A stretch of 64,000 bases of DNA from Lachnospiraceae bacterium NE2001 (GTDB lineage: Bacteria > Bacillota > Clostridia > Lachnospirales > Lachnospiraceae): NCBI GenBank assembly GCA_900110635.1, contig FOEK01000002.1, positions 62,001 through 126,000 on the forward strand, given 5' to 3'. Of this stretch, positions 1 through 64,000 are shown in pieces; position 1 is the stretch's first letter; every line of letters begins with the position of its first letter. Below the pieces are notes generated by a model, which was given only the letters and a program-made list of their open reading frames with translations, was not told the DNA's origin and did not search any database. Made by a program: the position numbers and the translations under genes.

Positions 1-1
1 C

Positions 2-337
2 GATCCTAAGAGATTATTGCAGGTTATGGAGAACCTGAAGAATAATGCGGATAAATATGCAAAGACCCGTATAGAAATAAAGCTGGAGCAGGTGACGGAG
101 AGTGATAAGAGCTCGGATGCTCAGCATATCAGGATTCATTTTCGTGATTTTGGTCCTGGAATCCCAGAGGAGGAGATACCATTTATCACTGGCAAGTTTT
201 ATCGTGGAAAGAACGTGGGGGACGAGCAGGGTTCTGGACTCGGTCTATATATAGTTAAAGAACTGGTAGATAAAATGGGAGGCAGACTGTCTCTGATCAA
301 TATGAAACCAGGTCTTGATGCGGTTATCGAATTATAG
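2..337 (+). CDS. Sensor histidine kinase, C-terminal fragment
   Basis: Only the ATP-binding (HATPase_c) end of a membrane sensor kinase is inside the window; the frame is open to the left edge. The N box (ENLKNNADKYA), the G1 box (FRDFGPGIP) and the G2 box (GSGLGLYIVKEL) are all present in the right order, so the catalytic domain looks intact. The protein would phosphorylate a partner response regulator from ATP. The dimerisation and sensor domains and the likely regulator gene lie upstream, outside the window, so the signal cannot be named. The next gene starts 131 bases downstream with its own promoter, so this is probably the end of an operon. Confidence 0.9.
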   Translation, partial: DPKRLLQVMENLKNNADKYAKTRIEIKLEQVTESDKSSDAQHIRIHFRDFGPGIPEEEIPFITGKFYRGKNVGDEQGSGLGLYIVKELVDKMGGRLSLINMKPGLDAVIEL

Positions 338-366
338 TGATTATCTGACCTAAAAGTTTTTTTACG

Positions 367-395
367 TTTACTTTTGATGGTTCGTGATATATAAT
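367..395 (+). promoter_or_regulatory. Sigma-A promoter for the HIT gene
   Basis: TTTACT at 367-372 and TATAAT at 390-395 are separated by exactly 17 bases. A short GTGGG/CCCAC hairpin lies in the leader at 426-441. The gene starts at 469 behind an AGGAGG site. Confidence 0.65.
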
Positions 396-468
396 TTTAG
401 TTTGCAATGATTGATGTAATATATGGTGGGTTCAGTCCCACTGATCGTAAAGCAAAAAGGAGGCAGTT

Positions 469-885
469 ATGGTTAAAGATGATTGTATTTTCTGCAAACT
501 CGCAAATGGAGTGTTTCCTACTAATAAGATATATGAGGATGATGACTTTACAGTGATACTTGATGCGGCTCCTGCAAATAAGGGACATGCATTGATTCTG
601 CCTAAGCAGCACTATGCAAATCTATTTGAGATAGATGACGAGGTTAGTGCAAAGGTGCTCCCTCTTGCAAAGAAGGTTGCAGCAGCTCTTAAAGAAGAGC
701 TTGGCTGTGATGGGATAAATGTTATTCAGAACAATGGAACAGCTGCCGGTCAGACAGTATTTCATTTCCATGTTCATGTGATCCCAAGATATGACAATGA
801 TAAGTTTGATATAGGATGGCCTCAGGCTGAACCTGATGCTGACGAACAAGCTGCATTGGCAGAAAAACTTGCGGCAAGATTTTAA
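469..885 (+). CDS. HIT family nucleotide hydrolase/transferase
   Basis: This 138-residue protein has the complete histidine triad HFHVHVIPR near residues 100-108 and the N-terminal CIFCKLANG segment typical of bacterial HIT (Hint-like) proteins. Family members hydrolyse nucleoside phosphoramidates or related adenylylated compounds in the cytosol; the natural substrate is generally unknown. The start ATG sits 7 bases after a strong AGGAGG. The gene ends 20 bases before the aldose epimerase-like gene, which has its own ribosome binding site, so the two probably share a transcript. Full length for the family. Confidence 0.93.
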   Translation: MVKDDCIFCKLANGVFPTNKIYEDDDFTVILDAAPANKGHALILPKQHYANLFEIDDEVSAKVLPLAKKVAAALKEELGCDGINVIQNNGTAAGQTVFHFHVHVIPRYDNDKFDIGWPQAEPDADEQAALAEKLAARF

Positions 886-905
886 GAAAGTTCGGAGGAA
901 TAAAG

Positions 906-1916
906 ATGGCTTATACATCAGAATTAAAGAAGTACAAGGATAAAGATGTAATCCAGCTTAAGGCGGGAAGATATACGGCAACAATAGCACCATTTTTGGG
1001 AAGCAATATCATTTCAATGGTTGATGTGGAAAATGATATCAATTTCTTCAGAAAGGATGAGAGCCTCAGTATAGATGAACTTAAGGCTTCAGCTGAGGTC
1101 TATGGTTTCCCTACTTTGCTATATCCTAATAGACTAAGAGATGGAATTCTGAAGACAAGTGATGCTGTATATACATTTCCGATTGTTGATATAGAAGGCA
1201 ATAATGCACTTCACGGATTCCTTCATAAAAGAGAGCATAGCGTGGTTGATATGAGAGTGGTTGGAGATACAGCCATTGCCAAGACAGAGTATGTTTATGA
1301 TGAGAAGGATCCTTTCTTTGAGACTTTTCCGCTTAAGTTTAAGGCAGAGTTTACATTTAAGTTATCTGACGAAGGAATGCATTACGAATTCACAGTAACT
1401 AATATGTCAGATAAGCAGCTGCCATACGGTGTATGTAATCACACCACGATAAATGGTCCTTTTACTACAAATGGTGAGCCTCTTGGAACCAGACTGTTTG
1501 TAACGATTGGAGATAAATGGCCGCTCAATCAGAGAAGTCTTCCAACCTGTGATTTTATCTCGTTGGATAATCACGACAGACAGTATCTCACAGGTTCAAT
1601 GATTCCGGTTAAGCATATTATTAATAATGATGTATATAACTGTGAGACCTATGATGTGGATGGTCTTCCATTTAGAGGAGCCATCGTAACAGATGTTGCC
1701 ACTGGTAACGAGATCCGTTATGAGGTTGATAATAACTTTAAGTTCTGGGTTATCTGGAATGATGGTGGTGAAAAGGGGTATTTTTGTCCAGAGCCGTCCA
1801 CCTGGATGATTGACGCTCCAAACCTTCCGCTTCCTGGTGAGGAATCTGGCTATGAGGAACTTGCTCCTGGTGAGTCAAAGACAGTAAGAGAGCATATCTA
1901 TAGCGAGATAAAATAA
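906..1916 (+). CDS. Aldose 1-epimerase family protein
   Basis: A 336-residue galactose mutarotase-like protein. Visible family features are the substrate-binding region around YGFPTLLYPNRLRDG, the catalytic-histidine region GVCNHTTINGPF near residue 175, and a C-terminal acidic region FCPEPSTWMIDAPN that would supply the catalytic glutamate. It should interconvert alpha and beta anomers of an aldohexose or a phosphorylated sugar in the cytosol. It is more diverged than the E. coli GalM type, so the sugar is not certain. The start is supported by GGAGGA 8 bases upstream. It follows the HIT gene closely. Confidence 0.85.
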   Translation: MAYTSELKKYKDKDVIQLKAGRYTATIAPFLGSNIISMVDVENDINFFRKDESLSIDELKASAEVYGFPTLLYPNRLRDGILKTSDAVYTFPIVDIEGNNALHGFLHKREHSVVDMRVVGDTAIAKTEYVYDEKDPFFETFPLKFKAEFTFKLSDEGMHYEFTVTNMSDKQLPYGVCNHTTINGPFTTNGEPLGTRLFVTIGDKWPLNQRSLPTCDFISLDNHDRQYLTGSMIPVKHIINNDVYNCETYDVDGLPFRGAIVTDVATGNEIRYEVDNNFKFWVIWNDGGEKGYFCPEPSTWMIDAPNLPLPGEESGYEELAPGESKTVREHIYSEIK

Positions 1917-1953
1917 CACTATATATGATTTCTGTTTTGTTTACCAATAATTG

Positions 1954-1982
1954 ATGACAAAAGAATAATAATATTATATAAT
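1954..1982 (+). promoter_or_regulatory. metK promoter
   Basis: ATGACA at 1954-1959 (one mismatch to TTGACA) and TATAAT at 1977-1982 with 17 bases between them. The predicted transcript start near 1989 gives a leader of about 60 nt. Confidence 0.65.
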
Positions 1983-1990
1983 GTTCAATT

Positions 1991-2006
1991 GTGGCAATTC
2001 AGCCAC
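1991..2006 (+). promoter_or_regulatory. Small hairpin in the metK leader
   Basis: GTGGC (1991-1995) and GCCAC (2002-2006) form a 5-bp stem at the very 5' end of the predicted metK transcript. It is followed by an AT-rich stretch and the AAGGGGAG ribosome binding site. It does not match the SAM-I, SMK or SAM-II consensus as far as can be judged by eye, so no riboswitch is claimed. Confidence 0.35.
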
Positions 2007-2049
2007 GTATAGCTACAAAATATTATTTTTTTAAGGGGAGATTAAAAAA

Positions 2050-3237
2050 ATGGAGCGTAGGTTTTTTACATCCGAGTCCGTAACAGAAGGACATCCGGAT
2101 AAAATCTGTGATCAGATTTCAGATGCGATCCTTGATGAGCTTCTTCGTCAGGATCCAAACAGCCGTGTAGCTTGCGAGACAAGCTGTACAACAGGTCTTG
2201 TCCTGGTAATGGGCGAGATTACTACAAATGCAAATGTAGATTTTCAGAGAATTGTTAGAAACACTGTAAGAGAAATTGGTTATGACAGAGCTAAGTATGG
2301 CTTTGATGCTGATACCTGCGGTGTTATGGTTGCACTTGATGAGCAGTCACAGGATATTGCCCTTGGAGTTGATAAGGCTCTTGAGGCAAAGGAAAATCAG
2401 ATGAGTGATGAGGAGATAGAGGCTATTGGAGCTGGTGACCAGGGACTTATGTTTGGTTATGCTTCAAATGAGACACCGGAGCTTATGCCTTATCCAATCG
2501 CTATGGCTCATAAGCTGGCACTTAAGCTTACAGAGGTTCGTAAGAATGGAACTCTTTCTTATCTCAGACCTGATGGAAAGACTCAGGTTTCAGTTGAATA
2601 TGATGAGAATGGTAAGCCAGTTAGAATAGATACAGTTGTTCTTTCTACACAGCATAGTGCTGACGTATCTCAGGAGCAGATTCATGAGGATATTAAAAAG
2701 TATGTCTTTGAACCAGTGCTTCCTAAGGATATGATTGATGATGATACAAAATATTTTATCAATCCTACAGGACGTTTCGTAATCGGAGGTCCTCATGGTG
2801 ATTCTGGCCTTACAGGTCGTAAAATAATCGTTGATACCTACGGTGGTTATGCTCGTCACGGTGGCGGTGCATTTTCAGGAAAGGATCCAACAAAGGTTGA
2901 TAGATCTGCATCTTATGCAGCTAGATACGTAGCAAAGAATATTGTTGCAGCAGGACTTGCTGATAAGTGTGAGATTCAGCTTTCATACGCTATCGGTGTT
3001 GCAAGACCTACTTCAATTATGATTGATACATTTGGCACAGGTAAGCTTTCAGATGAGAAGATTACTGAGATCGTTCGTGAGAACTTTGATCTCAGACCAG
3101 CAGGAATTATCAAGATGCTGGATCTTCGTCGTCCTATCTATAAGCAGACAGCTGCTTATGGACACTTTGGCCGTACTGATATCGATGTTCCTTGGGAGCA
3201 TACAGATATGGCTGAGAAGCTTGCTTCTTATCTGTAG
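2050..3237 (+). CDS. metK: S-adenosylmethionine synthetase
   Basis: A 395-residue, full-length MetK. It makes S-adenosylmethionine from methionine and ATP as a cytosolic homotetramer. Signature motifs are [16 protein letters not shown] at the N terminus, [12 protein letters not shown] near residue 127 and the glycine-rich loop [16 protein letters not shown] near residue 275. The start follows AAGGGGAG. It has its own promoter and a short leader. It is followed after 52 bases by the carbamoyltransferase paralogue, with no terminator visible between them, so read-through is likely. Confidence 0.98.
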
Positions 3238-3289
3238 ATAGTCATTCAGAAAGAGCCACAGCGAAGAATCTTTATTCGAGGTATATATT

Positions 3290-4225
3290 ATGAAGAATAT
3301 GCTGAACTTTAAGAACTTCTCCGCAGAGGAGTTAATGGAGATACTGGAAATAGCACAGGATATGAAGAAGGATCCTGAGAAGTACGCTGACAGCCTGAAG
3401 GGAAAGAAACTATATTCCTTGTTTGAGAAGACCTCAACAAGAACATTTCTTTCATTTGCTACAGGTATTACGGAGCTGGGAGGTACCTACTTCAATCAGC
3501 TCTGGGAGGATTCCAACTTTGTTCTTGGCGAGCCTGTATCTGAGATCAAATATGTCTGCAGAAATGTAGATATCATTATGGCGCGTTTGGTAAAGAATGA
3601 GACGGTTGAGCTCTTTGGTGAAAATGTTACGGTTCCTTTTATTAATGGCTGTGACAGTTCATATCATCCTTGTCAGATTCTTGCTGATGCACTTACTGTT
3701 ATTGAGAAGTTTGGCGATTTAAATGTTAACTTCATGTATATTGGTGCAAAGAATAACGTATTCAATTCACTGGTTGAGTTCTTTGCTAAGATGCAGAAGG
3801 GTACTCTTTATGGACTTACACCATTAGTTAATAACACTGCTTGTGGTGATGATTTCTATGAGGCAGCAAAGGCAACTGGCTACTATGTTGAGCTTGATCC
3901 TACCATGTCTATGGAGGAAGCTAAGGATTATGCTAAGAAGATGAATGTTGTTTACACAGATACCTGGGTAGACATGGAGTTCTTCAATAATCCAGCATAT
4001 CAGCAGCAGAAGGAAGAAACCCTGGCTAAGATGATGCCTTATCAGATTAATGATGATTTTCTTGAGGGCAGCGATGCGCTGGTATTCCATGATATGCCAA
4101 TGCATGTTGGTTTCGAGATATCTGAGAGCGTTGAGAAGAAACATATGGAAACGATACTTGACGAAGCAGAAAACAGACGACATGCTGAAAAAGCTGTTAT
4201 GTACTATTTGCTAAAAAAATGTTAA
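3290..4225 (+). CDS. Ornithine carbamoyltransferase-like protein, altered active site
   Basis: A 311-residue member of the aspartate/ornithine carbamoyltransferase superfamily. The carbamoyl phosphate loop is present but altered: STRTF at residues 49-53, where STRTR is usual. HPCQ (126-129), which contacts carbamoyl phosphate, is intact. Both ornithine-binding signatures deviate: the SMG loop reads TDTWVDME (223-230) and the HCLP motif reads HDMP (267-270), so the ornithine-contacting cysteine is missing. From knowledge of the family I infer that the second substrate may not be ornithine. It lies between metK and pyrB, not in an arginine operon. Automated pipelines would probably call it argF. 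Confidence 0.75.
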
Positions 4226-4278
4226 TATAATACAAATTAAAAATGAGTCACCTGCATCTGGCGGGCTGACTCATTTTT
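4226..4278 (+). promoter_or_regulatory. pyrB promoter element and 5' hairpin/attenuator
   Basis: TATAAT at 4226-4231 has no good -35 partner. It is followed at once by a perfect 12-bp inverted repeat, AAAAATGAGTCA (4239-4250) and TGACTCATTTTT (4267-4278). The hairpin ends two bases before the AAGGAG site of pyrB. It can terminate transcripts coming from the upstream gene. If the TATAAT is used, it would form the extreme 5' end of the pyrB mRNA. Confidence 0.7.
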
Positions 4279-4292
4279 GTAAGGAGAATCAT

Positions 4293-5207
4293 ATGAAACA
4301 CTTAATTGATCCTATGGACCTGTCACTTGAAGAGTTGGATGAAATCCTTGAACTTGGAGAAGAAATATACGAGCATCCTGAAAAGTATGCTGATATAGCT
4401 AAGGGCAAAAAGATAGCAACTCTTTTCTATGAACCATCAACAAGAACAAGGCTTAGCTTTGAGTCTGCAATGCTGGATCTTGGTGGAAATGTTATCGGAT
4501 TCTCATCGGCAAATGATTCCTCTGTATCAAAGGGTGAATCAGTAGAGGATACAGTGAGAACAGTTGGCTGTTTCGCTGATGTGATTGCCATGAGACATCC
4601 TAATGAAGGTGCTCCAAAGCTGGCATCTATGGTGGCTCCTGTTCCAATAATAAATGCAGGAGATGGCGGTCACAACCATCCTACTCAGACACTCACCGAT
4701 CTTCTTACTATCAGAAAAGAAAAGGGTAAGCTTGACCATATGACCATCGGTCTATGTGGTGACCTTAAGTTTGGTCGAACAGTTCACAGTCTTATCAAGG
4801 CAATGTCCAGATATCCTGGGGTTAAGTTCGTGCTCATTTCACCAAAGGAACTGAGAGTTCCAGACTATATCATATCAGATGTTATAGAACCTGCCGGTCT
4901 TTCCTACGAGGAGGTTGAATCCCTGGAAGATAATATCGGCAAGGTGGATATCCTGTATATGACCAGAGTTCAAAGAGAACGTTTCTTCAATGAAGCCGAC
5001 TATGTTCGTTTGAAAGATACCTACATTCTCGATAGGAAAAAGATGAAGCTGGCAAAGGAGGATATGATAATCCTTCACCCACTTCCAAGAGTAAATGAAA
5101 TCTCGCCGTCAGTGGACGATGACCCAAGAGCTTGTTACTTCCGCCAGGTAAAGTACGGCAAGTTTGTACGTATGGCCCTCATCTGCAAACTCCTTGGTCT
5201 CAAATAA
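4293..5207 (+). CDS. pyrB: Aspartate carbamoyltransferase catalytic chain
   Basis: A 304-residue catalytic subunit. It condenses carbamoyl phosphate and aspartate to carbamoyl aspartate, the committed step of pyrimidine synthesis. The active-site motifs are all standard: STRTRLSF near residue 50, HPTQTL near residue 130, and the aspartate-side [10 protein letters not shown] near residue 264. Together with pyrI, 29 bases downstream, it should form the PyrB6-PyrI6 type holoenzyme. The start is supported by AAGGAG, which abuts the leader hairpin. Confidence 0.98.
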
Positions 5208-5236
5208 TGTGCAAGTGGGTTTAGAAAGGAAAGAAT

Positions 5237-5659
5237 ATGAAGATAGATAGTATACAAAATGGAATTGTTCTTGATCACATTACAGCTGGAAACGCTATGC
5301 GCCTTTATTACGACCTTGGTCTGGATAAGCTGGATTGCAGTGTTGCTATGATGCAGAACGTTAAGTCAGATAAAATGGGAAAGAAGGACATCATCAAGAT
5401 AGATAAGGATGAGTATGATATTAATCTTGATGTCATTGGTTACATCGATCCAGGTGTAACAGTCAGCATAATAAAAGATGGTGTTACAATAGAGAAGAAG
5501 AAGGTTGATCTCCCAAAGAAGCTGGTCAACATTCAAAAGTGCAAGAATCCTAGATGTATTACAGCAATAGAACCTAACATTCCACATATCTTCAATCTCA
5601 CAGACGAGAAACGAAGAGTGTATAGATGCATATATTGTGAAGACAGTGCTCGGTCATAA
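5237..5659 (+). CDS. pyrI: Aspartate carbamoyltransferase regulatory chain
   Basis: A 140-residue regulatory subunit with an N-terminal nucleotide-binding domain (IDSIQNGIVLDHITAGNAMRL) and a C-terminal zinc domain. The four cysteine ligands are visible as CKNPRC and CIYC, near residues 102-134. It binds CTP/ATP and makes the holoenzyme allosteric. The gene directly follows pyrB and is translated from a GAAAGGAAAG site. The stop codon lies inside a hairpin. Confidence 0.97.
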   Translation: MKIDSIQNGIVLDHITAGNAMRLYYDLGLDKLDCSVAMMQNVKSDKMGKKDIIKIDKDEYDINLDVIGYIDPGVTVSIIKDGVTIEKKKVDLPKKLVNIQKCKNPRCITAIEPNIPHIFNLTDEKRRVYRCIYCEDSARS

Positions 5660-5680
5660 AGCTCGAGCTTATGACCGGGC
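5648..5680 (+). terminator. Hairpin at the end of pyrI
   Basis: GCTCGGTCATAA and TTATGACCGGGC pair (one wobble) around AGCTCGAGC, overlapping the pyrI stop. A T run (5697-5702) appears only about 16 bases after the stem, so it is an atypical terminator and may rather protect the 3' end. Confidence 0.5.
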
Positions 5681-5718
5681 ATCCGAATACTTCCTGTTTT
5701 TTATAAAGGAGTACCAAT

Positions 5719-6435
5719 ATGATAAAAGCGAATAATCTTTCAATGGTGTACGGGAAAGATTTTAAGGCGGTGGATAACCTGTCCTTTGAGATTAAGCCCG
5801 GTGAGATAGTTGGATTTGCCGGACCAAATGGAGCAGGTAAAACCACCGCTATTAAAATGCTTACCGGAATACTTAAGCCAACAGAGGGAAGTGCTGTGAT
5901 AAATGGCTTTGATATAGTGAAAGAGCCTATCAAAGCAAAAGAAAGCTTTGCATACGTTGCAGATAATCCGGATATTCTTCTCCAGCTTACTGGTATAGAG
6001 TATATAAATTATATTGCCAATCTATATAAGGTCCCAATGGATACCCGGGAGGATCGTATAAATGAACTGGCAGAAAGATTTGATATCAGGGACAGCCTTG
6101 GCCGACCAATGAAAGAGTACTCTCATGGCATGCGTCAGAAGACCATGGTAATAGCGGCCCTCATTCATAATCCACCTGCGTGGATTTTGGACGAACCTAT
6201 GACTGGTCTTGATCCAACTGCTGCATTTGAACTTAAACAGATGATGAAGGAACACGCTGAGAAGGGAAATGCGGTTCTTTTCTCAACGCATGTTCTCGAG
6301 GTGGCTGAGAAGCTCTGCGACCGAATTATGATAATCAACCATGGTAAGAATCTTTATCAGGGTACTGTGGAAGATTTAAAGACCCAGCATCCGGGCGAAG
6401 ACCTTGAAGCTATATTTATTAAGATGATAAATTAA
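5719..6435 (+). CDS. ABC transporter ATP-binding protein
   Basis: A 238-residue ATPase subunit of an ABC-2-type exporter. The Walker A motif GPNGAGKTT lies near residues 35-43, the signature is YSHGMRQK, the Walker B is AWILDEPMTGLDP, and a switch histidine sits in STHVLEV. It couples ATP hydrolysis to the integral membrane protein encoded 20 bases downstream. Similar pairs export bacteriocins or drugs, or modulate the envelope; nothing here identifies the substrate. The start follows AAAGGAG. Confidence 0.95.
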   Translation: MIKANNLSMVYGKDFKAVDNLSFEIKPGEIVGFAGPNGAGKTTAIKMLTGILKPTEGSAVINGFDIVKEPIKAKESFAYVADNPDILLQLTGIEYINYIANLYKVPMDTREDRINELAERFDIRDSLGRPMKEYSHGMRQKTMVIAALIHNPPAWILDEPMTGLDPTAAFELKQMMKEHAEKGNAVLFSTHVLEVAEKLCDRIMIINHGKNLYQGTVEDLKTQHPGEDLEAIFIKMIN

Positions 6436-6455
6436 ATGTAATACAGGTGAGTTGT

Positions 6456-8126
6456 ATGAATACAGTTGGTGTTAGATCGCTTGTTAAGATTCTTAGTAAG
6501 AATTCGGAAATGAAGATGCCTGACAGTACATTATATAAGGTGCTGGCTCTTATTGCGGCACTGGGCATAATGATTCCGTGTACGCTTATTGTGGGATTTA
6601 TCAGTTATGTTATGACTGAAGCTTTGTATGAAGCTGGCAGTCCCGGCGGCGGAATGCTGTTCGAGATGCAGATTCTGTCGGCGTTTTCTATGATATTTGG
6701 TATTCTTGTTATTTTCAGCGTAATGTTCTTCTCATCGGATAGAGAACATTTTGTGACGCTTCCAATACCAAGTCATCATCTTATGATGGCGAAGTTTTTC
6801 TATGCTTATATGGCAGAGAGTATTATGGAGTTTATGGTGCTGCTTGCAGTTTTTGTTGGCTATGCCATAGCAATAGGGCGAAATGTAGGTGTTAAGGCGG
6901 CGCTTCATCCAGTTTCACTTATTTCGTCAATTATTGGAATCTTCCTTATTCCCCTGGTTCCAATGATTTATTGTGCAATCTTCAGTCTGATACTTATGGC
7001 GGCGCTGAGCCGTGTAAAGACTGCAAAGATTTTTTACAGGATGTCGACTATCTTTCTGCTTCTTTTTGCTGGACTGTTCCTTCTGTCACTAAGGGGGATT
7101 GGCGAAGTAAATATGGAAAACTATGTTGAGTCTTTGGGAAGCGGAAGCAATATACTACTCAGATCATTGAATATCATATTTTTCCCTGTACCTTGGCTTT
7201 CAAATGCTATCTCAGAGGGGAGTATTCTGTGGCTTCTTGCAAGCCTGGCAGGTAATGCAGGTCTTCTGGTGATTCTGTATTTTCTGGGAAAAGCGTTGTA
7301 TCAGAAAGGACTTTACACCGCGGCTAGTCTTGGTTCCTCCAAGAAGGCTGAGATTAAGTCAAAGGACATTACCAGCAGCTCACAGTTTAAAGCCAGTCTT
7401 CAGAAAGAGCTTCGTGTGATTCTGAGAACAAAGGCCTTTTCCGGTAACTGTGCGTATATCAACATACTCTGGCCTGTAGGTGTATTTCTGCTATTTCATT
7501 TTACAAGAAATAAGGGCTTCCTTGCTGCATTTATTGAAATGTATCAGATGGGGCGTGACAGAGCTGAAATGATACTTCTTATGGTGGTCATATCCATAGC
7601 GTTTATTGCTACAGCCCTTAATTCCATAGCATCTACAGCATTTACAAGAGAAGGACAGCATCTTTCACTTATTAAGTTTATTCCTGTTCCGTACGAGACT
7701 CAGGCCTACGCTAAGGCAACAGTAAGCCTGATGTTTACTTATCCAATGCTGCTTCTTTCAGATATTATGATATGTGCCTATATGAAAGTGCCAGTCTATA
7801 TGTGCATATATTATGCTATCCAGATGCTGCTGGCCCATCTTATTTCACTGGTAATAGGAATGATGATGGACAGTGCATCCCCATACGTAGAGTGGGATGA
7901 TGAATACAGTGCGCTCAGAGGAAACCTGAATACTTTCTTTAATATGGCAATAATGATGGTTCTTTCTGCTGTGATAGTGGGACTGGGACTGCTTATATAT
8001 GAACTGCTTAAGATGCCTATTGCTGCATATCACATTATTATATTTATTATTCTGGCTATAGTAGCAATTAGACTGGTGATGAAGGGAAAGACTGTGATCA
8101 TTACGAATATGGAGAAAATGAGCTAA
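6456..8126 (+). CDS. ABC transporter permease, large membrane protein
   Basis: A 556-residue polytopic protein with many hydrophobic segments in two halves, separated by a polar region around residues 290-340. It has no soluble catalytic domain. The ATG at 6456, behind an AGGTGA site, is preferred to the GTG at 6447, which overlaps that site. It lies directly downstream of the ATPase gene, so the two should assemble into one exporter. The family appears related to the putative ABC exporters of Clostridia. The cargo is unknown. Confidence 0.85.
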   Translation: MNTVGVRSLVKILSKNSEMKMPDSTLYKVLALIAALGIMIPCTLIVGFISYVMTEALYEAGSPGGGMLFEMQILSAFSMIFGILVIFSVMFFSSDREHFVTLPIPSHHLMMAKFFYAYMAESIMEFMVLLAVFVGYAIAIGRNVGVKAALHPVSLISSIIGIFLIPLVPMIYCAIFSLILMAALSRVKTAKIFYRMSTIFLLLFAGLFLLSLRGIGEVNMENYVESLGSGSNILLRSLNIIFFPVPWLSNAISEGSILWLLASLAGNAGLLVILYFLGKALYQKGLYTAASLGSSKKAEIKSKDITSSSQFKASLQKELRVILRTKAFSGNCAYINILWPVGVFLLFHFTRNKGFLAAFIEMYQMGRDRAEMILLMVVISIAFIATALNSIASTAFTREGQHLSLIKFIPVPYETQAYAKATVSLMFTYPMLLLSDIMICAYMKVPVYMCIYYAIQMLLAHLISLVIGMMMDSASPYVEWDDEYSALRGNLNTFFNMAIMMVLSAVIVGLGLLIYELLKMPIAAYHIIIFIILAIVAIRLVMKGKTVIITNMEKMS

Positions 8127-8340
8127 ATAGGCTCAGAAATATGTCAAAAAACAAAAAATACATCAAAAAAAGCATCAGAAAAGCATTAAAATAATTACGA
8201 AGATATTACAAAAAGCATTAAATGTTAAAAAAACTTTACAAAAAAGCAATTTATGGATATAATATAATAGTTTTATTGTGATATATTATGTAAATCACGT
8301 AATTATCTAAAAAACCACTTAAAAGGATGACCATTTAATC
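8127..8340 (+). promoter_or_regulatory. A-rich murA upstream region with strong promoter
   Basis: TTTACA (8235-8240) and TATAAT (8258-8263) are 17 bases apart. The 100 bases upstream are very A-rich, with a recurring AAAAGCATTAAA-like word, which may act as an UP-like or curved element. No gene is seen in this gap. Confidence 0.75.
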
Positions 8341-9660
8341 ATGGGACATAGTGAAGAACAATATGTCATCCGAGGCGGAAGACGTCTCGAAGGAGAAGTC
8401 GTTATAGCAGGTGCAAAGAATGCCGCTCTTGGTATACTTGCTGCAGCAGTAATGACAGATGACAGAGTTACAATAGAAAATGTACCATATGTTTCTGATA
8501 CAAGAACGCTTCTTAAAGCAATCGAGAATATCGGAGCAACGGTAGAATATAAGGATAGACACACAGTAGTTATTTGCGGTAAGGGCATCAGAGAGAGACA
8601 GCCGGTAGATGACGAGTACATAAGACGTATTCGTGCTTCCTATTATCTTATAGGCGCTCTTCTTGGAAAGCATAAGTATGCAAATGTAGCTCTTCCTGGA
8701 GGTTGTGATATAGGATCTCGTCCTATTGATCTCCATATCAAGGGCTTTGAAAAGCTGGGTGCAAAGACTGAGATAGTAGCAGGTGGTAGTATCATTGCCG
8801 AGGCAAATGAGCTTCATGGGGCACATATCTATCTGGATACTGTATCAGTAGGAGCTACCATCAATATTATGATGGCTGCATCTCTTTCACCTGGAAAAAC
8901 TACTATTGAAAATGCAGCTAAGGAGCCTCATATAGTTGATGTAGCAAACTTCCTCAACACTATGGGCGCAAACATAAAGGGTGCAGGTACTGATGTTATT
9001 CGAGTTCGTGGAGTTGAGAAGCTTCACGGTGCAGAGTATTCTATAATCCCAGATCAGATAGAAGCTGGAACGTTTATGGCAATGACAGTGGCTACCCGTG
9101 GCAATGTGCTGATCAAGAACGTAATCCCTAAGCACCTTGAGGCTATCTCCTCAAAGCTTGTAGAGATGGGAGCACACGTTATCGAGTATGATGATTCTGT
9201 AAGAGTTATGGCTGATGGAACCCTTAAATCTACACAGATTAAGACTCTTCCATATCCTGGCTTCCCAACAGATATGCAGGCTCAAATGTCAGCAATCCTT
9301 GGACTTTCCGAAGGAACCAGTATCGTAACTGAGAGTATCTTTGAGAACAGATTCAGATACGTGGCTGATCTTACCCGCATGGGTGCAAAGATAAGAGTTG
9401 AAGGCAACTCAGCCATCATAACCGGAGTAAAGGGATATAATGGTGCAGTGCTTAGAGCCACAGACCTGAGAGCAGGTGCGGCGCTTGTTATAGCTGCTCT
9501 TTCTGCAAATGGAGTCAGCACCATAGAGGATATTAAGTATATCAAGCGAGGCTATGAAGACTTTGCAGATAAGGTAACAGCCCTGGGCGGAATGATGAAG
9601 ACAGTTGAGTCTGAGCAGGATGTGCAGAAGGCTAAGCTGGAGCTTGCCAGCAATTTCTAG
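8341..9660 (+). CDS. murA: UDP-N-acetylglucosamine 1-carboxyvinyltransferase
   Basis: A 439-residue MurA. It transfers enolpyruvate from PEP to UDP-GlcNAc, the first committed step of peptidoglycan synthesis, in the cytosol. The PEP-binding cysteine loop LPGGCDIGSRPIDLH near residue 122 is intact, so fosfomycin sensitivity would be expected. The N-terminal GGRRLEGEVVIAGAKNAALGIL is also diagnostic. Single gene with its own promoter and a strong terminator. The length is about 20 residues above E. coli MurA, as in many Firmicutes. Confidence 0.97.
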   Translation: MGHSEEQYVIRGGRRLEGEVVIAGAKNAALGILAAAVMTDDRVTIENVPYVSDTRTLLKAIENIGATVEYKDRHTVVICGKGIRERQPVDDEYIRRIRASYYLIGALLGKHKYANVALPGGCDIGSRPIDLHIKGFEKLGAKTEIVAGGSIIAEANELHGAHIYLDTVSVGATINIMMAASLSPGKTTIENAAKEPHIVDVANFLNTMGANIKGAGTDVIRVRGVEKLHGAEYSIIPDQIEAGTFMAMTVATRGNVLIKNVIPKHLEAISSKLVEMGAHVIEYDDSVRVMADGTLKSTQIKTLPYPGFPTDMQAQMSAILGLSEGTSIVTESIFENRFRYVADLTRMGAKIRVEGNSAIITGVKGYNGAVLRATDLRAGAALVIAALSANGVSTIEDIKYIKRGYEDFADKVTALGGMMKTVESEQDVQKAKLELASNF

Positions 9661-9671
9661 AGATAATATAG

Positions 9672-9703
9672 GTGTCACGGAATGATTTCCGTGACACTTT
9701 TTT
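9672..9703 (+). terminator. Rho-independent terminator after murA
   Basis: Perfect 11-bp stem GTGTCACGGAA/TTCCGTGACAC with a TGAT loop and six T residues. Confidence 0.95.
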
Positions 9704-9727
9704 GTTGTGCAGAGATTACATTTTTTC

Positions 9728-9756
9728 TTTCATAATACACCTATCTATGATAAAAT
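9728..9756 (+). promoter_or_regulatory. metG promoter, extended -10
   Basis: TTTCAT (9728-9733), 17 bases, then TAAAAT (9751-9756) preceded by TGA (extended -10). The leader of about 50 nt has no T-box features. Confidence 0.5.
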
Positions 9757-9810
9757 GACGAGTAGCGTCTCGTTTCCATTAGACTAAAGACGTTAAGGGA
9801 GGATAAAAGC

Positions 9811-11820
9811 ATGGCAAAGAAACCATATTACATCACAACAGCCATTGCATACGCATCAGGTAAGCCTCATATCGGTAACACCTATGAGATAGTATTGGCA
9901 GACAGTATCGCAAGATACAAGAGATTCATCGGCTACGACGTTCGTTTTCAGACGGGTACTGATGAGCATGGACAGAAGATTGAAACTAAAGCTTTCGAGT
10001 CACTCAGTACTCCAAAGGAGTTTGTAGATGAGAAAGCTACTGAGATAAAGCGCATCTGGGATCTGATGAATACTTCTTATGATAAGTTTATCAGAACAAC
10101 AGATGATTACCATGAGAAACAGGTGCAGAAGATTTTCAAGAAGCTGTATGACCAGGGTGATATCTACAAGGGCTCCTATGATGGACTATATTGTACACCT
10201 TGTGAGTCCTTCTGGACAAAGTCACAGCTTGTGGATGGATGCTGCCCTGACTGTGGAAGACCAGTAAAAGAGGCTTCAGAGGAGGCTTACTTCTTCAAGA
10301 TGAGTAAGTACGCTCCAAAGCTTATCAAATATATTGATGAGCATCCAGAGTTTATTCAGCCAGAATCACGTAAGAATGAAATGGTTAACACATTCCTTAA
10401 GCCAGGTCTTCAGGATCTTTGTGTGTCCAGAACTTCATTCAAATGGGGCATCCCTGTTGACTTTGATTCAAAGCACGTGGTTTATGTATGGATAGATGCG
10501 CTTTCAAACTACATCACTGGTCTTGGCTATGATGTAGATGGAAACAGCGATGAATTATATAAGAAATATTGGCCAGCTGATCTTCATCTGATCGGTAAGG
10601 ATATCCTTAGATTCCATACCATATATTGGCCAATTATGCTGATGGCACTTGGACAGCCACTTCCAAAGCAGATCTTTGGACATCCTTGGCTTCTTCAGTC
10701 TGATGGCAAAATGAGTAAATCCCGTGGTAATGTACTCTATGCAGACGATATGGTGGATCTCTTCGGCGTAGACGCTGTCAGATACTTCCTGCTTCATGAG
10801 ATGCCATTTGAGAATGATGGTGTTGTATCCTGGGAACTTCTTATTGAGCGTGTTAATTCAGATCTTGCAAATGTACTTGGCAATCTTGTAAACAGAACTA
10901 TATCCATGTCTAACAAATATTTCGGTGGTGTTGTTACCAATACTGGAATAAATGAAGAGGTGGACGATGATCTGAAGAGAGTAGCTATGGAAACCAGACT
11001 CCGTGTAAATATCTGCATGGACAAGCTCCGTGTTGCTGATGCTATAACAGAGATATGGAATCTCTTCAAGAGATGCAACAAATATATAGATGAAACCATG
11101 CCTTGGGCACTGGCAAAGGAAGAGGACAAGCAGGGCAGACTGAATACAGTTCTCTATAACCTCATTGAAGGTATCACCATTGGTGCTTCGCTTCTTGAAC
11201 CATTTATGCCTGAGACTTCAGCATCTATACTTAAACAGCTTTCAACTGAGAAGAGATCTGTTACAGAGATGGGTCAGTTCGGTCTTTATCCAAATGGAAA
11301 TCGTGTTACTTCTAGTCCTGAGATTCTGTTTGCAAGAATTGAGACTGAGAAGATGCTTGACGAGATAGAGAAGCGTTTCCCTTCAAAGCCAGTTGAAGAG
11401 GCAGAAGCAGAAGCTGAAAAGGAAAAGAAGAAGGCTGAAAAGAAGAAGGAAGAAGAACGTACAGAGCCTATTAAAGTGGAGGCTGTAAAGAAGGCGATTC
11501 TCACTATTGAGGATTTTGATAAGATGCAGCTTCAGATAGGAGAGGTTCTTTCCTGTGAAGAAGTGCCTAAGTCAAAGAAACTTCTCTGCTCACAGGTACA
11601 GGTTGCTGGAAGAGTTCTTCAGATCGTTTCAGGAATTAAGAATTATTATAAGCCTGAGGATATGGTTGGAAAGAAGGTTGTTGTTATTACCAACCTGGCT
11701 CCAGCAAAGCTGGCAGGAGTACTGTCAGAAGGAATGCTTCTCTGTGCTGAGGATGACGAGGGTAACCTTGCTCTGCTTACAGCAGAAAGAGATGTTCCTG
11801 CTGGTTCGATGATCAGCTAG
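9811..11820 (+). CDS. metG: Methionyl-tRNA synthetase with C-terminal tRNA-binding domain
   Basis: A 669-residue class I aminoacyl-tRNA synthetase that charges tRNA-Met. The ATP-site HIGN motif lies near residue 20 and the KMSKS loop (GKMSKSRGN) near residue 300. A zinc-like knuckle is built from CTPC and CCPDC around residues 128-148. After the anticodon-binding helical domain comes a Lys/Glu-rich linker (about residues 525-555), then a tRNA-binding OB-fold domain (IEDFDKMQLQIGEVLSCEEV) that promotes dimerisation and tRNA binding. The start is behind GGGAGGA. Single gene with its own promoter. Confidence 0.97.
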   Translation: MAKKPYYITTAIAYASGKPHIGNTYEIVLADSIARYKRFIGYDVRFQTGTDEHGQKIETKAFESLSTPKEFVDEKATEIKRIWDLMNTSYDKFIRTTDDYHEKQVQKIFKKLYDQGDIYKGSYDGLYCTPCESFWTKSQLVDGCCPDCGRPVKEASEEAYFFKMSKYAPKLIKYIDEHPEFIQPESRKNEMVNTFLKPGLQDLCVSRTSFKWGIPVDFDSKHVVYVWIDALSNYITGLGYDVDGNSDELYKKYWPADLHLIGKDILRFHTIYWPIMLMALGQPLPKQIFGHPWLLQSDGKMSKSRGNVLYADDMVDLFGVDAVRYFLLHEMPFENDGVVSWELLIERVNSDLANVLGNLVNRTISMSNKYFGGVVTNTGINEEVDDDLKRVAMETRLRVNICMDKLRVADAITEIWNLFKRCNKYIDETMPWALAKEEDKQGRLNTVLYNLIEGITIGASLLEPFMPETSASILKQLSTEKRSVTEMGQFGLYPNGNRVTSSPEILFARIETEKMLDEIEKRFPSKPVEEAEAEAEKEKKKAEKKKEEERTEPIKVEAVKKAILTIEDFDKMQLQIGEVLSCEEVPKSKKLLCSQVQVAGRVLQIVSGIKNYYKPEDMVGKKVVVITNLAPAKLAGVLSEGMLLCAEDDEGNLALLTAERDVPAGSMIS

Positions 11821-11870
11821 AAAAGTTTGTGACATATTAGGGCTATATTAGAAAGAAGCTTATACTAGGT

Positions 11871-12620
11871 ATGAACATTAAAAAGAAACTAAGCCTTTTG
11901 GTTAGTATTGTGATGCTACTAAGTCTTACTGGATGTGGTAATAATACATCAAACTATCAGGCGTATGTAAAAAGTCTTATAACTTCAAACTATCTGGGAG
12001 TTACAGGAGAATACGTAAAGCTTACGGGTGCAAATGAGGAGGATGCTGAGGCTACCTACCTTCAAAATGTTACCAGACTTGCTGATAACCTCTCCATGTA
12101 CTATGGTCTTGATATTTCGGGGGATCCTGAGCTTGCTCCAGCTATGGTCGATCTTGCAAAACAAATCTATGGTAAAGCAAAGTTCGATGTGGGCAAGGCC
12201 TATAAGGATAACAATATCAACTATGTTGATGTTACTATATACCCAATCGATATTATCAATCAGACTAACCCAGAGATAGTAGCTTATGTTCAACGCTTTA
12301 ATGAGGCAGTTGAAAATGGAGACTATAACGACTATACCAAAGAAGAGTATGAATATGAGTTTGCCAGTGGCATCATAGGTATACTTGCTGGTGCAGTAGA
12401 GGATATAGATTATTCTAATCCTGAGACGGTTCAGGTCAGAATCATAACAACAGATGATAGCTACTACATAGGAAACGAAGATTTTAAGAATATTGATAAA
12501 TATATCATATTGACAGATTTGACAGTTCCTGATGTACCTACAGATACAGGTGTTTCTGAGGATACAGATAGTGTTGGAACTGCAAATGATGCAAGCCCGG
12601 GAGACGGTTCGGGCGAATAA
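11871..12620 (+). CDS. Predicted lipoprotein of unknown function
   Basis: A 249-residue secreted protein. It has a short Lys-rich start, a hydrophobic stretch and a lipobox, LTGC, with Cys22 as the expected lipidation site. It should therefore be anchored on the outer face of the membrane. The body resembles the small DUF5105-like lipoproteins of Clostridia, with alternating acidic helices. The C-terminal 25 residues are low-complexity Asp/Ser/Gly. It follows metG by 50 bases and ends at its own terminator. A TATACT hexamer stands 4 bases before the start and the ribosome binding site is weak. No function can be assigned. Confidence 0.8.
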   Translation: MNIKKKLSLLVSIVMLLSLTGCGNNTSNYQAYVKSLITSNYLGVTGEYVKLTGANEEDAEATYLQNVTRLADNLSMYYGLDISGDPELAPAMVDLAKQIYGKAKFDVGKAYKDNNINYVDVTIYPIDIINQTNPEIVAYVQRFNEAVENGDYNDYTKEEYEYEFASGIIGILAGAVEDIDYSNPETVQVRIITTDDSYYIGNEDFKNIDKYIILTDLTVPDVPTDTGVSEDTDSVGTANDASPGDGSGE

Positions 12621-12631
12621 AATGATTTTTG

Positions 12632-12664
12632 AGGGTGTCACTATAACAGGTGACACCCTTTTGA
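12632..12664 (+). terminator. Terminator after the lipoprotein gene
   Basis: AGGGTGTCAC and GTGACACCCT form a 10-bp stem followed by a short interrupted T run. Confidence 0.9.
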
Positions 12665-12665
12665 T

Positions 12666-12695
12666 TTGATATTGATGCACAAGATGTGGTATAAT
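12666..12695 (+). promoter_or_regulatory. glmS promoter, extended -10
   Basis: TTGATA (12666-12671) and TATAAT (12690-12695) are 18 bases apart, and TGG immediately precedes the -10, giving an extended -10. Transcription would start near 12702, about 45 nt before the ribozyme cleavage site. Confidence 0.7.
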
Positions 12696-12746
12696 ACTTC
12701 CGGCTGTTTACAAAGGAGATACAGCTTTGGAAAGCTTAAAAAGCTT

Positions 12747-13030
12747 AGCGCCACAGTGCTTGATTACGTAGTAATCAAGCACAGTAGAAAAATGCAAAGC
12801 ATTTTTCGTAGTAAGCCGCAGTGCCGTTAAGGCACGTGGGTGCCTTGACGGGCAGGCGGCGTACACTGTGCTTGAAAACTTGTGAATTAAGCATCGACGA
12901 GGTAAGGAGTTATCGAAACGACAGGTTAAACTGCTCGAAAAAACTCGGCGGATGCTCCTTCGGACCGGCACATTCGTAATCTACATCTTTAAAAACTGCA
13001 GGCAACTGTAGAACAGAGAGGTGTAGAACG
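12747..13030 (+). ncRNA. glmS self-cleaving ribozyme with a large P1 insertion
   Basis: The leader of glmS holds the conserved elements of the glucosamine-6-phosphate ribozyme in order: cleavage-site AGCGCC (cut expected between A12747 and G12748), GACGAGG (12896-12902), TTATCGAAACGAC, CGGCGGATGC, and the P4-type hairpin ACTGCAGGCAACTGTAG flanked by TCTACATC/GGTGTAGA. GlcN6P-induced cleavage would destabilise the mRNA and give feedback on GlmS. P1 is formed by TGCTTGATT (12757-12765) with AATTAAGCA (12885-12893). Its loop is about 119 nt, far longer than usual, and packed with hairpins. The ribozyme call is strong; the exact 3' edge is approximate. Confidence 0.9.
12757..12893 (+). repeat. 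Hairpin-rich insertion inside ribozyme P1
   Basis: Within the P1 loop, CAAGCACAGT (12776-12785) and ACTGTGCTTG (12865-12874) are perfect inverted repeats. They enclose triloop hairpins such as AAAAATGC-AAA-GCATTTTT. The P1 5' strand also begins a competing 11-bp hairpin, TGCTTGATTAC/GTAATCAAGCA (12757-12781). This looks like a small inserted palindromic element, or an elaborated P1 domain. Confidence 0.65.
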
Positions 13031-13150
13031 TGCATAGTTATGCGTCTCGCGCAGCAGCATACTGCAAGCAGTATGCTATTAGAGTTCTCGACGCGTAAGT
13101 AAAATCTCATTTATGAGAATATTTTAGTGTGCACGAAAGGAGAATATGAT

Positions 13151-14968
13151 ATGTGCGGAATAATTGGATATACAGGAAATGAACCAGCAAAGGATATATT
13201 AATAAGCGGACTGAAGCAGCTTGAGTATAGAGGTTATGACAGTGCCGGAGTGGCGGTGCTGGACCCTAAGACCGGAATTATATTAAAGAAAAAAACTGGT
13301 AAGGTTGAGGAACTGGCAAAGGCCGCTGAAGAGGAGACCACAGATGCAACCTGTGGTATTGGACATACTAGATGGGCAACCCATGGAGGTGTTACAGAGA
13401 CAAATGCTCATCCTCACAGACAAGGTTCTGTAACTCTTTGTCATAACGGTATTATTGAAAACTATAAAGAACTCACTACAGAGTTCGGTCTTAAAAATCA
13501 GCTTAAATCTGAGACGGATACAGAAGTTGTAGCCGCTCTTCTAGATAAGATGTATGAAGGAAATCCATTTAAAGCTATAAAGAAGACAGTTGATCTTCTG
13601 GCAGGTTCCTTCGCTCTATGCATAATGTTCGATGATCAGCCTGGAAAGATATTTGCAATAAGAAATGTCAGCCCTATGGTTGCTGCTTCTTTCGAAGGAG
13701 GTTCGATCATCGCATCAGATCTTACAGCAGTCATTAATTATTCCAAGAAGTATTTTGTTGTACCGGAATATCATGTCCTTGAGTTATCACAGGACGGTAT
13801 TGTTGTGCGTGATCTTAAGGGAAGAACTGTTGAACCTGAAATGCTTGAAGTTAACTGGGATATTAAATCTGCTCAGAAGGGTGGATATCCACACTACATG
13901 CTTAAGGAGATAAATGAGCAGCCTGAGGCACTTGAGAGAACTGTTGCTCCAAGAGTTCAGGACGGACTTCCATTCCTCGCTGATGATGGAATTGATGATG
14001 ATATTCTGAAGAGCCTTCAGAATATAGTGATAATTGCATGCGGTACAGCTATGCATGCTGGTATGGTTGGTAAGTCACTTATTGAGACAAAGCTTCGTGT
14101 GCCTGTAACAGTAGAGATAGCATCTGAGTTCAGATATAAGGATCCGATCATTGATGAGAAGACACTTACCATAGTTGTTTCTCAGTCAGGTGAAACTATA
14201 GATACACTTGAGGCTCTTCGTCTTGCAAAGCAAAAGGGTAGCAAGGTACTTTCAATCGTAAATGTTAAGGGCTCAACTATAGCAAGAGAAAGTGACTACG
14301 TTCTTTACACACATGCTGGTCCAGAGATAGCTGTTGCCAGCACAAAAGCCTATACAGTACAGATTGCAGCTCTTTACATATTTGCTGCAAGACTTGGACT
14401 TGTAAAAGGAGTTCTTTCTGAAGAAGACGCAAGAGAGTTTATGACAAAACTTTCTGGCGTTGGTGCGATCATGGAGAAGACCATTGAGGCGTCAAATGAT
14501 ATTAGACGTATTGCAAATCATATAAAGACTGCACCGGATGTGTTCTATATTGGTAGAGGGATTGATTACACTCTCAGCCTTGAGGCATCCCTTAAGCTTA
14601 AGGAGATATCATATATTCACTCAGAAGCATATGCAGCTGGTGAACTTAAGCACGGAACTATCGCACTTATTTCTGAAAATGTTCCTGTTATTGCTATAGC
14701 AACAGAGGAACACGTTTATGCAAAGGTTATTTCAAATGTGAGAGAGGTTAAATCAAGAGGAGCATACGTTATTCTTATTAGCCAGGAAGGCAAGACTGAA
14801 AGCAAAGAGGTATGTGACAAGCAGATATATATCCCTCAGGTAGACAGTACATTTGGTGTATTTGCTACAGCGGTTATACTTCAGCTGATAGCTTACTATA
14901 CATCTGATGCTAAGGGCCTTGATGTTGATAAGCCTCGTAATCTTGCAAAGTCTGTAACAGTTGAATAA
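13151..14968 (+). CDS. glmS: Glutamine-fructose-6-phosphate aminotransferase (isomerising)
   Basis: A 605-residue GlmS that makes glucosamine-6-phosphate from fructose-6-phosphate and glutamine, the entry to the amino-sugar pathway. The start is set at the ATG giving MCGIIGYTG, because Cys2 must become the N-terminal nucleophile; the upstream GTG at 13127 would bury it. GAAAGGAG lies upstream at a suitable distance. The glutaminase domain (residues 1-240, with GIGHTRWATHG) is followed by two SIS sugar-isomerase domains (IIACGTAMHAG and VVSQSGETIDT). The expected C-terminal KPRNLAKSVTVE is present. Regulation is through the upstream ribozyme. Confidence 0.98.
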   Translation: MCGIIGYTGNEPAKDILISGLKQLEYRGYDSAGVAVLDPKTGIILKKKTGKVEELAKAAEEETTDATCGIGHTRWATHGGVTETNAHPHRQGSVTLCHNGIIENYKELTTEFGLKNQLKSETDTEVVAALLDKMYEGNPFKAIKKTVDLLAGSFALCIMFDDQPGKIFAIRNVSPMVAASFEGGSIIASDLTAVINYSKKYFVVPEYHVLELSQDGIVVRDLKGRTVEPEMLEVNWDIKSAQKGGYPHYMLKEINEQPEALERTVAPRVQDGLPFLADDGIDDDILKSLQNIVIIACGTAMHAGMVGKSLIETKLRVPVTVEIASEFRYKDPIIDEKTLTIVVSQSGETIDTLEALRLAKQKGSKVLSIVNVKGSTIARESDYVLYTHAGPEIAVASTKAYTVQIAALYIFAARLGLVKGVLSEEDAREFMTKLSGVGAIMEKTIEASNDIRRIANHIKTAPDVFYIGRGIDYTLSLEASLKLKEISYIHSEAYAAGELKHGTIALISENVPVIAIATEEHVYAKVISNVREVKSRGAYVILISQEGKTESKEVCDKQIYIPQVDSTFGVFATAVILQLIAYYTSDAKGLDVDKPRNLAKSVTVE

Positions 14969-14987
14969 TTAGAAGGAGATAGAAGAT

Positions 14988-15647
14988 ATGTATACAATAA
15001 AGGATTTATACGATCTTGATCATACCTTAGCAAAGGATTATCTTTCTCAGTTTACTTATCCTTGGGAAGCATTAAAGGGAATAAAAGATTTTATATTAGA
15101 ACTTGGACCAACACTTGGTGATGAATACGAGGAGAGAGAGGAACACGTGTGGGTTCACAAGACTGCAACTGTATTTCCATCAGCATATCTTGGGGCTCCT
15201 TGTATTATCGGACCTAATACCGAGGTGAGACACTGTGCTTTTATTCGTGGTTCAGCTCTGGTAGGTGCCGATTGTGTAGTGGGAAATAGTGTGGAACTGA
15301 AAAATGTTATATTATTTGATCACGTTCAAACTCCTCACTATAACTATGTAGGTGATTCAATCCTGGGATACTTCAGTCATATGGGCGCTGGCAGTATTAC
15401 AAGTAATGTAAAGAGTGATAAACAGCTGGTGGTGGTTCATAATGGAACTGAGAATATCGAGACGGGCGTTAAGAAGTTTGGAGCCATGCTAGGTGATTAT
15501 GTAGAAGTAGGCTGCAATGCAGTCTGTAATCCAGGAACTGTAATTGGAAGACATTCTAACGTATATCCAACATCCTGTGTAAGAGGAGTTGTTCCTGAAA
15601 ACTCCATTTGGAAGGATAATGGAGTAGTGATTCATAAGGAGGATTAA
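14988..15647 (+). CDS. Left-handed beta-helix (hexapeptide repeat) acyltransferase-like protein
   Basis: A 219-residue protein with an N-terminal helical stretch and then hexapeptide repeats characteristic of the GlmU acetyltransferase half: GAPCIIGPNTEVRH, GADCVVGNSVELKN, GAGSITSNVKSD and EVGCNAVCNPGTVIGRHSNV. There is no nucleotidyltransferase domain with a Lx2GxGTxM motif. It sits between glmS and glmM with gaps of 19 and 3 bases, which strongly suggests a role in GlcN-1-P acetylation or another amino-sugar step. That function is inferred from context. Relatives are often labelled UDP-GlcNAc pyrophosphorylase, which the sequence does not support. Confidence 0.85.
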   Translation: MYTIKDLYDLDHTLAKDYLSQFTYPWEALKGIKDFILELGPTLGDEYEEREEHVWVHKTATVFPSAYLGAPCIIGPNTEVRHCAFIRGSALVGADCVVGNSVELKNVILFDHVQTPHYNYVGDSILGYFSHMGAGSITSNVKSDKQLVVVHNGTENIETGVKKFGAMLGDYVEVGCNAVCNPGTVIGRHSNVYPTSCVRGVVPENSIWKDNGVVIHKED

Positions 15648-15650
15648 TTG

Positions 15651-16997
15651 ATGGGTAAGTATTTCGGAACAGATGGCTTCAGAGGAGAGGCAAATAAGGA
15701 TCTGTCCTTTGAGCATGCAATGAAGATAGGCCGTTTTCTTGGATGGTACTATGGTGAGAGACAGAATAAGAAAGCTAAGATAGTTATAGGAAAGGATACC
15801 AGAAGAAGCTCCTATATGTTCGAGTATGCTCTTTGTACCGGACTTATGGCCAGTGGCGCTGATGCTTATATCATGCACGTTACAACAACTCCGTCGGTTG
15901 CATATATTACAAGAGTTGATGATTTTGACTGCGGTATCATGATATCAGCTTCTCATAATCCATACTATGATAACGGTATCAAACTTCTCAACGGAAATGG
16001 TGAGAAGATGGATGAAGAAACCATTCTAAAGGTTGAGGAATACCTGGATGGAAAAGTGGAGGTCCCTATTGCTGAAAGAAATCAGATAGGTCGTACAGTT
16101 GACTATGTTGCTGGACGTAATCGTTATATTGGTTATCTAATTTCCCTTAGCAAATACAGCTTTAAGGATGTAAAGGTCGGACTTGATGTTGCTAATGGTT
16201 CTGCCTGGCAGGTTGCCAAGGGAGTTTTTGATGCCCTTGGAGCAAAGACTTATGTTATAAATGACAGCCCAGATGGTTACAACATTAATACTGACTGCGG
16301 ATCCACACATATAGAGCATCTTCAGAAGTTCGTAGTAGAAAAGGGACTAGATATAGGCTTTGCTTATGATGGGGATGCTGACAGATGTCTTGCAGTAGAT
16401 GAGAAGGGAAATGTTCTCACAGGAGATCATATACTTTATATTTATGGACTCTATATGAAAGAGCGTGGAAAGCTTCTTAATAACAAGGTTGTTACTACAA
16501 TTATGAGTAACTTTGGTCTCTATAAGGCTTTTGACAAGGTTGGAATAGAGTATGATAAGACAGATGTTGGCGATAAGTATGTATATGAGAATATGCAGAA
16601 GACAGGAAACCGTATCGGTGGAGAGCAGTCAGGTCATATTATATTTACAAAATATGCTACAACAGGCGATGGAATACTGACAAGTCTTAAGATGATGGAG
16701 GTAATGCTGGCTAAGGAGAAGCCGATGTCAGAGCTTGCTGCGCCAGTAAAGTTCTATCCACAGGTTCTTAAAAATGTTCGTGTAAAAAGTAAACCTGAGG
16801 CGCAGAATGACCCAGATGTTCAGGCATCAGTTAAAAAGGTTGCTGAGGAGCTTGGAGATACTGGACGTATCCTTGTTCGTGAGTCTGGAACAGAGCCTGT
16901 TATCCGAGTTATGGTTGAGGCTGAGACCGATGAATTATGTGAAAAATACGTTGATTCTGTTATAAAAGTTATCGAAGAAAAGGGTCATATTGTGTGA
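15651..16997 (+). CDS. glmM: Phosphoglucosamine mutase
   Basis: A 448-residue alpha-D-phosphohexomutase that converts glucosamine-6-phosphate to glucosamine-1-phosphate. The phosphoserine loop ISASHNPYYDNGIK (Ser near residue 100), the metal-binding DGDADRCLAVD near residue 240 and the sugar-specificity GGEQSGHI are all present, and the C-terminal RESGTEPVIRVM completes the phosphate-binding domain. The ATG at 15651 is preferred over the TTG directly before it, since AAGGAGG lies 7-8 bases upstream. It is translationally close to the hexapeptide gene and forms an amino-sugar operon with glmS. Confidence 0.97.
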   Translation: MGKYFGTDGFRGEANKDLSFEHAMKIGRFLGWYYGERQNKKAKIVIGKDTRRSSYMFEYALCTGLMASGADAYIMHVTTTPSVAYITRVDDFDCGIMISASHNPYYDNGIKLLNGNGEKMDEETILKVEEYLDGKVEVPIAERNQIGRTVDYVAGRNRYIGYLISLSKYSFKDVKVGLDVANGSAWQVAKGVFDALGAKTYVINDSPDGYNINTDCGSTHIEHLQKFVVEKGLDIGFAYDGDADRCLAVDEKGNVLTGDHILYIYGLYMKERGKLLNNKVVTTIMSNFGLYKAFDKVGIEYDKTDVGDKYVYENMQKTGNRIGGEQSGHIIFTKYATTGDGILTSLKMMEVMLAKEKPMSELAAPVKFYPQVLKNVRVKSKPEAQNDPDVQASVKKVAEELGDTGRILVRESGTEPVIRVMVEAETDELCEKYVDSVIKVIEEKGHIV

Positions 16998-17036
16998 CAT
17001 TTTTTAGAAAAAATATGTGCATATTAAACTGACGTA

Positions 17037-17045
17037 TGTTATACT
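17037..17045 (+). promoter_or_regulatory. Extended -10 promoter of the coiled-coil gene
   Basis: TGT followed by TATACT (17040-17045). The -35 is poor, so recognition would depend on the extended -10. Confidence 0.45.
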
Positions 17046-17082
17046 ACACTTTAGTATTTTTTTGTGAAAGGGGTATCTAGAT

Positions 17083-18006
17083 ATGGCTTTAGATATTAAA
17101 ACAGTATCCTTTGGTGGATATGATAAAGGTGCAACTGAAACATATATTGCTGAACAGCAGAAGAAGTATGAGGATGAGATAGCTAAGCTTAAGGATGACG
17201 CTACAAAGCTTAGTGAGGCTGTAAAAGGTCTACAGCAGATGCGCGAAGCTAACATGTCTGAATCCAAGACTACTATTGATAATCTTAAGTCTGTAAATGA
17301 GGAACTGGCTGCTGAGGTTGAGAAACTTAAGTCTGACCTTGAAGGATATAAGAACAGAGAGGTTGAATCAGCTTCCAGATATGAGTCTATATCAAGAACA
17401 CTTCTTTCTGCTAGAGAGTCTGCAGATGCACTTACACAGAAGACTACAGCTGAGTGTGAGGCTAAGATGTCTGAGACTACAGCTCAGTGTAAGAGTATGA
17501 TCGAAGAGACTAATGCACGTTGTGAGCAGCTTAAGTCTGCAACAGAGCAGGAGTGTGACCGCCTTCTTTCACAGACACAGAGCAGCTGTCAGGAGAAGAA
17601 GGAAACTACATACGCTGAATGCGAAAGCCTTAGAAGAAAGACTAAGGAAGAGACAGATAAGCTGTCATTTGAGACAGAGACCAGATGTGATAATCTGAGA
17701 GCTCAGACCGAGGCTGCCTGTGAGAGGCTTAAAGAGGATACTATTGCAGAGTGTGAGAAGCAGAAGGCTGAAGCAAGAGAAGAGATTCGTCAGAATAGAA
17801 CTGTTGTTAAGAGAGAGTTCGATTCTATTGGTGGTTTTATGACTCAGCTCCAGTCCGCATTAGCAGGTGTCAATGCTGCGGTTGACGAGACAAAGAAGAT
17901 TACTGATAGTGCATTTTCTGATATCAGTGCTTCACAGGTACAGAGTCAGTCTTCATCAGAGACATCATCTTACAGTAGTACTTCTACCAGCTCATCAGCT
18001 GAGTAA
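17083..18006 (+). CDS. DivIVA-like coiled-coil protein with cysteine hendecad repeats
   Basis: A 307-residue hydrophilic protein with no signal peptide or membrane span. Residues 10-30 (FGGYDKGATETYI) resemble the GYD-containing membrane-curvature domain of DivIVA/GpsB proteins. A continuous coiled coil follows to about residue 265. Within it, cysteines occur at 125, 136, 147, 158, 169, 180, 202, 213 and 224, exactly 11 residues apart with one slot (191, Thr) skipped, each in an XX-E/R-C-E/D setting. The last 30 residues are Ser/Thr/Gln-rich. I infer a polar or septal scaffold, possibly disulfide- or metal-responsive; no enzyme activity is suggested. It precedes a sensory gene and an mreB homologue. 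Confidence 0.7.
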   Translation: MALDIKTVSFGGYDKGATETYIAEQQKKYEDEIAKLKDDATKLSEAVKGLQQMREANMSESKTTIDNLKSVNEELAAEVEKLKSDLEGYKNREVESASRYESISRTLLSARESADALTQKTTAECEAKMSETTAQCKSMIEETNARCEQLKSATEQECDRLLSQTQSSCQEKKETTYAECESLRRKTKEETDKLSFETETRCDNLRAQTEAACERLKEDTIAECEKQKAEAREEIRQNRTVVKREFDSIGGFMTQLQSALAGVNAAVDETKKITDSAFSDISASQVQSQSSSETSSYSSTSTSSSAE

Positions 18007-18034
18007 AAGAATAGAACAATACATTACGTAAGAA

Positions 18035-18070
18035 ATCGGGTAGCTTGCTGTAAGAACATAGCTACCCGAT
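18035..18070 (+). promoter_or_regulatory. Perfect hairpin without T tract
   Basis: ATCGGGTAGCT (18035-18045) and AGCTACCCGAT (18060-18070) pair perfectly over 11 bp. No U run follows, so it is more likely an mRNA processing or stability element between the two genes than a terminator. Confidence 0.55.
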
Positions 18071-18097
18071 AATATTGTGAAGAAGGGGGGGCGCGAT

Positions 18098-19435
18098 ATG
18101 GACGAGAATATGAGTAAAAGGATATCCAAGGATTTCCTGATGTCGAATCATGTAGATGAGATAGTGAACAGTTTTGCAGCAGTCAGTGAGCTGTATAGTG
18201 CTATTCTTGATATAAATGGTCATATTCTTATAGAACCAACCGGGCCTTCTACATTTTTGGGTGAATTCTTTGAACTTGTCAGAAATCCTAAGTATTCCAA
18301 GCTTTATGCTGATATAGTAAATTGTATAGTTGATTCCAAGCAGGCAATGTATTCGGAGATAGATGATGGAAATCCAGATAGTCGATTTGCAGCGGCTCCT
18401 ATTTTTGTAAATGGGACATTCTATGCGACCTGGATACTCTATGCTCATAATAAAGCACAGAACCAAAGACTGTTTAAGGCATTTAATCATATGTCTTCCA
18501 TTGCTGGTGCTATTACAGATATTATTTCCAAACTCTATGAGAATTCAATAATAACTGGTGAAGAGGAAGAGATTAAGGTTGAGTACGAGTTTGAACATAG
18601 TGCCAAGGAAGTAATGAAACAGGCTCTGGATGTTATAGCAGATGGCGACAGAGTCAGTATATTTAAGCTATATGATCAGGTAGGCAAGCTGCTTGATGTA
18701 GATTATATGGTTTATTATGCTATAGATAGTGACAGACCAGGATATATGAAGCTGGTTGATTACTGGGCAAAGAATGGTAAGAGCAAAGAGGCAGAGGCTA
18801 CCTTTTCCTGGGACAGCGATCACTATGATGTGGAATTACAGAACAGGATTAAGAAGGACTGTCTTGTAATTGATAAAACCAATATGACCAATAAGATGAG
18901 GGTTGAGGTATTTCAGGGAAATGCAAAGGCAGTGATGGTATTTCCTGTATATATCCGGGAGAAATACCAGGGACGTCTTATATTTATAGAGAATACAAAG
19001 GAAAGAGTCTGGTCCGAATGCGAGGTTGCTTTAGGCCGGGAACTTACAGATATGATTGCCAGAGGAACAGCAATACAGATGCGTCTCTATCGTGGCAATA
19101 AAAATATAAAACTATTCACTGAGCTCTTTGATCTCTTACCTGAATATATATTTGTTCGTAGAAGAAATAATGGAAATGTGGTCTATGTGAATCCGGCATT
19201 AAAAGAGAAAATGGGATTCGATATGACCGGTCAGAATAGCTATATGCTTGTTCCTAATATGAGAGTGGGACTGGAAGAGCTTAAGGTGACACAGGATATT
19301 CCGGTGAAACTTGACAAAGAGGTTTTTACTAGGTATATCGATAAGCTGGGGGGCAATTATAAGGTAGCAGAATATAATATGAGATGGAAGGATCTCGAGA
19401 AGGTTGAGATTCTCATTCTTACACCAGAAAACTAG
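18098..19435 (+). CDS. Cytosolic sensory protein (PocR-like, GAF-like and PAS-like domains)
   Basis: A 445-residue soluble protein. Residues 15-130 resemble a PocR-type ligand domain (AILDINGHILIEPTG, then FAAAPIFVNGTFYATW) but lack its usual cysteines. The middle third reads like a GAF domain, and the end (LLPEYIFVRRRNNGNVVYVNPALKEKMGF) like a PAS domain. No kinase, GGDEF or DNA-binding output is attached, so it may act by protein contact. The ATG at 18098 is chosen because a GGGGGG run lies 7 bases upstream; a GTG at 18077 is possible. It is 12 bases from the mreB homologue, suggesting a link to cell-shape control. Domain names are by resemblance only. Confidence 0.6.
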   Translation: MDENMSKRISKDFLMSNHVDEIVNSFAAVSELYSAILDINGHILIEPTGPSTFLGEFFELVRNPKYSKLYADIVNCIVDSKQAMYSEIDDGNPDSRFAAAPIFVNGTFYATWILYAHNKAQNQRLFKAFNHMSSIAGAITDIISKLYENSIITGEEEEIKVEYEFEHSAKEVMKQALDVIADGDRVSIFKLYDQVGKLLDVDYMVYYAIDSDRPGYMKLVDYWAKNGKSKEAEATFSWDSDHYDVELQNRIKKDCLVIDKTNMTNKMRVEVFQGNAKAVMVFPVYIREKYQGRLIFIENTKERVWSECEVALGRELTDMIARGTAIQMRLYRGNKNIKLFTELFDLLPEYIFVRRRNNGNVVYVNPALKEKMGFDMTGQNSYMLVPNMRVGLEELKVTQDIPVKLDKEVFTRYIDKLGGNYKVAEYNMRWKDLEKVEILILTPEN

Positions 19436-19447
19436 AGAGGAATAAAA

Positions 19448-20443
19448 ATGGCAAATCTTGATATCGGAATTGATCTCGGTACATCAAATATACTGGTATA
19501 TGTCAGAGGTAGAGGCGTAGTCCTTAGCGAACCGACAGTTATAGCCTATGATAAGGATTCTGAGAAGATAGTTGAGATAGGTGAGGAGGCAAGGCTTATG
19601 CTGGGAAGAACTCCTGGCAATCTGATAGCAGTAAGACCCCTTAAGCATGGAGTTATCTCAGACTATACAAAGGCCGAGGAGATGATAAAGTATTTTATCA
19701 AGAAGGCTATAGGACGTAATTTCTTTGGAAGAAGACCAAGAATATCTATATGTGTTCCATCAGGAGCAACAGAGGTTGAGAAAAGAGCTGTTGAAACAGC
19801 AACCTACAATGCGGGTGCCAGATTCGTTAATATAGTAGAAGAGCCTATTGCGGCAGCAATTGGTGCCGGGATAGATATAGTCAGACCAGTAGGAAATATG
19901 ATAGTTGATATCGGTGGCGGTACCACTGATATAGCTGTAATCTCCATGGGTGGCGCAGTTGTTACTTCTTCTATTAAAGTTGCTGGTGATGATTTTGATG
20001 ATGCCATAATCAAGTATATTCGAAAGAGGCATAACCTCCTGATCGGTGAGAGAAGTGCTGAGGATGTTAAGATAAATATCGGAACCAGCTACAAGAGACC
20101 TGAGAATATCTCTATGGATGTTCGTGGAAGAAACCTGGTAACAGGACTTCCTAAGACTGTTACTATTACCTCTGATGAGACAGAGGAAGCACTTAGAGAA
20201 CCAACAGGGCAGGTTGTTGAAGCTATACATGCTGTTCTTGAGAAGACTCCTCCTGAACTGGCTGCAGATATAGCAGACAGAGGAATTGTATTAACTGGTG
20301 GAGGGGCGCTTCTTCACGGATTAGAGCAGCTCGTAGAGGAAAAGACTGGTATCACAACTGTAACAGCAGAGGATCCAATGTCAGTTGTGGCAGTTGGAAC
20401 AGGTAAGTATATAGATTATCTGGCAGAACAGGATCTGTTATAA
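19448..20443 (+). CDS. mreB: MreB/Mbl family actin-like shape protein
   Basis: A 331-residue bacterial actin. The phosphate-1 loop is DIGIDLGTSNILVY, phosphate-2 is DIGGGTTDIAVI near residue 155, and the adenosine motif is GIVLTGGGALLHG near residue 280. It polymerises under the membrane and directs lateral wall synthesis. The gene is not followed by mreC or mreD as in the usual shape operon. It sits behind the sensory gene and before recD2, so it may be an Mbl/MreBH-type paralogue. The start is supported by AGAGAGGA. Length is normal for the family. Confidence 0.93.
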   Translation: MANLDIGIDLGTSNILVYVRGRGVVLSEPTVIAYDKDSEKIVEIGEEARLMLGRTPGNLIAVRPLKHGVISDYTKAEEMIKYFIKKAIGRNFFGRRPRISICVPSGATEVEKRAVETATYNAGARFVNIVEEPIAAAIGAGIDIVRPVGNMIVDIGGGTTDIAVISMGGAVVTSSIKVAGDDFDDAIIKYIRKRHNLLIGERSAEDVKINIGTSYKRPENISMDVRGRNLVTGLPKTVTITSDETEEALREPTGQVVEAIHAVLEKTPPELAADIADRGIVLTGGGALLHGLEQLVEEKTGITTVTAEDPMSVVAVGTGKYIDYLAEQDLL

Positions 20444-20452
20444 GACAAAAGT

Positions 20453-20476
20453 TAGGAGTGGATAAAACCACTCCTA
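20453..20476 (+). terminator. Hairpin after mreB
   Basis: TAGGAGTGG and CCACTCCTA form a 9-bp stem with a 6-nt AT loop. The T tract is missing, so termination may be weak and recD2 may be partly co-transcribed. Confidence 0.5.
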
Positions 20477-20500
20477 CTCTGATTTTGAGGGGTAAATAAG

Positions 20501-22834
20501 TTGGTATTAGAGGGTTATATCAGTAAGATAATATATAGCTCAGAGGATACGGCTTACGCTGTATTTGTGGTTGAGCAGCCTGACGGTGATGAGGTGGCTG
20601 TAGGTGATGTTCCGGGAATAGCTGAAGGCATGTATATACAGGCCGAGGGAGAATACGTTCATCATCCACAGTATGATCTCCAGTTTAAGATATCCTCCTG
20701 TGAGCTTACTATGCCCACAGATATAGAGGGTATTGTTCGTTTTCTTGGCTCTGGAATAATAAAGGGTATAGGAGAGGTTCTGGCTAAAAGAATAGTCAAG
20801 AAGTTTGGCGAGGATACTCTTCAGATTATCGAAAAGGAACCAGAGCGTCTTGCAGAGGTTAGTGGTATTTCTGAGAGGATAGCGAATAAGATTGCGGTCA
20901 GCTATTTGGAGAACAAGTCATATCGCGGTGTTATCATGTATCTTGGTAAATATGGCATAGGTGTTAATCTTGCTATGAAGATATATGCTGAGTTTGGCGA
21001 GGAAATATATGAGGTTGTCAGACGGAATCCTTATGAGATTGCAGATAGAGTACCACGAGTTGGATTTAAGACTGTCGATAGGCTTGCTTTAAATGCTGGA
21101 CTCCCTGAGGATTCTGAGGACAGAATATTTGCTGCTGTCCTTTATGAAATGAATCAGATAATGAGCTATGGACATATCTTTCTTCCAGAAGCACAGCTGA
21201 AGCGTAACGTATTTGGGCTGATAAACTCAGATCTATCTTATGAAGAGTTTGAAGAACGTCTTGATAGCATATTATTTAAGATGGAAAGTGATGGCTCAAT
21301 TATAGTTAAGGAATTGGATAATCTGGAGGAGAATGCAAAGAGCTCACGTATAGTTTATACAAAGTGGAACTACTTTATGGAGCTTGACAGTGCAAGACGT
21401 CTTCTGGAACTGAGACTTGATTATGATGTAAAGGAGTCAGAGGTTAAGGCTGCCATCAATAAGGTGGAGAAGGAACTGGAGCTTTCGCTTGCTGAGGAGC
21501 AAAGAGAAGCAGTGTATAACGCTGTGTGTTCTGGTGTTTCTGTGATAACAGGTGGTCCTGGAACAGGTAAGACTACCATTATAAATGCAATCATAAAGTA
21601 TTATGAGGACAGGGCTGACAAGATTGAACTGGCTGCACCAACAGGAAGAGCAGCAAAACGAATAACCGAGTCCACAGGCTATAAGGCTCAGACTATTCAC
21701 AGACTTCTGGAGTTTTCCGGAGAACTGACTGAGGATGGGGCAAAACGTTCGGCTGGTTTCCAGCGAAATGCTTCCAATCCGCTGGATGCAGATGTGGTAA
21801 TCATCGATGAAGCTTCTATGCTGGATTCTGCGCTATTTTATTCATTGCTCAAGGCGCTGACAAAGGGCATGAGGCTGGTCCTGGTTGGAGATACAGATCA
21901 GCTGCCATCAGTTGGAGCAGGAAATGTGCTTCATGATATTATTGACAGCGAGTGCTTCCCAGTTACTACACTTGATAAGAACTTCCGTCAGTCCGATGAC
22001 AGTCGTATTATAGAGAATGCTCATAAGATAAAAAAGGGGGAACACCTGGAGATAAATAACGATTCCAAGGACTTCTTCTTTATTCCACATAAGACCAATA
22101 GAGAGATTGCTGATGAATGTGCACTTCTGGTAAATCACGATCTTTCTCAGTATTTAAATGTATCGCCTCTGGATATAGAGGTGTTGACACCGACCAGGCA
22201 ATACGATCTGGGGGTCGAAGCCCTAAACAAGAAGCTTCAGGCTACTATCAATCCGCCAGGATTCGGAAAACGAGAGAAGGAACGTGGAGATGTCATATTC
22301 CGCGAAGGCGATAAGGTTATGCAGATTCGAAATAACTACAAGCTGGAGTGGAGAATATATGGTGGCAAGAAGAAGGATACACTTTTGGATGAAGGTGTGG
22401 GAGTCTTCAATGGAGATATGGGTATCATAACGAAGGTAAATGATTTTGATGAAGAGATAGAGGTTACCTTTGATGATGGTAGACTAGTGGCCTACGCTTA
22501 TAATCAGCTGGATGAGCTTGAACACTCATTTGCAATTACCATTCATAAATCCCAGGGCTCAGAATATCCTGCAGTTGTAATCCCTGCATTTAAAGCGACA
22601 GATAAGCTTCTTACTCGAAATCTAATCTACACCGCTGTAACAAGGGCAAAGCAGCTGGTTGTAATAGTTGGAAATCTTGGTATCATCAACCGTATGATTG
22701 ATAATACCTATGAGCAGAGACGCTATACCACCTTCAAAGCCAGAATTATGGAAATGGCTTCAGAGTCAGAGTCTCAGGAATATATGTCACTTTTTGATGA
22801 AGATATAGAGTGGGATGGGCTTCGAGATGAATAA
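20501..22834 (+). CDS. recD2: RecD2-type ATP-dependent DNA helicase
   Basis: A 777-residue superfamily 1B 5'-3' helicase of the stand-alone RecD2 class. The N-terminal OB-like domain is followed by helix-hairpin-helix repeats (IKGIGEVLAKRIVKKFGE, LAEVSGISERIANKI). The helicase core has Walker A GGPGTGKTT near residue 352, Walker B VVIIDEASMLD, motif III GDTDQLPSVGAGN and the C-terminal motif AITIHKSQGSEYP. There are no recB or recC partners. The start is a TTG, supported by GAGGGG 8 bases upstream and by the standard start LEGYISKIIYSSED. It overlaps comF by 8 bases. Confidence 0.95.
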   Translation: MVLEGYISKIIYSSEDTAYAVFVVEQPDGDEVAVGDVPGIAEGMYIQAEGEYVHHPQYDLQFKISSCELTMPTDIEGIVRFLGSGIIKGIGEVLAKRIVKKFGEDTLQIIEKEPERLAEVSGISERIANKIAVSYLENKSYRGVIMYLGKYGIGVNLAMKIYAEFGEEIYEVVRRNPYEIADRVPRVGFKTVDRLALNAGLPEDSEDRIFAAVLYEMNQIMSYGHIFLPEAQLKRNVFGLINSDLSYEEFEERLDSILFKMESDGSIIVKELDNLEENAKSSRIVYTKWNYFMELDSARRLLELRLDYDVKESEVKAAINKVEKELELSLAEEQREAVYNAVCSGVSVITGGPGTGKTTIINAIIKYYEDRADKIELAAPTGRAAKRITESTGYKAQTIHRLLEFSGELTEDGAKRSAGFQRNASNPLDADVVIIDEASMLDSALFYSLLKALTKGMRLVLVGDTDQLPSVGAGNVLHDIIDSECFPVTTLDKNFRQSDDSRIIENAHKIKKGEHLEINNDSKDFFFIPHKTNREIADECALLVNHDLSQYLNVSPLDIEVLTPTRQYDLGVEALNKKLQATINPPGFGKREKERGDVIFREGDKVMQIRNNYKLEWRIYGGKKKDTLLDEGVGVFNGDMGIITKVNDFDEEIEVTFDDGRLVAYAYNQLDELEHSFAITIHKSQGSEYPAVVIPAFKATDKLLTRNLIYTAVTRAKQLVVIVGNLGIINRMIDNTYEQRRYTTFKARIMEMASESESQEYMSLFDEDIEWDGLRDE

Positions 22835-23561
22835 AGACAGAATACTCACCGGAGAGACAGGTGAGAAATTTCTTGACCTCTTGTTTCCTCCGAGATGTGC
22901 TCTTTGTGATGATGTGATTCCAGCTGGTGGTGGGCATATATGCTCTGATTGCCGAAAGAAGCTTATTCCTATTAAAGAACCCACCTGCTACAAATGTGGT
23001 AAGGAAGTTAACAGTGTAGAGACGGAGTACTGTAAAGATTGTGAGAAGAGAAAGCGCTCCTATGTGCGTGGATTCCCTGTATTCAAGTATGCACCGCCAC
23101 TTACAGATTCATTAATGGCCTTCAAGTATGCAGGAAAGAAGGAATATGCAGCTTTTTTTGCTGATGCAATATATGAACGATTTTCTGCTGAGTTTTTACG
23201 ACTTTTGCCTGATGCTATTGTGCCGGTTCCAATAAATAAACATAAGCTTATTACCCGTGGATACAATCAGGCGGAACTTATTGCAAAACTCCTTGGAAAG
23301 AGGATGAATATCCAGGTAAGGAGTGATATAATAGACAGGGCTTCGGATACCAAGGCGCAGAAGGAGCTTTCACCTGAAGAACGGGATCGGAACCTTCGCA
23401 ATGCATTTTCGGTAAGCTTACAGGTAGATATAGAAGTGGTGCTCCTTGTGGATGATATATACACAACGGGTTCCACCATTGAGGCTTGCACCCGTGCGCT
23501 TCACGAGGCAGGTGTTAAGAGTGTCTACTATACCAGCGTAGCCATAGGAACCGGTAACTAA
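22827..23561 (+). CDS. comF: ComF family phosphoribosyltransferase-like protein
   Basis: About 244 residues. The N-terminal zinc knuckle (CALC, CSDC, CYKC, CKDC) is followed by a phosphoribosyltransferase fold with the PRPP loop VVLLVDDIYTTGSTI near residue 210. ComF-type proteins assist DNA uptake in competent bacteria, and in others support DNA metabolism, probably with single-stranded DNA helicases. The neighbouring recD2, which it overlaps, fits this. Two in-frame ATGs, at 22815 and 22827, are possible; the second has GGGATGGG at a better distance. Confidence 0.92.
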   Translation: MNKDRILTGETGEKFLDLLFPPRCALCDDVIPAGGGHICSDCRKKLIPIKEPTCYKCGKEVNSVETEYCKDCEKRKRSYVRGFPVFKYAPPLTDSLMAFKYAGKKEYAAFFADAIYERFSAEFLRLLPDAIVPVPINKHKLITRGYNQAELIAKLLGKRMNIQVRSDIIDRASDTKAQKELSPEERDRNLRNAFSVSLQVDIEVVLLVDDIYTTGSTIEACTRALHEAGVKSVYYTSVAIGTGN

Positions 23562-23579
23562 TCTCCGCAGATAGAAACT

Positions 23580-23925
23580 TTCATCGTGGCAAGCCAGGCT
23601 TAGACGCATGTGCGATATGTGCTCACGAGACCATTGCAGGTCTCGGCGCTTAGCGATTCAGACACCGACGTAGGAGGTGGCTGAGAGCTTAGCGAACGGA
23701 GCGAAGCGGAGTGGCCGCTAGGGTTACCTGCATTGAGCGTGATCAGCTCTCGATTCGAAGAATCGAGGGTCTGCCGGAGGCAGAAGCGTTCTGTGAAGCA
23801 GAACCAAGACTTGCGAAGCAAGTATTGAATATCACGAAGTGATATTGCTCAAGCGATGTCGAGTGAGTGCATACTCGCACAAGTCAGCCTGTGCTTGCTC
23901 GCGGCAATACATTACAAGAGGTAGA
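23580..23925 (+). ncRNA. GC-rich untranslated hairpin array (candidate structured RNA or palindromic element)
   Basis: The 370 bases between comF and ddl contain no convincing gene but are much richer in GC than the surroundings and full of hairpins. Five follow one another with GAA or GGA triloops: CTCGATTC-GAA-GAATCGAG (23749-23767), TCTGCC-GGA-GGCAGA (23770-23784), GTTCTGT-GAA-GCAGAAC (23788-23804), ACTTGC-GAA-GCAAGT (23809-23823) and AATATCAC-GAA-GTGATATT (23828-23846). Upstream there are GAGACC/GGTCTC (23627-23644) and another GCGAAGC (23701-23707). I do not recognise it as a named RNA family. It could be a mobile palindromic repeat cluster or a leader of ddl. Confidence 0.6.
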
Positions 23926-23931
23926 ATAAGA

Positions 23932-25008
23932 ATGGAAAAATTAAAACTTGCACTTATCTTTGGAGGAATGTCCAGCGAACACGACGTTTCGTGCATATCT
24001 GCTGCTACAGTAGCGGGAGTTCTGGATCCTGAAAAGTATGAGGTAACATATATAGGTATTACTAAGGACGGCCATTGGCTTCTGGTTGAGGATAAAGACA
24101 TCATAGCTGATAGAAGCTGGGAATCAGGAAAGGATACAGCTGTTCTTGTCCCTGATACAAGCCATACCCTTATTATTAAAAGAAGTGACGGATCCTTCGA
24201 GGAACGTCCGATAGATATAGCATTTCCTATGCTCCATGGACTCTATGGTGAAGATGGAACCATTCAGGGTCTTTTTGAGATGGCGCATATTCCTTATGTG
24301 GGCTGTGGTCACCTGGCATCAGCTATAACCATGGATAAGTTTTTTACAAAGATAATTGCTGATTCTATAGGTGTGGAACAGGCTGATTATGTAGGCGTAA
24401 GAGATTATGAGACAACCGATGCTATGATAGATGAGACGATAAAGAGAGTGGAAGCAAGACGTGTATATCCAATGTTTGTAAAGCCTTCCTGTGCGGGATC
24501 TTCTATGGGTATAACTAAGGCTCATAATCGTGAGGAGTTGAGAAATGGTCTGAAGCTTGCTGCTGAGCATGACGCAAAGATTCTTGTGGAAGAGTCTATA
24601 GATGGAAGAGAAATAGAGTGTGCAGTTTTCGGATATGGTGACTCAACTTTTGCTACTGGAGTTGGTGAAATAGTAGCGGCAGCAGAGTTCTATGATTTTG
24701 ATGCAAAGTATAATAACTCTGATTCACTTACAGTTGTGGATCCTGATATTCCAGCTGAGAAAACTGAAGAAATCAGAAAGAAGGCAGTTGATATATATAG
24801 AGCCTGTGATGGATTTGGTTTTTCAAGAGTGGATTTCTTCCTTGAGAGGGAAACTGACAGAGTGGTATTTAATGAGATAAATACTATCCCTGGACATACA
24901 TCCATAAGCATGTATCCTATGCTTATGGAAAGAGCGGGGCATACTATGAAGGAGTATGTTGACGAGATGATTCAGATGGCTTTTCAGAGGCACGGAGCAC
25001 AAAAATAA
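23932..25008 (+). CDS. ddl: D-alanine--D-alanine ligase
   Basis: A 358-residue ATP-grasp enzyme that joins two D-alanines for the peptidoglycan pentapeptide. The N-terminal LALIFGGMSSEHDVS is the family hallmark. ATP-grasp residues appear in FVKPSCAGSSMGI, the catalytic EESIDGREIECAV region and the C-terminal NEINTIPGHTSISMYP. The ATG at 23932, with AAGAGG upstream, is the real start; the longer frame to 23839 reads through the hairpin array. The 3' end overlaps the convergent CPBP gene by 65 bases. Confidence 0.96.
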   Translation: MEKLKLALIFGGMSSEHDVSCISAATVAGVLDPEKYEVTYIGITKDGHWLLVEDKDIIADRSWESGKDTAVLVPDTSHTLIIKRSDGSFEERPIDIAFPMLHGLYGEDGTIQGLFEMAHIPYVGCGHLASAITMDKFFTKIIADSIGVEQADYVGVRDYETTDAMIDETIKRVEARRVYPMFVKPSCAGSSMGITKAHNREELRNGLKLAAEHDAKILVEESIDGREIECAVFGYGDSTFATGVGEIVAAAEFYDFDAKYNNSDSLTVVDPDIPAEKTEEIRKKAVDIYRACDGFGFSRVDFFLERETDRVVFNEINTIPGHTSISMYPMLMERAGHTMKEYVDEMIQMAFQRHGAQK

Positions 25009-25843
25009 GTATAGATGCTACAAGGAGTAATAGCGATATTGCTCCAAGAAGTGCAGCGTGATATATATTTGCAAGAAATGCTTCGGGTATTACATATAGG
25101 CTTCCGTTAACTATCATATGAAGAAGTATAGATGGAAGCAGAGATTTGAAGCGGATTGCCAGAAATCCGAATAGCATACCGAAGATAAATGCATAGCACA
25201 TCTGAACAAGATTAACGTGATAAACTGCAAAGAGTAAAGCCTGGAAAGTACATATTGCTATCTGGGCTTTTTTGTTGTCTGGAGTAGTGAGTCTTTGGAG
25301 ATGACGGATTATGAGTCCTCGAAATGCCAGCTCCTCGACTATTGGTCCCAGTGTAATAGATGTTATGATAAAAAGAGGTGACAGACTTCCTGTAAATGTC
25401 TCCATCATATGTTGATAGGAGGCGAATGTTGTAGGATAGAGTGTACCAAGTATATATAGAACGGAATCTGTTCCCAGCTGTATTGTAAAGCCGGCCAGCA
25501 GCAGTGCCAGTAAACTGAGAGGTTGCAAAGAGTAGCTTAAGGAGTTTTTAACGGACTCTTTTCGATCATCTACTTCCTTTTCGTCGGCACGGTCATAGTT
25601 ATAGAAACCTCTGTAATAGATCCATCCAAGAACGACAAGGGAGAGAGCGTAGCGGATAAAATTAAAAACGCCCTCATTTACTATAGCTGTTTCTGAATCC
25701 AGAACATTAACGCCGCCTGCCATTACAGTAATGGCAAAAGCGGCGAAATATGCTACTAGATAGAGAAATACAATAAGAGGTAATACTCCAAATGCAATTA
25801 TCAGATCCTTTGTATTAAACTGTGATTTTCTTTTCGCGGTCAC
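24944..25843 (-). CDS. CPBP family intramembrane metalloprotease
   Basis: A 299-residue multi-spanning membrane protein with the three CPBP (Abi/Rce1-like) motifs: EELAFRG, FAVYHVNLVQ and the C-terminal histidine in LLPSILLHMIVNG. Such proteases cleave within or near the membrane; some give self-immunity to bacteriocins. The start is put at the GTG (25843), giving VTAKRKSQFNTKD, because the longer frame lies wholly over the upstream gene. GAGGAAAAG precedes it. It overlaps the upstream gene by 29 bases, a typical coupling, and is the last gene of a minus-strand operon. Confidence 0.87.
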   Translation of the reverse strand: MTAKRKSQFNTKDLIIAFGVLPLIVFLYLVAYFAAFAITVMAGGVNVLDSETAIVNEGVFNFIRYALSLVVLGWIYYRGFYNYDRADEKEVDDRKESVKNSLSYSLQPLSLLALLLAGFTIQLGTDSVLYILGTLYPTTFASYQHMMETFTGSLSPLFIITSITLGPIVEELAFRGLIIRHLQRLTTPDNKKAQIAICTFQALLFAVYHVNLVQMCYAFIFGMLFGFLAIRFKSLLPSILLHMIVNGSLYVIPEAFLANIYHAALLGAISLLLLVASILIFVLRASEKPSESSRQHTPS

Positions 25844-26411
25844 GCTTCTTCTTTTCCTCAGCCTTCTGCTTCTTTGCTTCTTCCTTGCTCTTCTTAGCTG
25901 CCATCTCGTAGTCAAGCTGCTTCTGATAATCTGCCTGTTTTCTGAGCAGTCTTTCACGGAAGCTCTTTTTGCGTTTCTTTCCATTTTCAGCTTCAGCCTG
26001 CTGCATCTGTTTTGTCTTCTTGTGAAGAGTCTTTACACTTGTGATATAGATACCACTGAGCATAACTTTAACTTCACCGTGCTGTGGTACATCATCAAAT
26101 ATTGCTTCATCACAGATAAGTGTCATAATCTGAGGACCAACCTTGGCTTTTACTACTGGAACCTTAGCTTTCTGGTAACGCTTTGGCGCCTGATCCATAA
26201 CAGCCTTTGGAAGCTTAGCATCCTTCATAGGCATTATCTTCTTATCGATAATGAACAGAGTTGCGGGCTGTGAAGCAGCATCAATCTGTTCTCTCTGTTC
26301 CATCTGCTTCTTCTGCAGATTGTTGCCAACGAAATATAACGCAATCATTGCACCCATAAGAACTACAGCTACACCGATGGCTATAATAATTCCTGTACTT
26401 ATAAGTATCAT
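25815..26411 (-). CDS. Membrane-anchored conserved protein with Lys-rich tail
   Basis: A 198-residue protein. An N-terminal transmembrane helix (residues 4-28) is followed by a basic coiled region, then a compact domain around ATLFIIDKKIMPMKDAKLPK and ICDEAIFDDVPQHGEVKVML, and a strongly charged Lys/Glu/Ala helix for the last 70 residues. The start follows AGGAG. It lies between plsC and the CPBP gene on the minus strand. I recognise no functional domain; the layout suggests a membrane-tethered cytoplasmic protein. Confidence 0.75.
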   Translation of the reverse strand: MILISTGIIIAIGVAVVLMGAMIALYFVGNNLQKKQMEQREQIDAASQPATLFIIDKKIMPMKDAKLPKAVMDQAPKRYQKAKVPVVKAKVGPQIMTLICDEAIFDDVPQHGEVKVMLSGIYITSVKTLHKKTKQMQQAEAENGKKRKKSFRERLLRKQADYQKQLDYEMAAKKSKEEAKKQKAEEKKKRDREKKITV

Positions 26412-26453
26412 AAAAATCTCCTTTACATATATCTTAGGCGATATGTGAGTTTG

Positions 26454-27185
26454 TTAATGTGTATCCAGCATCTCTTTAAGTTTGCCAGGTATTTCTTCGT
26501 AGAAATCATTGCAGGTATCCTTGTCCATCTTATGTGGATAGTAGGCTTCGCTGAACTCGAAGATTACCTTCTTTTTTCGGAGAGCTATAGGTTTATTGTT
26601 CTCAAATATATCATCTGTACCTGTTGCGGCAACAAGAACGATAGGACTTTCAGAGTTCTTGGCCATACGGTAGCCACCTTTTTTAAATGGAAGTAGTTCC
26701 TTAGTATGGCTTCTTGTTCCTTCAGGGTAAAGACCAAGGGAGAGTCCCTTGCTGATATAGTCAGTTCCTGTTTTTATACTTTCCAGGCCGGCGCGGACAT
26801 CCTTTCTATCCATGAAGATAGAACCAATATCCATAACCCAGCTGCTGAAGAGCGGAACCTTCTTAAAATCACTTTTTGCTATGAAGCCCATAGGTCTGTC
26901 AACTATAGTTTGAAGGATGATGACATCAAAGAAGCTTCTGTGATTTCCGATGAAGAGTACACCCTGATCCTTTGGGATAGCCTCCAGGTTTTCTGCACCA
27001 CGAACTTCAACCTTGGTTCCGGCAATATTCAGAACACCCTTAAAAAAGCTTCTTACTATCTTCCAGCTTTTGTTCCAGCTCTTCTTCTGATCCTTCTTTG
27101 ACAGAAGCCATAGATAGATATGGTATGGATAGAGTAGTACGACTGAAAGAAAAGCATATATAGCAGCAAATATGAGTCTTATCAT
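26454..27185 (-). CDS. plsC: 1-acyl-sn-glycerol-3-phosphate acyltransferase
   Basis: A 243-residue acyltransferase that makes phosphatidic acid from lysophosphatidic acid at the membrane. It has the catalytic NHRSFFD motif (NHX4D) near residue 82, the glycerophosphate-binding YPEGTRS near residue 155 and an N-terminal hydrophobic helix. The start is preceded by AGGAGG. It is 22 bases downstream of malQ on the same strand, so the two probably share a transcript although their pathways differ. Confidence 0.93.
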   Translation of the reverse strand: MIRLIFAAIYAFLSVVLLYPYHIYLWLLSKKDQKKSWNKSWKIVRSFFKGVLNIAGTKVEVRGAENLEAIPKDQGVLFIGNHRSFFDVIILQTIVDRPMGFIAKSDFKKVPLFSSWVMDIGSIFMDRKDVRAGLESIKTGTDYISKGLSLGLYPEGTRSHTKELLPFKKGGYRMAKNSESPIVLVAATGTDDIFENNKPIALRKKKVIFEFSEAYYPHKMDKDTCNDFYEEIPGKLKEMLDTH

Positions 27186-27207
27186 TTGTGCCTCCTATAA
27201 TACAACC

Positions 27208-28773
27208 TTAACGTCCGAACATTTTTGCAGTTTCATATAACCTCTTTGAGAGATGCTCGGTAAGTGCTTCCTTCTTATATCTCCAGGACCAGTTGCCCTC
27301 GCCTACACCAGGAGTATTGAATCTTGCCCAGGAATCCAGTTCCAGAACGTCCTGCATAGGAACTATAGCCATTGTGGCGACAGAACCAAAGCAGGCTCTT
27401 ATCATTACCCAGCAGATATCGCTGGCATCGGTGCTGAAGTATCTTCTAAGTTTGTCTCTGGACTGTTCAAAACAGTTCTTGTACCATCCAAGCGTAGTGT
27501 CATTGTCATGTGTTCCAGTATAGCATACGCAGTTTCTTACATGGTTATGTGGCAGGAAGTTATTTTCATTTGGATTCTCAAATGCAAACTGAAGAATCTT
27601 CATACCAGGGAAACCAAACTTATCTCTAAGCTGTACAACTGAATGATCGATCTCACCAAGATCTTCAGCAATGATAGGCATGTGGTAACCAAGAGTAGAT
27701 TCAAGCATGGTGAAGAAGTTTTCTCCAGGAGCTTTCATCCATTTTCCATTTATTGCAGTAGGTTCGCCGTACGGTACAGCCCAATATTTATCAAAACCTC
27801 TAAAGTGGTCGATTCTTAGATAATCGGTATATTGCAGCTGATGTTTAATACGTGAAAACCACCATTCATAACCAGTTTTCTTGTGTTCAGACCATTTGTA
27901 TAGTGGATTTCCCCAGAGCTGACCAGTTGCTGAGAAATAATCTGGTGGTACACCGGCAACAACAGTTGGGTAGCCCTTTGTATCAAGACTGAAGAGCTTC
28001 TTGTTAACCCATACGTCGGCACTGTCCCAGGCAACGAATATAGGGATATCTCCAACGATTCTTATGCCTTTGTCATTTGCGTATTTCTTTAGTTTGGACC
28101 ATTCATAATCAAAGAAGAACTGAAGGAATTCATAGTAACCGATTTCTTTTTCAAGCTTCTTTTCCCATTTTGCACGTTGTGCGGTGGTTGGATTCTTTAA
28201 ATCATCTTCCCACATATACCAAGGTGCACCCTTGTGGAAATCTTTTCCTGCCATAAAGAGTGCATAGTCATCGAGCCAGTTCTTATTTGCTGTCTTGAAA
28301 TCTGCGTAGGCTTTCATCATTTCTTCACTGGATGAGAAACCATCGTTAATATCTTCATCAGTGAATCTGTCGTAAGCCTTCTTGTAGAGTTCAGTCTTAA
28401 ACTGTATTACATCGCCGTAGCAGATATCCTCAGGATTCCACTGGGGCATATCCCTAAAGTCATCATCGCATAGAAGGTTAAGCTCTCTCAGATGATCCAG
28501 GCTTATAATGAGGGGCTGTCCTGCGAATGAAGAGAATGGCTGATAAGGTGAGTCACCAAATCCTGTGTGTCCCAGCGGGAGTACCTGCCAGAGCTTCATT
28601 CCTGAACGCTCCATAAAGTCAATAAAGTTATATGCTTCTTTTCCGAGATCTCCTATTCCATAAGGTCCAGGAAATGAAGTAGGGTGGACAAGTATTCCTG
28701 CCAGTCTTTCAGGACCCATATCCACACTGGCGGTAATATCAATATCCATTCCTAAGGGTTTGTCGTTATTCAT
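27208..28773 (-). CDS. malQ: 4-alpha-glucanotransferase (amylomaltase)
   Basis: A 521-residue GH77 enzyme that transfers maltosyl and longer glucan units between chains in glycogen or maltodextrin metabolism. Typical motifs are HPTSFPGPYGIGDLG at the N terminus, DYLRIDHFRGFDKYWAVP with the nucleophile Asp, EDLGEIDHSV with the acid/base Glu, and YTGTHDNDTTLGW. It has the usual GH77 length for Firmicutes. Start codon after GGAGGA. The aminotransferase gene ends 66 bases upstream. Confidence 0.97.
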   Translation of the reverse strand: MNNDKPLGMDIDITASVDMGPERLAGILVHPTSFPGPYGIGDLGKEAYNFIDFMERSGMKLWQVLPLGHTGFGDSPYQPFSSFAGQPLIISLDHLRELNLLCDDDFRDMPQWNPEDICYGDVIQFKTELYKKAYDRFTDEDINDGFSSSEEMMKAYADFKTANKNWLDDYALFMAGKDFHKGAPWYMWEDDLKNPTTAQRAKWEKKLEKEIGYYEFLQFFFDYEWSKLKKYANDKGIRIVGDIPIFVAWDSADVWVNKKLFSLDTKGYPTVVAGVPPDYFSATGQLWGNPLYKWSEHKKTGYEWWFSRIKHQLQYTDYLRIDHFRGFDKYWAVPYGEPTAINGKWMKAPGENFFTMLESTLGYHMPIIAEDLGEIDHSVVQLRDKFGFPGMKILQFAFENPNENNFLPHNHVRNCVCYTGTHDNDTTLGWYKNCFEQSRDKLRRYFSTDASDICWVMIRACFGSVATMAIVPMQDVLELDSWARFNTPGVGEGNWSWRYKKEALTEHLSKRLYETAKMFGR

Positions 28774-28839
28774 GCTGTAAATTTTCCTCCAAAGTAATAA
28801 TTCCCCTATTTCGTATCTGCTTTGTAACCTTTTTCTTGC

Positions 28840-30027
28840 TTAGAAGTGAAATGCCTGCTCAAAGAGAGGTATAGCCTTCTCAATCATTTCTGTTGGTACA
28901 CAGTATGAGATGCGGAAATGTCCTGGACACTGGAAGCTGTCACCAGGAACTGTGATAAGTCCTAGCTCACGGGCTGCTTTCCAGCACCACTCGTTAGCAT
29001 CACCGTTTGATGATGGAACACGAGGCATCATATAGAAGGTTCCCATAGGCTTTACAACCTTATAGCCGATGTTTACAAGTGCATCGTATAGAAGATTAGC
29101 GTTCTTCTCATAGATGCTGAGGTCGCTTGTTTCATCGATTACTCTCTCTATTGCAAACTGCATAAGTGCAGTAGGGCAGTTATGACCTGTGAAACGTGAT
29201 ATCTGGCCAGCCATAGGAACAAGGAGGTCTGCGTCCTTTGCTGCAGGGTTAACAGCCATATATCCAATACGTTCACCTGGAAGTGAAAGTGATTTGCTGA
29301 ATGAATAGCAGCAGATAGAGTTGTCATAGAACTTTGAAGGGAATGGACTGTCCACTCCTTCAAATACGATCTCTCTATAAGGCTCATCGGTGATGAGGAA
29401 TATCTCGTGACCGAACTCCTCCTGCTTCTTAGTAAGAATAGCGGCCAGCTTTTCAATGGTTTCTGTAGTATAGACAATACCTGATGGATTGTTCGGTGAA
29501 TTGATCATAACAGCAGATACATTTTCATCACACATTTCCTCAAACTTTTCAAAGTTGATCTGGAAGGTGTCATAATCTGCTGGAACAACCTTTAGTGATG
29601 CGCCTGTTCCACTGACATAAGGGTTGTATTCTGGAAAATATGGCGCAAATGTAAGCACTGTATCGCCCTCGCCTGCAACACATCTTAGAGCGTGTGAAAG
29701 AGCTCCTGCTGCACCAGATGTAGGGAAAATGTGAGCAGCAGTGTAATTCATTCCAAAACGGCGATTAAGTGAATCAGCTATAGCCTTTTTTGTCGAATCC
29801 TGACCAAGCGTTGGACTATAACCGTGAAGCTTTACAGGATCCCCCTCCTTAACGATATCAATAAGTGCCTGCGTAAAGCTGTCAGTTGTGGGAACTGAAG
29901 GGTTGCCGATGGAAAAGTTGAATACACTGTCGGGCCCCTTTTCAGCAGCTCTGGCACGGGCAAAATCAAAAAACTGACGGATAACTGATTCCTTGCCAGT
30001 CATTTCTTTATAGAACTCTGATACCAT
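28840..30027 (-). CDS. PLP-dependent class I/II aminotransferase
   Basis: A 395-residue fold-type I aminotransferase. The PLP lysine lies in SFSKSLSLPGERIGY near residue 238, the cofactor-binding NSPNNPSGIVY near residue 173, and the distal arginine in FRISYC near the C terminus. It is aspartate-aminotransferase-like and would swap amino groups between an amino acid and 2-oxoglutarate. The substrate cannot be told from sequence alone. The start is directly behind AGGAGG. It leads the five-gene minus-strand block and faces tatD divergently. Confidence 0.93.
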   Translation of the reverse strand: MVSEFYKEMTGKESVIRQFFDFARARAAEKGPDSVFNFSIGNPSVPTTDSFTQALIDIVKEGDPVKLHGYSPTLGQDSTKKAIADSLNRRFGMNYTAAHIFPTSGAAGALSHALRCVAGEGDTVLTFAPYFPEYNPYVSGTGASLKVVPADYDTFQINFEKFEEMCDENVSAVMINSPNNPSGIVYTTETIEKLAAILTKKQEEFGHEIFLITDEPYREIVFEGVDSPFPSKFYDNSICCYSFSKSLSLPGERIGYMAVNPAAKDADLLVPMAGQISRFTGHNCPTALMQFAIERVIDETSDLSIYEKNANLLYDALVNIGYKVVKPMGTFYMMPRVPSSNGDANEWCWKAARELGLITVPGDSFQCPGHFRISYCVPTEMIEKAIPLFEQAFHF

Positions 30028-30180
30028 AATTACCTCCTGAAAAATATCCTGTTTAAAGGATAATAAAACTATGATATATTAAAAAGCACAGTTAATTATT
30101 ATAGCCGATTTGATAAAATAATACAAGAAAATTGCTATATAAATATGATAGATTATGTAACGTGAGAGGTGATTATTTTT

Positions 30181-31026
30181 ATGCAGATTTTTGACACCCA
30201 TGCCCACTATGATGACAGGGCATTTGATGAGGATAGAAATGCTATACTTGAGGGCGGTCTGTTCGAGAAGCAGTACCTTGGCTTTGAAACTGCTGATGAA
30301 AATGAGGTTGAAAAGGAGTACATTGTGACAAATGTTGCCAACATAGGATGTAGTATCAAGTCTTCAGTTGTGTCAGCAGATATGGCAAAGAAGTACGACT
30401 ATATGTATGCAGTTGTTGGAGTTATCCCACATCACGTAGCAGATATGACTGAGGATGACATAGAAACCCTTCGGACTTTGGCAAGGGAGAATGAGAAGGT
30501 TGTGGCTATTGGTGAGATAGGTCTGGATTATTATTATGAGGAGCCTTCCCACGAACTGCAGCACAGATGGTTTGTTCGTCAAATGGAACTGGCAAAGGAA
30601 CTGGGACTTCCAATAGTTATTCATAGTCGTGATGCAGCACAGGATACAGTTGAGCTTATGAAACAGGCCCATGCGGAGGAAATTGGCGGCGTGGTTCACT
30701 GTTATTCCTATTCGGAGGAGATGAGCCGAGAGTTTTTAAAGATGGGTTTCTTCTTTGGAATTGGCGGAGTAGTAACATTTAAAAACTCAAAGAAACTAAA
30801 AAGGGCAGTAGAGAGTATACCTCTTGATAGAATTGTTCTGGAAACGGACAGCCCGTATCTTACGCCTTCTCCTAACAGGGGAAAGCGAAATGATTCAAGA
30901 TATCTGCCTTACGTAATACACGAGATTGCCAGACTTAAGGGTCTCACCCCTGAGGAGGTTGCAGAGACTACCTATCAGAACGCACTGAGACTATATAATC
31001 TCAAGCCTGTCAGGGAGGAGTTATAG
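30181..31026 (+). CDS. tatD: TatD family metal-dependent DNase
   Basis: A 281-residue TIM-barrel hydrolase. The metal ligands are in DTHAHYDD (N terminus), GEIGLDYYY, IVIHSRDA, VVHCYSYS and ETDSPYLTPS, all in order. Family members are 3'-5' exonucleases involved in DNA repair or turnover. The ATG giving MQIFDTHAHYDD is chosen over the GTG at 30169 because GAGAGG lies at the right distance upstream. Confidence 0.95.
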   Translation: MQIFDTHAHYDDRAFDEDRNAILEGGLFEKQYLGFETADENEVEKEYIVTNVANIGCSIKSSVVSADMAKKYDYMYAVVGVIPHHVADMTEDDIETLRTLARENEKVVAIGEIGLDYYYEEPSHELQHRWFVRQMELAKELGLPIVIHSRDAAQDTVELMKQAHAEEIGGVVHCYSYSEEMSREFLKMGFFFGIGGVVTFKNSKKLKRAVESIPLDRIVLETDSPYLTPSPNRGKRNDSRYLPYVIHEIARLKGLTPEEVAETTYQNALRLYNLKPVREEL

Positions 31027-31033
31027 TTTTTTC

Positions 31034-31062
31034 TTTACATATTTTTGTACTCATAATATAAT
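31034..31062 (+). promoter_or_regulatory. Promoter of the GGDEF gene
   Basis: TTTACA (31034-31039) and TATAAT (31057-31062) with 17 bases between them. Confidence 0.75.
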
Positions 31063-31121
31063 TGTAATGGTTATTTTTAAATATATTTAGGGGTTTTAAA
31101 GGATTTCGAAAGGGGTAGGAT

Positions 31122-32027
31122 ATGAGCACTGTAATTGAGAGTTTAACAAAAGCATGCAAAACTGAGAGTGGAGTTCTGGCACTTATAAATGTCGACAACT
31201 TTGGGCTTTTCAACGATATCTATGGATGGGCTTGTGGTGACAAGGTTATACAGAAGTGCATTCAGGTTATCGACAAGGTTACTGAGGGCGATGATATCAA
31301 AGCCAGTCTTGGTGGAGATGAGTTTGTGGTATTTGCCAAGAACCTTAAGGATAAGAGCGAACTTATGGCTATGACTGCTTATATCAACGAGAAGCTGGCT
31401 TATTACGTAACAGATCTTGTTGGTTCTGATAATTCTGTTTCTCTTGGTGTTTCCACAGGAGCGGTTTTTGTACCAGAGTATGGCGACAGCTATGAGGATC
31501 TTTTCCATAAGGCTGACAAGGCACTTTCAAGTGCAAAGCAGATGGGTAACCATGGCTGTGCATTCTATGAGCCATCACCTCAGGATAGAGAGATGGTATA
31601 TGATATCGGAAGAGTGACAGAGAAGCTGGATGAGGATAGCGAGCTTCATGGCGCTATGTGGCTGGATAGCGTTTATTTTGGTATAGTATATAGATACCTT
31701 AGAAGATATCTTACAACCTATGGCGAGGATGCTGCGAAGATGCTTATTACACTTGACCTTACTGATGATAATATAGGTGAGGAGCATTTCCACCAGATAG
31801 TTAAGGAGTTTGGTAAGGTTATTGTATCTTCACTTAGACGTAGTGATGTAGTATTCCAGAGCAGAAGCAATCAGTTCTTCCTTCTTCTTCCTAAGATGAC
31901 TGAGGAATATATTGATAAGATGACCAGTCGTATTAAGAGAAAGTTCAGAGAGGCTGGACTGGATGATGTTATGGATATGAACATCAATTATGAGATTATT
32001 GTCTCAAAGAGAGAGGATGAGATGTAA
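31122..32027 (+). CDS. Tandem GGDEF-domain protein (putative diguanylate cyclase)
   Basis: A 301-residue soluble protein. Residues 1-150 form a complete GGDEF domain: metal-binding NVDNFGLFNDIYG near residue 22 and the catalytic GGDEFVVF near residue 65. The inhibitory RxxD site upstream of GGDEF is absent (the arginine position is Glu). Residues 165-300 repeat the same layout (LRRSDVVFQSRSNQFFLLLP) but the signature is degenerate, so this half is probably regulatory or dimerising. It would make c-di-GMP without an obvious sensor. Start after GGGGTAGG. Confidence 0.85.
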   Translation: MSTVIESLTKACKTESGVLALINVDNFGLFNDIYGWACGDKVIQKCIQVIDKVTEGDDIKASLGGDEFVVFAKNLKDKSELMAMTAYINEKLAYYVTDLVGSDNSVSLGVSTGAVFVPEYGDSYEDLFHKADKALSSAKQMGNHGCAFYEPSPQDREMVYDIGRVTEKLDEDSELHGAMWLDSVYFGIVYRYLRRYLTTYGEDAAKMLITLDLTDDNIGEEHFHQIVKEFGKVIVSSLRRSDVVFQSRSNQFFLLLPKMTEEYIDKMTSRIKRKFREAGLDDVMDMNINYEIIVSKREDEM

Positions 32028-32100
32028 TAACATTTCACCAGATTGGTACTAGCTGCACAGTCTATAATTTTGTGGACTATGCGGGTAAAATGGAAATTAT

Positions 32101-32958
32101 ATGGATAAGAACAAGATGCTGAGTAATCCACAGGAAACCATTAAGGTTATTCAGGAAAATGGATTTACTTTTCATAAAAAATATGGACAGAATTTTCTTA
32201 TTGATTCACATGTGATAGATAAGATAATTTCGGTGGCTGATTTAGACAAGAATTCCAGGGTTCTAGAAATAGGCCCTGGAATTGGTACGTTAACCCAGTA
32301 TCTTGCTGAGGAGGCGGGAGAGGTTGTAGCTGTTGAGATAGACGATAAGCTGATTCCTATTCTCAGTAAGACTCTGGCAGAGTATGATAATGTAAGGGTG
32401 ATCCATGGTGATATCCTGAAGCAGGATACGGAGAAGATATTTGGTGGAGCACCATTTAAGATAGTAGCAAATCTGCCTTATTATATAACAACTCCGATTA
32501 TTATGAATCTTCTGGAGTCTGGTGTGCCGGCTCAGTCTATAACAGTTATGATCCAAAAGGAGGTTGCCCTCAGAATGCAGGCTTCTCCTGGAAGTAAGGA
32601 CTATGGAGCGCTGTCGCTGGCAGTACAGTATTATGCTGAACCGTATCTTGCTGCAAATGTTCCGCCTAACTGTTTTATGCCGAGACCCAATGTTGGTTCA
32701 GCTGTAATCAATCTTAAAAGACTGGAAAATCCTCCTGTTGAAGTGAAGGATCTTTCCCTGATGTTTGGACTAATTCGAGGAGCATTTAACCAGAGAAGAA
32801 AAACACTTGCTAATGCTGTGGGTAATTACGACGGAGTGTCTTTTACCAGAGAGGATGTGGAGACTGCCCTTAATGCACTGGGGCTGGATACCAGAGTTAG
32901 AGGTGAAGCGCTTACTCTGGAACAGTTTGCTGCCCTTTCTGATCAACTCTCAAGCTAA
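32101..32958 (+). CDS. rsmA: 16S rRNA dimethyladenosine transferase
   Basis: A 285-residue KsgA/RsmA that dimethylates the two adjacent adenosines in the 3' hairpin of 16S rRNA during small-subunit assembly. The N-terminal KKYGQNFLID, the SAM-binding LEIGPGIGTLTQYL and the catalytic NLPYYITTPI are all present, with the C-terminal helical domain RRKTLANAV. The ribosome binding site is weak. Loss would give kasugamycin resistance. It lies between the GGDEF gene and tadA. Confidence 0.97.
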   Translation: MDKNKMLSNPQETIKVIQENGFTFHKKYGQNFLIDSHVIDKIISVADLDKNSRVLEIGPGIGTLTQYLAEEAGEVVAVEIDDKLIPILSKTLAEYDNVRVIHGDILKQDTEKIFGGAPFKIVANLPYYITTPIIMNLLESGVPAQSITVMIQKEVALRMQASPGSKDYGALSLAVQYYAEPYLAANVPPNCFMPRPNVGSAVINLKRLENPPVEVKDLSLMFGLIRGAFNQRRKTLANAVGNYDGVSFTREDVETALNALGLDTRVRGEALTLEQFAALSDQLSS

Positions 32959-33053
32959 AAACCAACAATTGAATGGTGAAAAGGTTTTTCCTTGAGAGGA
33001 GGCTGTTTGATGAGATGTTATATAGCTGCAACGGTATATAAAAGAGAAGAAAC

Positions 33054-33533
33054 ATGACAGAAGACGAAAAATACATGAGGCAGGCCATAAAACAGGCCTG
33101 GAAAGCATATGATAATGGGGACGTTCCTATAGGCTGTGTTCTGGTCAGGGATGGACGAGTTATTGCACGAGGCTATAACAGACGAAATAAAGATGGACAG
33201 GTCCTTGCGCATGCCGAGCTTTTGGCCATTCGAAAGGCATCAAAGCTTCTTGGTGACTGGCGACTGGAGGACTGCACAATGTATGTTACTCTTGAACCTT
33301 GCCAGATGTGTTCGGGTGCTATAGTTCAGGCTAGAATCCCCCGGGTGGTAATAGGATGTATGAATCCCAAGGCGGGGTGTGCTGGTTCCATAATAAATCT
33401 TCTGGATATGCAGGAGTTTAATCATCAGGTTGAAACAGAAAGAGGCATTCTTGAGGAAGAGTGTTCGGAAATGTTGAAGCGTTTTTTCAAGGAGCTTAGA
33501 GTAAAGCTGAAACAGGAGAAGGACTCTCAGTAA
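33054..33533 (+). CDS. tadA: tRNA-specific adenosine deaminase
   Basis: A 159-residue deaminase that converts the wobble adenosine of tRNA-Arg(ACG) to inosine. The zinc and proton-shuttle motif HAELLAI lies near residue 54 and the second zinc motif PCQMCSGAI near residue 84. The length matches TadA. It is followed by the SRP RNA gene, an arrangement common in Firmicutes. Confidence 0.96.
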   Translation: MTEDEKYMRQAIKQAWKAYDNGDVPIGCVLVRDGRVIARGYNRRNKDGQVLAHAELLAIRKASKLLGDWRLEDCTMYVTLEPCQMCSGAIVQARIPRVVIGCMNPKAGCAGSIINLLDMQEFNHQVETERGILEEECSEMLKRFFKELRVKLKQEKDSQ

Positions 33534-33545
33534 ATAAGAGAGGGC

Positions 33546-33574
33546 TTGACTGTTCTGGCTATATTATGTATACT
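33546..33574 (+). promoter_or_regulatory. Strong promoter of the SRP RNA gene
   Basis: TTGACT (33546-33551) and TATACT (33569-33574) with 17 bases between them. The start site would fall about 10 nt before the mature RNA. Confidence 0.8.
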
Positions 33575-33592
33575 TAAATAGTTATAAAACTT

Positions 33593-33855
33593 CCGCGCAG
33601 CCGGGGAGATAGCGGTGCCCTGTACCTGCAATCCGCTACAGCAGGGGTGATGACCAGCCTCGAAATGTTTTCTGCGGGGCTGCCCTTAGTAAGTTACGTT
33701 GAGACCCAGGTCTTACGCGACAGGAATCTATGAACCGTGTCAGGTTGGGAACAAAGCAGCACTAAGTAGAACCTCTCTGTGCGCCGTGAGGCAGCCTGAG
33801 TTGAGTAGGCTGCTAAGGTAACGCTCGTTGGGACTTTGCAAAGCTGGTCGCGCGG
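33593..33855 (+). ncRNA. ffs: Signal recognition particle RNA, large bacterial type
   Basis: An RNA of about 263 nt closed by CCGCGC (33593-33598) and GCGCGG (33850-33855). The apical domain is clear: GTCAGG, then TTG-GGAA-CAA with the GGAA tetraloop, then AGCAGCACTAAG, which binds Ffh. The 5' part (CCGGGGAGATAGCGG, then GCAGGGGTGATG) matches the Alu-type domain of long Bacillus/Clostridium SRP RNAs, not the short 4.5S form. It has its own strong promoter and is followed by TTTT and AT-rich sequence. Confidence 0.95.
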
Positions 33856-33970
33856 TTTTATAATATATTTTGTTATATTTTGAATATAAAAAAATGTGGC
33901 ATTATGGCTTAGAAAGTGCTATGATAATATAGTGTTTTTGCGACTACATATAATGTTAGGGGTATAAGGA

Positions 33971-34561
33971 ATGGATTACTCAGAAGTAATAGAGTTTGTC
34001 AAAAAGACAGCTTCTGAAAACAATAGATCTGATCAATATCCATTTAGGAACAGTTACGATCACACCATGAGGGTATACAGATGGGCCATCAGACTTCAGG
34101 CGAAGCTTGGTGGTGATTTGGATGTAATCGTACTTGCCGCACTGCTTCACGATATTGGTTATGAAGGAGACAGACCTAATAATGAGGTCAGCGCCGAGAT
34201 AGCTGTTGAGTATATGGATAGTATTGGGGTTAATCCTGATATTATTGTTAAGGTTGGTGAGATTATCATGATGTGTCCTGATAAGGATACAGAAAAGGAT
34301 CTCTCGTTGGAGTGCCGTATTGTTATGGACTCTGATCTTTTGGATGAGGTTGGTGCCGTTGGTATCATGAAGGACTGTATGACCACCGCGCTGGAAGGTG
34401 ATGCCAGCTATAAGAAGGCGTACTACAGAGTTAAGGAGTTCTACAGACAGCATAAACCGCTGGTTAGATGCTGTAAGACTGAAACAGCAAGGACTGAATA
34501 TACGAAGAGAATGCAGCTGATTGAGAATTATATCTTTCAATTAGAAAAAGAGATCTTCTAG
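33971..34561 (+). CDS. HD domain phosphohydrolase
   Basis: A 196-residue protein. The metal site is visible as HTMRVYRWAI (first His), LLHDIGYEGD (HD pair) and VMDSDLLDEVG (distal Asp). HD proteins of this size cleave phosphate esters, often nucleotides; the substrate is unknown. The start follows AGGGGTATAAGG. It is followed by a single-span protein gene after 42 bases. A weak terminator overlaps its stop codon. Confidence 0.85.
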   Translation: MDYSEVIEFVKKTASENNRSDQYPFRNSYDHTMRVYRWAIRLQAKLGGDLDVIVLAALLHDIGYEGDRPNNEVSAEIAVEYMDSIGVNPDIIVKVGEIIMMCPDKDTEKDLSLECRIVMDSDLLDEVGAVGIMKDCMTTALEGDASYKKAYYRVKEFYRQHKPLVRCCKTETARTEYTKRMQLIENYIFQLEKEIF

Positions 34562-34569
34562 ATCTTTTT
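34545..34569 (+). terminator. Weak terminator at the end of the HD gene
   Basis: AAAAAGAGATCT and AGATCTTTTT pair around TCT with a bulged G, overlapping the stop codon. Confidence 0.4.
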
Positions 34570-34603
34570 ATATAGTATTTCTATAAAATAAGGAGTAAAG
34601 ATT

Positions 34604-35155
34604 ATGGCTAATAAAATTGGTAGAATCGTTTTAGGTATTATCATTCTTTGTGCGATTGTAGTTGGTGGCTACATGATACTTCCTGGCAGCGTTAAGTTTC
34701 CACTTAAGGCTAAGCTTCAGGATTCTACAGATGATAATTATGCAACTATTGTAAATACTGTAAAGGCTGCTACTGTTCCTAAGAATAAGAAGGTTACTTT
34801 TGAGCAGATGATGAATGTAACAGATGGTCCTGCTTGGACAATTGAGAAGATATCTGTTGATGATGCTGGAAATGGTATGTATGATGTATTCTGTGATGGA
34901 TATAAGACTACAGTATCTTGGGAAAATGAGAAAACAGATGATAGTATGATAACTCATACTGATTCACATGTAAGAGTTATTTTCCATATCAATAAGAAGG
35001 GCAGTGAGATTACTATTGGTAAGGATGTGGTAGAGGCAGGAAAGGTTGCTTATCCTGAGACAATTATCATCGATGATTATGATTACAACCGTACAGATGA
35101 GTCTTCATATTATCAGAGCGCGCTCAATTCACTTTGCAAGATGGCTGGCCAGTAG
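34604..35155 (+). CDS. Single-span membrane-anchored protein of unknown function
   Basis: A 183-residue protein with an N-terminal transmembrane helix (residues 7-27), followed by an outward-facing domain rich in beta-strand-like stretches (WTIEKISVDDAGNGMYDVFCDGYKTTVSW, HVRVIFHINKKG). The helix could be an uncleaved signal anchor; no lipobox is present. No family is recognised. The start follows AAGGAG, and the gene ends at a strong terminator. Confidence 0.75.
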   Translation: MANKIGRIVLGIIILCAIVVGGYMILPGSVKFPLKAKLQDSTDDNYATIVNTVKAATVPKNKKVTFEQMMNVTDGPAWTIEKISVDDAGNGMYDVFCDGYKTTVSWENEKTDDSMITHTDSHVRVIFHINKKGSEITIGKDVVEAGKVAYPETIIIDDYDYNRTDESSYYQSALNSLCKMAGQ

Positions 35156-35180
35156 GATATATGAAGTATTAGAACAGTTT

Positions 35181-35208
35181 ACCGGGAACTTTTGTTCCCG
35201 GTTTTTTT
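35181..35208 (+). terminator. Rho-independent terminator
   Basis: ACCGGGAAC/GTTCCCGGT 9-bp stem, TTTT loop, seven T residues. Confidence 0.95.
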
Positions 35209-35245
35209 GTCCATAAAATATGCGATTAAGGGCGAATATTTGGAC

Positions 35246-35307
35246 ACCTCCTTTGTTAGACTATTATTAGAAGTTGAGTTTTGATATATGTTTTGGTCTA
35301 AGGAGGT
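35246..35307 (+). promoter_or_regulatory. Hairpin masking the ribosome binding site of the small membrane protein
   Basis: ACCTCCTT (35246-35253) is the exact complement of AAGGAGGT (35300-35307), the ribosome binding site of the next gene. The pairing extends by AGAC/GTCT after a 4-nt bulge. If transcribed together, the site would be hidden in a 12-bp stem. Confidence 0.5.
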
Positions 35308-35312
35308 TAAAT

Positions 35313-35510
35313 ATGAGAAGAGATAGACTTAGCTATGAGAAGATTATGATGCTTATGATGATGATTATGGCAACCCTGTTCTTTATGCCGGTTGTTGGCC
35401 TCTATCTTATTTGCAAGAAGGAGTCCAGTCCAATTATTAGAGCAGTCGGTTCAGTTTTCCTTGTGGCAGGGGTTATCATTATGATCCATACAGGCGGTGC
35501 TTTGGGATAG
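35313..35510 (+). CDS. Small two-span membrane protein
   Basis: A 65-residue protein with two hydrophobic segments (about residues 12-31 and 42-60), joined by a short basic turn (ICKKESSP), and a charged N terminus (MRRDRLSYEK). No homologue is recognised. The ATG at 35313 is chosen because it stands 5 bases after a perfect AAGGAGGT; the upstream TTG frame has no ribosome binding site. The gene has its own terminator, so it is a single-gene unit, which supports it being real. Confidence 0.65.
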   Translation: MRRDRLSYEKIMMLMMMIMATLFFMPVVGLYLICKKESSPIIRAVGSVFLVAGVIIMIHTGGALG

Positions 35511-35531
35511 TCTTTTGACTATCCCTTTTTT
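35504..35531 (+). terminator. Rho-independent terminator
   Basis: GGGATAGTC/GACTATCCC stem with a TTTT loop and six T residues, overlapping the stop codon of the small membrane protein. Confidence 0.93.
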
Positions 35532-35590
35532 AGTCTATCGTCAGACCTTTTGCGGGGGCATATCTAGGTCTATGCTTTGAATAATCTTTG

Positions 35591-35599
35591 TGGTAAAAT
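35591..35599 (+). promoter_or_regulatory. Extended -10 promoter placing transcription start at the ATG
   Basis: TGG-TAAAAT (35591-35599) ends 7 bases before the ATG at 35607. The start codon would thus be at or next to +1. Confidence 0.5.
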
Positions 35600-35606
35600 A
35601 CATCCT

Positions 35607-36566
35607 ATGATTAAAGTAGATTTAGTGACTGGATTTTTAGGGTCCGGCAAGACAACATTTATAAAAGAATATGCGAAGTATCTGGTGGGACGAGGCGAGC
35701 GAGTAGCCATAATAGTAAATGATTATGGTGCTATTAATGTTGATAGACTGCTTCTTGGGGAAGCTTTGGGAGACAGCTGTCATCTTGAGATGGTAATTGG
35801 AGGAGACAAGGACTGTTCCAGGAGGAGGCTTAAGACCAAACTTATTTCTATGGCTATGATCGGATATACCTACGTAATAGTTGAACCGTCTGGTATATTT
35901 GATGTGGATGATTTTCTGGATATGCTATATGAGGAACCTCTTGAGAGATGGTATGAGATGAATAGTATCCTTGCAATAGTAGCGGCGGATACCAGTTTTA
36001 AAGATATGTCTGATGCGGCAAGATATATACTTGCCTCGGAGACTGCAAAGGCAGGTGCTGTTATTCTTGGCAGGCTCCCTGAAAAAATAGATGAAGAGAC
36101 TAGTCATAAGCTGGCAGATAGTATAAAAGAGTGTATCAATGACTGTCTTAAAATGTTTAATTGTTCCAGACAGATAAATGATATATATCTATGGAACAGG
36201 GGGAAGCTCAGTGATGACACAGCCCAGCAGATATCACATAGCAGATATACCTCGGGCGAGATGCTTCATCTGCCTGATGTAGAGGAAGCATTTGATTCAT
36301 ATTTTTATTTCCATGTTAAGACTGATATCTCACATATCAAGGAGACGATAGCGAGTATATTTCAGGATGAAGAAGCGGGAAATGTTATAAGATTAAAGGG
36401 GTTTCTAAGTGATACTGATGGTTCCTGGCTTGAAGTAAATGCAACCCGAAGTGGTGTCAGCGTTGAGCCAGTTGGTACGGGGCAGGAGCTCTTTATAGTT
36501 ATAGGTGAGAATCTTCAGTTTGAGAAGATAGGTGCTTACTGGGAATCCTTCAGAAATGGCCTGTAA
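35607..36566 (+). CDS. G3E family (CobW-like) GTPase
   Basis: A 319-residue P-loop GTPase. The P loop is TGFLGSGKTTF near residue 7, the switch region is VNDYGAINVDR, and VEPSGIFD supplies the Walker B-like segment. G3E proteins insert or deliver metals (COG0523, CobW, UreG, HypB). The usual metal-binding CxCC motif is absent; the equivalent place reads GGDKDCSRRR with one Cys. The C-terminal domain is diverged. No ribosome binding site is visible before the ATG, which lies just after a -10 element. The TTG at 35577 is upstream of that element and is rejected. Confidence 0.8.
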   Translation: MIKVDLVTGFLGSGKTTFIKEYAKYLVGRGERVAIIVNDYGAINVDRLLLGEALGDSCHLEMVIGGDKDCSRRRLKTKLISMAMIGYTYVIVEPSGIFDVDDFLDMLYEEPLERWYEMNSILAIVAADTSFKDMSDAARYILASETAKAGAVILGRLPEKIDEETSHKLADSIKECINDCLKMFNCSRQINDIYLWNRGKLSDDTAQQISHSRYTSGEMLHLPDVEEAFDSYFYFHVKTDISHIKETIASIFQDEEAGNVIRLKGFLSDTDGSWLEVNATRSGVSVEPVGTGQELFIVIGENLQFEKIGAYWESFRNGL

Positions 36567-36602
36567 TTACCATAAAGTCATTATAAATGTCTTATATGTC
36601 AC

Positions 36603-36631
36603 TTGTTATAAGTTCTGATATGGACTATAAT
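36603..36631 (+). promoter_or_regulatory. Promoter of the EAL-glpK unit
   Basis: TTGTTA (36603-36608) and TATAAT (36626-36631), 17-base spacing. The leader has an 8-bp AT hairpin (ATTAAGTA/TACTTAAT) with AAGGGG in its loop. Confidence 0.65.
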
Positions 36632-36688
36632 AAGTTAGTGGGTAAAGTATTAAGTAAGGGGAATACTTAATGCATTGGGTGAGTTATA

Positions 36689-40100
<3,412 letters not shown>

Positions 40101-40155
40101 ATTAAATAACTGTACTCTGAATATTTTAAGATAATAAGACGGAAGGAAATTAATA

Positions 40156-40386
40156 ATGGGACTTTTTAGTTGGAGAGACAAGGAATTAGATCTTATTGCA
40201 AATCAGGTTGAGGTAGATATCAAGAATAACTATAAGACTAGTGCTTTAGAGAATATCAAATGGCTTGAAGAGACGATCGATGAAAAAAGAGCAAACGGAA
40301 AGCTGAAGGGTAAAGCAGTTGGTGAGTATCAGCAGATGGTCACCAACTTCCGTAATATAGTTAACAACACGAAACGGACCTATTAA
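40156..40386 (+). CDS. Small soluble helical protein of unknown function
   Basis: A 76-residue protein with no membrane segment. It is mostly amphipathic helix and charged (DKELDLIANQVEVDIKNNY, NIKWLEETIDEKRANGKLKG). It starts after GGAAGGAAAT and ends in the TTAA that is also the stop of the convergent CDP-glycerol gene. It follows glpK by 55 bases. No family is recognised. The good ribosome binding site and coding-like composition support it. Confidence 0.65.
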   Translation: MGLFSWRDKELDLIANQVEVDIKNNYKTSALENIKWLEETIDEKRANGKLKGKAVGEYQQMVTNFRNIVNNTKRTY

Positions 40387-41999
40387 GCATAAGGCCCCCC
40401 AAGAATAATATAGTCTATAATTCGGTCACAGGCGTGGGTATCAATATATTCAAAGTTATTCTTCAGATATGTTTCCACCCTGTCATATTCGAAATCCTTT
40501 TCACGTATAGCAGTAATCATTTCATCGAAGGTTTCCACAATCTTACCGGGAACATTTTCCCTGTAATCTCTGTGGAAGCCTCTTTCTTTTGCATATTCTG
40601 CAATGTCATATGCATAGAAGAGCATTGGCTTCTTCATTAGGGAAAACTCATATATATTTGATGAGTAATCAGTGATAAGAAGGTCTGTGATATAGAACAG
40701 GTCATTAATGTTAGGGTACCTAGTAAGATCGAGCATTCGATCCTGATATTGCTCAGGTATTGGTACGGGTTCTTCTACAAATGGGTGCATTTTATAGATT
40801 ATAAATGAGTCTGTATCCTGACAGAGCTGGTAGAGCTTATCCATATCCAGCATATCGTAAGGATAGTAGGCATGACGTTTGTTCTCGCCTCTATATGTAG
40901 GTGCAAAAAGGATGATGTTTTCCTTTCTTACACGTGTTTTATTATCATTTGCGTTTGGTTTACATAAAATGGGATAATTGTTTAAAAGTTTCTCCTTTGT
41001 TTCTTTGATATAATCTTCATTAAGATATTCATCTAGTCGGGGCATACCTGTAGGAAGTACCATTTCATCATTTATACCCCAAACCTCTGAAAAGAAATGT
41101 CGAATATTCTTCGAACCTGCAATGCCATAGGTATACTGTCTATGGCCTGATTTTGGAGCAGGGCTGGCAGGCATACCAAACCGGCTATAGCCAGTAGATT
41201 TGAAACCGGCTCCAGCGTGCCATAGCTGAGTGATAATTGCTCCTTTAATTGTAAGCCAGTCGGTTGTCTGGCTATGGTCATCAAGGAATATAAAATCAGC
41301 TTCTGCTATTTTTTTAAGAGTTTTAATCCAGTGGATAATGCTGTAGTGTCTGGTTGTAACTGCTCGAAGAGCTTCTTCGGGATTGTAACCACGACGAATA
41401 AGAGCTCTTTTAAGAGCTGCCATATTTGATCCCATTTCTTCGCTTTGATCAGACATCAGAAGAATCCTTGGATTCTTAAGCTTATGAATATCGGCACATC
41501 CCTTACGGTGGAATAGAAGATATTCAGTTTTGTATATGGTTCGAAGAACGGCTTTTGCCAGGTTGTGACGACTTCTTCTAATAAGAGAAGTGATTCTTCG
41601 TTTAAATCCAATACCTGGCAGTTGGATATCAGATGCCTTAATCCTTAATCCATTTTTAGCTGAGAATTGAACCCGGTACGCTCTCTCGCTGTGGTAATAA
41701 ACAAACTGTCGGTTAAATCGAGAGGCATTTATATCGGTGTTAAGTGAAAGCTTTGTTTTACCCTGGATGGATTTTACATATAGTTCGTAGATACCAGCAG
41801 GAAGCATCCTGCAGTTTCCAGGATTCGTGATATTTAACTTAAACTCATTTGAACTTACTTTTTTAAGTTCAAATGATATATCATCGCTCACACACTGAAG
41901 AAAAACCTGGGCATCAGAAGAAAGCCCTTCTATATAGAAGGTAATCCAGATTCTGTCCCAGGTAATATTCTGTATAAATATGTTAGTATTTTTATTCAT
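40383..41999 (-). CDS. CDP-glycerol glycerophosphotransferase family protein
   Basis: About 538 residues. The C-terminal 350 residues match the TagF/TarF polymerase domain: LLMSDQSEEMGSN, the ILFAPTYRGENK region, IYKMHPFVEEP and LLITDYSSNIYEFSLMKKPMLFYAYD. Such enzymes add glycerol-phosphate units to wall teichoic acid or related polymers at the inner membrane face. The N-terminal 150 residues are a beta-rich domain of unknown role. The ATG at 41999 is preferred over 42053, since a promoter (CAACAA/AGTATA on the plus strand) lies between them. A TagB-type primase cannot be excluded. Confidence 0.88.
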   Translation of the reverse strand: MNKNTNIFIQNITWDRIWITFYIEGLSSDAQVFLQCVSDDISFELKKVSSNEFKLNITNPGNCRMLPAGIYELYVKSIQGKTKLSLNTDINASRFNRQFVYYHSERAYRVQFSAKNGLRIKASDIQLPGIGFKRRITSLIRRSRHNLAKAVLRTIYKTEYLLFHRKGCADIHKLKNPRILLMSDQSEEMGSNMAALKRALIRRGYNPEEALRAVTTRHYSIIHWIKTLKKIAEADFIFLDDHSQTTDWLTIKGAIITQLWHAGAGFKSTGYSRFGMPASPAPKSGHRQYTYGIAGSKNIRHFFSEVWGINDEMVLPTGMPRLDEYLNEDYIKETKEKLLNNYPILCKPNANDNKTRVRKENIILFAPTYRGENKRHAYYPYDMLDMDKLYQLCQDTDSFIIYKMHPFVEEPVPIPEQYQDRMLDLTRYPNINDLFYITDLLITDYSSNIYEFSLMKKPMLFYAYDIAEYAKERGFHRDYRENVPGKIVETFDEMITAIREKDFEYDRVETYLKNNFEYIDTHACDRIIDYIILGGPYA

Positions 42000-42008
42000 A
42001 ACAGATAT

Positions 42009-42037
42009 AGTATAGCATTTCACCTTTTCTTCAACAA
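42009..42037 (-). promoter_or_regulatory. Promoter of the CDP-glycerol transferase gene
   Basis: On the minus strand TTGTTG (42037-42032), 17 bases, TATACT (42014-42009), with TGC just before the -10. It ends 9 bases before the ATG, giving almost no untranslated leader. Confidence 0.55.
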
Positions 42038-42252
42038 GGTGGAGATTTAGCACGGATTGTGGTACTATACTTCTTGTAAAATATCTCAGGTGAGTAATTA
42101 ATAATTTATGATTATTTTTTTAATCTTATTTTAATCTTTCTTAAAGGACTGTTTTATTTATTAAGGTTAGAATGTGAAACATCAAAAGGAAATACGGTTC
42201 ACAGATAACCGATGATAAAAACATATGATTTAAGAAAGGTAAGGTAATAAAA

Positions 42253-42906
42253 ATGGTAGAATTTGAAAAGGTTGAAAAGTTAGTACAGAAGGCAAATGTA
42301 TCTTATGAGGATGCTAAGGCAGCACTTGAAGCATCAAACGGCGATATGCTTGACGCAATCATTGCTCTTGAAAGAGAGGGAAAGGTTAAGGGACAGGCAA
42401 GCTTCTCAGCTACAACCTCCCCAGAGGCTTCTCCATATAGAGATGTTCCTGCAGTCGTTGATCAGTCCAACAAGACAGAGGGAAAGAGCTTCTTCAAGGA
42501 TCTTGGAGCTGCAATCAAGAGAGGTTTCCAGTACACAGTTGATAATTCAGTAAGAGTAGTTAGAAATGACCAGGAAATCATCAAGCTTCCGCTTTGGATA
42601 TCGATCATCGCTATGCTTGCAGCTTGGGAGCTTCTGATAATCGTTATCATCGTATCTCTGTTCTTTGACTGCAGATACTCAATTGTTGGTAAGGACAATG
42701 CCAATGAGTTTAATAAGGTAGTTGGCCAGGCTTCACAGTTTGCTGGCAAGGTTAAGGAAAGCTGGAATGAGAGCTTTAATAATGCTCCTCAGGGTGCAGC
42801 TGCAAATGCAGCAGAGACAGCGGCTGATGCAGCATCTGGATCAGTAGCTGATAATACAGTAGAAGGTCCAGTAGAGGGTACTGTTGAGGGAACACCTGAA
42901 AACTAA
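42253..42906 (+). CDS. DUF4342-like protein with UBA-like N terminus
   Basis: A 217-residue protein. Residues 1-45 (VEKLVQKANVSYEDAKAALEASNGDMLDAIIALE) match the UBA/NAC-like three-helix module seen in DUF4342 proteins. Residues 105-140 are one or two transmembrane segments (IKLPLWISIIAMLAAWELLIIVI split by Glu). The tail is Ala/Glu/Val-rich low complexity. The function of this family is not known. It lies just before a two-component system in the same direction, 41 bases upstream, and may share its transcript. Confidence 0.8.
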   Translation: MVEFEKVEKLVQKANVSYEDAKAALEASNGDMLDAIIALEREGKVKGQASFSATTSPEASPYRDVPAVVDQSNKTEGKSFFKDLGAAIKRGFQYTVDNSVRVVRNDQEIIKLPLWISIIAMLAAWELLIIVIIVSLFFDCRYSIVGKDNANEFNKVVGQASQFAGKVKESWNESFNNAPQGAAANAAETAADAASGSVADNTVEGPVEGTVEGTPEN

Positions 42907-42947
42907 CTCTCGTATGAGAATTAATTATTGGAGGTTTTGAATATAGG

Positions 42948-43721
42948 ATGGATGCATATATCTTAGTAGTAGAAGATGAGGAAAAGTTGGCCAGATTCGT
43001 AGAGCTGGAGCTGAAGCACGAGGGCTATAAGGTCGATAAGGCCCTGGACGGCAGAACAGCGCTTGATATGGCTCTGGCAAAGGACTATGACCTGATACTA
43101 CTGGATATAATGCTTCCAGAGCTTAGTGGTATGGAGGTTCTAAGGCGTCTCAAAAGAGAGAAGGATACGCCGGTGATCCTCCTTACTGCGCGAGATGCTG
43201 TAATGGATAAGGTTTCTGGGCTTGATGCCGGAGCGGTAGACTATATAACAAAACCATTTGCAATAGAAGAGCTTCTGGCGCGAATACGTGTTGCGCTGAA
43301 GCTATACAGTGCAAATGTGATGGGTTCAGCTGGCGCTGGAAATGCTGTGGCTGGTGCTATGAATAGCATATTGGCTGCTCCATCTAAGGAAAATGATGAC
43401 TTTGCCGGTAAGCTTGATGAAGACCACTACCAGTGGAAGAAGCTTCAGCTTGATATACCAAAACATAGTGTGACATATGATGGGCATAACATTGATCTCA
43501 CCAATAGAGAATTCATAATGCTTAGAGTCCTCCTGGAAAATATAGATATAGTGCTGTCCCGTGACACTCTTCTTGAGAAGGTGTGTGGATATGACTATCT
43601 GGGCGAAACCAATGTGATCGATGTATATGTTCGTTATCTTCGTTCAAAAATTGACGAAGTATATAATATCAAGATGATACAGACAGTCCGTGGTGTAGGC
43701 TACGTTATCAAATCTGAATAG
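42948..43721 (+). CDS. OmpR-family response regulator
   Basis: A 257-residue regulator. The receiver domain (1-115) has acidic residues in VVEDEEK, the phospho-accepting Asp in LILLDIMLPE near residue 53 and the conserved Lys in YITKPF. The winged-helix DNA-binding domain occupies about 160-257 (LTNREFIMLRVLLEN, VIDVYVRYLRSKIDEV). The 45-residue Gly/Ala/Ser-rich linker between them is longer than the usual 10-20 residues. It precedes its histidine kinase by 38 bases and should be its partner. Target genes are unknown. Confidence 0.95.
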   Translation: MDAYILVVEDEEKLARFVELELKHEGYKVDKALDGRTALDMALAKDYDLILLDIMLPELSGMEVLRRLKREKDTPVILLTARDAVMDKVSGLDAGAVDYITKPFAIEELLARIRVALKLYSANVMGSAGAGNAVAGAMNSILAAPSKENDDFAGKLDEDHYQWKKLQLDIPKHSVTYDGHNIDLTNREFIMLRVLLENIDIVLSRDTLLEKVCGYDYLGETNVIDVYVRYLRSKIDEVYNIKMIQTVRGVGYVIKSE

Positions 43722-43759
43722 GTAAATATTATGTAAACCTCAAGGGATGAATCAGCAAA

Positions 43760-45037
43760 ATGAGTAAAAAAGGACCAGAACAAAAGAATATGTCTTCTAT
43801 AGCCCTACGCCTTCATGGCCAGCTTGTACGAACCAAGCTAGGGCTTTTTTTTAGTGCTAACCTGTTCCTATTTGTTGCTACGTCTATTATATGCCTGTTT
43901 CAGATAGACTGGCAGTATTTTGGTTCCGATTTCCCTCAGAGTATTATCGATAACTTTAATGGTGATATCACCAGAAATCTGACAACGAGAGGAGAGGGGC
44001 TTAGTAATCTTACTTATGTTGTCAAGTCTGGTGATGAAGTACTGATTAACGAGAATGTATTTACTCAGTTCAACCTGATAATCGCGCTTATCATAATCGC
44101 CATATTATTTCAGTGTATTAATCTGATCGCAGCTTATTATGGTGAATACAGAAAGATTAAGAAGATTCTGAATCCGATAAATGAGATGGCTATCCGTGCC
44201 GATGAGATGAGCCGTATGTCCTTCGATGAAGCAAAGTTCCATACTATAGAAAATGCTATAGAACACATTTCACCAGAACAGACTACTGAAATGTCACTTG
44301 GAGACTCAGACCTTCAGGGCATAGAGGCAGCTATGAACAACATGCTCAGCAGGATGCACGATACATATCTTCAGCAGGCCAGGTTCGTTAATGATGCTTC
44401 TCACGAACTGCGCACTCCGATTTCAGTTATTCAGGGATACGCAAACATGCTGGATCGCTGGGGCAAGGAGGATGAAGAGATTCTCGATGAATCCATTGCT
44501 GCAATAAAAAATGAGTCTGATCATATGAACCATCTTGTGGAGCAGCTCCTATTTCTGGCCAGAGGTGATGCTGGAAGAAACACTATGACATTCGAGGATG
44601 TATGTCTGAATGATATAATGAAGGAAATCTATGAAGAGTCACTTATGATTGATGAAAATCATATCTACAAGTTTCGTGAGACCACTTCTAATGTTCATAT
44701 AAATGCTGATGCATCGATGATCAAGCAGGCTATGCGTATATTGGTAGATAATGCTGCTAAATACACTGCCCAGGGAGATGAGATAGCACTTTCAGTTGGG
44801 CTTACAAATGAAGGCGGGCGCCCCTATATTCAGGTACAGGATAACGGAATTGGTATGGCTGAGGTGGATGTGAAGCATATGTTTGAAAGATTCTACCGGG
44901 CTGATGATACCAGAAAGGTACAGGGAACCGGACTGGGTCTATCAATTGCAAAATGGATAGTGGATAAGCATAAAGGGCATTTTGAGATAATATCCAGAAA
45001 AGAAATAGGAACAAGAATTACGATAGTATTTAATTAA
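43760..45037 (+). CDS. Membrane sensor histidine kinase
   Basis: A 425-residue kinase. Two transmembrane helices (about 30-50 and 105-130) flank a short extracellular loop of about 55 residues, too small for a large ligand domain. A HAMP-like linker follows, then HisKA with the phospho-accepting His in FVNDASHELRTPISV, the N box VDNAAKYTAQGD, and the G boxes VQDNGIGMAEVD and GTGLGLSIAKWIV. It pairs with the upstream response regulator. The terminator after it closes the operon. Confidence 0.95.
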   Translation: MSKKGPEQKNMSSIALRLHGQLVRTKLGLFFSANLFLFVATSIICLFQIDWQYFGSDFPQSIIDNFNGDITRNLTTRGEGLSNLTYVVKSGDEVLINENVFTQFNLIIALIIIAILFQCINLIAAYYGEYRKIKKILNPINEMAIRADEMSRMSFDEAKFHTIENAIEHISPEQTTEMSLGDSDLQGIEAAMNNMLSRMHDTYLQQARFVNDASHELRTPISVIQGYANMLDRWGKEDEEILDESIAAIKNESDHMNHLVEQLLFLARGDAGRNTMTFEDVCLNDIMKEIYEESLMIDENHIYKFRETTSNVHINADASMIKQAMRILVDNAAKYTAQGDEIALSVGLTNEGGRPYIQVQDNGIGMAEVDVKHMFERFYRADDTRKVQGTGLGLSIAKWIVDKHKGHFEIISRKEIGTRITIVFN

Positions 45038-45046
45038 CTAATACAC

Positions 45047-45081
45047 AACAAGGCGTTATGTAAACCGTAATGCCTTGTTTT
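45047..45081 (+). terminator. Terminator after the histidine kinase gene
   Basis: AACAAGGCGTTA and TAATGCCTTGTT pair over about 12 bp with one wobble, followed by TTT. Confidence 0.8.
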
Positions 45082-45165
45082 GCTATAGAAAACGTAATAA
45101 ACGCAACTTTATGTCAATTAAACATTAGAAACTTAATAAAAAATCAAAAAAACTTTATTTTCTTA

Positions 45166-45194
45166 TTTACAACAAGGGTGAAATAGTATATAAT
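45166..45194 (+). promoter_or_regulatory. gdhA promoter
   Basis: TTTACA (45166-45171) and TATAAT (45189-45194), 17 bases apart, in an AT-rich region. The leader is about 70 nt. Confidence 0.8.
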
Positions 45195-45212
45195 TCTGCT
45201 TTAGTTGGATAA

Positions 45213-46621
<1,409 letters not shown>

Positions 46622-46649
46622 CAAGCCATGCAGTGATGAATAATAAAAT

Positions 46650-46684
46650 CGCCCGTCACACTGAGGTGTGACAGGGCGTTTTTT
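46650..46684 (+). terminator. gdhA terminator
   Basis: CGCCCGTCACAC and GTGTGACAGGGCG stem (one bulged base) with TGAG loop and six T residues. Confidence 0.93.
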
Positions 46685-46731
46685 ATTATTCATCAATATA
46701 TGGCGCAGCCATACATCGAGCCGACAGGCGA

Positions 46732-46816
46732 GATGCTGCATGGCATGAGATTAAGTCCCGTAAGCCCAGTGTTTATGGGATTTTTCTTATGTTTTGAAGT
46801 GATTTATGACGTAGTA
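46732..46816 (+). repeat. 85-nt direct repeat, copy 1
   Basis: It matches 49147-49231 over 85 positions with about seven differences and no gap. It contains a terminator-like hairpin beginning AAGTCCC and ending GGGATTT. The two copies bracket the methyltransferase and two GNAT genes. Confidence 0.85.
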
Positions 46817-47087
46817 CATAAAACTACATAGATCGACATAAATAGGGGTTCATTTGAGGTCGTAATATATTATTATCTTGGGGATTTTTTTGTCTCAAGT
46901 TTAGATATAATAAAAGATGAGGTTGTGAAAACAGGATTAATAAGATAATGTTATATGGTAGATGGTGAGGCTGAAATGACCCAACTCTACATACATAGGT
47001 GAAAGGGAAAAAGATATGAGAATAGAAACAGAGTGACTTATCATAAGATCGATTGAACCGGGCGATTAAAAGATAGAGGTTATAGAG
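46817..47087 (+). other. Gene-free stretch before the methyltransferase gene
   Basis: AT-rich with only very short open frames. A TATAAT at 46906-46911 has no -35 partner. AAAGGGA at about 47002 precedes a 6-codon frame (MRIETE). No supported gene. Confidence 0.5.
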
Positions 47088-48029
47088 ATGAATTACAGTA
47101 CGAAAATATCCGAAAGGATGTGGAACCAGTCAGATAAGGGTGAATTGGAAGCTGCCAGGGAGCAGACATTTATAGATGATATAGTTCAGAAGTCGCATAT
47201 TGAAAAAGAACTTCTTCAGTCACTGGATGGTATCGAGACTGTCTTTGATGGTGGAGCGGGAAGTGGCAGGTTTTCTATACTTCTTGCAAAGCATGGGGTT
47301 AAGGTTACTCATTTTGATATATCACAGCCGATGATTGATAAGGCGAGGGAGATAGCTGAACGAGAAGGTGTGATAGATAATATCACATTTGTAAAAGGCG
47401 AATTGGAAGATCTTTCAGCATATGCTGATAAGTCCTTTGATCTTGTGATGTCATTTGATGCACCGATTTCCTATACTTATCCCAATCAGGAAAAGGTAAT
47501 CGGAGAGCTGGTAAGAATATGCAGGAAGCGAATTCTTATCAGTGTTTCCAGTCGTCTGGGTTCACTGCCATATCTTGCCAATCCACTTCAGAAGAATCAG
47601 TTTATTCTGGATAAGGATAGTAAAGATGAGTGGGTGCAGTGGTGCATTAGCGCCAGAGAACAGATGATAGAAGGCTTCTCATTTAATAAGGAAAATGTAC
47701 TGAAGGCATATGACACCGGTTTCCTGGGGGATGTTGAAGAAACAAAGGAAGCCTATGATCGAGGCGAAGCTCCCTGGTGTATAACCTATCATTTTACGCC
47801 AAAGGAACTGGAGGATATCCTAAAAGGTTGTGGCGTTAAGAGTATAACGTTTGCTGGACCAGGGGCATTTGCAAGGACTATTCCAAATGAAATATTAGTA
47901 AAGATAATGAATGACCCGAAACAGAGAGAAGACTTTCTTGAGGTCTGTCATATGTATGACAGTAATCCATATGTGTGTGGAATGGGGAAAGATAATCTCT
48001 TTGCAAAGGGAGAAATACAGGATTTGTAA
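47088..48029 (+). CDS. SAM-dependent class I methyltransferase
   Basis: A 313-residue methyltransferase. The SAM-binding motif I is VFDGGAGSGRFSILLAKHG near residue 55, the acidic motif II is VTHFDISQPM, and the post-I region DLVMSFDAPISYT follows. The 150-residue C-terminal part, rich in charged residues, is probably the substrate domain. The substrate is unknown; small-molecule or polyketide-type targets are common for this shape. It is the first of three genes between the 85-nt repeats, followed 42 bases later by a GNAT gene. Start supported by a weak AGAGGTTATAGAG. Confidence 0.85.
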   Translation: MNYSTKISERMWNQSDKGELEAAREQTFIDDIVQKSHIEKELLQSLDGIETVFDGGAGSGRFSILLAKHGVKVTHFDISQPMIDKAREIAEREGVIDNITFVKGELEDLSAYADKSFDLVMSFDAPISYTYPNQEKVIGELVRICRKRILISVSSRLGSLPYLANPLQKNQFILDKDSKDEWVQWCISAREQMIEGFSFNKENVLKAYDTGFLGDVEETKEAYDRGEAPWCITYHFTPKELEDILKGCGVKSITFAGPGAFARTIPNEILVKIMNDPKQREDFLEVCHMYDSNPYVCGMGKDNLFAKGEIQDL

Positions 48030-48071
48030 TAAGATTTGTAAAAATATCAGAAAGTTTAGAGGGACATTATT

Positions 48072-48590
48072 ATGAGTTTTTTAATTGAAACAGAAAGATT
48101 AGTGATAACAGAAATGACAATGGACATGGCAATGGATGTCCATAAGAATTCACTTGATGATAATACAAGAAGATTTGTACCTGATGAAGTGTTTGAGACA
48201 CTGGATGACGCGAAGGAAACTATTGAATTTCTGATGTCTCAGTATGGTTCTACTGACGGTCCACTGGTTTACGCAGTGCTTACCAAAGATGATAATAAGA
48301 ATATAGGCTATGTTCAGCTTGTGCCAATTGATGACGGCAAATGGGAGATTGGATACCATATTGCGAAGGCATATACAGGAAATGGTTATGCCACTGAAGC
48401 AGTTAAAGCATTTCTGCCTGTGATAGCAGAAAGAGTAGGTGTTACTGAGGTGTACGGCATTCGTCTTCTTGAAAATGCTGCATCAGGTCGTATTCTGGAA
48501 AAATGTGAATTTGAAACTTTCTTTACTGGAGAAGGTTCATATCATGATGGAGTATATGAAATCAGCAAGGGCGTCTGGAAGCTGAACTAA
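48072..48590 (+). CDS. GNAT family N-acetyltransferase (RimJ/RimL-like)
   Basis: A 172-residue GNAT protein. It begins IETERLVITEMT, as in RimJ/RimL-type enzymes, and has the acetyl-CoA loop YHIAKAYTGNGYATEAVKAF near residues 98-115. NAASGRILEKCEFE is the usual late motif. It would acetylate an amino group, either a protein N terminus or a small molecule. Start after GAGGGACA. It is part of the cassette flanked by 85-nt repeats. Confidence 0.9.
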   Translation: MSFLIETERLVITEMTMDMAMDVHKNSLDDNTRRFVPDEVFETLDDAKETIEFLMSQYGSTDGPLVYAVLTKDDNKNIGYVQLVPIDDGKWEIGYHIAKAYTGNGYATEAVKAFLPVIAERVGVTEVYGIRLLENAASGRILEKCEFETFFTGEGSYHDGVYEISKGVWKLN

Positions 48591-48601
48591 GGGAAAATGC
48601 T

Positions 48602-49033
48602 ATGAATTATAGGGTGGTTAATGAAAACGATATACCTGCTCTGGCAGAAGCTATGTCCAGCTCATATTCAGAGGAGCCATGGAATGAGGAGTGGGAAATT
48701 GATAGAGCCCAGAGGCGAATCAAGTCTATTCTTGTTGGATTTGAGTCTCTTGGTGTGGCTGCATTTGAAGACGATAAGCTAATAGGCGCAGCTCTTGGTT
48801 TCGTTGATCCTTATGCAGATAAAGACTTCTTTTTTATATCTGAACTATTTGTTATTCCTGAGTGGAAGAAATGTGGAGTGGGAAAGCAGCTCCTTGCAAA
48901 ACTTGAAATCCATCTGAAAGAGAAAGGAATCAGTGTAGTAGAACTGATATCCATCAAAGAGAACTGGGAGTTCTATGCAAAATGCGGGATTGTTAACGAT
49001 GAGGGTGTAACAGTTCTTGGAAAGCAGATATAG
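48602..49033 (+). CDS. GNAT family N-acetyltransferase
   Basis: A 143-residue GNAT protein, unlike its neighbour in sequence, with the acetyl-CoA-binding segment LFVIPEWKKCGVGKQLLAKLE near residues 78-98. The aminoglycoside acetyltransferase-like start (YRVVNENDIPALAEAMSSSYSEEPWNEEWEID) is common in small-molecule acetyltransferases. It begins 11 bases after the preceding gene. No substrate can be assigned. Confidence 0.88.
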   Translation: MNYRVVNENDIPALAEAMSSSYSEEPWNEEWEIDRAQRRIKSILVGFESLGVAAFEDDKLIGAALGFVDPYADKDFFFISELFVIPEWKKCGVGKQLLAKLEIHLKEKGISVVELISIKENWEFYAKCGIVNDEGVTVLGKQI

Positions 49034-49146
49034 TTATATCAGATGGAAATGAAATATGTCCGAAAGTTTCATAATGCGGATGACCGTGTAGAATCTGTGT
49101 CTCCTCAAATTGGAAAAGTCAATAGAGTATTCATTGGTGTTATTGT

Positions 49147-49231
49147 GATGCGGCATGGCATGAGATTAAGTCCCGTAGACCCAGGGTTTATGGGACTTTT
49201 CTTATGTTTTGAAGTGATTTGGGACGTAGTA
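49147..49231 (+). repeat. 85-nt direct repeat, copy 2, with terminator
   Basis: It matches 46732-46816. In this copy the hairpin AAGTCCCGTAGACCC/GGGTTTATGGGACTT pairs fully when wobbles are allowed and is followed by CTTTTCTT, so it should terminate transcription of the GNAT genes. Confidence 0.85.
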
Positions 49232-49263
49232 TATTAAATTAACTTTCTTGAATGGTGCACAAA

Positions 49264-49378
49264 CAAAATAGAAATGCCGAAAAAACCAAAATAGAAATGC
49301 CGAAAAAACTAAAACAGAAATGCCGAAAAAACCAAAATAGAAATGCCGAAAAACCCAAAATAAAAATGACGAAAAACA
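49264..49378 (+). repeat. Five 23-bp tandem repeats upstream of the DUF4143-Wadjet operon
   Basis: Five head-to-tail 23-bp units (49264, 49287, 49310, 49333, 49356), each built on AGAAATGCCGAAAAA. Units 1 and 2 are identical and later ones diverge. Each contains ATGCCGAAAAAA, but 23 is not a multiple of 3. The region ends 60 bases before the first gene of the operon and could be a binding-site array. Confidence 0.85.
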
Positions 49379-49438
49379 TAAAATGAACTTGAATTATTAA
49401 TTGAAGCATTGCATAATAAGTTTGGAGGTATAGACTAA

Positions 49439-50746
49439 ATGAGATATTATATAAGAGTGATAGATAAATATATAGATGAAATGATTAAGGCTTTCAATGC
49501 CATAAATATAGTGGGTCCAAAAGGTTGTGGAAAAACGAGAACTGCTAAGGAAAGATGTAAAACAATCATTGAGTTCCAGGATGAAGAAAAGAGAGAAGGA
49601 TATTTAAGCATTGCTAATACAGCTCCCAGGTTATTTTTGAAAAATGAAAAACCTATTTTGTTTGATGAATGGCAGGATGCTCCAAAGATATGGGGGACAA
49701 TAAGAAAAGATTGTGACGACAATCCTGAAACTTTTGGAGAGTATTATCTGACAGGATCATCAAGCAAAAAAATCGATACCCCTCATACTGGGACCGGAAG
49801 AATTTCTGAAATAACCATGTATCCTATGACATTATATGAAACTGGTGAGTCGACTGGAGGAGTTTCTATTTCCAGATTATTCGATGATGATAAGTATGAT
49901 ATAGATGGTGAAAAAAGCAATCTGAAATTAGAAGATCTTTTTTATATTATTTGTCGAGGCGGATGGCCAAGATGCCTCGCAATAAAAGACGACGCTGCTA
50001 AGCTTCGAATCGCAACAGACTATTTCGAACAAATATATAAAAAGGATATTAGTGCAGTTGATGGAGTAAAGAGAAATCCGGAGTGGGCAAGAACTATTCT
50101 TTGGTCATATGCAAGAAATATGGCTACATTATCTAAAAAAACGGTAATAAACTCTGATATAAAAGCAACGCATAATATAACAGATATTACAATTTCTTCT
50201 TATATAGAAGCTTTGGAAAAGTTATTTGTGATAAAAGATATAGATGCCTGGACTCCTCAGATAAGATCCAAAACGGCAATCAGATCAGCAAAAAAACACA
50301 TTTTTATTGATCCATCTATCGGACTGGCTGCTTTGGGAATTAAACCTGATTATTTTAATATGGATTTAGATATGTTTGGTCATGCCTTTGAAAATCTGGT
50401 TATCAGGGACCTTTTGTCATATGCTGAAACTCAAAATGCAAGAGTCATGCATTATAGTGATGATACAGGACTCGAGGCTGATGCAGTGTATCAGCTTTCT
50501 GATGGAAGATATGCTCTGATAGAGATAAAGACCGGTGTAAATGCTGTACCAAAGGCTGAAGAGGGGTTGTTAAAGTTTAGAGATGTAATTAGACAACATA
50601 ATGAAAAGGCTCTTTCAAATAAAGAACATCCTGGTGTTACCTATAGAGAACCATCTTTACTAATGATTATATGTGCCAACGCTGAAATGGCATATACAAC
50701 TGATAATGGTGTGAAGGTTGTCCCAGTGGGGTGTTTGAAAGATTAA
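49439..50746 (+). CDS. DUF4143/AAA_14 ATPase with PD-(D/E)XK-like domain
   Basis: A 435-residue ATPase. The Walker A VGPKGCGKTRTA lies near residue 25, the Walker B-like ILFDEWQDAP near residue 72 and the sensor-like YLTGSSSKK near 98. The C-terminal DUF4143 domain carries the nuclease-like residues in LEADAVYQL and ALIEIKTG near residue 360. The family is common in defence and toxin-like loci, but its role is poorly known. It ends 20 bases before jetA in the same direction, so it is probably the first gene of the Wadjet operon. Start after TTGGAGG. Confidence 0.88.
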   Translation: MRYYIRVIDKYIDEMIKAFNAINIVGPKGCGKTRTAKERCKTIIEFQDEEKREGYLSIANTAPRLFLKNEKPILFDEWQDAPKIWGTIRKDCDDNPETFGEYYLTGSSSKKIDTPHTGTGRISEITMYPMTLYETGESTGGVSISRLFDDDKYDIDGEKSNLKLEDLFYIICRGGWPRCLAIKDDAAKLRIATDYFEQIYKKDISAVDGVKRNPEWARTILWSYARNMATLSKKTVINSDIKATHNITDITISSYIEALEKLFVIKDIDAWTPQIRSKTAIRSAKKHIFIDPSIGLAALGIKPDYFNMDLDMFGHAFENLVIRDLLSYAETQNARVMHYSDDTGLEADAVYQLSDGRYALIEIKTGVNAVPKAEEGLLKFRDVIRQHNEKALSNKEHPGVTYREPSLLMIICANAEMAYTTDNGVKVVPVGCLKD

Positions 50747-50766
50747 ATATATAGCAGGACATTTAG

Positions 50767-52191
50767 ATGAATATTTTTAATTTGATTCCAATAGGATTTT
50801 TTAATCCTCTTGCAAGTGGGAGTAACAACAGAATATATGCTGACTGTCTTCAGCTTATTTATGATGAATATGATAGAGAAATCACATTTAGAATGGAGCG
50901 GGATAGAATTCGTGATGCTATAGCAATCTATCTTATGGATAATCATATAGATGTTGATTTGGATATTGATGATTATTCTTTGGAACAGACGGTTACGGAT
51001 GAAAAAGCAGCTTCATCGTCATATTCGGATCTGGCATCTCAGATAATACGTAAGCTTGCTTCTGATGAAGTAGGCTGGCTTGAGGAAGAAATTGATGATG
51101 CAACTTTCGGAAGGAATATAATTATGACTGAGCAGGGAATAATGCTGGCTGAGCTTCTCGCAAGAATGGAGAAGCCGGAAACAGCTGAATTCTCAAGCTA
51201 CATATATAATATATATAATACCCTATCGAATATTGAGCAATATGATGATATTTATGTTGATGTTTTAAAAAATGTATATAAAAATGCAAAGGGTTTATCC
51301 AAAGATTTAAAGACTCTGGCTACATTTATCAAAAAGATTATAGAACGGATGATTCATGAAGAAACATTTGAAAGCTTGACTGAAAATCTGCTTGATTACT
51401 TTAATGGGGATTTCATCAAAGAGTATTCTCGTCTTACAAAACGTCAGAATATAAGAACCTACAGAAGAGTAATCTTACAGAGATTAAATAACTTAAAAAT
51501 TGAAGAAACAAAAGAAAAACTTGTAATATGCTGCAAAAAGGAGGAAAAAATATCAGATGACAAGGCTGAAGAGTATGTTGAAGATATGATAAACAATACT
51601 GTCAGATTTCTGGATGGAGATTATGACAGAATCATGTCAAATATAAAGCATAAGATAAATGTATATCTTCAAGTGGCGGTCGGAAGAGCTCGTTTTATTA
51701 GAAATAAAGAAAAAAACATAAGGGGAGATATAGAAAAAACTTTGAAGATTCTTGGCGATGAAATGAAAGAGATGGATATTCATGATAGTATTCCTGATGA
51801 AATGAAATCTCTTTTTACATTTGATGATAATCAGTTTATTGATTTGTCGTCGATATCTTACCCGAGAAGAAGTCAGATCATTAAAGAAAACAGTACCCAG
51901 GATATTGTTGAAATCGATGAAGAAGATATAGAGAGAACTAGGCGGGAGTTTGAAAAAGAGCTGGAAGATATCTATGCAAAGGATAAGATGTCAGAATATT
52001 TGAATAGTATTATTGGAGAAAGGTTGAAGATTGATACTAGGGATTTCCCACTTGAAAACAAGGTTCAGCTGCTTAAAATGTTATCTTCCGCCGTATATGC
52101 TGGGGAAAGTGGATACATTATAGAGGTTGAGGATGGCTACATAGAGACAGAGCAGATGCTGATCAGAAAATTTAGTATGAAAAGGAAGTAG
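50767..52191 (+). CDS. jetA: Wadjet system protein JetA
   Basis: A 474-residue protein starting MNIFNLIPIGFFNPLASGSNN, the typical opening of the JetA family of the DUF5716 type; it is mostly helical. By analogy with MukF/MksF it is the kleisin that bridges the JetC heads. In known Wadjet systems JetABC extrudes DNA loops and senses small circular plasmids. It is followed 3 bases later by jetB. The family assignment rests on the N terminus, the size and the four-gene order. The DUF5716 form suggests a type II-like Wadjet. Confidence 0.85.
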   Translation: MNIFNLIPIGFFNPLASGSNNRIYADCLQLIYDEYDREITFRMERDRIRDAIAIYLMDNHIDVDLDIDDYSLEQTVTDEKAASSSYSDLASQIIRKLASDEVGWLEEEIDDATFGRNIIMTEQGIMLAELLARMEKPETAEFSSYIYNIYNTLSNIEQYDDIYVDVLKNVYKNAKGLSKDLKTLATFIKKIIERMIHEETFESLTENLLDYFNGDFIKEYSRLTKRQNIRTYRRVILQRLNNLKIEETKEKLVICCKKEEKISDDKAEEYVEDMINNTVRFLDGDYDRIMSNIKHKINVYLQVAVGRARFIRNKEKNIRGDIEKTLKILGDEMKEMDIHDSIPDEMKSLFTFDDNQFIDLSSISYPRRSQIIKENSTQDIVEIDEEDIERTRREFEKELEDIYAKDKMSEYLNSIIGERLKIDTRDFPLENKVQLLKMLSSAVYAGESGYIIEVEDGYIETEQMLIRKFSMKRK

Positions 52192-52194
52192 AAT

Positions 52195-52881
52195 ATGGAA
52201 CTTTCAGGTTTTGAAAATGAATGGGAAGGGCTTACCTCCGGTGAAAAAACAATGTTTCAGAAATGTGTCCGGATTATGCTGAAGAAAACATTTATAGTTT
52301 ATGATAAAGGTGAAGAGGAAAAAAAGGAATACTTTTTTATTTCTAAGCATTCAGATTTATTTAGCAGATATTTAAGTCCTATAGGATATGATGTTCTGGT
52401 TGACAGAGATAATAAGGTTATCATGTTTCAGAACACTGTCAGTGCAGGTGAATCATCAAAGATGCAGATCAACAGGTGTAACCTGTCTCTTGCTGATAGT
52501 ATAGTGTTATGTGTTTTATTTACCATTTATTCCGACAGAGTCAGACAGGGGAGTCTTGCAGAATCTATAATTATTTCAATTACTGATCTGAGATTTCAGT
52601 TTGAAAAATATAAGGTTCAGGACAGATTCGAGAAAAAAAGGGAACTTTCTGAGACAATAAAAAAACTGGAAAGATATAATCTAATAGAAATGAATGGGAA
52701 ACTTGGTGAAGCAGATACAAAAATAAAAATATTTCCGTCCATTCAATTTGCTTTAGATGCTAATGAGTTTCATCTGTTTGCTGAACAGGCTGAGAAAAGG
52801 ATGTTTACGAAGGATTTGCAGAGCCGGGATATAGATTTGGAAAATGAAGATGGAGAAGTATTTGATGATACCGATGAATGA
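52195..52881 (+). CDS. jetB: Wadjet system protein JetB
   Basis: A 228-residue protein in the position and size range of JetB (DUF4194/DUF6063 type), the equivalent of the winged-helix kleisin-associated subunit MukE. Winged-helix-like content is suggested by LADSIVLCVLFTIYSDR and ELSETIKKLERYNLIEMNG. The C-terminal tail is acidic (DLENEDGEVFDDTDE). It is tightly placed after jetA, and its 3' end overlaps the start of jetC. Assigned mainly from the operon order jetABCD. Confidence 0.83.
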   Translation: MELSGFENEWEGLTSGEKTMFQKCVRIMLKKTFIVYDKGEEEKKEYFFISKHSDLFSRYLSPIGYDVLVDRDNKVIMFQNTVSAGESSKMQINRCNLSLADSIVLCVLFTIYSDRVRQGSLAESIIISITDLRFQFEKYKVQDRFEKKRELSETIKKLERYNLIEMNGKLGEADTKIKIFPSIQFALDANEFHLFAEQAEKRMFTKDLQSRDIDLENEDGEVFDDTDE

Positions 52882-55800
52882 TTATCTGAATATAGCAGAT
52901 AGAAAAACAGCAACAAAAGTTCGCTTGATAAATTGGTCAAAATTCCAGGATGTTACTATAAATCTGGAAGGCTCCACTCTGATAACAGGAGTTAACGGAA
53001 CTGGTAAAAGTACTATTCTGGATGCGATGACATATCTTTTGACAGGAAATAAGAGATTTAATATCGCTGCGGGTGATAAAGACAGAACTGTGAAGTCATA
53101 TGTAAGAGGAGATACTCAGAGTGAAGGAGAATACAGATACCTTAGAACAGGTGCTGTAACCTCATATATTGCAATGGAATTCTGGTCTCCGTTGGAGAAT
53201 ACATTTATTGTGGGCGGAGTATGCATTGAATCAATGAATGAGCAGGATGTTAAGACGGGCGCGTGGTTTATCATGAAGGATTCCAGGCTGGATGATTTCG
53301 AATTTTGTTATATAAAAGATGGAAAGTATTTTACCCATAGCAAAAGTAATCTACTCTTTAAGGGAAGACGAATTAAAGGCAAGGATTTTAAAGGCGAGGA
53401 AAGAGGAACTGAAGAACTGCTTCGAAAGCTGGGGCTTAGGTGTGATGTAGCAAAATACAGATCAAAACTTATAAAGATGATGGCATTTAAGCCGGAAAAG
53501 GACATAGATAAATTCATTAGAGAAGCTGTACTAGATCCGGGAAAGATTACGTCCCTTTCAGAAATAAAAGAGCAGAAGGTACAGTTTGAGGATCTGAGAA
53601 GAATCTATGTTGAGCTTGAGGAAGGAAAGAAAATACTTGAGGAATTAGAGGAAAGAACCAGAGAATATGAAAAAAGAAGGGATATATACGATATAAGAAA
53701 GCTGGTATATTCTTATCAGAACATTCCTATTACTGAGGATGATATCAGTAACTCAAACAGATTGATTGAATATCAGCTCCAAAGAATAAAAGAAATGAAT
53801 AAGACTAAAGAAGTATTGGAGCAGGAACAGAAAAGGGCTATCGACAGATATTCTGCTTCAATAAATAATGATATATATACAGGGATGAAAAAAACTCTTG
53901 AGGAGTATGAAAAACGGATACAGGAATATAAAAATGAGTTAGAAAAAATTGATTCGCAAATAGTAAAGCTGAAAAAATTAAAGGAAGGCTACACGAATAT
54001 TAAAGATATAGTTGCTTTAGATAAAGCAGATAGTAAAGCTCTTCTGATGATAGACAGTGCGAAGACCGATACCGAAAGCGTAATAAATGCTATTACTAAT
54101 CTTCGTAATGCTGTAGATGAATCCGAAAAAAGTATTAATAAAGAGTTTGTTCATATTGAGGATAAAGAAGAGGAGCTGAATCAACAGCAGGAAGAAGTTG
54201 CCGGTATAATTCGTGAGTTAAAGAATGAGATAATAACATATCCGGCAGATGCGGCTCGAGCAAAGGAGATATTAACAGAAGAGTTTAAGAAAATTGGACT
54301 TGTATGTGGAAAGGATTTAAATATAAGATTTCTGTCTGAACTGGTATCAGAAATAAAAGACCTTAGATGGCAGAAGGCTATAGAGACATTTCTAGGTAAT
54401 AAAAGATTCCATATAATCGTGGACTCAAAGTATGCTTTCGATGCCATGAAAATACTTAAGAGCAGGAAAATATATAATGCAACAGTTGCGATGACTAATA
54501 AGCTTCCGGAGTCGGACATTACACCGGGTTCAGCGGCATCTCTTCTTTTTGTGCCCAATGCTGATGCCAGAAAGTACATTAATTATCTTCTGAATGGCAT
54601 TCATCTGTGTGAGAATCTGGAAGAATTGAATGATTATCCTAAGGGTGGACTTACCCGGGAAGGTATGCTGGCAAAGAGCTACGCCGTAAGAATGATGGAT
54701 ATGAGAAAAACTATTCCTTATATGGGTAAAACGGCTGTAGCTGAACAGTTAAAGGCTGCAGAGAAAAAACTGCTTTGGGTTGAGAAAGAGATAACAAAGT
54801 TAAATCAGAAAAAAGAAACTATAGAGAATCACAGAGACAGAATCAGGGCAATTATACCTATAATCAATCAGGAACTGGATATATCGGCTCCTAAGAGATA
54901 TGAGGAACTTTCTGATAAAAAGGACAAGGCAGAGGGTAAGAGGCAGGAAATAGAAAAGGATCCTTCTTTTGAAGCTGCGCTTAAGGAACAGCAGGCCGCC
55001 AAGAAGGAGCTGGATGAGGTCAATGAAAAGTTAAAGAAGAACAGTTCCGAGATAGGTGCCTCGGAAAACGAAATAAAAAAATACAGTGATAGTGTAAAGG
55101 AAAGTGAGAAAAAACTAAAGGAATACACCTCTCTTTATGAGGAAGAAATATTGGGAAAAACAGAACTGAGAAGACAGGTGGAGTTGGAGTACGCCAGACT
55201 CAGAAAAGAGGATGGGTTTGCGGTTTCTTACAAAAACCTCAATTCGGTTGAGAATGATATGAAGCGAGCCTGTGATAATATGGAAAGTGTTCAGATGGGT
55301 TATTGTCATATAGTTGGCCTGGATGTTACGAACAGAGGACCTTCATTTATTCCGTTTTACAGAAGTGAATACAAAAATACAGCAAATGTAAAGATAGAGG
55401 AGGCAAAGAATCAGCTTGAAAAAAAATCTAAGGAACTGGAAAGTGCTTTTATGATTGATTTCGTCGGAGAAATCAATGAGAGTATCCAGAGGGCTGAAGA
55501 AGAAATGGACATAATAAATGCGGAATTAAAAAAACTTCCTTTTGGCAATGACACATATAAGTTTATAAAATCAGAAAAAAGTGACAGAGCAGTATTCTTT
55601 AAGATAAAGAGAAAATTGAAGGATTATCTGGACAATCCTGAAAACTATATGAACTCTAATCGTGATGATGAAGAAATGGAGCAGTATATTAAAGAATACA
55701 TGGATATAATCCTTATGGAGGAGGATGAAGAGGAGTATACTGATTATAGAAAGTATTTTACCTATGATATGGTGATAACCAGTAAACAGGGGGATAATAC

Positions 55801-56131
55801 TGTTGAGGCCAATCTGTCAAAAAAACAGGGGTCGGCAAGTAATGGTGAAAAGCAGACACCATATTTCATAATTCTTGCTGCAAGCCTTATGCAGTTCTAT
55901 CATGAAAAATGTTGTGAGAGACTTGCATTTATAGATGAAGCATTTTCTGCTCTTTCAAGAGAAAGAATCGAGCAGATGGTAAGGTATCTGGAGGATAATC
56001 ATTTTCAGGTTATATATGCAGCACCTCCGGAAAAAATAGGAAGCATAGGAGAGCATGTGACATCTACTGTCAGCCTTATCAACTCAGGAAGATATACAAG
56101 TGCTGTTGAAGGAACCTTGAGGAAACGTTAA
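52865..56131 (+). CDS. jetC: Wadjet system SMC-like ATPase JetC
   Basis: A protein of about 1088 residues with SMC/MukB architecture. The N-terminal half of the head has Walker A GVNGTGKSTILDAM near residue 45. Long coiled coils (about 230-440 and 580-800) flank a hinge-like segment around residues 460-570. The C-terminal half has the signature region SNGEKQTPYFIILAAS and the Walker B LAFIDEAFSALS. It drives loop extrusion in the JetABC complex. Possible starts are 52844, 52865 and 52874; 52865 has GGAG 9 bases upstream. It overlaps jetB. Confidence 0.93.
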   Translation: MIPMNDYLNIADRKTATKVRLINWSKFQDVTINLEGSTLITGVNGTGKSTILDAMTYLLTGNKRFNIAAGDKDRTVKSYVRGDTQSEGEYRYLRTGAVTSYIAMEFWSPLENTFIVGGVCIESMNEQDVKTGAWFIMKDSRLDDFEFCYIKDGKYFTHSKSNLLFKGRRIKGKDFKGEERGTEELLRKLGLRCDVAKYRSKLIKMMAFKPEKDIDKFIREAVLDPGKITSLSEIKEQKVQFEDLRRIYVELEEGKKILEELEERTREYEKRRDIYDIRKLVYSYQNIPITEDDISNSNRLIEYQLQRIKEMNKTKEVLEQEQKRAIDRYSASINNDIYTGMKKTLEEYEKRIQEYKNELEKIDSQIVKLKKLKEGYTNIKDIVALDKADSKALLMIDSAKTDTESVINAITNLRNAVDESEKSINKEFVHIEDKEEELNQQQEEVAGIIRELKNEIITYPADAARAKEILTEEFKKIGLVCGKDLNIRFLSELVSEIKDLRWQKAIETFLGNKRFHIIVDSKYAFDAMKILKSRKIYNATVAMTNKLPESDITPGSAASLLFVPNADARKYINYLLNGIHLCENLEELNDYPKGGLTREGMLAKSYAVRMMDMRKTIPYMGKTAVAEQLKAAEKKLLWVEKEITKLNQKKETIENHRDRIRAIIPIINQELDISAPKRYEELSDKKDKAEGKRQEIEKDPSFEAALKEQQAAKKELDEVNEKLKKNSSEIGASENEIKKYSDSVKESEKKLKEYTSLYEEEILGKTELRRQVELEYARLRKEDGFAVSYKNLNSVENDMKRACDNMESVQMGYCHIVGLDVTNRGPSFIPFYRSEYKNTANVKIEEAKNQLEKKSKELESAFMIDFVGEINESIQRAEEEMDIINAELKKLPFGNDTYKFIKSEKSDRAVFFKIKRKLKDYLDNPENYMNSNRDDEEMEQYIKEYMDIILMEEDEEEYTDYRKYFTYDMVITSKQGDNTVEANLSKKQGSASNGEKQTPYFIILAASLMQFYHEKCCERLAFIDEAFSALSRERIEQMVRYLEDNHFQVIYAAPPEKIGSIGEHVTSTVSLINSGRYTSAVEGTLRKR

Positions 56132-56171
56132 TAGATTCTGAGTATATAGAAAAAAGAAAGAAATTAGAAAG

Positions 56172-57404
56172 ATGAAGCTGAGTTCTAATCAAAAGAAAAT
56201 CCTTGAAAAACTCATTACCAAGTTTGAAAACAGTAAAACCTATGAAAAATCAAACAAGTTGAAGCAGAGTTTTTATGTTAAACCTTCGGAAATATTTAAA
56301 AACTATTATAGTGATTTTGCCGATATGGATGAAGTGAGTGATCTTGAAAATGATACCTATGAACTTCAATCTGAAGGATATGTTGAAATAAAGTATAAGA
56401 AGCATTCTTCAGTGATAGATAAAATCTATCTGAATGTAAGTAAGGTAGATCAAATCAGAAGTGTAATCGGAATAAAAGAGAAAAACGAGGTAAAAACTGA
56501 AGAATTAAGATTTTTTGAAGGCTATATGGAAAATGATGGTTTTTCTAGGTGGTATAGCAGTCAGGAGATAGAAAGAATACGTGGTGGAAAGAAAATCAGA
56601 TATTCTATTCCTGAATCAAAGATAATAATTGATCTTATTGACAGAATCATTGGAAATAAAGATGAACTGCTTGAAAGAGAGTTATCAATAATAACATTTG
56701 GAAATAGTAAGACCTTTGAAAAAAGTTACAGAAGGAAGGCATGTAGATTATTATCAGACTATCTTGAAGCTACAGATCAAATGAGTAATTATAATATCGC
56801 AGTCAACTCAGATACAGAAAGAGATCATTTACTTCTTGAAAGATATGGAATCTATCAGAATCCGGCATATGTATATATCAAGGGAAATATAAAAATTAAA
56901 TATTCAGACGATAGAATAATTGATGTGCTGAAGGATTCTTCAATAGCTATTTCTATATCATTGATGAATCAGATTAATGAGGTGGTTGTAACTGATAAAA
57001 ATATAGTTACGGTAGAAAATTTAACATCTTTTCATAGGATAGAAGATGAAAATACTTCGTTTGTTTATACCGGTGGATATTCAGGAAGAACTGTGAAGAG
57101 ATTTCTTCAATATATAAATCATAATAATTCTGACAAAAGCTTTTATCATTTTGGTGATTTGGATCCAGATGGTTTTTGTATACTGGATAATCTGATAGAT
57201 GCTACAGGAATAGACATAAAACCGCTTCATATGGACATGGAGAATCTTATAAAATATAAGTCCTATGCAAAACCTCTTTCAGAAAGAGATGTAAAACTGG
57301 CCAGATCATTAATTAGAAAAGGACATAATATTGATATTTTGAAATACATGATAGAGGAGAATATAAAATTAGAGCAGGAGATCATTACATATAATTTAAA
57401 TTAA
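56172..57404 (+). CDS. jetD: Wadjet system nuclease JetD
   Basis: A 410-residue protein with a C-terminal Toprim-like DUF2220 domain. The acidic metal motif is visible as FHFGDLDPDGFCIL-like residues (FGDLDPDG near residue 335), as in Spo11/TopoVI-A. The N-terminal part is helical and probably contacts DNA or the SMC complex. In characterised Wadjet systems JetD cuts the plasmid DNA trapped by JetABC. It starts 40 bases after jetC behind GAAAGAAATTAGAAAG and ends the operon. Confidence 0.9.
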   Translation: MKLSSNQKKILEKLITKFENSKTYEKSNKLKQSFYVKPSEIFKNYYSDFADMDEVSDLENDTYELQSEGYVEIKYKKHSSVIDKIYLNVSKVDQIRSVIGIKEKNEVKTEELRFFEGYMENDGFSRWYSSQEIERIRGGKKIRYSIPESKIIIDLIDRIIGNKDELLERELSIITFGNSKTFEKSYRRKACRLLSDYLEATDQMSNYNIAVNSDTERDHLLLERYGIYQNPAYVYIKGNIKIKYSDDRIIDVLKDSSIAISISLMNQINEVVVTDKNIVTVENLTSFHRIEDENTSFVYTGGYSGRTVKRFLQYINHNNSDKSFYHFGDLDPDGFCILDNLIDATGIDIKPLHMDMENLIKYKSYAKPLSERDVKLARSLIRKGHNIDILKYMIEENIKLEQEIITYNLN

Positions 57405-57497
57405 TCGATATTAAACTGTTATAGGTGAAATTGATAATACACAGATAATATACACAACCTCTCAGAAACCAACATTTTATGCGCATCCTTGAGCTAT

Positions 57498-57527
57498 AGC
57501 AATGATCGCTCAGGGTGTTTGCTAATC
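57498..57527 (+). repeat. Right copy of the gdhA 3'-end direct repeat (candidate attR)
   Basis: It is identical to 46592-46621 except for one synonymous-position base (GGT for GGA). It lies outside any gene here, which marks it as a displaced piece of the gdhA end. Confidence 0.75.
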
Positions 57528-57560
57528 ACGATCAATTCTAAATAGTTTATTAGAGCATAG

Positions 57561-57593
57561 AATCCCGTAGGTATCACAGCCTACGGGATTTTT
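57561..57593 (+). terminator. Terminator downstream of the right repeat
   Basis: AATCCCGTAGG/CCTACGGGATT 11-bp stem, 8-nt loop, five T residues. It may be the ancestral gdhA terminator, displaced by the island. Confidence 0.92.
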
Positions 57594-57609
57594 GATTGAA
57601 AAAAATGAT

Positions 57610-57638
57610 TTGAAGTACTAAATCCCCCATGTTATTCT
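57610..57638 (+). promoter_or_regulatory. Promoter of the metalloprotease gene
   Basis: TTGAAG (57610-57615), 17 bases, TATTCT (57633-57638), with TGT before the -10. Confidence 0.55.
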
Positions 57639-57689
57639 GTCTATAGAGTGCATAGCCTTGATAGACGGATTCAATGTGAGGTGGTTTTT

Positions 57690-60059
57690 ATGTGTAAAGA
57701 TGTTATAAAGAAACTAAGAAACAGGATGGCCTATATTCTTTCTATGCTTTTATTATTATCTTGTTTTAGTGGGTGTTCTGGATCACGGGTTTCGGATGAC
57801 AGCACTGGGGAAGTTGAAATGGTTGAAACAGCTGAATTTCAGTCTGCAACCGATGGAGCAGATCTGAATGAAGCTGGTACAGAAACAGCAGAGGCTGCTG
57901 ATGACCCTGAAAATACTGAGATGACTATTGAAAGGATAACTGAACTCAACGGGGAGGATGTTATAATCCATAAAAATGAGGATGAGGTTATTACATTTAT
58001 AGGCGGCACCTGTACAGATAAACCTATTGCAGATGATGGTGATGCATATCTCGTTCTTGAATCAATGCTCAGTCTTCTTGGTGGTGATGAAAATACTGAA
58101 TTTGAATATATGAATTGTCATACGGATAACTGGGGGAACAAGTATTATTCATTTTCTCAGTTTTATAAAAATAGATCCCTTGCTGATGGACTGATTAAGA
58201 TCATTGTCAATAAAGATGATGAGATGACAGGAATTGTTTCGGATATAATAACGGATTATCCTGCTGATTATGATGGTAAAGAGATAGATGCTTCTGAACT
58301 TGCGGAGATAGTATACAGCTGCGGTGGTTATGATAGAGATGAACTAACTGTATATGAAGATTTAACTGAGGTAGGTCTTTTTGATTATGTTAGAGATCCT
58401 AATCTGGATGTTAATACTGATGAGGATGATCCTGAATTAGCCAGCATTTGTTATAATTGGGTTGTTTATACAAATAATCCCGAGGGAGGATCAGAGGCTA
58501 CGCCAAATGATGCATTTACTTCTGATTTTCCGTTTGATGACAGTGATTATACATACAGGGCTCATTATATTACATTTAATGGAGAGTATCTGTACAGTAT
58601 TCCTATTAAAGAGCCTGGAGATGAAGCATCTCAGGCTGGTTATGTTCCATCCTATATTTTTGAATATATGGAGGCGGATGAATGGACGGGAACATTAACG
58701 GAAAATGATGGAAGTGAAGTGACAGTTACGGTTCCTGTTATGAAGGATCCGGAGTCTGGCAGGTACTATCTGGGAGATATTGAACGCAGAATTGCTGTGG
58801 CAGATGCCTATTCCTTTATGTATGAAGGTTATGTTGCGGATATTCTCTCAAGTGATACCAATGATGATTGGAACGAATATTATCTGCTGACATATTACAA
58901 TATTATCAGAATCTGGGATTATTATAATGATCTTGGCTGGAAGGGTACAGATGGCGAAGGAACCCCGATCCTAGTTCTTACTGATCTTTGTTATGCAGAT
59001 CATGAACCCTATGATAATGCAGCATATGGATGTACAACACATGGCTGGTCAATGTTTGGATTTGCTGATAGTAATAGCTTTGGGGGCGATTTGGATGTAG
59101 TGGCCCACGAGTATACGCATGGATTTGATTACGGTTCTATTACATATGTTGCATACAAGAATGAAATGGGAGCGATAGAAGAATCCTATGCTGATATAAT
59201 GGGAAATCTGTGTCAGCATACTTTTAATCCGGATGAGGATTCAGAATGGCTGCTTGGTGAAACAAGTGGAGCCCTGCGTAGTATGAGTAATCCTTTAGCA
59301 TATTATTTGCCAGAACAAGTGTGGGATTTGTTTTATATTGATGATGTTGCTGTACCAACAAATGGAAATGATAGAGGTGGGGTACATTATAATTCTTCTA
59401 TATTAAATCATATTGCATACAGGATATGTGAAGAGGCTGGGTTGTCAGTAGAGGATGCTGTGGATTTATGGTTTAGTTTTGGGCTTGCGAGAGTAAACTA
59501 TACTGACTTTAGTCAACTGGGTGATATTCTCTTATGGTCTGCTGATAATAATGGACTTGACCAGTATGCTGATGAAATTGAACAATATATTGAAGATGCT
59601 GGATTGGGAGAAAGAGACGTTCCTGAGCAGGCTGGAGATAATCAAGCGATTATTAGTCTTGAGTTCCCTGACGATGAAATCTATAAAGATGGTTATTGGA
59701 GCTTGGTATTTTTGGATTATGATCCTGACAGTGCAAATGATGTTACAGGATCAGATGAGGTTCCGGTGTCATATTATGGATTTCCAGGAGAGGATAATCG
59801 CACTATTAATATGATAGTTCCATCAGGAGATAATAAGAATATAGTTTTGCAGCATTTCAGAATGGAAGCCAGCGAGATGGTGGATATGATATTACTAATA
59901 TACACTGAAAGTGGTGAATGGAAAGAAATTAAAGAAGAGCAGGATATGGATTATATTTCAATAGAGGAAGGGAAGGTAGTTATTAATACAGATGGATTGG
60001 ATGAAATGGTGAAAGAGCTGATGGAAGGCTTTTCAACTGATCCTGCTGAAGACGATTAA
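57690..60059 (+). CDS. M4 (thermolysin) family metalloprotease, surface lipoprotein
   Basis: About 789 residues. The signal peptide has a lipobox-like FSGC, so it is probably lipid-anchored outside. An Asp/Glu/Thr-rich spacer and propeptide-like region occupy the first 320 residues. The catalytic domain has HEYTHGFDYG, the third zinc ligand in GAIEESYADIMG, and the active-site histidine in DRGGVHYNSSILN, all as in thermolysin, so it should be an active zinc endopeptidase. The C-terminal 130 residues may be a binding domain. The ATG at 57690 has GAGGTGG upstream; the TTG at 57648 is rejected. It lies just outside the island repeat. Confidence 0.93.
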   Translation: MCKDVIKKLRNRMAYILSMLLLLSCFSGCSGSRVSDDSTGEVEMVETAEFQSATDGADLNEAGTETAEAADDPENTEMTIERITELNGEDVIIHKNEDEVITFIGGTCTDKPIADDGDAYLVLESMLSLLGGDENTEFEYMNCHTDNWGNKYYSFSQFYKNRSLADGLIKIIVNKDDEMTGIVSDIITDYPADYDGKEIDASELAEIVYSCGGYDRDELTVYEDLTEVGLFDYVRDPNLDVNTDEDDPELASICYNWVVYTNNPEGGSEATPNDAFTSDFPFDDSDYTYRAHYITFNGEYLYSIPIKEPGDEASQAGYVPSYIFEYMEADEWTGTLTENDGSEVTVTVPVMKDPESGRYYLGDIERRIAVADAYSFMYEGYVADILSSDTNDDWNEYYLLTYYNIIRIWDYYNDLGWKGTDGEGTPILVLTDLCYADHEPYDNAAYGCTTHGWSMFGFADSNSFGGDLDVVAHEYTHGFDYGSITYVAYKNEMGAIEESYADIMGNLCQHTFNPDEDSEWLLGETSGALRSMSNPLAYYLPEQVWDLFYIDDVAVPTNGNDRGGVHYNSSILNHIAYRICEEAGLSVEDAVDLWFSFGLARVNYTDFSQLGDILLWSADNNGLDQYADEIEQYIEDAGLGERDVPEQAGDNQAIISLEFPDDEIYKDGYWSLVFLDYDPDSANDVTGSDEVPVSYYGFPGEDNRTINMIVPSGDNKNIVLQHFRMEASEMVDMILLIYTESGEWKEIKEEQDMDYISIEEGKVVINTDGLDEMVKELMEGFSTDPAEDD

Positions 60060-60071
60060 TATCTAAACCAA

Positions 60072-60101
60072 AACAGAAGGCTTTAAAACCTTCTGTTTTT
60101 T
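60072..60101 (+). terminator. Terminator after the metalloprotease gene
   Basis: AACAGAAGG/CCTTCTGTT 9-bp stem followed by a T run. Confidence 0.93.
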
Positions 60102-60217
60102 GTTACATTGAAGAACGTTTGCTCTGAGGAATGCTATGTTCTGTAAATTAGATTTACATTTGATGTAATATGAGTTTATAATTGGTTTTGAATCTTTTTG
60201 AATTATGGGGGGATGAA

Positions 60218-60889
60218 ATGACCGTTATTGATAGGCTTATGGAAGAAAAGGATGAAGAGTATAAGGAGTTTCAGGCGAAGCTTGTTCCTAATATTTCACC
60301 AGACCTTATTATAGGTGTAAGAACACCAGAGATGAGACGGATAGCAAAAGAGGTTTTTGCTAGTGATGAAATGGATTCCTTCCTTAAGGAACTGCCTCAC
60401 AAGTATTATGAAGAAAATCTTGTGCATTTCTTTATTCTTGCTATGATAAAAGATTTTGATACCTGTGTTAATCTGGTTGAAGAGTTTCTTCCATATGTTG
60501 ACTGCTGGCCAGTATCTGATCAGGCAACCCCAAAGTCATTTAAGAAGAATCACGATAGACTGCTTCCATATATTAAGAAATGGATAGCATCGGACCATGT
60601 CTATACGGCTCGTTTTGGAATGCGTATGCTGATGAACGAATATCTTGGCGAGGATTTTAAGAAGGAATATTTAAATCTTGTTGCTTCAAAGAAGGGTGAT
60701 GATTATTATCTTAAAATGATGGTGGCTTGGTATTTTGCGACAGCTCTTGCAAAGCAATATGATGAAGCGGTAAAGTATATAGAAGAACGAAGGCTTGATG
60801 AATGGGTTCATAAGAAAGCAATCCAGAAGGCCGTAGAGAGCTACAGGGTAACAGATGAACATAAGGAATACCTGAAGAGCTTACGTTAG
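60218..60889 (+). CDS. AlkD-like DNA alkylation repair protein
   Basis: A 223-residue HEAT-repeat protein of the DNA alkylation repair (AlkC/AlkD) family. Conserved stretches are IIGVRTPEMRRIAKEV near residue 35, DCWPVSDQATPKSF and YYLKMMVAWYFATALAKQ near residue 165. AlkD-type glycosylases remove bulky or cationic alkyl bases; many divergent members lack proven activity. The ATG at 60218 is placed after GGGGGGATGAA; the longer frame from 60182 has no site. Single gene. Confidence 0.87.
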   Translation: MTVIDRLMEEKDEEYKEFQAKLVPNISPDLIIGVRTPEMRRIAKEVFASDEMDSFLKELPHKYYEENLVHFFILAMIKDFDTCVNLVEEFLPYVDCWPVSDQATPKSFKKNHDRLLPYIKKWIASDHVYTARFGMRMLMNEYLGEDFKKEYLNLVASKKGDDYYLKMMVAWYFATALAKQYDEAVKYIEERRLDEWVHKKAIQKAVESYRVTDEHKEYLKSLR

Positions 60890-60947
60890 TGTGATAACTA
60901 TAGTTAATAAAATGGTAAATAATTACTAAAGAAAATAGGAGACAGAG

Positions 60948-61268
60948 TTGAACTTAGATAGCATAGCACAGGAACTGGATAGATTATATGAATTTGAGAT
61001 CAGTAGGTATATCGAAAGATGTGATGAACTTAAAAAATCAGGCTTCAAGATATACCGTAATTCTACTGGTCAGCATAAGGTCGTGCTGGCAGGACAGGGT
61101 GCGCAGAGTGAACAGAAACAGCAGAATGTTTATGACACTAGTACAGCTAAAAAGGAGAATATTTTCGTTAGAGCAAAGAACAGGGTGAAGCGAGGCGTGG
61201 AAACCATTAAAACAGTCGTAAAAGTAGTGAAGTATATCAGTGATAGCCAGAATAACAGAAGAGTGTAG
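60948..61268 (+). CDS. Small basic soluble protein of unknown function
   Basis: A 106-residue protein starting at TTG behind an AGGAGA site, which is the reason for choosing this start. The first half is acidic helical (IAQELDRLYEFEISRYIERCDELKKSG). The middle is Gln-rich, and the C terminus is basic and amphipathic (NRVKRGVETIKTVVKVVKYI), so it could bind a membrane or nucleic acid. No family is recognised. It is followed by a strong terminator. Confidence 0.6.
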   Translation: MNLDSIAQELDRLYEFEISRYIERCDELKKSGFKIYRNSTGQHKVVLAGQGAQSEQKQQNVYDTSTAKKENIFVRAKNRVKRGVETIKTVVKVVKYISDSQNNRRV

Positions 61269-61303
61269 CTTTTGAATATTTGAAAAAAAATAATTAAAGG
61301 ATG

Positions 61304-61346
61304 ATCAGTTCGTAGAATAAATGATATCTACGAACTGATTTTTTTT
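61304..61346 (+). terminator. Rho-independent terminator
   Basis: ATCAGTTCGTAGA/TCTACGAACTGAT perfect 13-bp stem and eight T residues. Confidence 0.96.
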
Positions 61347-61348
61347 GC

Positions 61349-61377
61349 TTGACAAAATCAATAGAGTTGTGGATAAT
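61349..61377 (+). promoter_or_regulatory. padR promoter
   Basis: Consensus TTGACA (61349-61354), 17 bases, GATAAT (61372-61377), starting right after the preceding terminator. Confidence 0.85.
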
Positions 61378-61378
61378 A

Positions 61379-61406
61379 TATCAAAATGATATATATCAAA
61401 ACGATA
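61379..61406 (+). promoter_or_regulatory. Two tandem PadR operator boxes
   Basis: TATCAAAATGATA (61379-61391) and TATCAAAACGATA (61394-61406) are near-identical palindromes 15 bp centre to centre. They cover the likely transcription start, which suggests autorepression by the PadR protein. Confidence 0.75.
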
Positions 61407-61434
61407 CATATTGTATGTAAATTGGAGCTTAGTT

Positions 61435-61986
61435 ATGGGAAAAGATAGAAAGATAGATATGGTGATTCTTGGGCTTCTGGCTCATGAAGATCTTACAGGA
61501 TACGATATAAAGAAGCATATTGATAATAGTATCAGCTTCTTCTGGAAGGGAAGCTTTGGAAGCATATATCCGGCCCTCAGTGATATGGAAAAGCAGGGGC
61601 TTATAAAACGTAAGAAATCCAGGAATACAGGTGCCAGGGAAAAGATAGTATATCAGCTGACAAATGAGGGTAGAGACGCAGTTAAAGAATGGCTGAATCA
61701 GGAAAGCGCTAGTAATGAGCTTAAGTATGAGACACTGCTTAAGCTCTACTTTGGAGGAGTGGAGGATAGAAGTGTCACCCTTCGAAACATCGAACTCTTT
61801 GAAGAGCAGATTCGAGATAATCTTACTGTATTAAATATGTATAAAGATAATCTTGAAAAGGTTCTGGACGATGAGGAGGACCATCTATACTATTACCTGA
61901 CTGTTACATTTGGCATAGATACCTATGAGGCATATCTCAAATGGTGTGAAAAGACAAAGAGAATACTAAAGAAAAGAAATTATTAA
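61435..61986 (+). CDS. PadR family transcriptional regulator
   Basis: A 183-residue repressor. The N-terminal winged helix contains the family signature VILGLLAHEDLTGYDIKKHI, then SFGSIYPALSDMEKQGLIKRKK with the recognition helix. The C-terminal PadR-specific coiled coil (residues 95-183) mediates dimerisation. The ATG at 61435 follows GGAGCT. It controls itself through the two operator boxes and probably also the flavodoxin gene 56 bases downstream. The inducer is not known; phenolic acids and other toxic compounds are common for the family. Confidence 0.95.
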   Translation: MGKDRKIDMVILGLLAHEDLTGYDIKKHIDNSISFFWKGSFGSIYPALSDMEKQGLIKRKKSRNTGAREKIVYQLTNEGRDAVKEWLNQESASNELKYETLLKLYFGGVEDRSVTLRNIELFEEQIRDNLTVLNMYKDNLEKVLDDEEDHLYYYLTVTFGIDTYEAYLKWCEKTKRILKKRNY

Positions 61987-62042
61987 AAGATAAAAGAGTA
62001 TAGAGTTATAAGAAATAAAAAATATAAGAATTGGAGGATGTT

Positions 62043-62525
62043 ATGAAGACTGCAATAGTATATTATTCCATGCTTGGTAATTGTGAGATGGTGGCAGAGA
62101 GGATAGCTGAAAGGCTGGATGTAGACATGATCAGGATAGAGCCTGATAAGGCGTATCCTGATAAAGGGGCAAAGAAGTTTTTATGGGGAGGAAAGAGTGC
62201 TGTGATGGGAGAAAAACCAGCGCTTAAGCCTTATGATTTTGATGCAGATAAGTACGGCAATGTGATCATTGGGTTTCCAGTATGGGCTAGTCGTCCTGCC
62301 CCACCCATTGTTTCATTTGTAGATCAGAATAAGGTAAAGCTTGCTGGTAAGAAGATATCTGCATTTGCGTGCCAGAGTGGGAATGGTGCAGAGAAAGCAT
62401 TTGACAAGCTTAAAGATCAGCTTGGAATAGACGCTTTCTGGGCAGAGCTTATTCTCATAGATCCTAAAATCAGACAGAAGAATGATGATATTGATAAGAT
62501 AGAAGCATTTTGCCAGAAGCAATAA
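62043..62525 (+). CDS. Flavodoxin
   Basis: A 160-residue flavodoxin-like protein. The FMN phosphate loop is YYSMLGNCEMVAERIAE near residues 7-23; the usual T/SxTGxT is altered to SMLGNC. NVIIGFPVWASRPAPPI and FACQSGNGAEKAF supply the isoalloxazine loops. It should carry electrons as an FMN protein or act as a flavodoxin-type oxidoreductase. The start follows TTGGAGGATG. It is downstream of the PadR gene, so an inducible redox response is likely. Confidence 0.9.
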   Translation: MKTAIVYYSMLGNCEMVAERIAERLDVDMIRIEPDKAYPDKGAKKFLWGGKSAVMGEKPALKPYDFDADKYGNVIIGFPVWASRPAPPIVSFVDQNKVKLAGKKISAFACQSGNGAEKAFDKLKDQLGIDAFWAELILIDPKIRQKNDDIDKIEAFCQKQ

Positions 62526-62550
62526 AGTCCTGTTTTTGCAGGACTTTTTT
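62524..62550 (+). terminator. Terminator after the flavodoxin gene
   Basis: AAAGTCCTG/CAGGACTTT stem, TTTTTG loop and a T run. Confidence 0.92.
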
Positions 62551-62674
62551 ATTTTATATTAGTGAAATGAAATAAATATTTGTACTAGTCATATAACCAT
62601 AATAGGTAATATAATAATATAATGTGAGTAAAGCATAGGAAGCACTGGATGATATGTTGTAAAGGGGTGGAGTT

Positions 62675-64000
62675 ATGGCCGAGGAGAAGACGTTTCATAT
62701 TGGTGTTATGATCGGAAACGTTCATACTCAGCATCCGATGGAGCTGATACGGGGAATATGTGAAGCAACTAAAACTGAAAATGTAAATGTATCATTCTTT
62801 GTTGGCGCACAGGGAAATGCGCTTAGCTTCTGGAATGGATCAGAGAATGATTTTAATGCATATAATTATCAATACAATTCACTCTATGACTATTCGCTGA
62901 TTGCAGGTCTTGATGCGATAATCATATCGTACGGTACTCTGTGTATATATCTGGATAGAGAAGATAGAGAGACATTTGCCAGCAAGTTCAGAAGTGTGCC
63001 TCTGGTAATACTTGAGGAATATGATGAAGAGTCTGTGGACAGCTTTATCATTAGTGATAATTACGGAAGCATGTACACAATAGTAGAGCATCTTCTGAAG
63101 GATCATGGCTACAGGAATATATTATATCTGAGCGGTCCTAAAAATAATACAGATTCCAACGAAAGGGAGCGTGCCTATCTTGAGGCAATGAAGGCGTATG
63201 GCCTTACTGTGACAAGTGATATGGTGGAATATGGCGACTACTCCTCTGAAGTGGATGATCTTGTTGAGAGGCTTCTGGATAATCATCCAGAAGCAGAGGC
63301 TATTGTGTCTGCAAATGATGAAATGGCTGTCAGTATATATAGGGTGTGTCAGCAGAGAGGGCTTCGACCAGGAAGAGATATAGCAGTGACTGGCTACGAT
63401 GATGTGGAGTTTGCCCAGCGTATGGATCCGCCACTTACCACAGCAAACCAGGATGGCCTGGATATGGGATATAGAGCACTTAAATGTGCCGTTCAGCTTT
63501 GCAAAAATCCAGAACCTGTTAAGATGAAGATTCCTGCCAGATTCTTCTGCCGTCAGTCCTGTGGTTGCAATGTTAAGAGTGCTGCAGAAGGATGGGGAAT
63601 TACTCATCTTCTAGAGAGGATCAAGGAATCAAATGATAAGGAAGGAATAGAAGCTGCTATCTCAGCTGTACTGTCTTTAACGTATCAGAGTATTGCATCT
63701 GCAGAATCTAAAGAAAAAGGAAGACAGTATTTTTCGTATCTATTTGATCTTCTGTATAAGATAATTGATGGAAAAGAAATAATAGATGATAAAGAGGTGA
63801 CTGAGAATTCACTGCTTCAGGTGCAGAGGCTTTGTGTCGAGGATGCTGATGGAAGCCTTGATTACTCAGGATTTCTTAGATGCTTCCATCAGCTTATGAC
63901 ATTTTTCATGAAAAAAACAAATGATCCTAAAAGTCTGGTCAGTCTGGGTATAATAGTAGAACTGACTGACACATATATTGCGTCTTTTGTAATGAGGAAT
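62675..64000 (+). CDS. LacI-type ligand-binding protein, N-terminal part, runs off the window
   Basis: An open frame of at least 442 codons, starting at an ATG behind AAAGGGGTGGAG and continuing past the window end. Residues 5-285 form a periplasmic-binding-protein-like (LacI/GalR effector) domain: FHIGVMIGNVHTQHPMELI, SANDEMAVSIYRVCQQRG, and VTGYDDVEFAQRMDPPLTT. There is no N-terminal helix-turn-helix or signal peptide, so it senses a sugar-like ligand in the cytosol. A helical linker follows from about residue 310. Similar Lachnospiraceae proteins carry a C-terminal output domain such as GGDEF; here that part is not visible. Confidence 0.85.
   Translation, partial: MAEEKTFHIGVMIGNVHTQHPMELIRGICEATKTENVNVSFFVGAQGNALSFWNGSENDFNAYNYQYNSLYDYSLIAGLDAIIISYGTLCIYLDREDRETFASKFRSVPLVILEEYDEESVDSFIISDNYGSMYTIVEHLLKDHGYRNILYLSGPKNNTDSNERERAYLEAMKAYGLTVTSDMVEYGDYSSEVDDLVERLLDNHPEAEAIVSANDEMAVSIYRVCQQRGLRPGRDIAVTGYDDVEFAQRMDPPLTTANQDGLDMGYRALKCAVQLCKNPEPVKMKIPARFFCRQSCGCNVKSAAEGWGITHLLERIKESNDKEGIEAAISAVLSLTYQSIASAESKEKGRQYFSYLFDLLYKIIDGKEIIDDKEVTENSLLQVQRLCVEDADGSLDYSGFLRCFHQLMTFFMKKTNDPKSLVSLGIIVELTDTYIASFVMRN

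What the first reader, a model, noticed from the sequence alone, without database searches (positions are those of the whole stretch)
49439..57404. Complete JetABCD (Wadjet) anti-plasmid system preceded by a DUF4143 ATPase in one operon
Four consecutive genes show kleisin-like, MukE-like, SMC-like and Toprim/DUF2220 features in the jetA-jetB-jetC-jetD order, with 3-base, overlapping and 40-base junctions. The JetA start resembles the DUF5716 form, not DUF3375, which suggests a type II-like Wadjet. The extra first gene, a DUF4143/AAA_14 ATPase with a PD-(D/E)XK-like end only 20 bases before jetA, is not part of the described core system and could be an accessory module. That accessory role is inference.
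Basis: partly seen in the sequence, partly recalled or inferred. Interest (0 to 1): 0.8.

Follow-up and report, generated by a model that had tools for sequence, protein, structure and literature searches.

The report
Anti-plasmid operon led by DUF4143 gene
A standard bacterial anti-plasmid gene set sits behind a poorly understood ATPase gene whose relatives carry rows of short DNA repeats in front of them at a spacing that goes with the type of ATPase, which suggests that the ATPase reads its own repeats and controls the operon.

Summary
The five genes are there as described. PADLOC makes the last four a complete Wadjet of type I, not type II-like, and the first gene the untested candidate PDC-S01 (AAA_14 + DUF4143).

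The DUF4143 gene is no fixed jet subunit: four orthologues of 70-75% identity have no jetA within 1.5 kb downstream, nor has any of 124 other DUF4143 genes within 150 bp. Yet DUF4143 genes of four different subgroups lie just before jetA in separate loci (about 0.06 expected under a simple null), and the two nearest relatives keep the five-gene order.

The unexpected part lies upstream: five tandem 23-bp repeats at the promoter. In this DUF4143 subgroup the best upstream repeat offset is 23 or 46 bp in 51 of 51 full-length genes (held-out 18 of 19; outside the family 5 of 5; IMG/VR 4 of 4; control genes 30 of 1171), although unit sequences differ and some arrays are weak. A second subgroup has 32-33 bp. 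Unit similarity follows protein identity, best in the middle region (r 0.57); flanking DNA does not (r 0.01).

Best reading: the ATPase binds its private operator array and regulates itself and jetABCD. Binding and regulation are inferred; no description was found in the searches made.

The parts
49261..49387 (+). Operator-like array: about five tandem copies of a 23-bp unit (consensus CAAAATAGAAATGCCGAAAAAAC; TRF span 49264-49376)
   Evidence: TRF 4.9 copies, 92% match; the repeat finder D1, spacing 23 five times; span of the self-match; in the whole own genome five of the six forward matches with up to 3 mismatches lie here
49389..49417 (+). Promoter-like TTGAAT-17-CATAAT directly after the array
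   Evidence: consensus scan; in the whole region fewer such sites were found than in shuffles, so weak
49168..49198 (+). Terminator-like hairpin upstream of the array (would separate the operon from the upstream genes)
   Evidence: consensus scan, 14 pairs
49439..50746 (+). AAA_14-DUF4143 ATPase with PD-(D/E)XK-like C-terminus (PADLOC candidate PDC-S01)
   Evidence: model pLDDT 89; Foldseek SSO1545 and PABY2304, weaker Cdn1 and Cdc6/Orc1
50767..52191 (+). jetA (kleisin-like, DUF5716, type I)
52195..52881 (+). jetB (MukE-like, DUF4194, type I)
52844..56131 (+). jetC (SMC ATPase, type I); Walker A GVNGTGKST and Walker B FIDEAF read by eye
56172..57404 (+). jetD (Toprim nuclease, type I); HFGDLDPDG read by eye
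46592..46621 (+). Left 30-bp direct repeat, the 3' end of a gene read by eye as glutamate dehydrogenase (gdhA, 45234-46619); island boundary
   Evidence: the repeat finder D3, right copy 97% identical; a like pair in L161
57498..57527 (+). Right 30-bp direct repeat; island boundary
   Evidence: in L162 only a left copy was found

Best explanation
A complete type I Wadjet operon is transcribed together with a leading AAA+ ATPase (AAA_14-DUF4143, PDC-S01). The ATPase recognises, through its middle winged-helix-like region, the row of 23-bp repeats at the promoter, probably as an ATP-dependent oligomer with one protomer or dimer per unit, and so regulates (most likely represses) its own transcription and that of jetABCD. 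A change in nucleotide state, or binding of foreign DNA or another ligand, would release it and raise Wadjet levels, after which JetABC extrudes and JetD cuts circular DNA. Shown here: gene content and type, array, subgroup-specific pitch, covariation of repeat and protein, lack of other such sites in the genome, recurrent placement before jetA. Inferred: binding, sign of regulation, co-transcription, trigger, oligomer. Established elsewhere: plasmid restriction by Wadjet (PMC10586767, passages).
For: Type I Wadjet profiles for all four genes. Array at the promoter. Best upstream repeat offset 23 or 46 bp in 51 of 51 full-length genes of this subgroup, 18 of 19 held-out genes, 5 of 5 genomes outside the family, 4 of 4 distinct IMG/VR contigs; 30 of 1171 control genes. 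A second subgroup has 32, 33, 65 or 66 bp in 30 of 37 (controls 107 of 1171). Unit similarity follows protein identity (41 genes: Mantel r 0.54, 0 of 1000 permutations); by part r is 0.49 (1-182), 0.57 (183-309), 0.49 (310-435), and in a joint regression the coefficients are 0.05, 0.55 and -0.03 (no test of these coefficients was made); DNA just upstream of the arrays gives r 0.01. In the own genome the unit, with up to 3 mismatches, occurs five times in this array and once elsewhere, equal to the control count of one. Nearest folds of the model: SSO1545 and PABY2304; weaker Cdn1 nuclease and Cdc6/Orc1 on DNA. Terminator-like hairpin before the array, and only 20 bases between DUF4143 and jetA. 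In L161 array, DUF4143 and jetABCD alone lie between two copies of the gdhA end.
Against: No binding or expression data. Most DUF4143 genes precede other genes or none: of 124, 52 have a co-directional ORF of 80 aa or more within 150 bp and none is jetA, so control of jet is not the family's general task. Some arrays in the subgroup are weak (self-match 7.5 for L159, 10 for L143 and L273). Promoter calls are weak consensus matches, and in six of 49 genes the best one lies upstream of the array. An internal jetA promoter inside the DUF4143 gene is not excluded. L161 has about 100 extra bases between promoter and DUF4143 start. The L179 and L211 genes before jetA show no regular direct repeats, and the inverted repeat of L211 scores 7.0, near the control median 6.5. 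L163 and L164, with JetA 77 and 70% identical, have other leading genes.
Confidence: 0.6

Rival explanations
1. Two independent genes share an island: DUF4143/PDC-S01 is an autonomous, self-regulated anti-phage or selfish module, and jetABCD merely sits behind it and is read through from its promoter without functional meaning.
For: DUF4143 is common (172 matches in 60 family genomes) and mostly not linked to jet; four orthologues of 70-75% identity have no jetA within 1.5 kb downstream. Clustering of defence genes is not part of the chance estimate.
Against: Co-directional placement 4-106 bases before jetA by four unlike DUF4143 subgroups, about 0.06 expected; order kept in L161 and L162.
Confidence: 0.3
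2. The DUF4143 ATPase is a working accessory subunit of Wadjet, acting on the complex or on DNA with its PD-(D/E)XK-like domain.
For: Walker residues and E318, D348, E362, K364 are invariant in 19 aligned subgroup members; recurrent linkage.
Against: No such gene found before jetA in 129 of 137 loci; the linked proteins belong to different subgroups with little mutual similarity, unlike a subunit that must fit JetABCD; the family lives mostly without jet. E362 and K364 are not invariant across subgroups.
Confidence: 0.07
3. The repeats act as RNA (as in type III toxin-antitoxin pairs or CRISPR-like arrays) and not as DNA operators.
For: Tandem repeats precede a single gene; in six of 49 genes the best promoter-like match is upstream of the array.
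Against: In most of the 49 genes the -35-like box lies inside or just after the array, so most of the array would not be transcribed; no spacers between units; no toxin domain in the Pfam scan of the leading gene; repeat similarity follows the protein.
Confidence: 0.03

Closest known systems
Wadjet type I (JetABCD)
   Same: All four proteins match JetA1, JetB1, JetC1, JetD1 models over nearly full length, in the order A-B-C-D
   Different: Headed by a DUF4143 ATPase with its own repeat array; in 130 of 137 jetA loci no DUF4143 gene was found within 700 bp upstream
PDC-S01 (PADLOC phage-defence candidate; AAA_14-DUF4143)
   Same: PDC-S01 model matches at 4.2e-57. In print: ATPase fused to a PD-(D/E)XK-type domain, fourth most common defence across prokaryotes, validation pending for most PDCs (PMC12988326: section 20 and passages)
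   Different: Upstream arrays and their fixed pitch were not met in what I read; here it heads a Wadjet operon
BrxR, WYL regulator of defence islands (PMC9122601, passages)
   Same: Its product binds repeats at its own promoter and represses defence genes
   Different: BrxR is a WYL-domain protein on inverted repeats; here a AAA+ ATPase and direct repeats at 23-bp pitch, binding not shown
SSO1545 / PABY2304 archaeal AAA+ ATPases (2fna, 2qen)
   Same: Closest solved folds, Foldseek E 6.6e-7 and 7.9e-7
   Different: Global TM-scores only 0.39-0.50, identity 14 and 12%; no operator array known to me

Membership tests
Wadjet type I | JetA of the DUF5716 kind | tested here: met
   JetA1 models, best 1.2e-67; Pfam JetA 9.4e-103
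Wadjet type I | JetB (DUF4194), JetC (SMC), JetD (Toprim) in order A-B-C-D | tested here: met
   JetB1 9.3e-56, JetC1 1.4e-171, JetD1 1.7e-106
Wadjet type I | Restriction of circular plasmids | not testable with these tools
   needs a transformation assay
Wadjet type II | JetA2 model (DUF3375, by recall) | tested here: not met
   no JetA2 among the 11 families matched by the JetA protein; JetC2 and JetD2 match far more weakly than type I models
PDC-S01 | AAA_14 + DUF4143 architecture, PDC-S01 model | tested here: met
PDC-S01 | Anti-phage activity | not testable with these tools
   a candidate only; no test met in the passages and section read
BrxR-type WYL regulators | WYL domain | tested here: not met
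   no WYL model in the Pfam scan of the leading gene at E 0.1
Autoregulator with private operator | Repeats at the own promoter that covary with the protein | tested here: met
Autoregulator with private operator | Sequence-specific binding and change of transcription | not testable with these tools
   needs EMSA and reporter

The most novel reading that the evidence does not exclude
AAA_14-DUF4143 (PDC-S01), one of the commonest candidate defence genes of prokaryotes, is a family of sequence-specific DNA-binding AAA+ proteins that assemble on self-encoded operator arrays whose pitch is fixed by the protein subgroup (23 bp or 32-33 bp, about one helical turn apart; inverted repeats in a third subgroup), and such modules are repeatedly captured at the head of defence operons such as jetABCD to make them inducible.
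Probability: 0.5. Interest if true: 0.78.

Novelty: new variant of a known kind. Interest (0 to 1): 0.6.

Why it matters
[quoted passage not shown] A cognate DNA array with a fixed pitch gives the family a concrete candidate substrate and a simple binding assay. It would also show how some Wadjet operons are controlled, and it offers a large natural set of protein-operator pairs with changed sequence but unchanged geometry.

Tried and rejected
Type II Wadjet: rejected by profiles. Conserved accessory subunit: rejected as a general rule by two surveys. CRISPR-like or type III toxin-antitoxin array: no spacers, no toxin domain, promoter position. General tandem-repeat noise: controls and shuffles. 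A regulon with the same operator elsewhere in the genome: none beyond the control level. Direct repeats as a mark of every DUF4143 gene: not so; the subgroup of about 408 aa (50 genes) has no common pitch, though an inverted repeat scoring 11 or more is present in 19 of 49 against 18 of 400 controls. SLFN_AlbA_2 or HATPase_c_4 leaders of other jet operons: in the three looked at (L171, L182, L190) no regular array, only a 12-bp pair in L182. In one search two downstream neighbours (in L003 and L255) matched my JetC profile at the loose cut-off; the L003 one reads by eye as an ABC transporter ATPase; not followed. Literature: DUF4143 alone gave one paper, Wadjet with DUF4143 none; PF13635/PF13173/AAA_14 gave 571 papers of which the 20 listed were off-topic; COG1373 six, listing only; tandem direct repeats with AAA ATPase and related words one, listing only; PDC-S01/PDC-S27 three, two of them looked into. 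The library lacks most subscription papers and holds no bioRxiv preprints, so absence from print is not shown.

Rows dropped. One search kept the best 80 of 154 relatives; 167 jetA ORFs, 153 after joining at 98% identity, 137 with 700 bp upstream. At 70% JetA clustering L179 and L211 fall into one cluster, though their DUF4143 proteins are of different groups. One search leaves out genes under 350 aa or scoring 100 or less, identical proteins and repeat loci of the same gene; this drops L285, the one miss of the held-out test. In one search the 20 held-out stretches gave 21 rows: L288 gave none; two rows (second genes of L278 and L279, pitch 60 and 32) are not of the window's subgroup and were not counted; 18 of the other 19 had 23 or 46. 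For the L099 subgroup 27 of 30 rows had 32, 33, 65 or 66; L309 and L336 had been seen before, so 25 of 28 are new; one open row of L336 was dropped for short upstream. L349 duplicates L346, the fragment L350 was left out. One search scanned 48 upstream neighbours chosen by me; one search had found 113 loci with a co-directional ORF within 700 bp. One search used 41 of 51 genes (arrays scoring under 12 and proteins over 95% alike left out). One search used a wrong start for L354 and L355; corrected. One search failed by a script error and was rerun.
Full report
OBSERVATION. The five ORFs lie at the stated places with the stated junctions. PADLOC and Pfam identify a DUF4143/AAA_14 gene followed by jetA, jetB, jetC, jetD. 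The genome has one JetA and nine DUF4143 matches. Catalytic signatures of JetC and JetD can be read by eye in the translations, so the system looks intact.

IS THE FIRST GENE PART OF IT? In 299 genomes of the same family 85 have a JetA match. I fetched 92 stretches around the listed places and 78 more loci by a JetA alignment search of GTDB genomes, which kept the best 80 of 154 relatives. After joining JetA over 98% alike, 137 loci have at least 700 bp upstream; in 7 of them a DUF4143 gene, and in one more (L164) an ATPase_2 relative that PADLOC calls PDC-S27, lies co-directionally within 700 bp (Pfam for L162, L163, L164, L179, L197, L211, L161 by my profile and 98% identity; PADLOC). The window and its two nearest relatives L161 (Eubacterium sp. 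RGIG4867, roe deer rumen) and L162 (Lachnospiraceae RUG13451), JetA 95 and 94% identical, share the 20-base junction. L163 has one 535 bases away with a gene between that reads by eye as GNAT. With 172 DUF4143 matches in 60 family genomes, about 3000 genes per genome (my estimate) and 52 of 124 DUF4143 genes having a close co-directional ORF, about 0.06 such cases are expected in 137 loci; four are seen, counting the window, L161 and L162 once (Poisson 4e-7 for 3 copies per genome, 3e-5 for 9). At 70% JetA clustering L179 and L211 fall together, but their DUF4143 proteins do not. Clustering of defence genes is not in that null, so the figure overstates the surprise.

From the other side the link is weak: the four orthologues of 70-75% identity (L132-L135) have no jetA in the 1.5 kb downstream, and none of 124 DUF4143-anchored genes other than the window and L099 has jetA as co-directional ORF within 150 bp. 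So the gene is a recurrent, exchangeable leader, not a subunit. Among 48 upstream neighbours of jetA genes that I chose for scanning, Pfam found DUF4143 in 4, AAA_14 in 5, HATPase_c_4 in 4 and SLFN_AlbA_2 in 3.

ISLAND. A 30-bp stretch at the 3' end of the gene read by eye as gdhA, 46592-46621, recurs at 57498-57527. In L161 a like pair encloses just array, DUF4143 and jetABCD; in L162 only the left copy was found. The five genes thus seem to travel as one cassette at the gdhA end; the window copy has further cargo (a methyltransferase and two GNAT genes) between two copies of a 95-nt element. Among the ORFs of 90 aa or more I saw no integrase in the island.

THE ARRAY. Directly before the DUF4143 gene lie 4.9 copies of a 23-bp unit, 92% matching. 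Several other DUF4143 genes of the same genome show different repeats at the same place, and so do relatives. A local self-match score on 300 upstream bases reached 13 in 37 of 76 DUF4143 genes, 62 of 1171 control genes and 0 of 228 shuffles. The pitch turned out to go with the protein subgroup. I noted this and then fetched further genes: 18 of 19 of the window's subgroup had best offset 23 or 46 (the miss is a truncated gene). Over 145 non-redundant genes, group 0 (window type) has 23 in 43 and 46 in 8 of 51; group 2 (L099 type) has 32, 33, 65 or 66 in 30 of 37; group 1 (about 408 aa) has no common pitch but an inverted repeat such as TTCGGCTAWAAT...ATTAGCCGAA over the -10 region more often than controls (19 of 49 against 18 of 400 at score 11; the 8-mer TAGCCGAA in 9 of 49 and 0 of 1171). 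Genomes outside the family gave 23 in 5 of 5, two of the same class and three of other classes (the start of L357 is uncertain), IMG/VR contigs 23 or 46 in 4 of 4. Among control genes the best offset is 23 or 46 in 30 of 1171 and 32, 33, 65 or 66 in 107 of 1171. In L279 two neighbouring DUF4143 genes of different subgroups each have their own pitch, 23 and 32. Some group 0 arrays are weak (self-match 7.5 to 12.5), and some genes are close relatives of each other, so the counts are not all independent.

COVARIATION. In group 0 the unit sequences differ widely, but their similarity rises with protein identity (Mantel r 0.52, 0 of 2000 permutations). With 41 genes r is 0.49, 0.57 and 0.49 for residues 1-182, 183-309 and 310-435, each with 0 of 1000 permutations; in a joint regression only the middle part carries weight (0.05, 0.55, -0.03; pairs are not independent and no test was made); the 69 bases upstream of the arrays give r 0.01 against whole-protein identity. 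This is what a protein reading its own DNA sites would produce, and it points to the middle region. The predicted structure (pLDDT 89) is nearest to the AAA+ proteins SSO1545 and PABY2304; Cdn1, a nuclease, and Cdc6/Orc1 on DNA follow with low TM-scores of 0.21-0.26. That 183-309 holds a winged helix and the C-terminus a PD-(D/E)XK fold is my inference from these and from motifs. The 19 aligned subgroup members keep the Walker residues and E318, D348, E362, K364; across 13 members of several subgroups E318, E346 and D348 are invariant, E362 and K364 are not.

PROMOTER. In 48 of 49 group 0 genes with a promoter-like match its -35 box begins no later than 15 bases after the array; in six of these it lies upstream of the array. 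Such matches are frequent by chance, so this only suggests an operator position. In the window a terminator-like hairpin precedes the array, and the unit is not found elsewhere in the genome beyond the control level: the target appears to be this operon alone.

LITERATURE. PDC-S01 is named as fourth most common defence across prokaryotes, an ATPase fused to a PD-(D/E)XK-type domain, with validation pending for most PDCs (PMC12988326: section 20 read, other passages seen); it is the most frequent individual locus in a bovine rumen survey (PMC13356809, passages). In Thermus thermophilus a gene annotated AAA 14, DUF4143 and HTH motifs rose 6.6-fold with a plasmid present, only in the strain with Argonaute (PMC4406477, section 7 read). 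BrxR is a known repressor of defence genes on its own promoter repeats (PMC9122601, passages). On Wadjet, passages of PMC10586767 and PMC12287153 were seen, on SSO1545 passages of PMC4599002 and PMC5760070; nothing on such a leader or array appeared in them.

VERDICT. An ordinary type I Wadjet in a new arrangement, plus a strong and, as far as searched, undescribed regularity of the leading gene's family. Binding and regulation remain inference.

Noticed in passing
window 46732-46826 and 49147-49241: A 95-nt element, second copy 89% identical, on both sides of a methyltransferase and two GNAT genes, as if that cargo had come in by duplication; the right copy holds a terminator-like hairpin
   Followed up: partly
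L279 2186-3469 and 3719-5029: Two adjacent DUF4143 genes of different subgroups, each with its own upstream array pitch (23 and 32 bp)
   Followed up: partly
L164, upstream of 7429-8898: PDC-S27 gene before jetA with several copies, in both orientations by eye, of a CCGAGGAATATAATT-like motif at its promoter: a second PDC family may have own operators too
   Followed up: no
L182 7539-9008, L190 7544-8935: Genes with Schlafen AlbA_2, HATPase_c_4 and winged-helix domains also sit just before jetA
   Followed up: partly
L153 1-1444, L250 1-1222 (minus strand): Genes 50 and 125 bases after DUF4143 that look by eye like hsdM of type I restriction systems
   Followed up: no
L161 about 7536-7650: A hairpin-rich stretch of about 100 bases between the promoter-like site and the DUF4143 start, absent in the window; perhaps a small mobile element
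   Followed up: no
L122 6645-9211; L039, L040, L043 and others: JetD before JetA in L122, and no JetD match with my profile near several jetABC loci
   Followed up: no
G000:C25:130973-131452, about 5 kb past the window end: Another DUF4143 gene, not among the BLAST hits of the window's own, one of nine matches in the genome
   Followed up: partly
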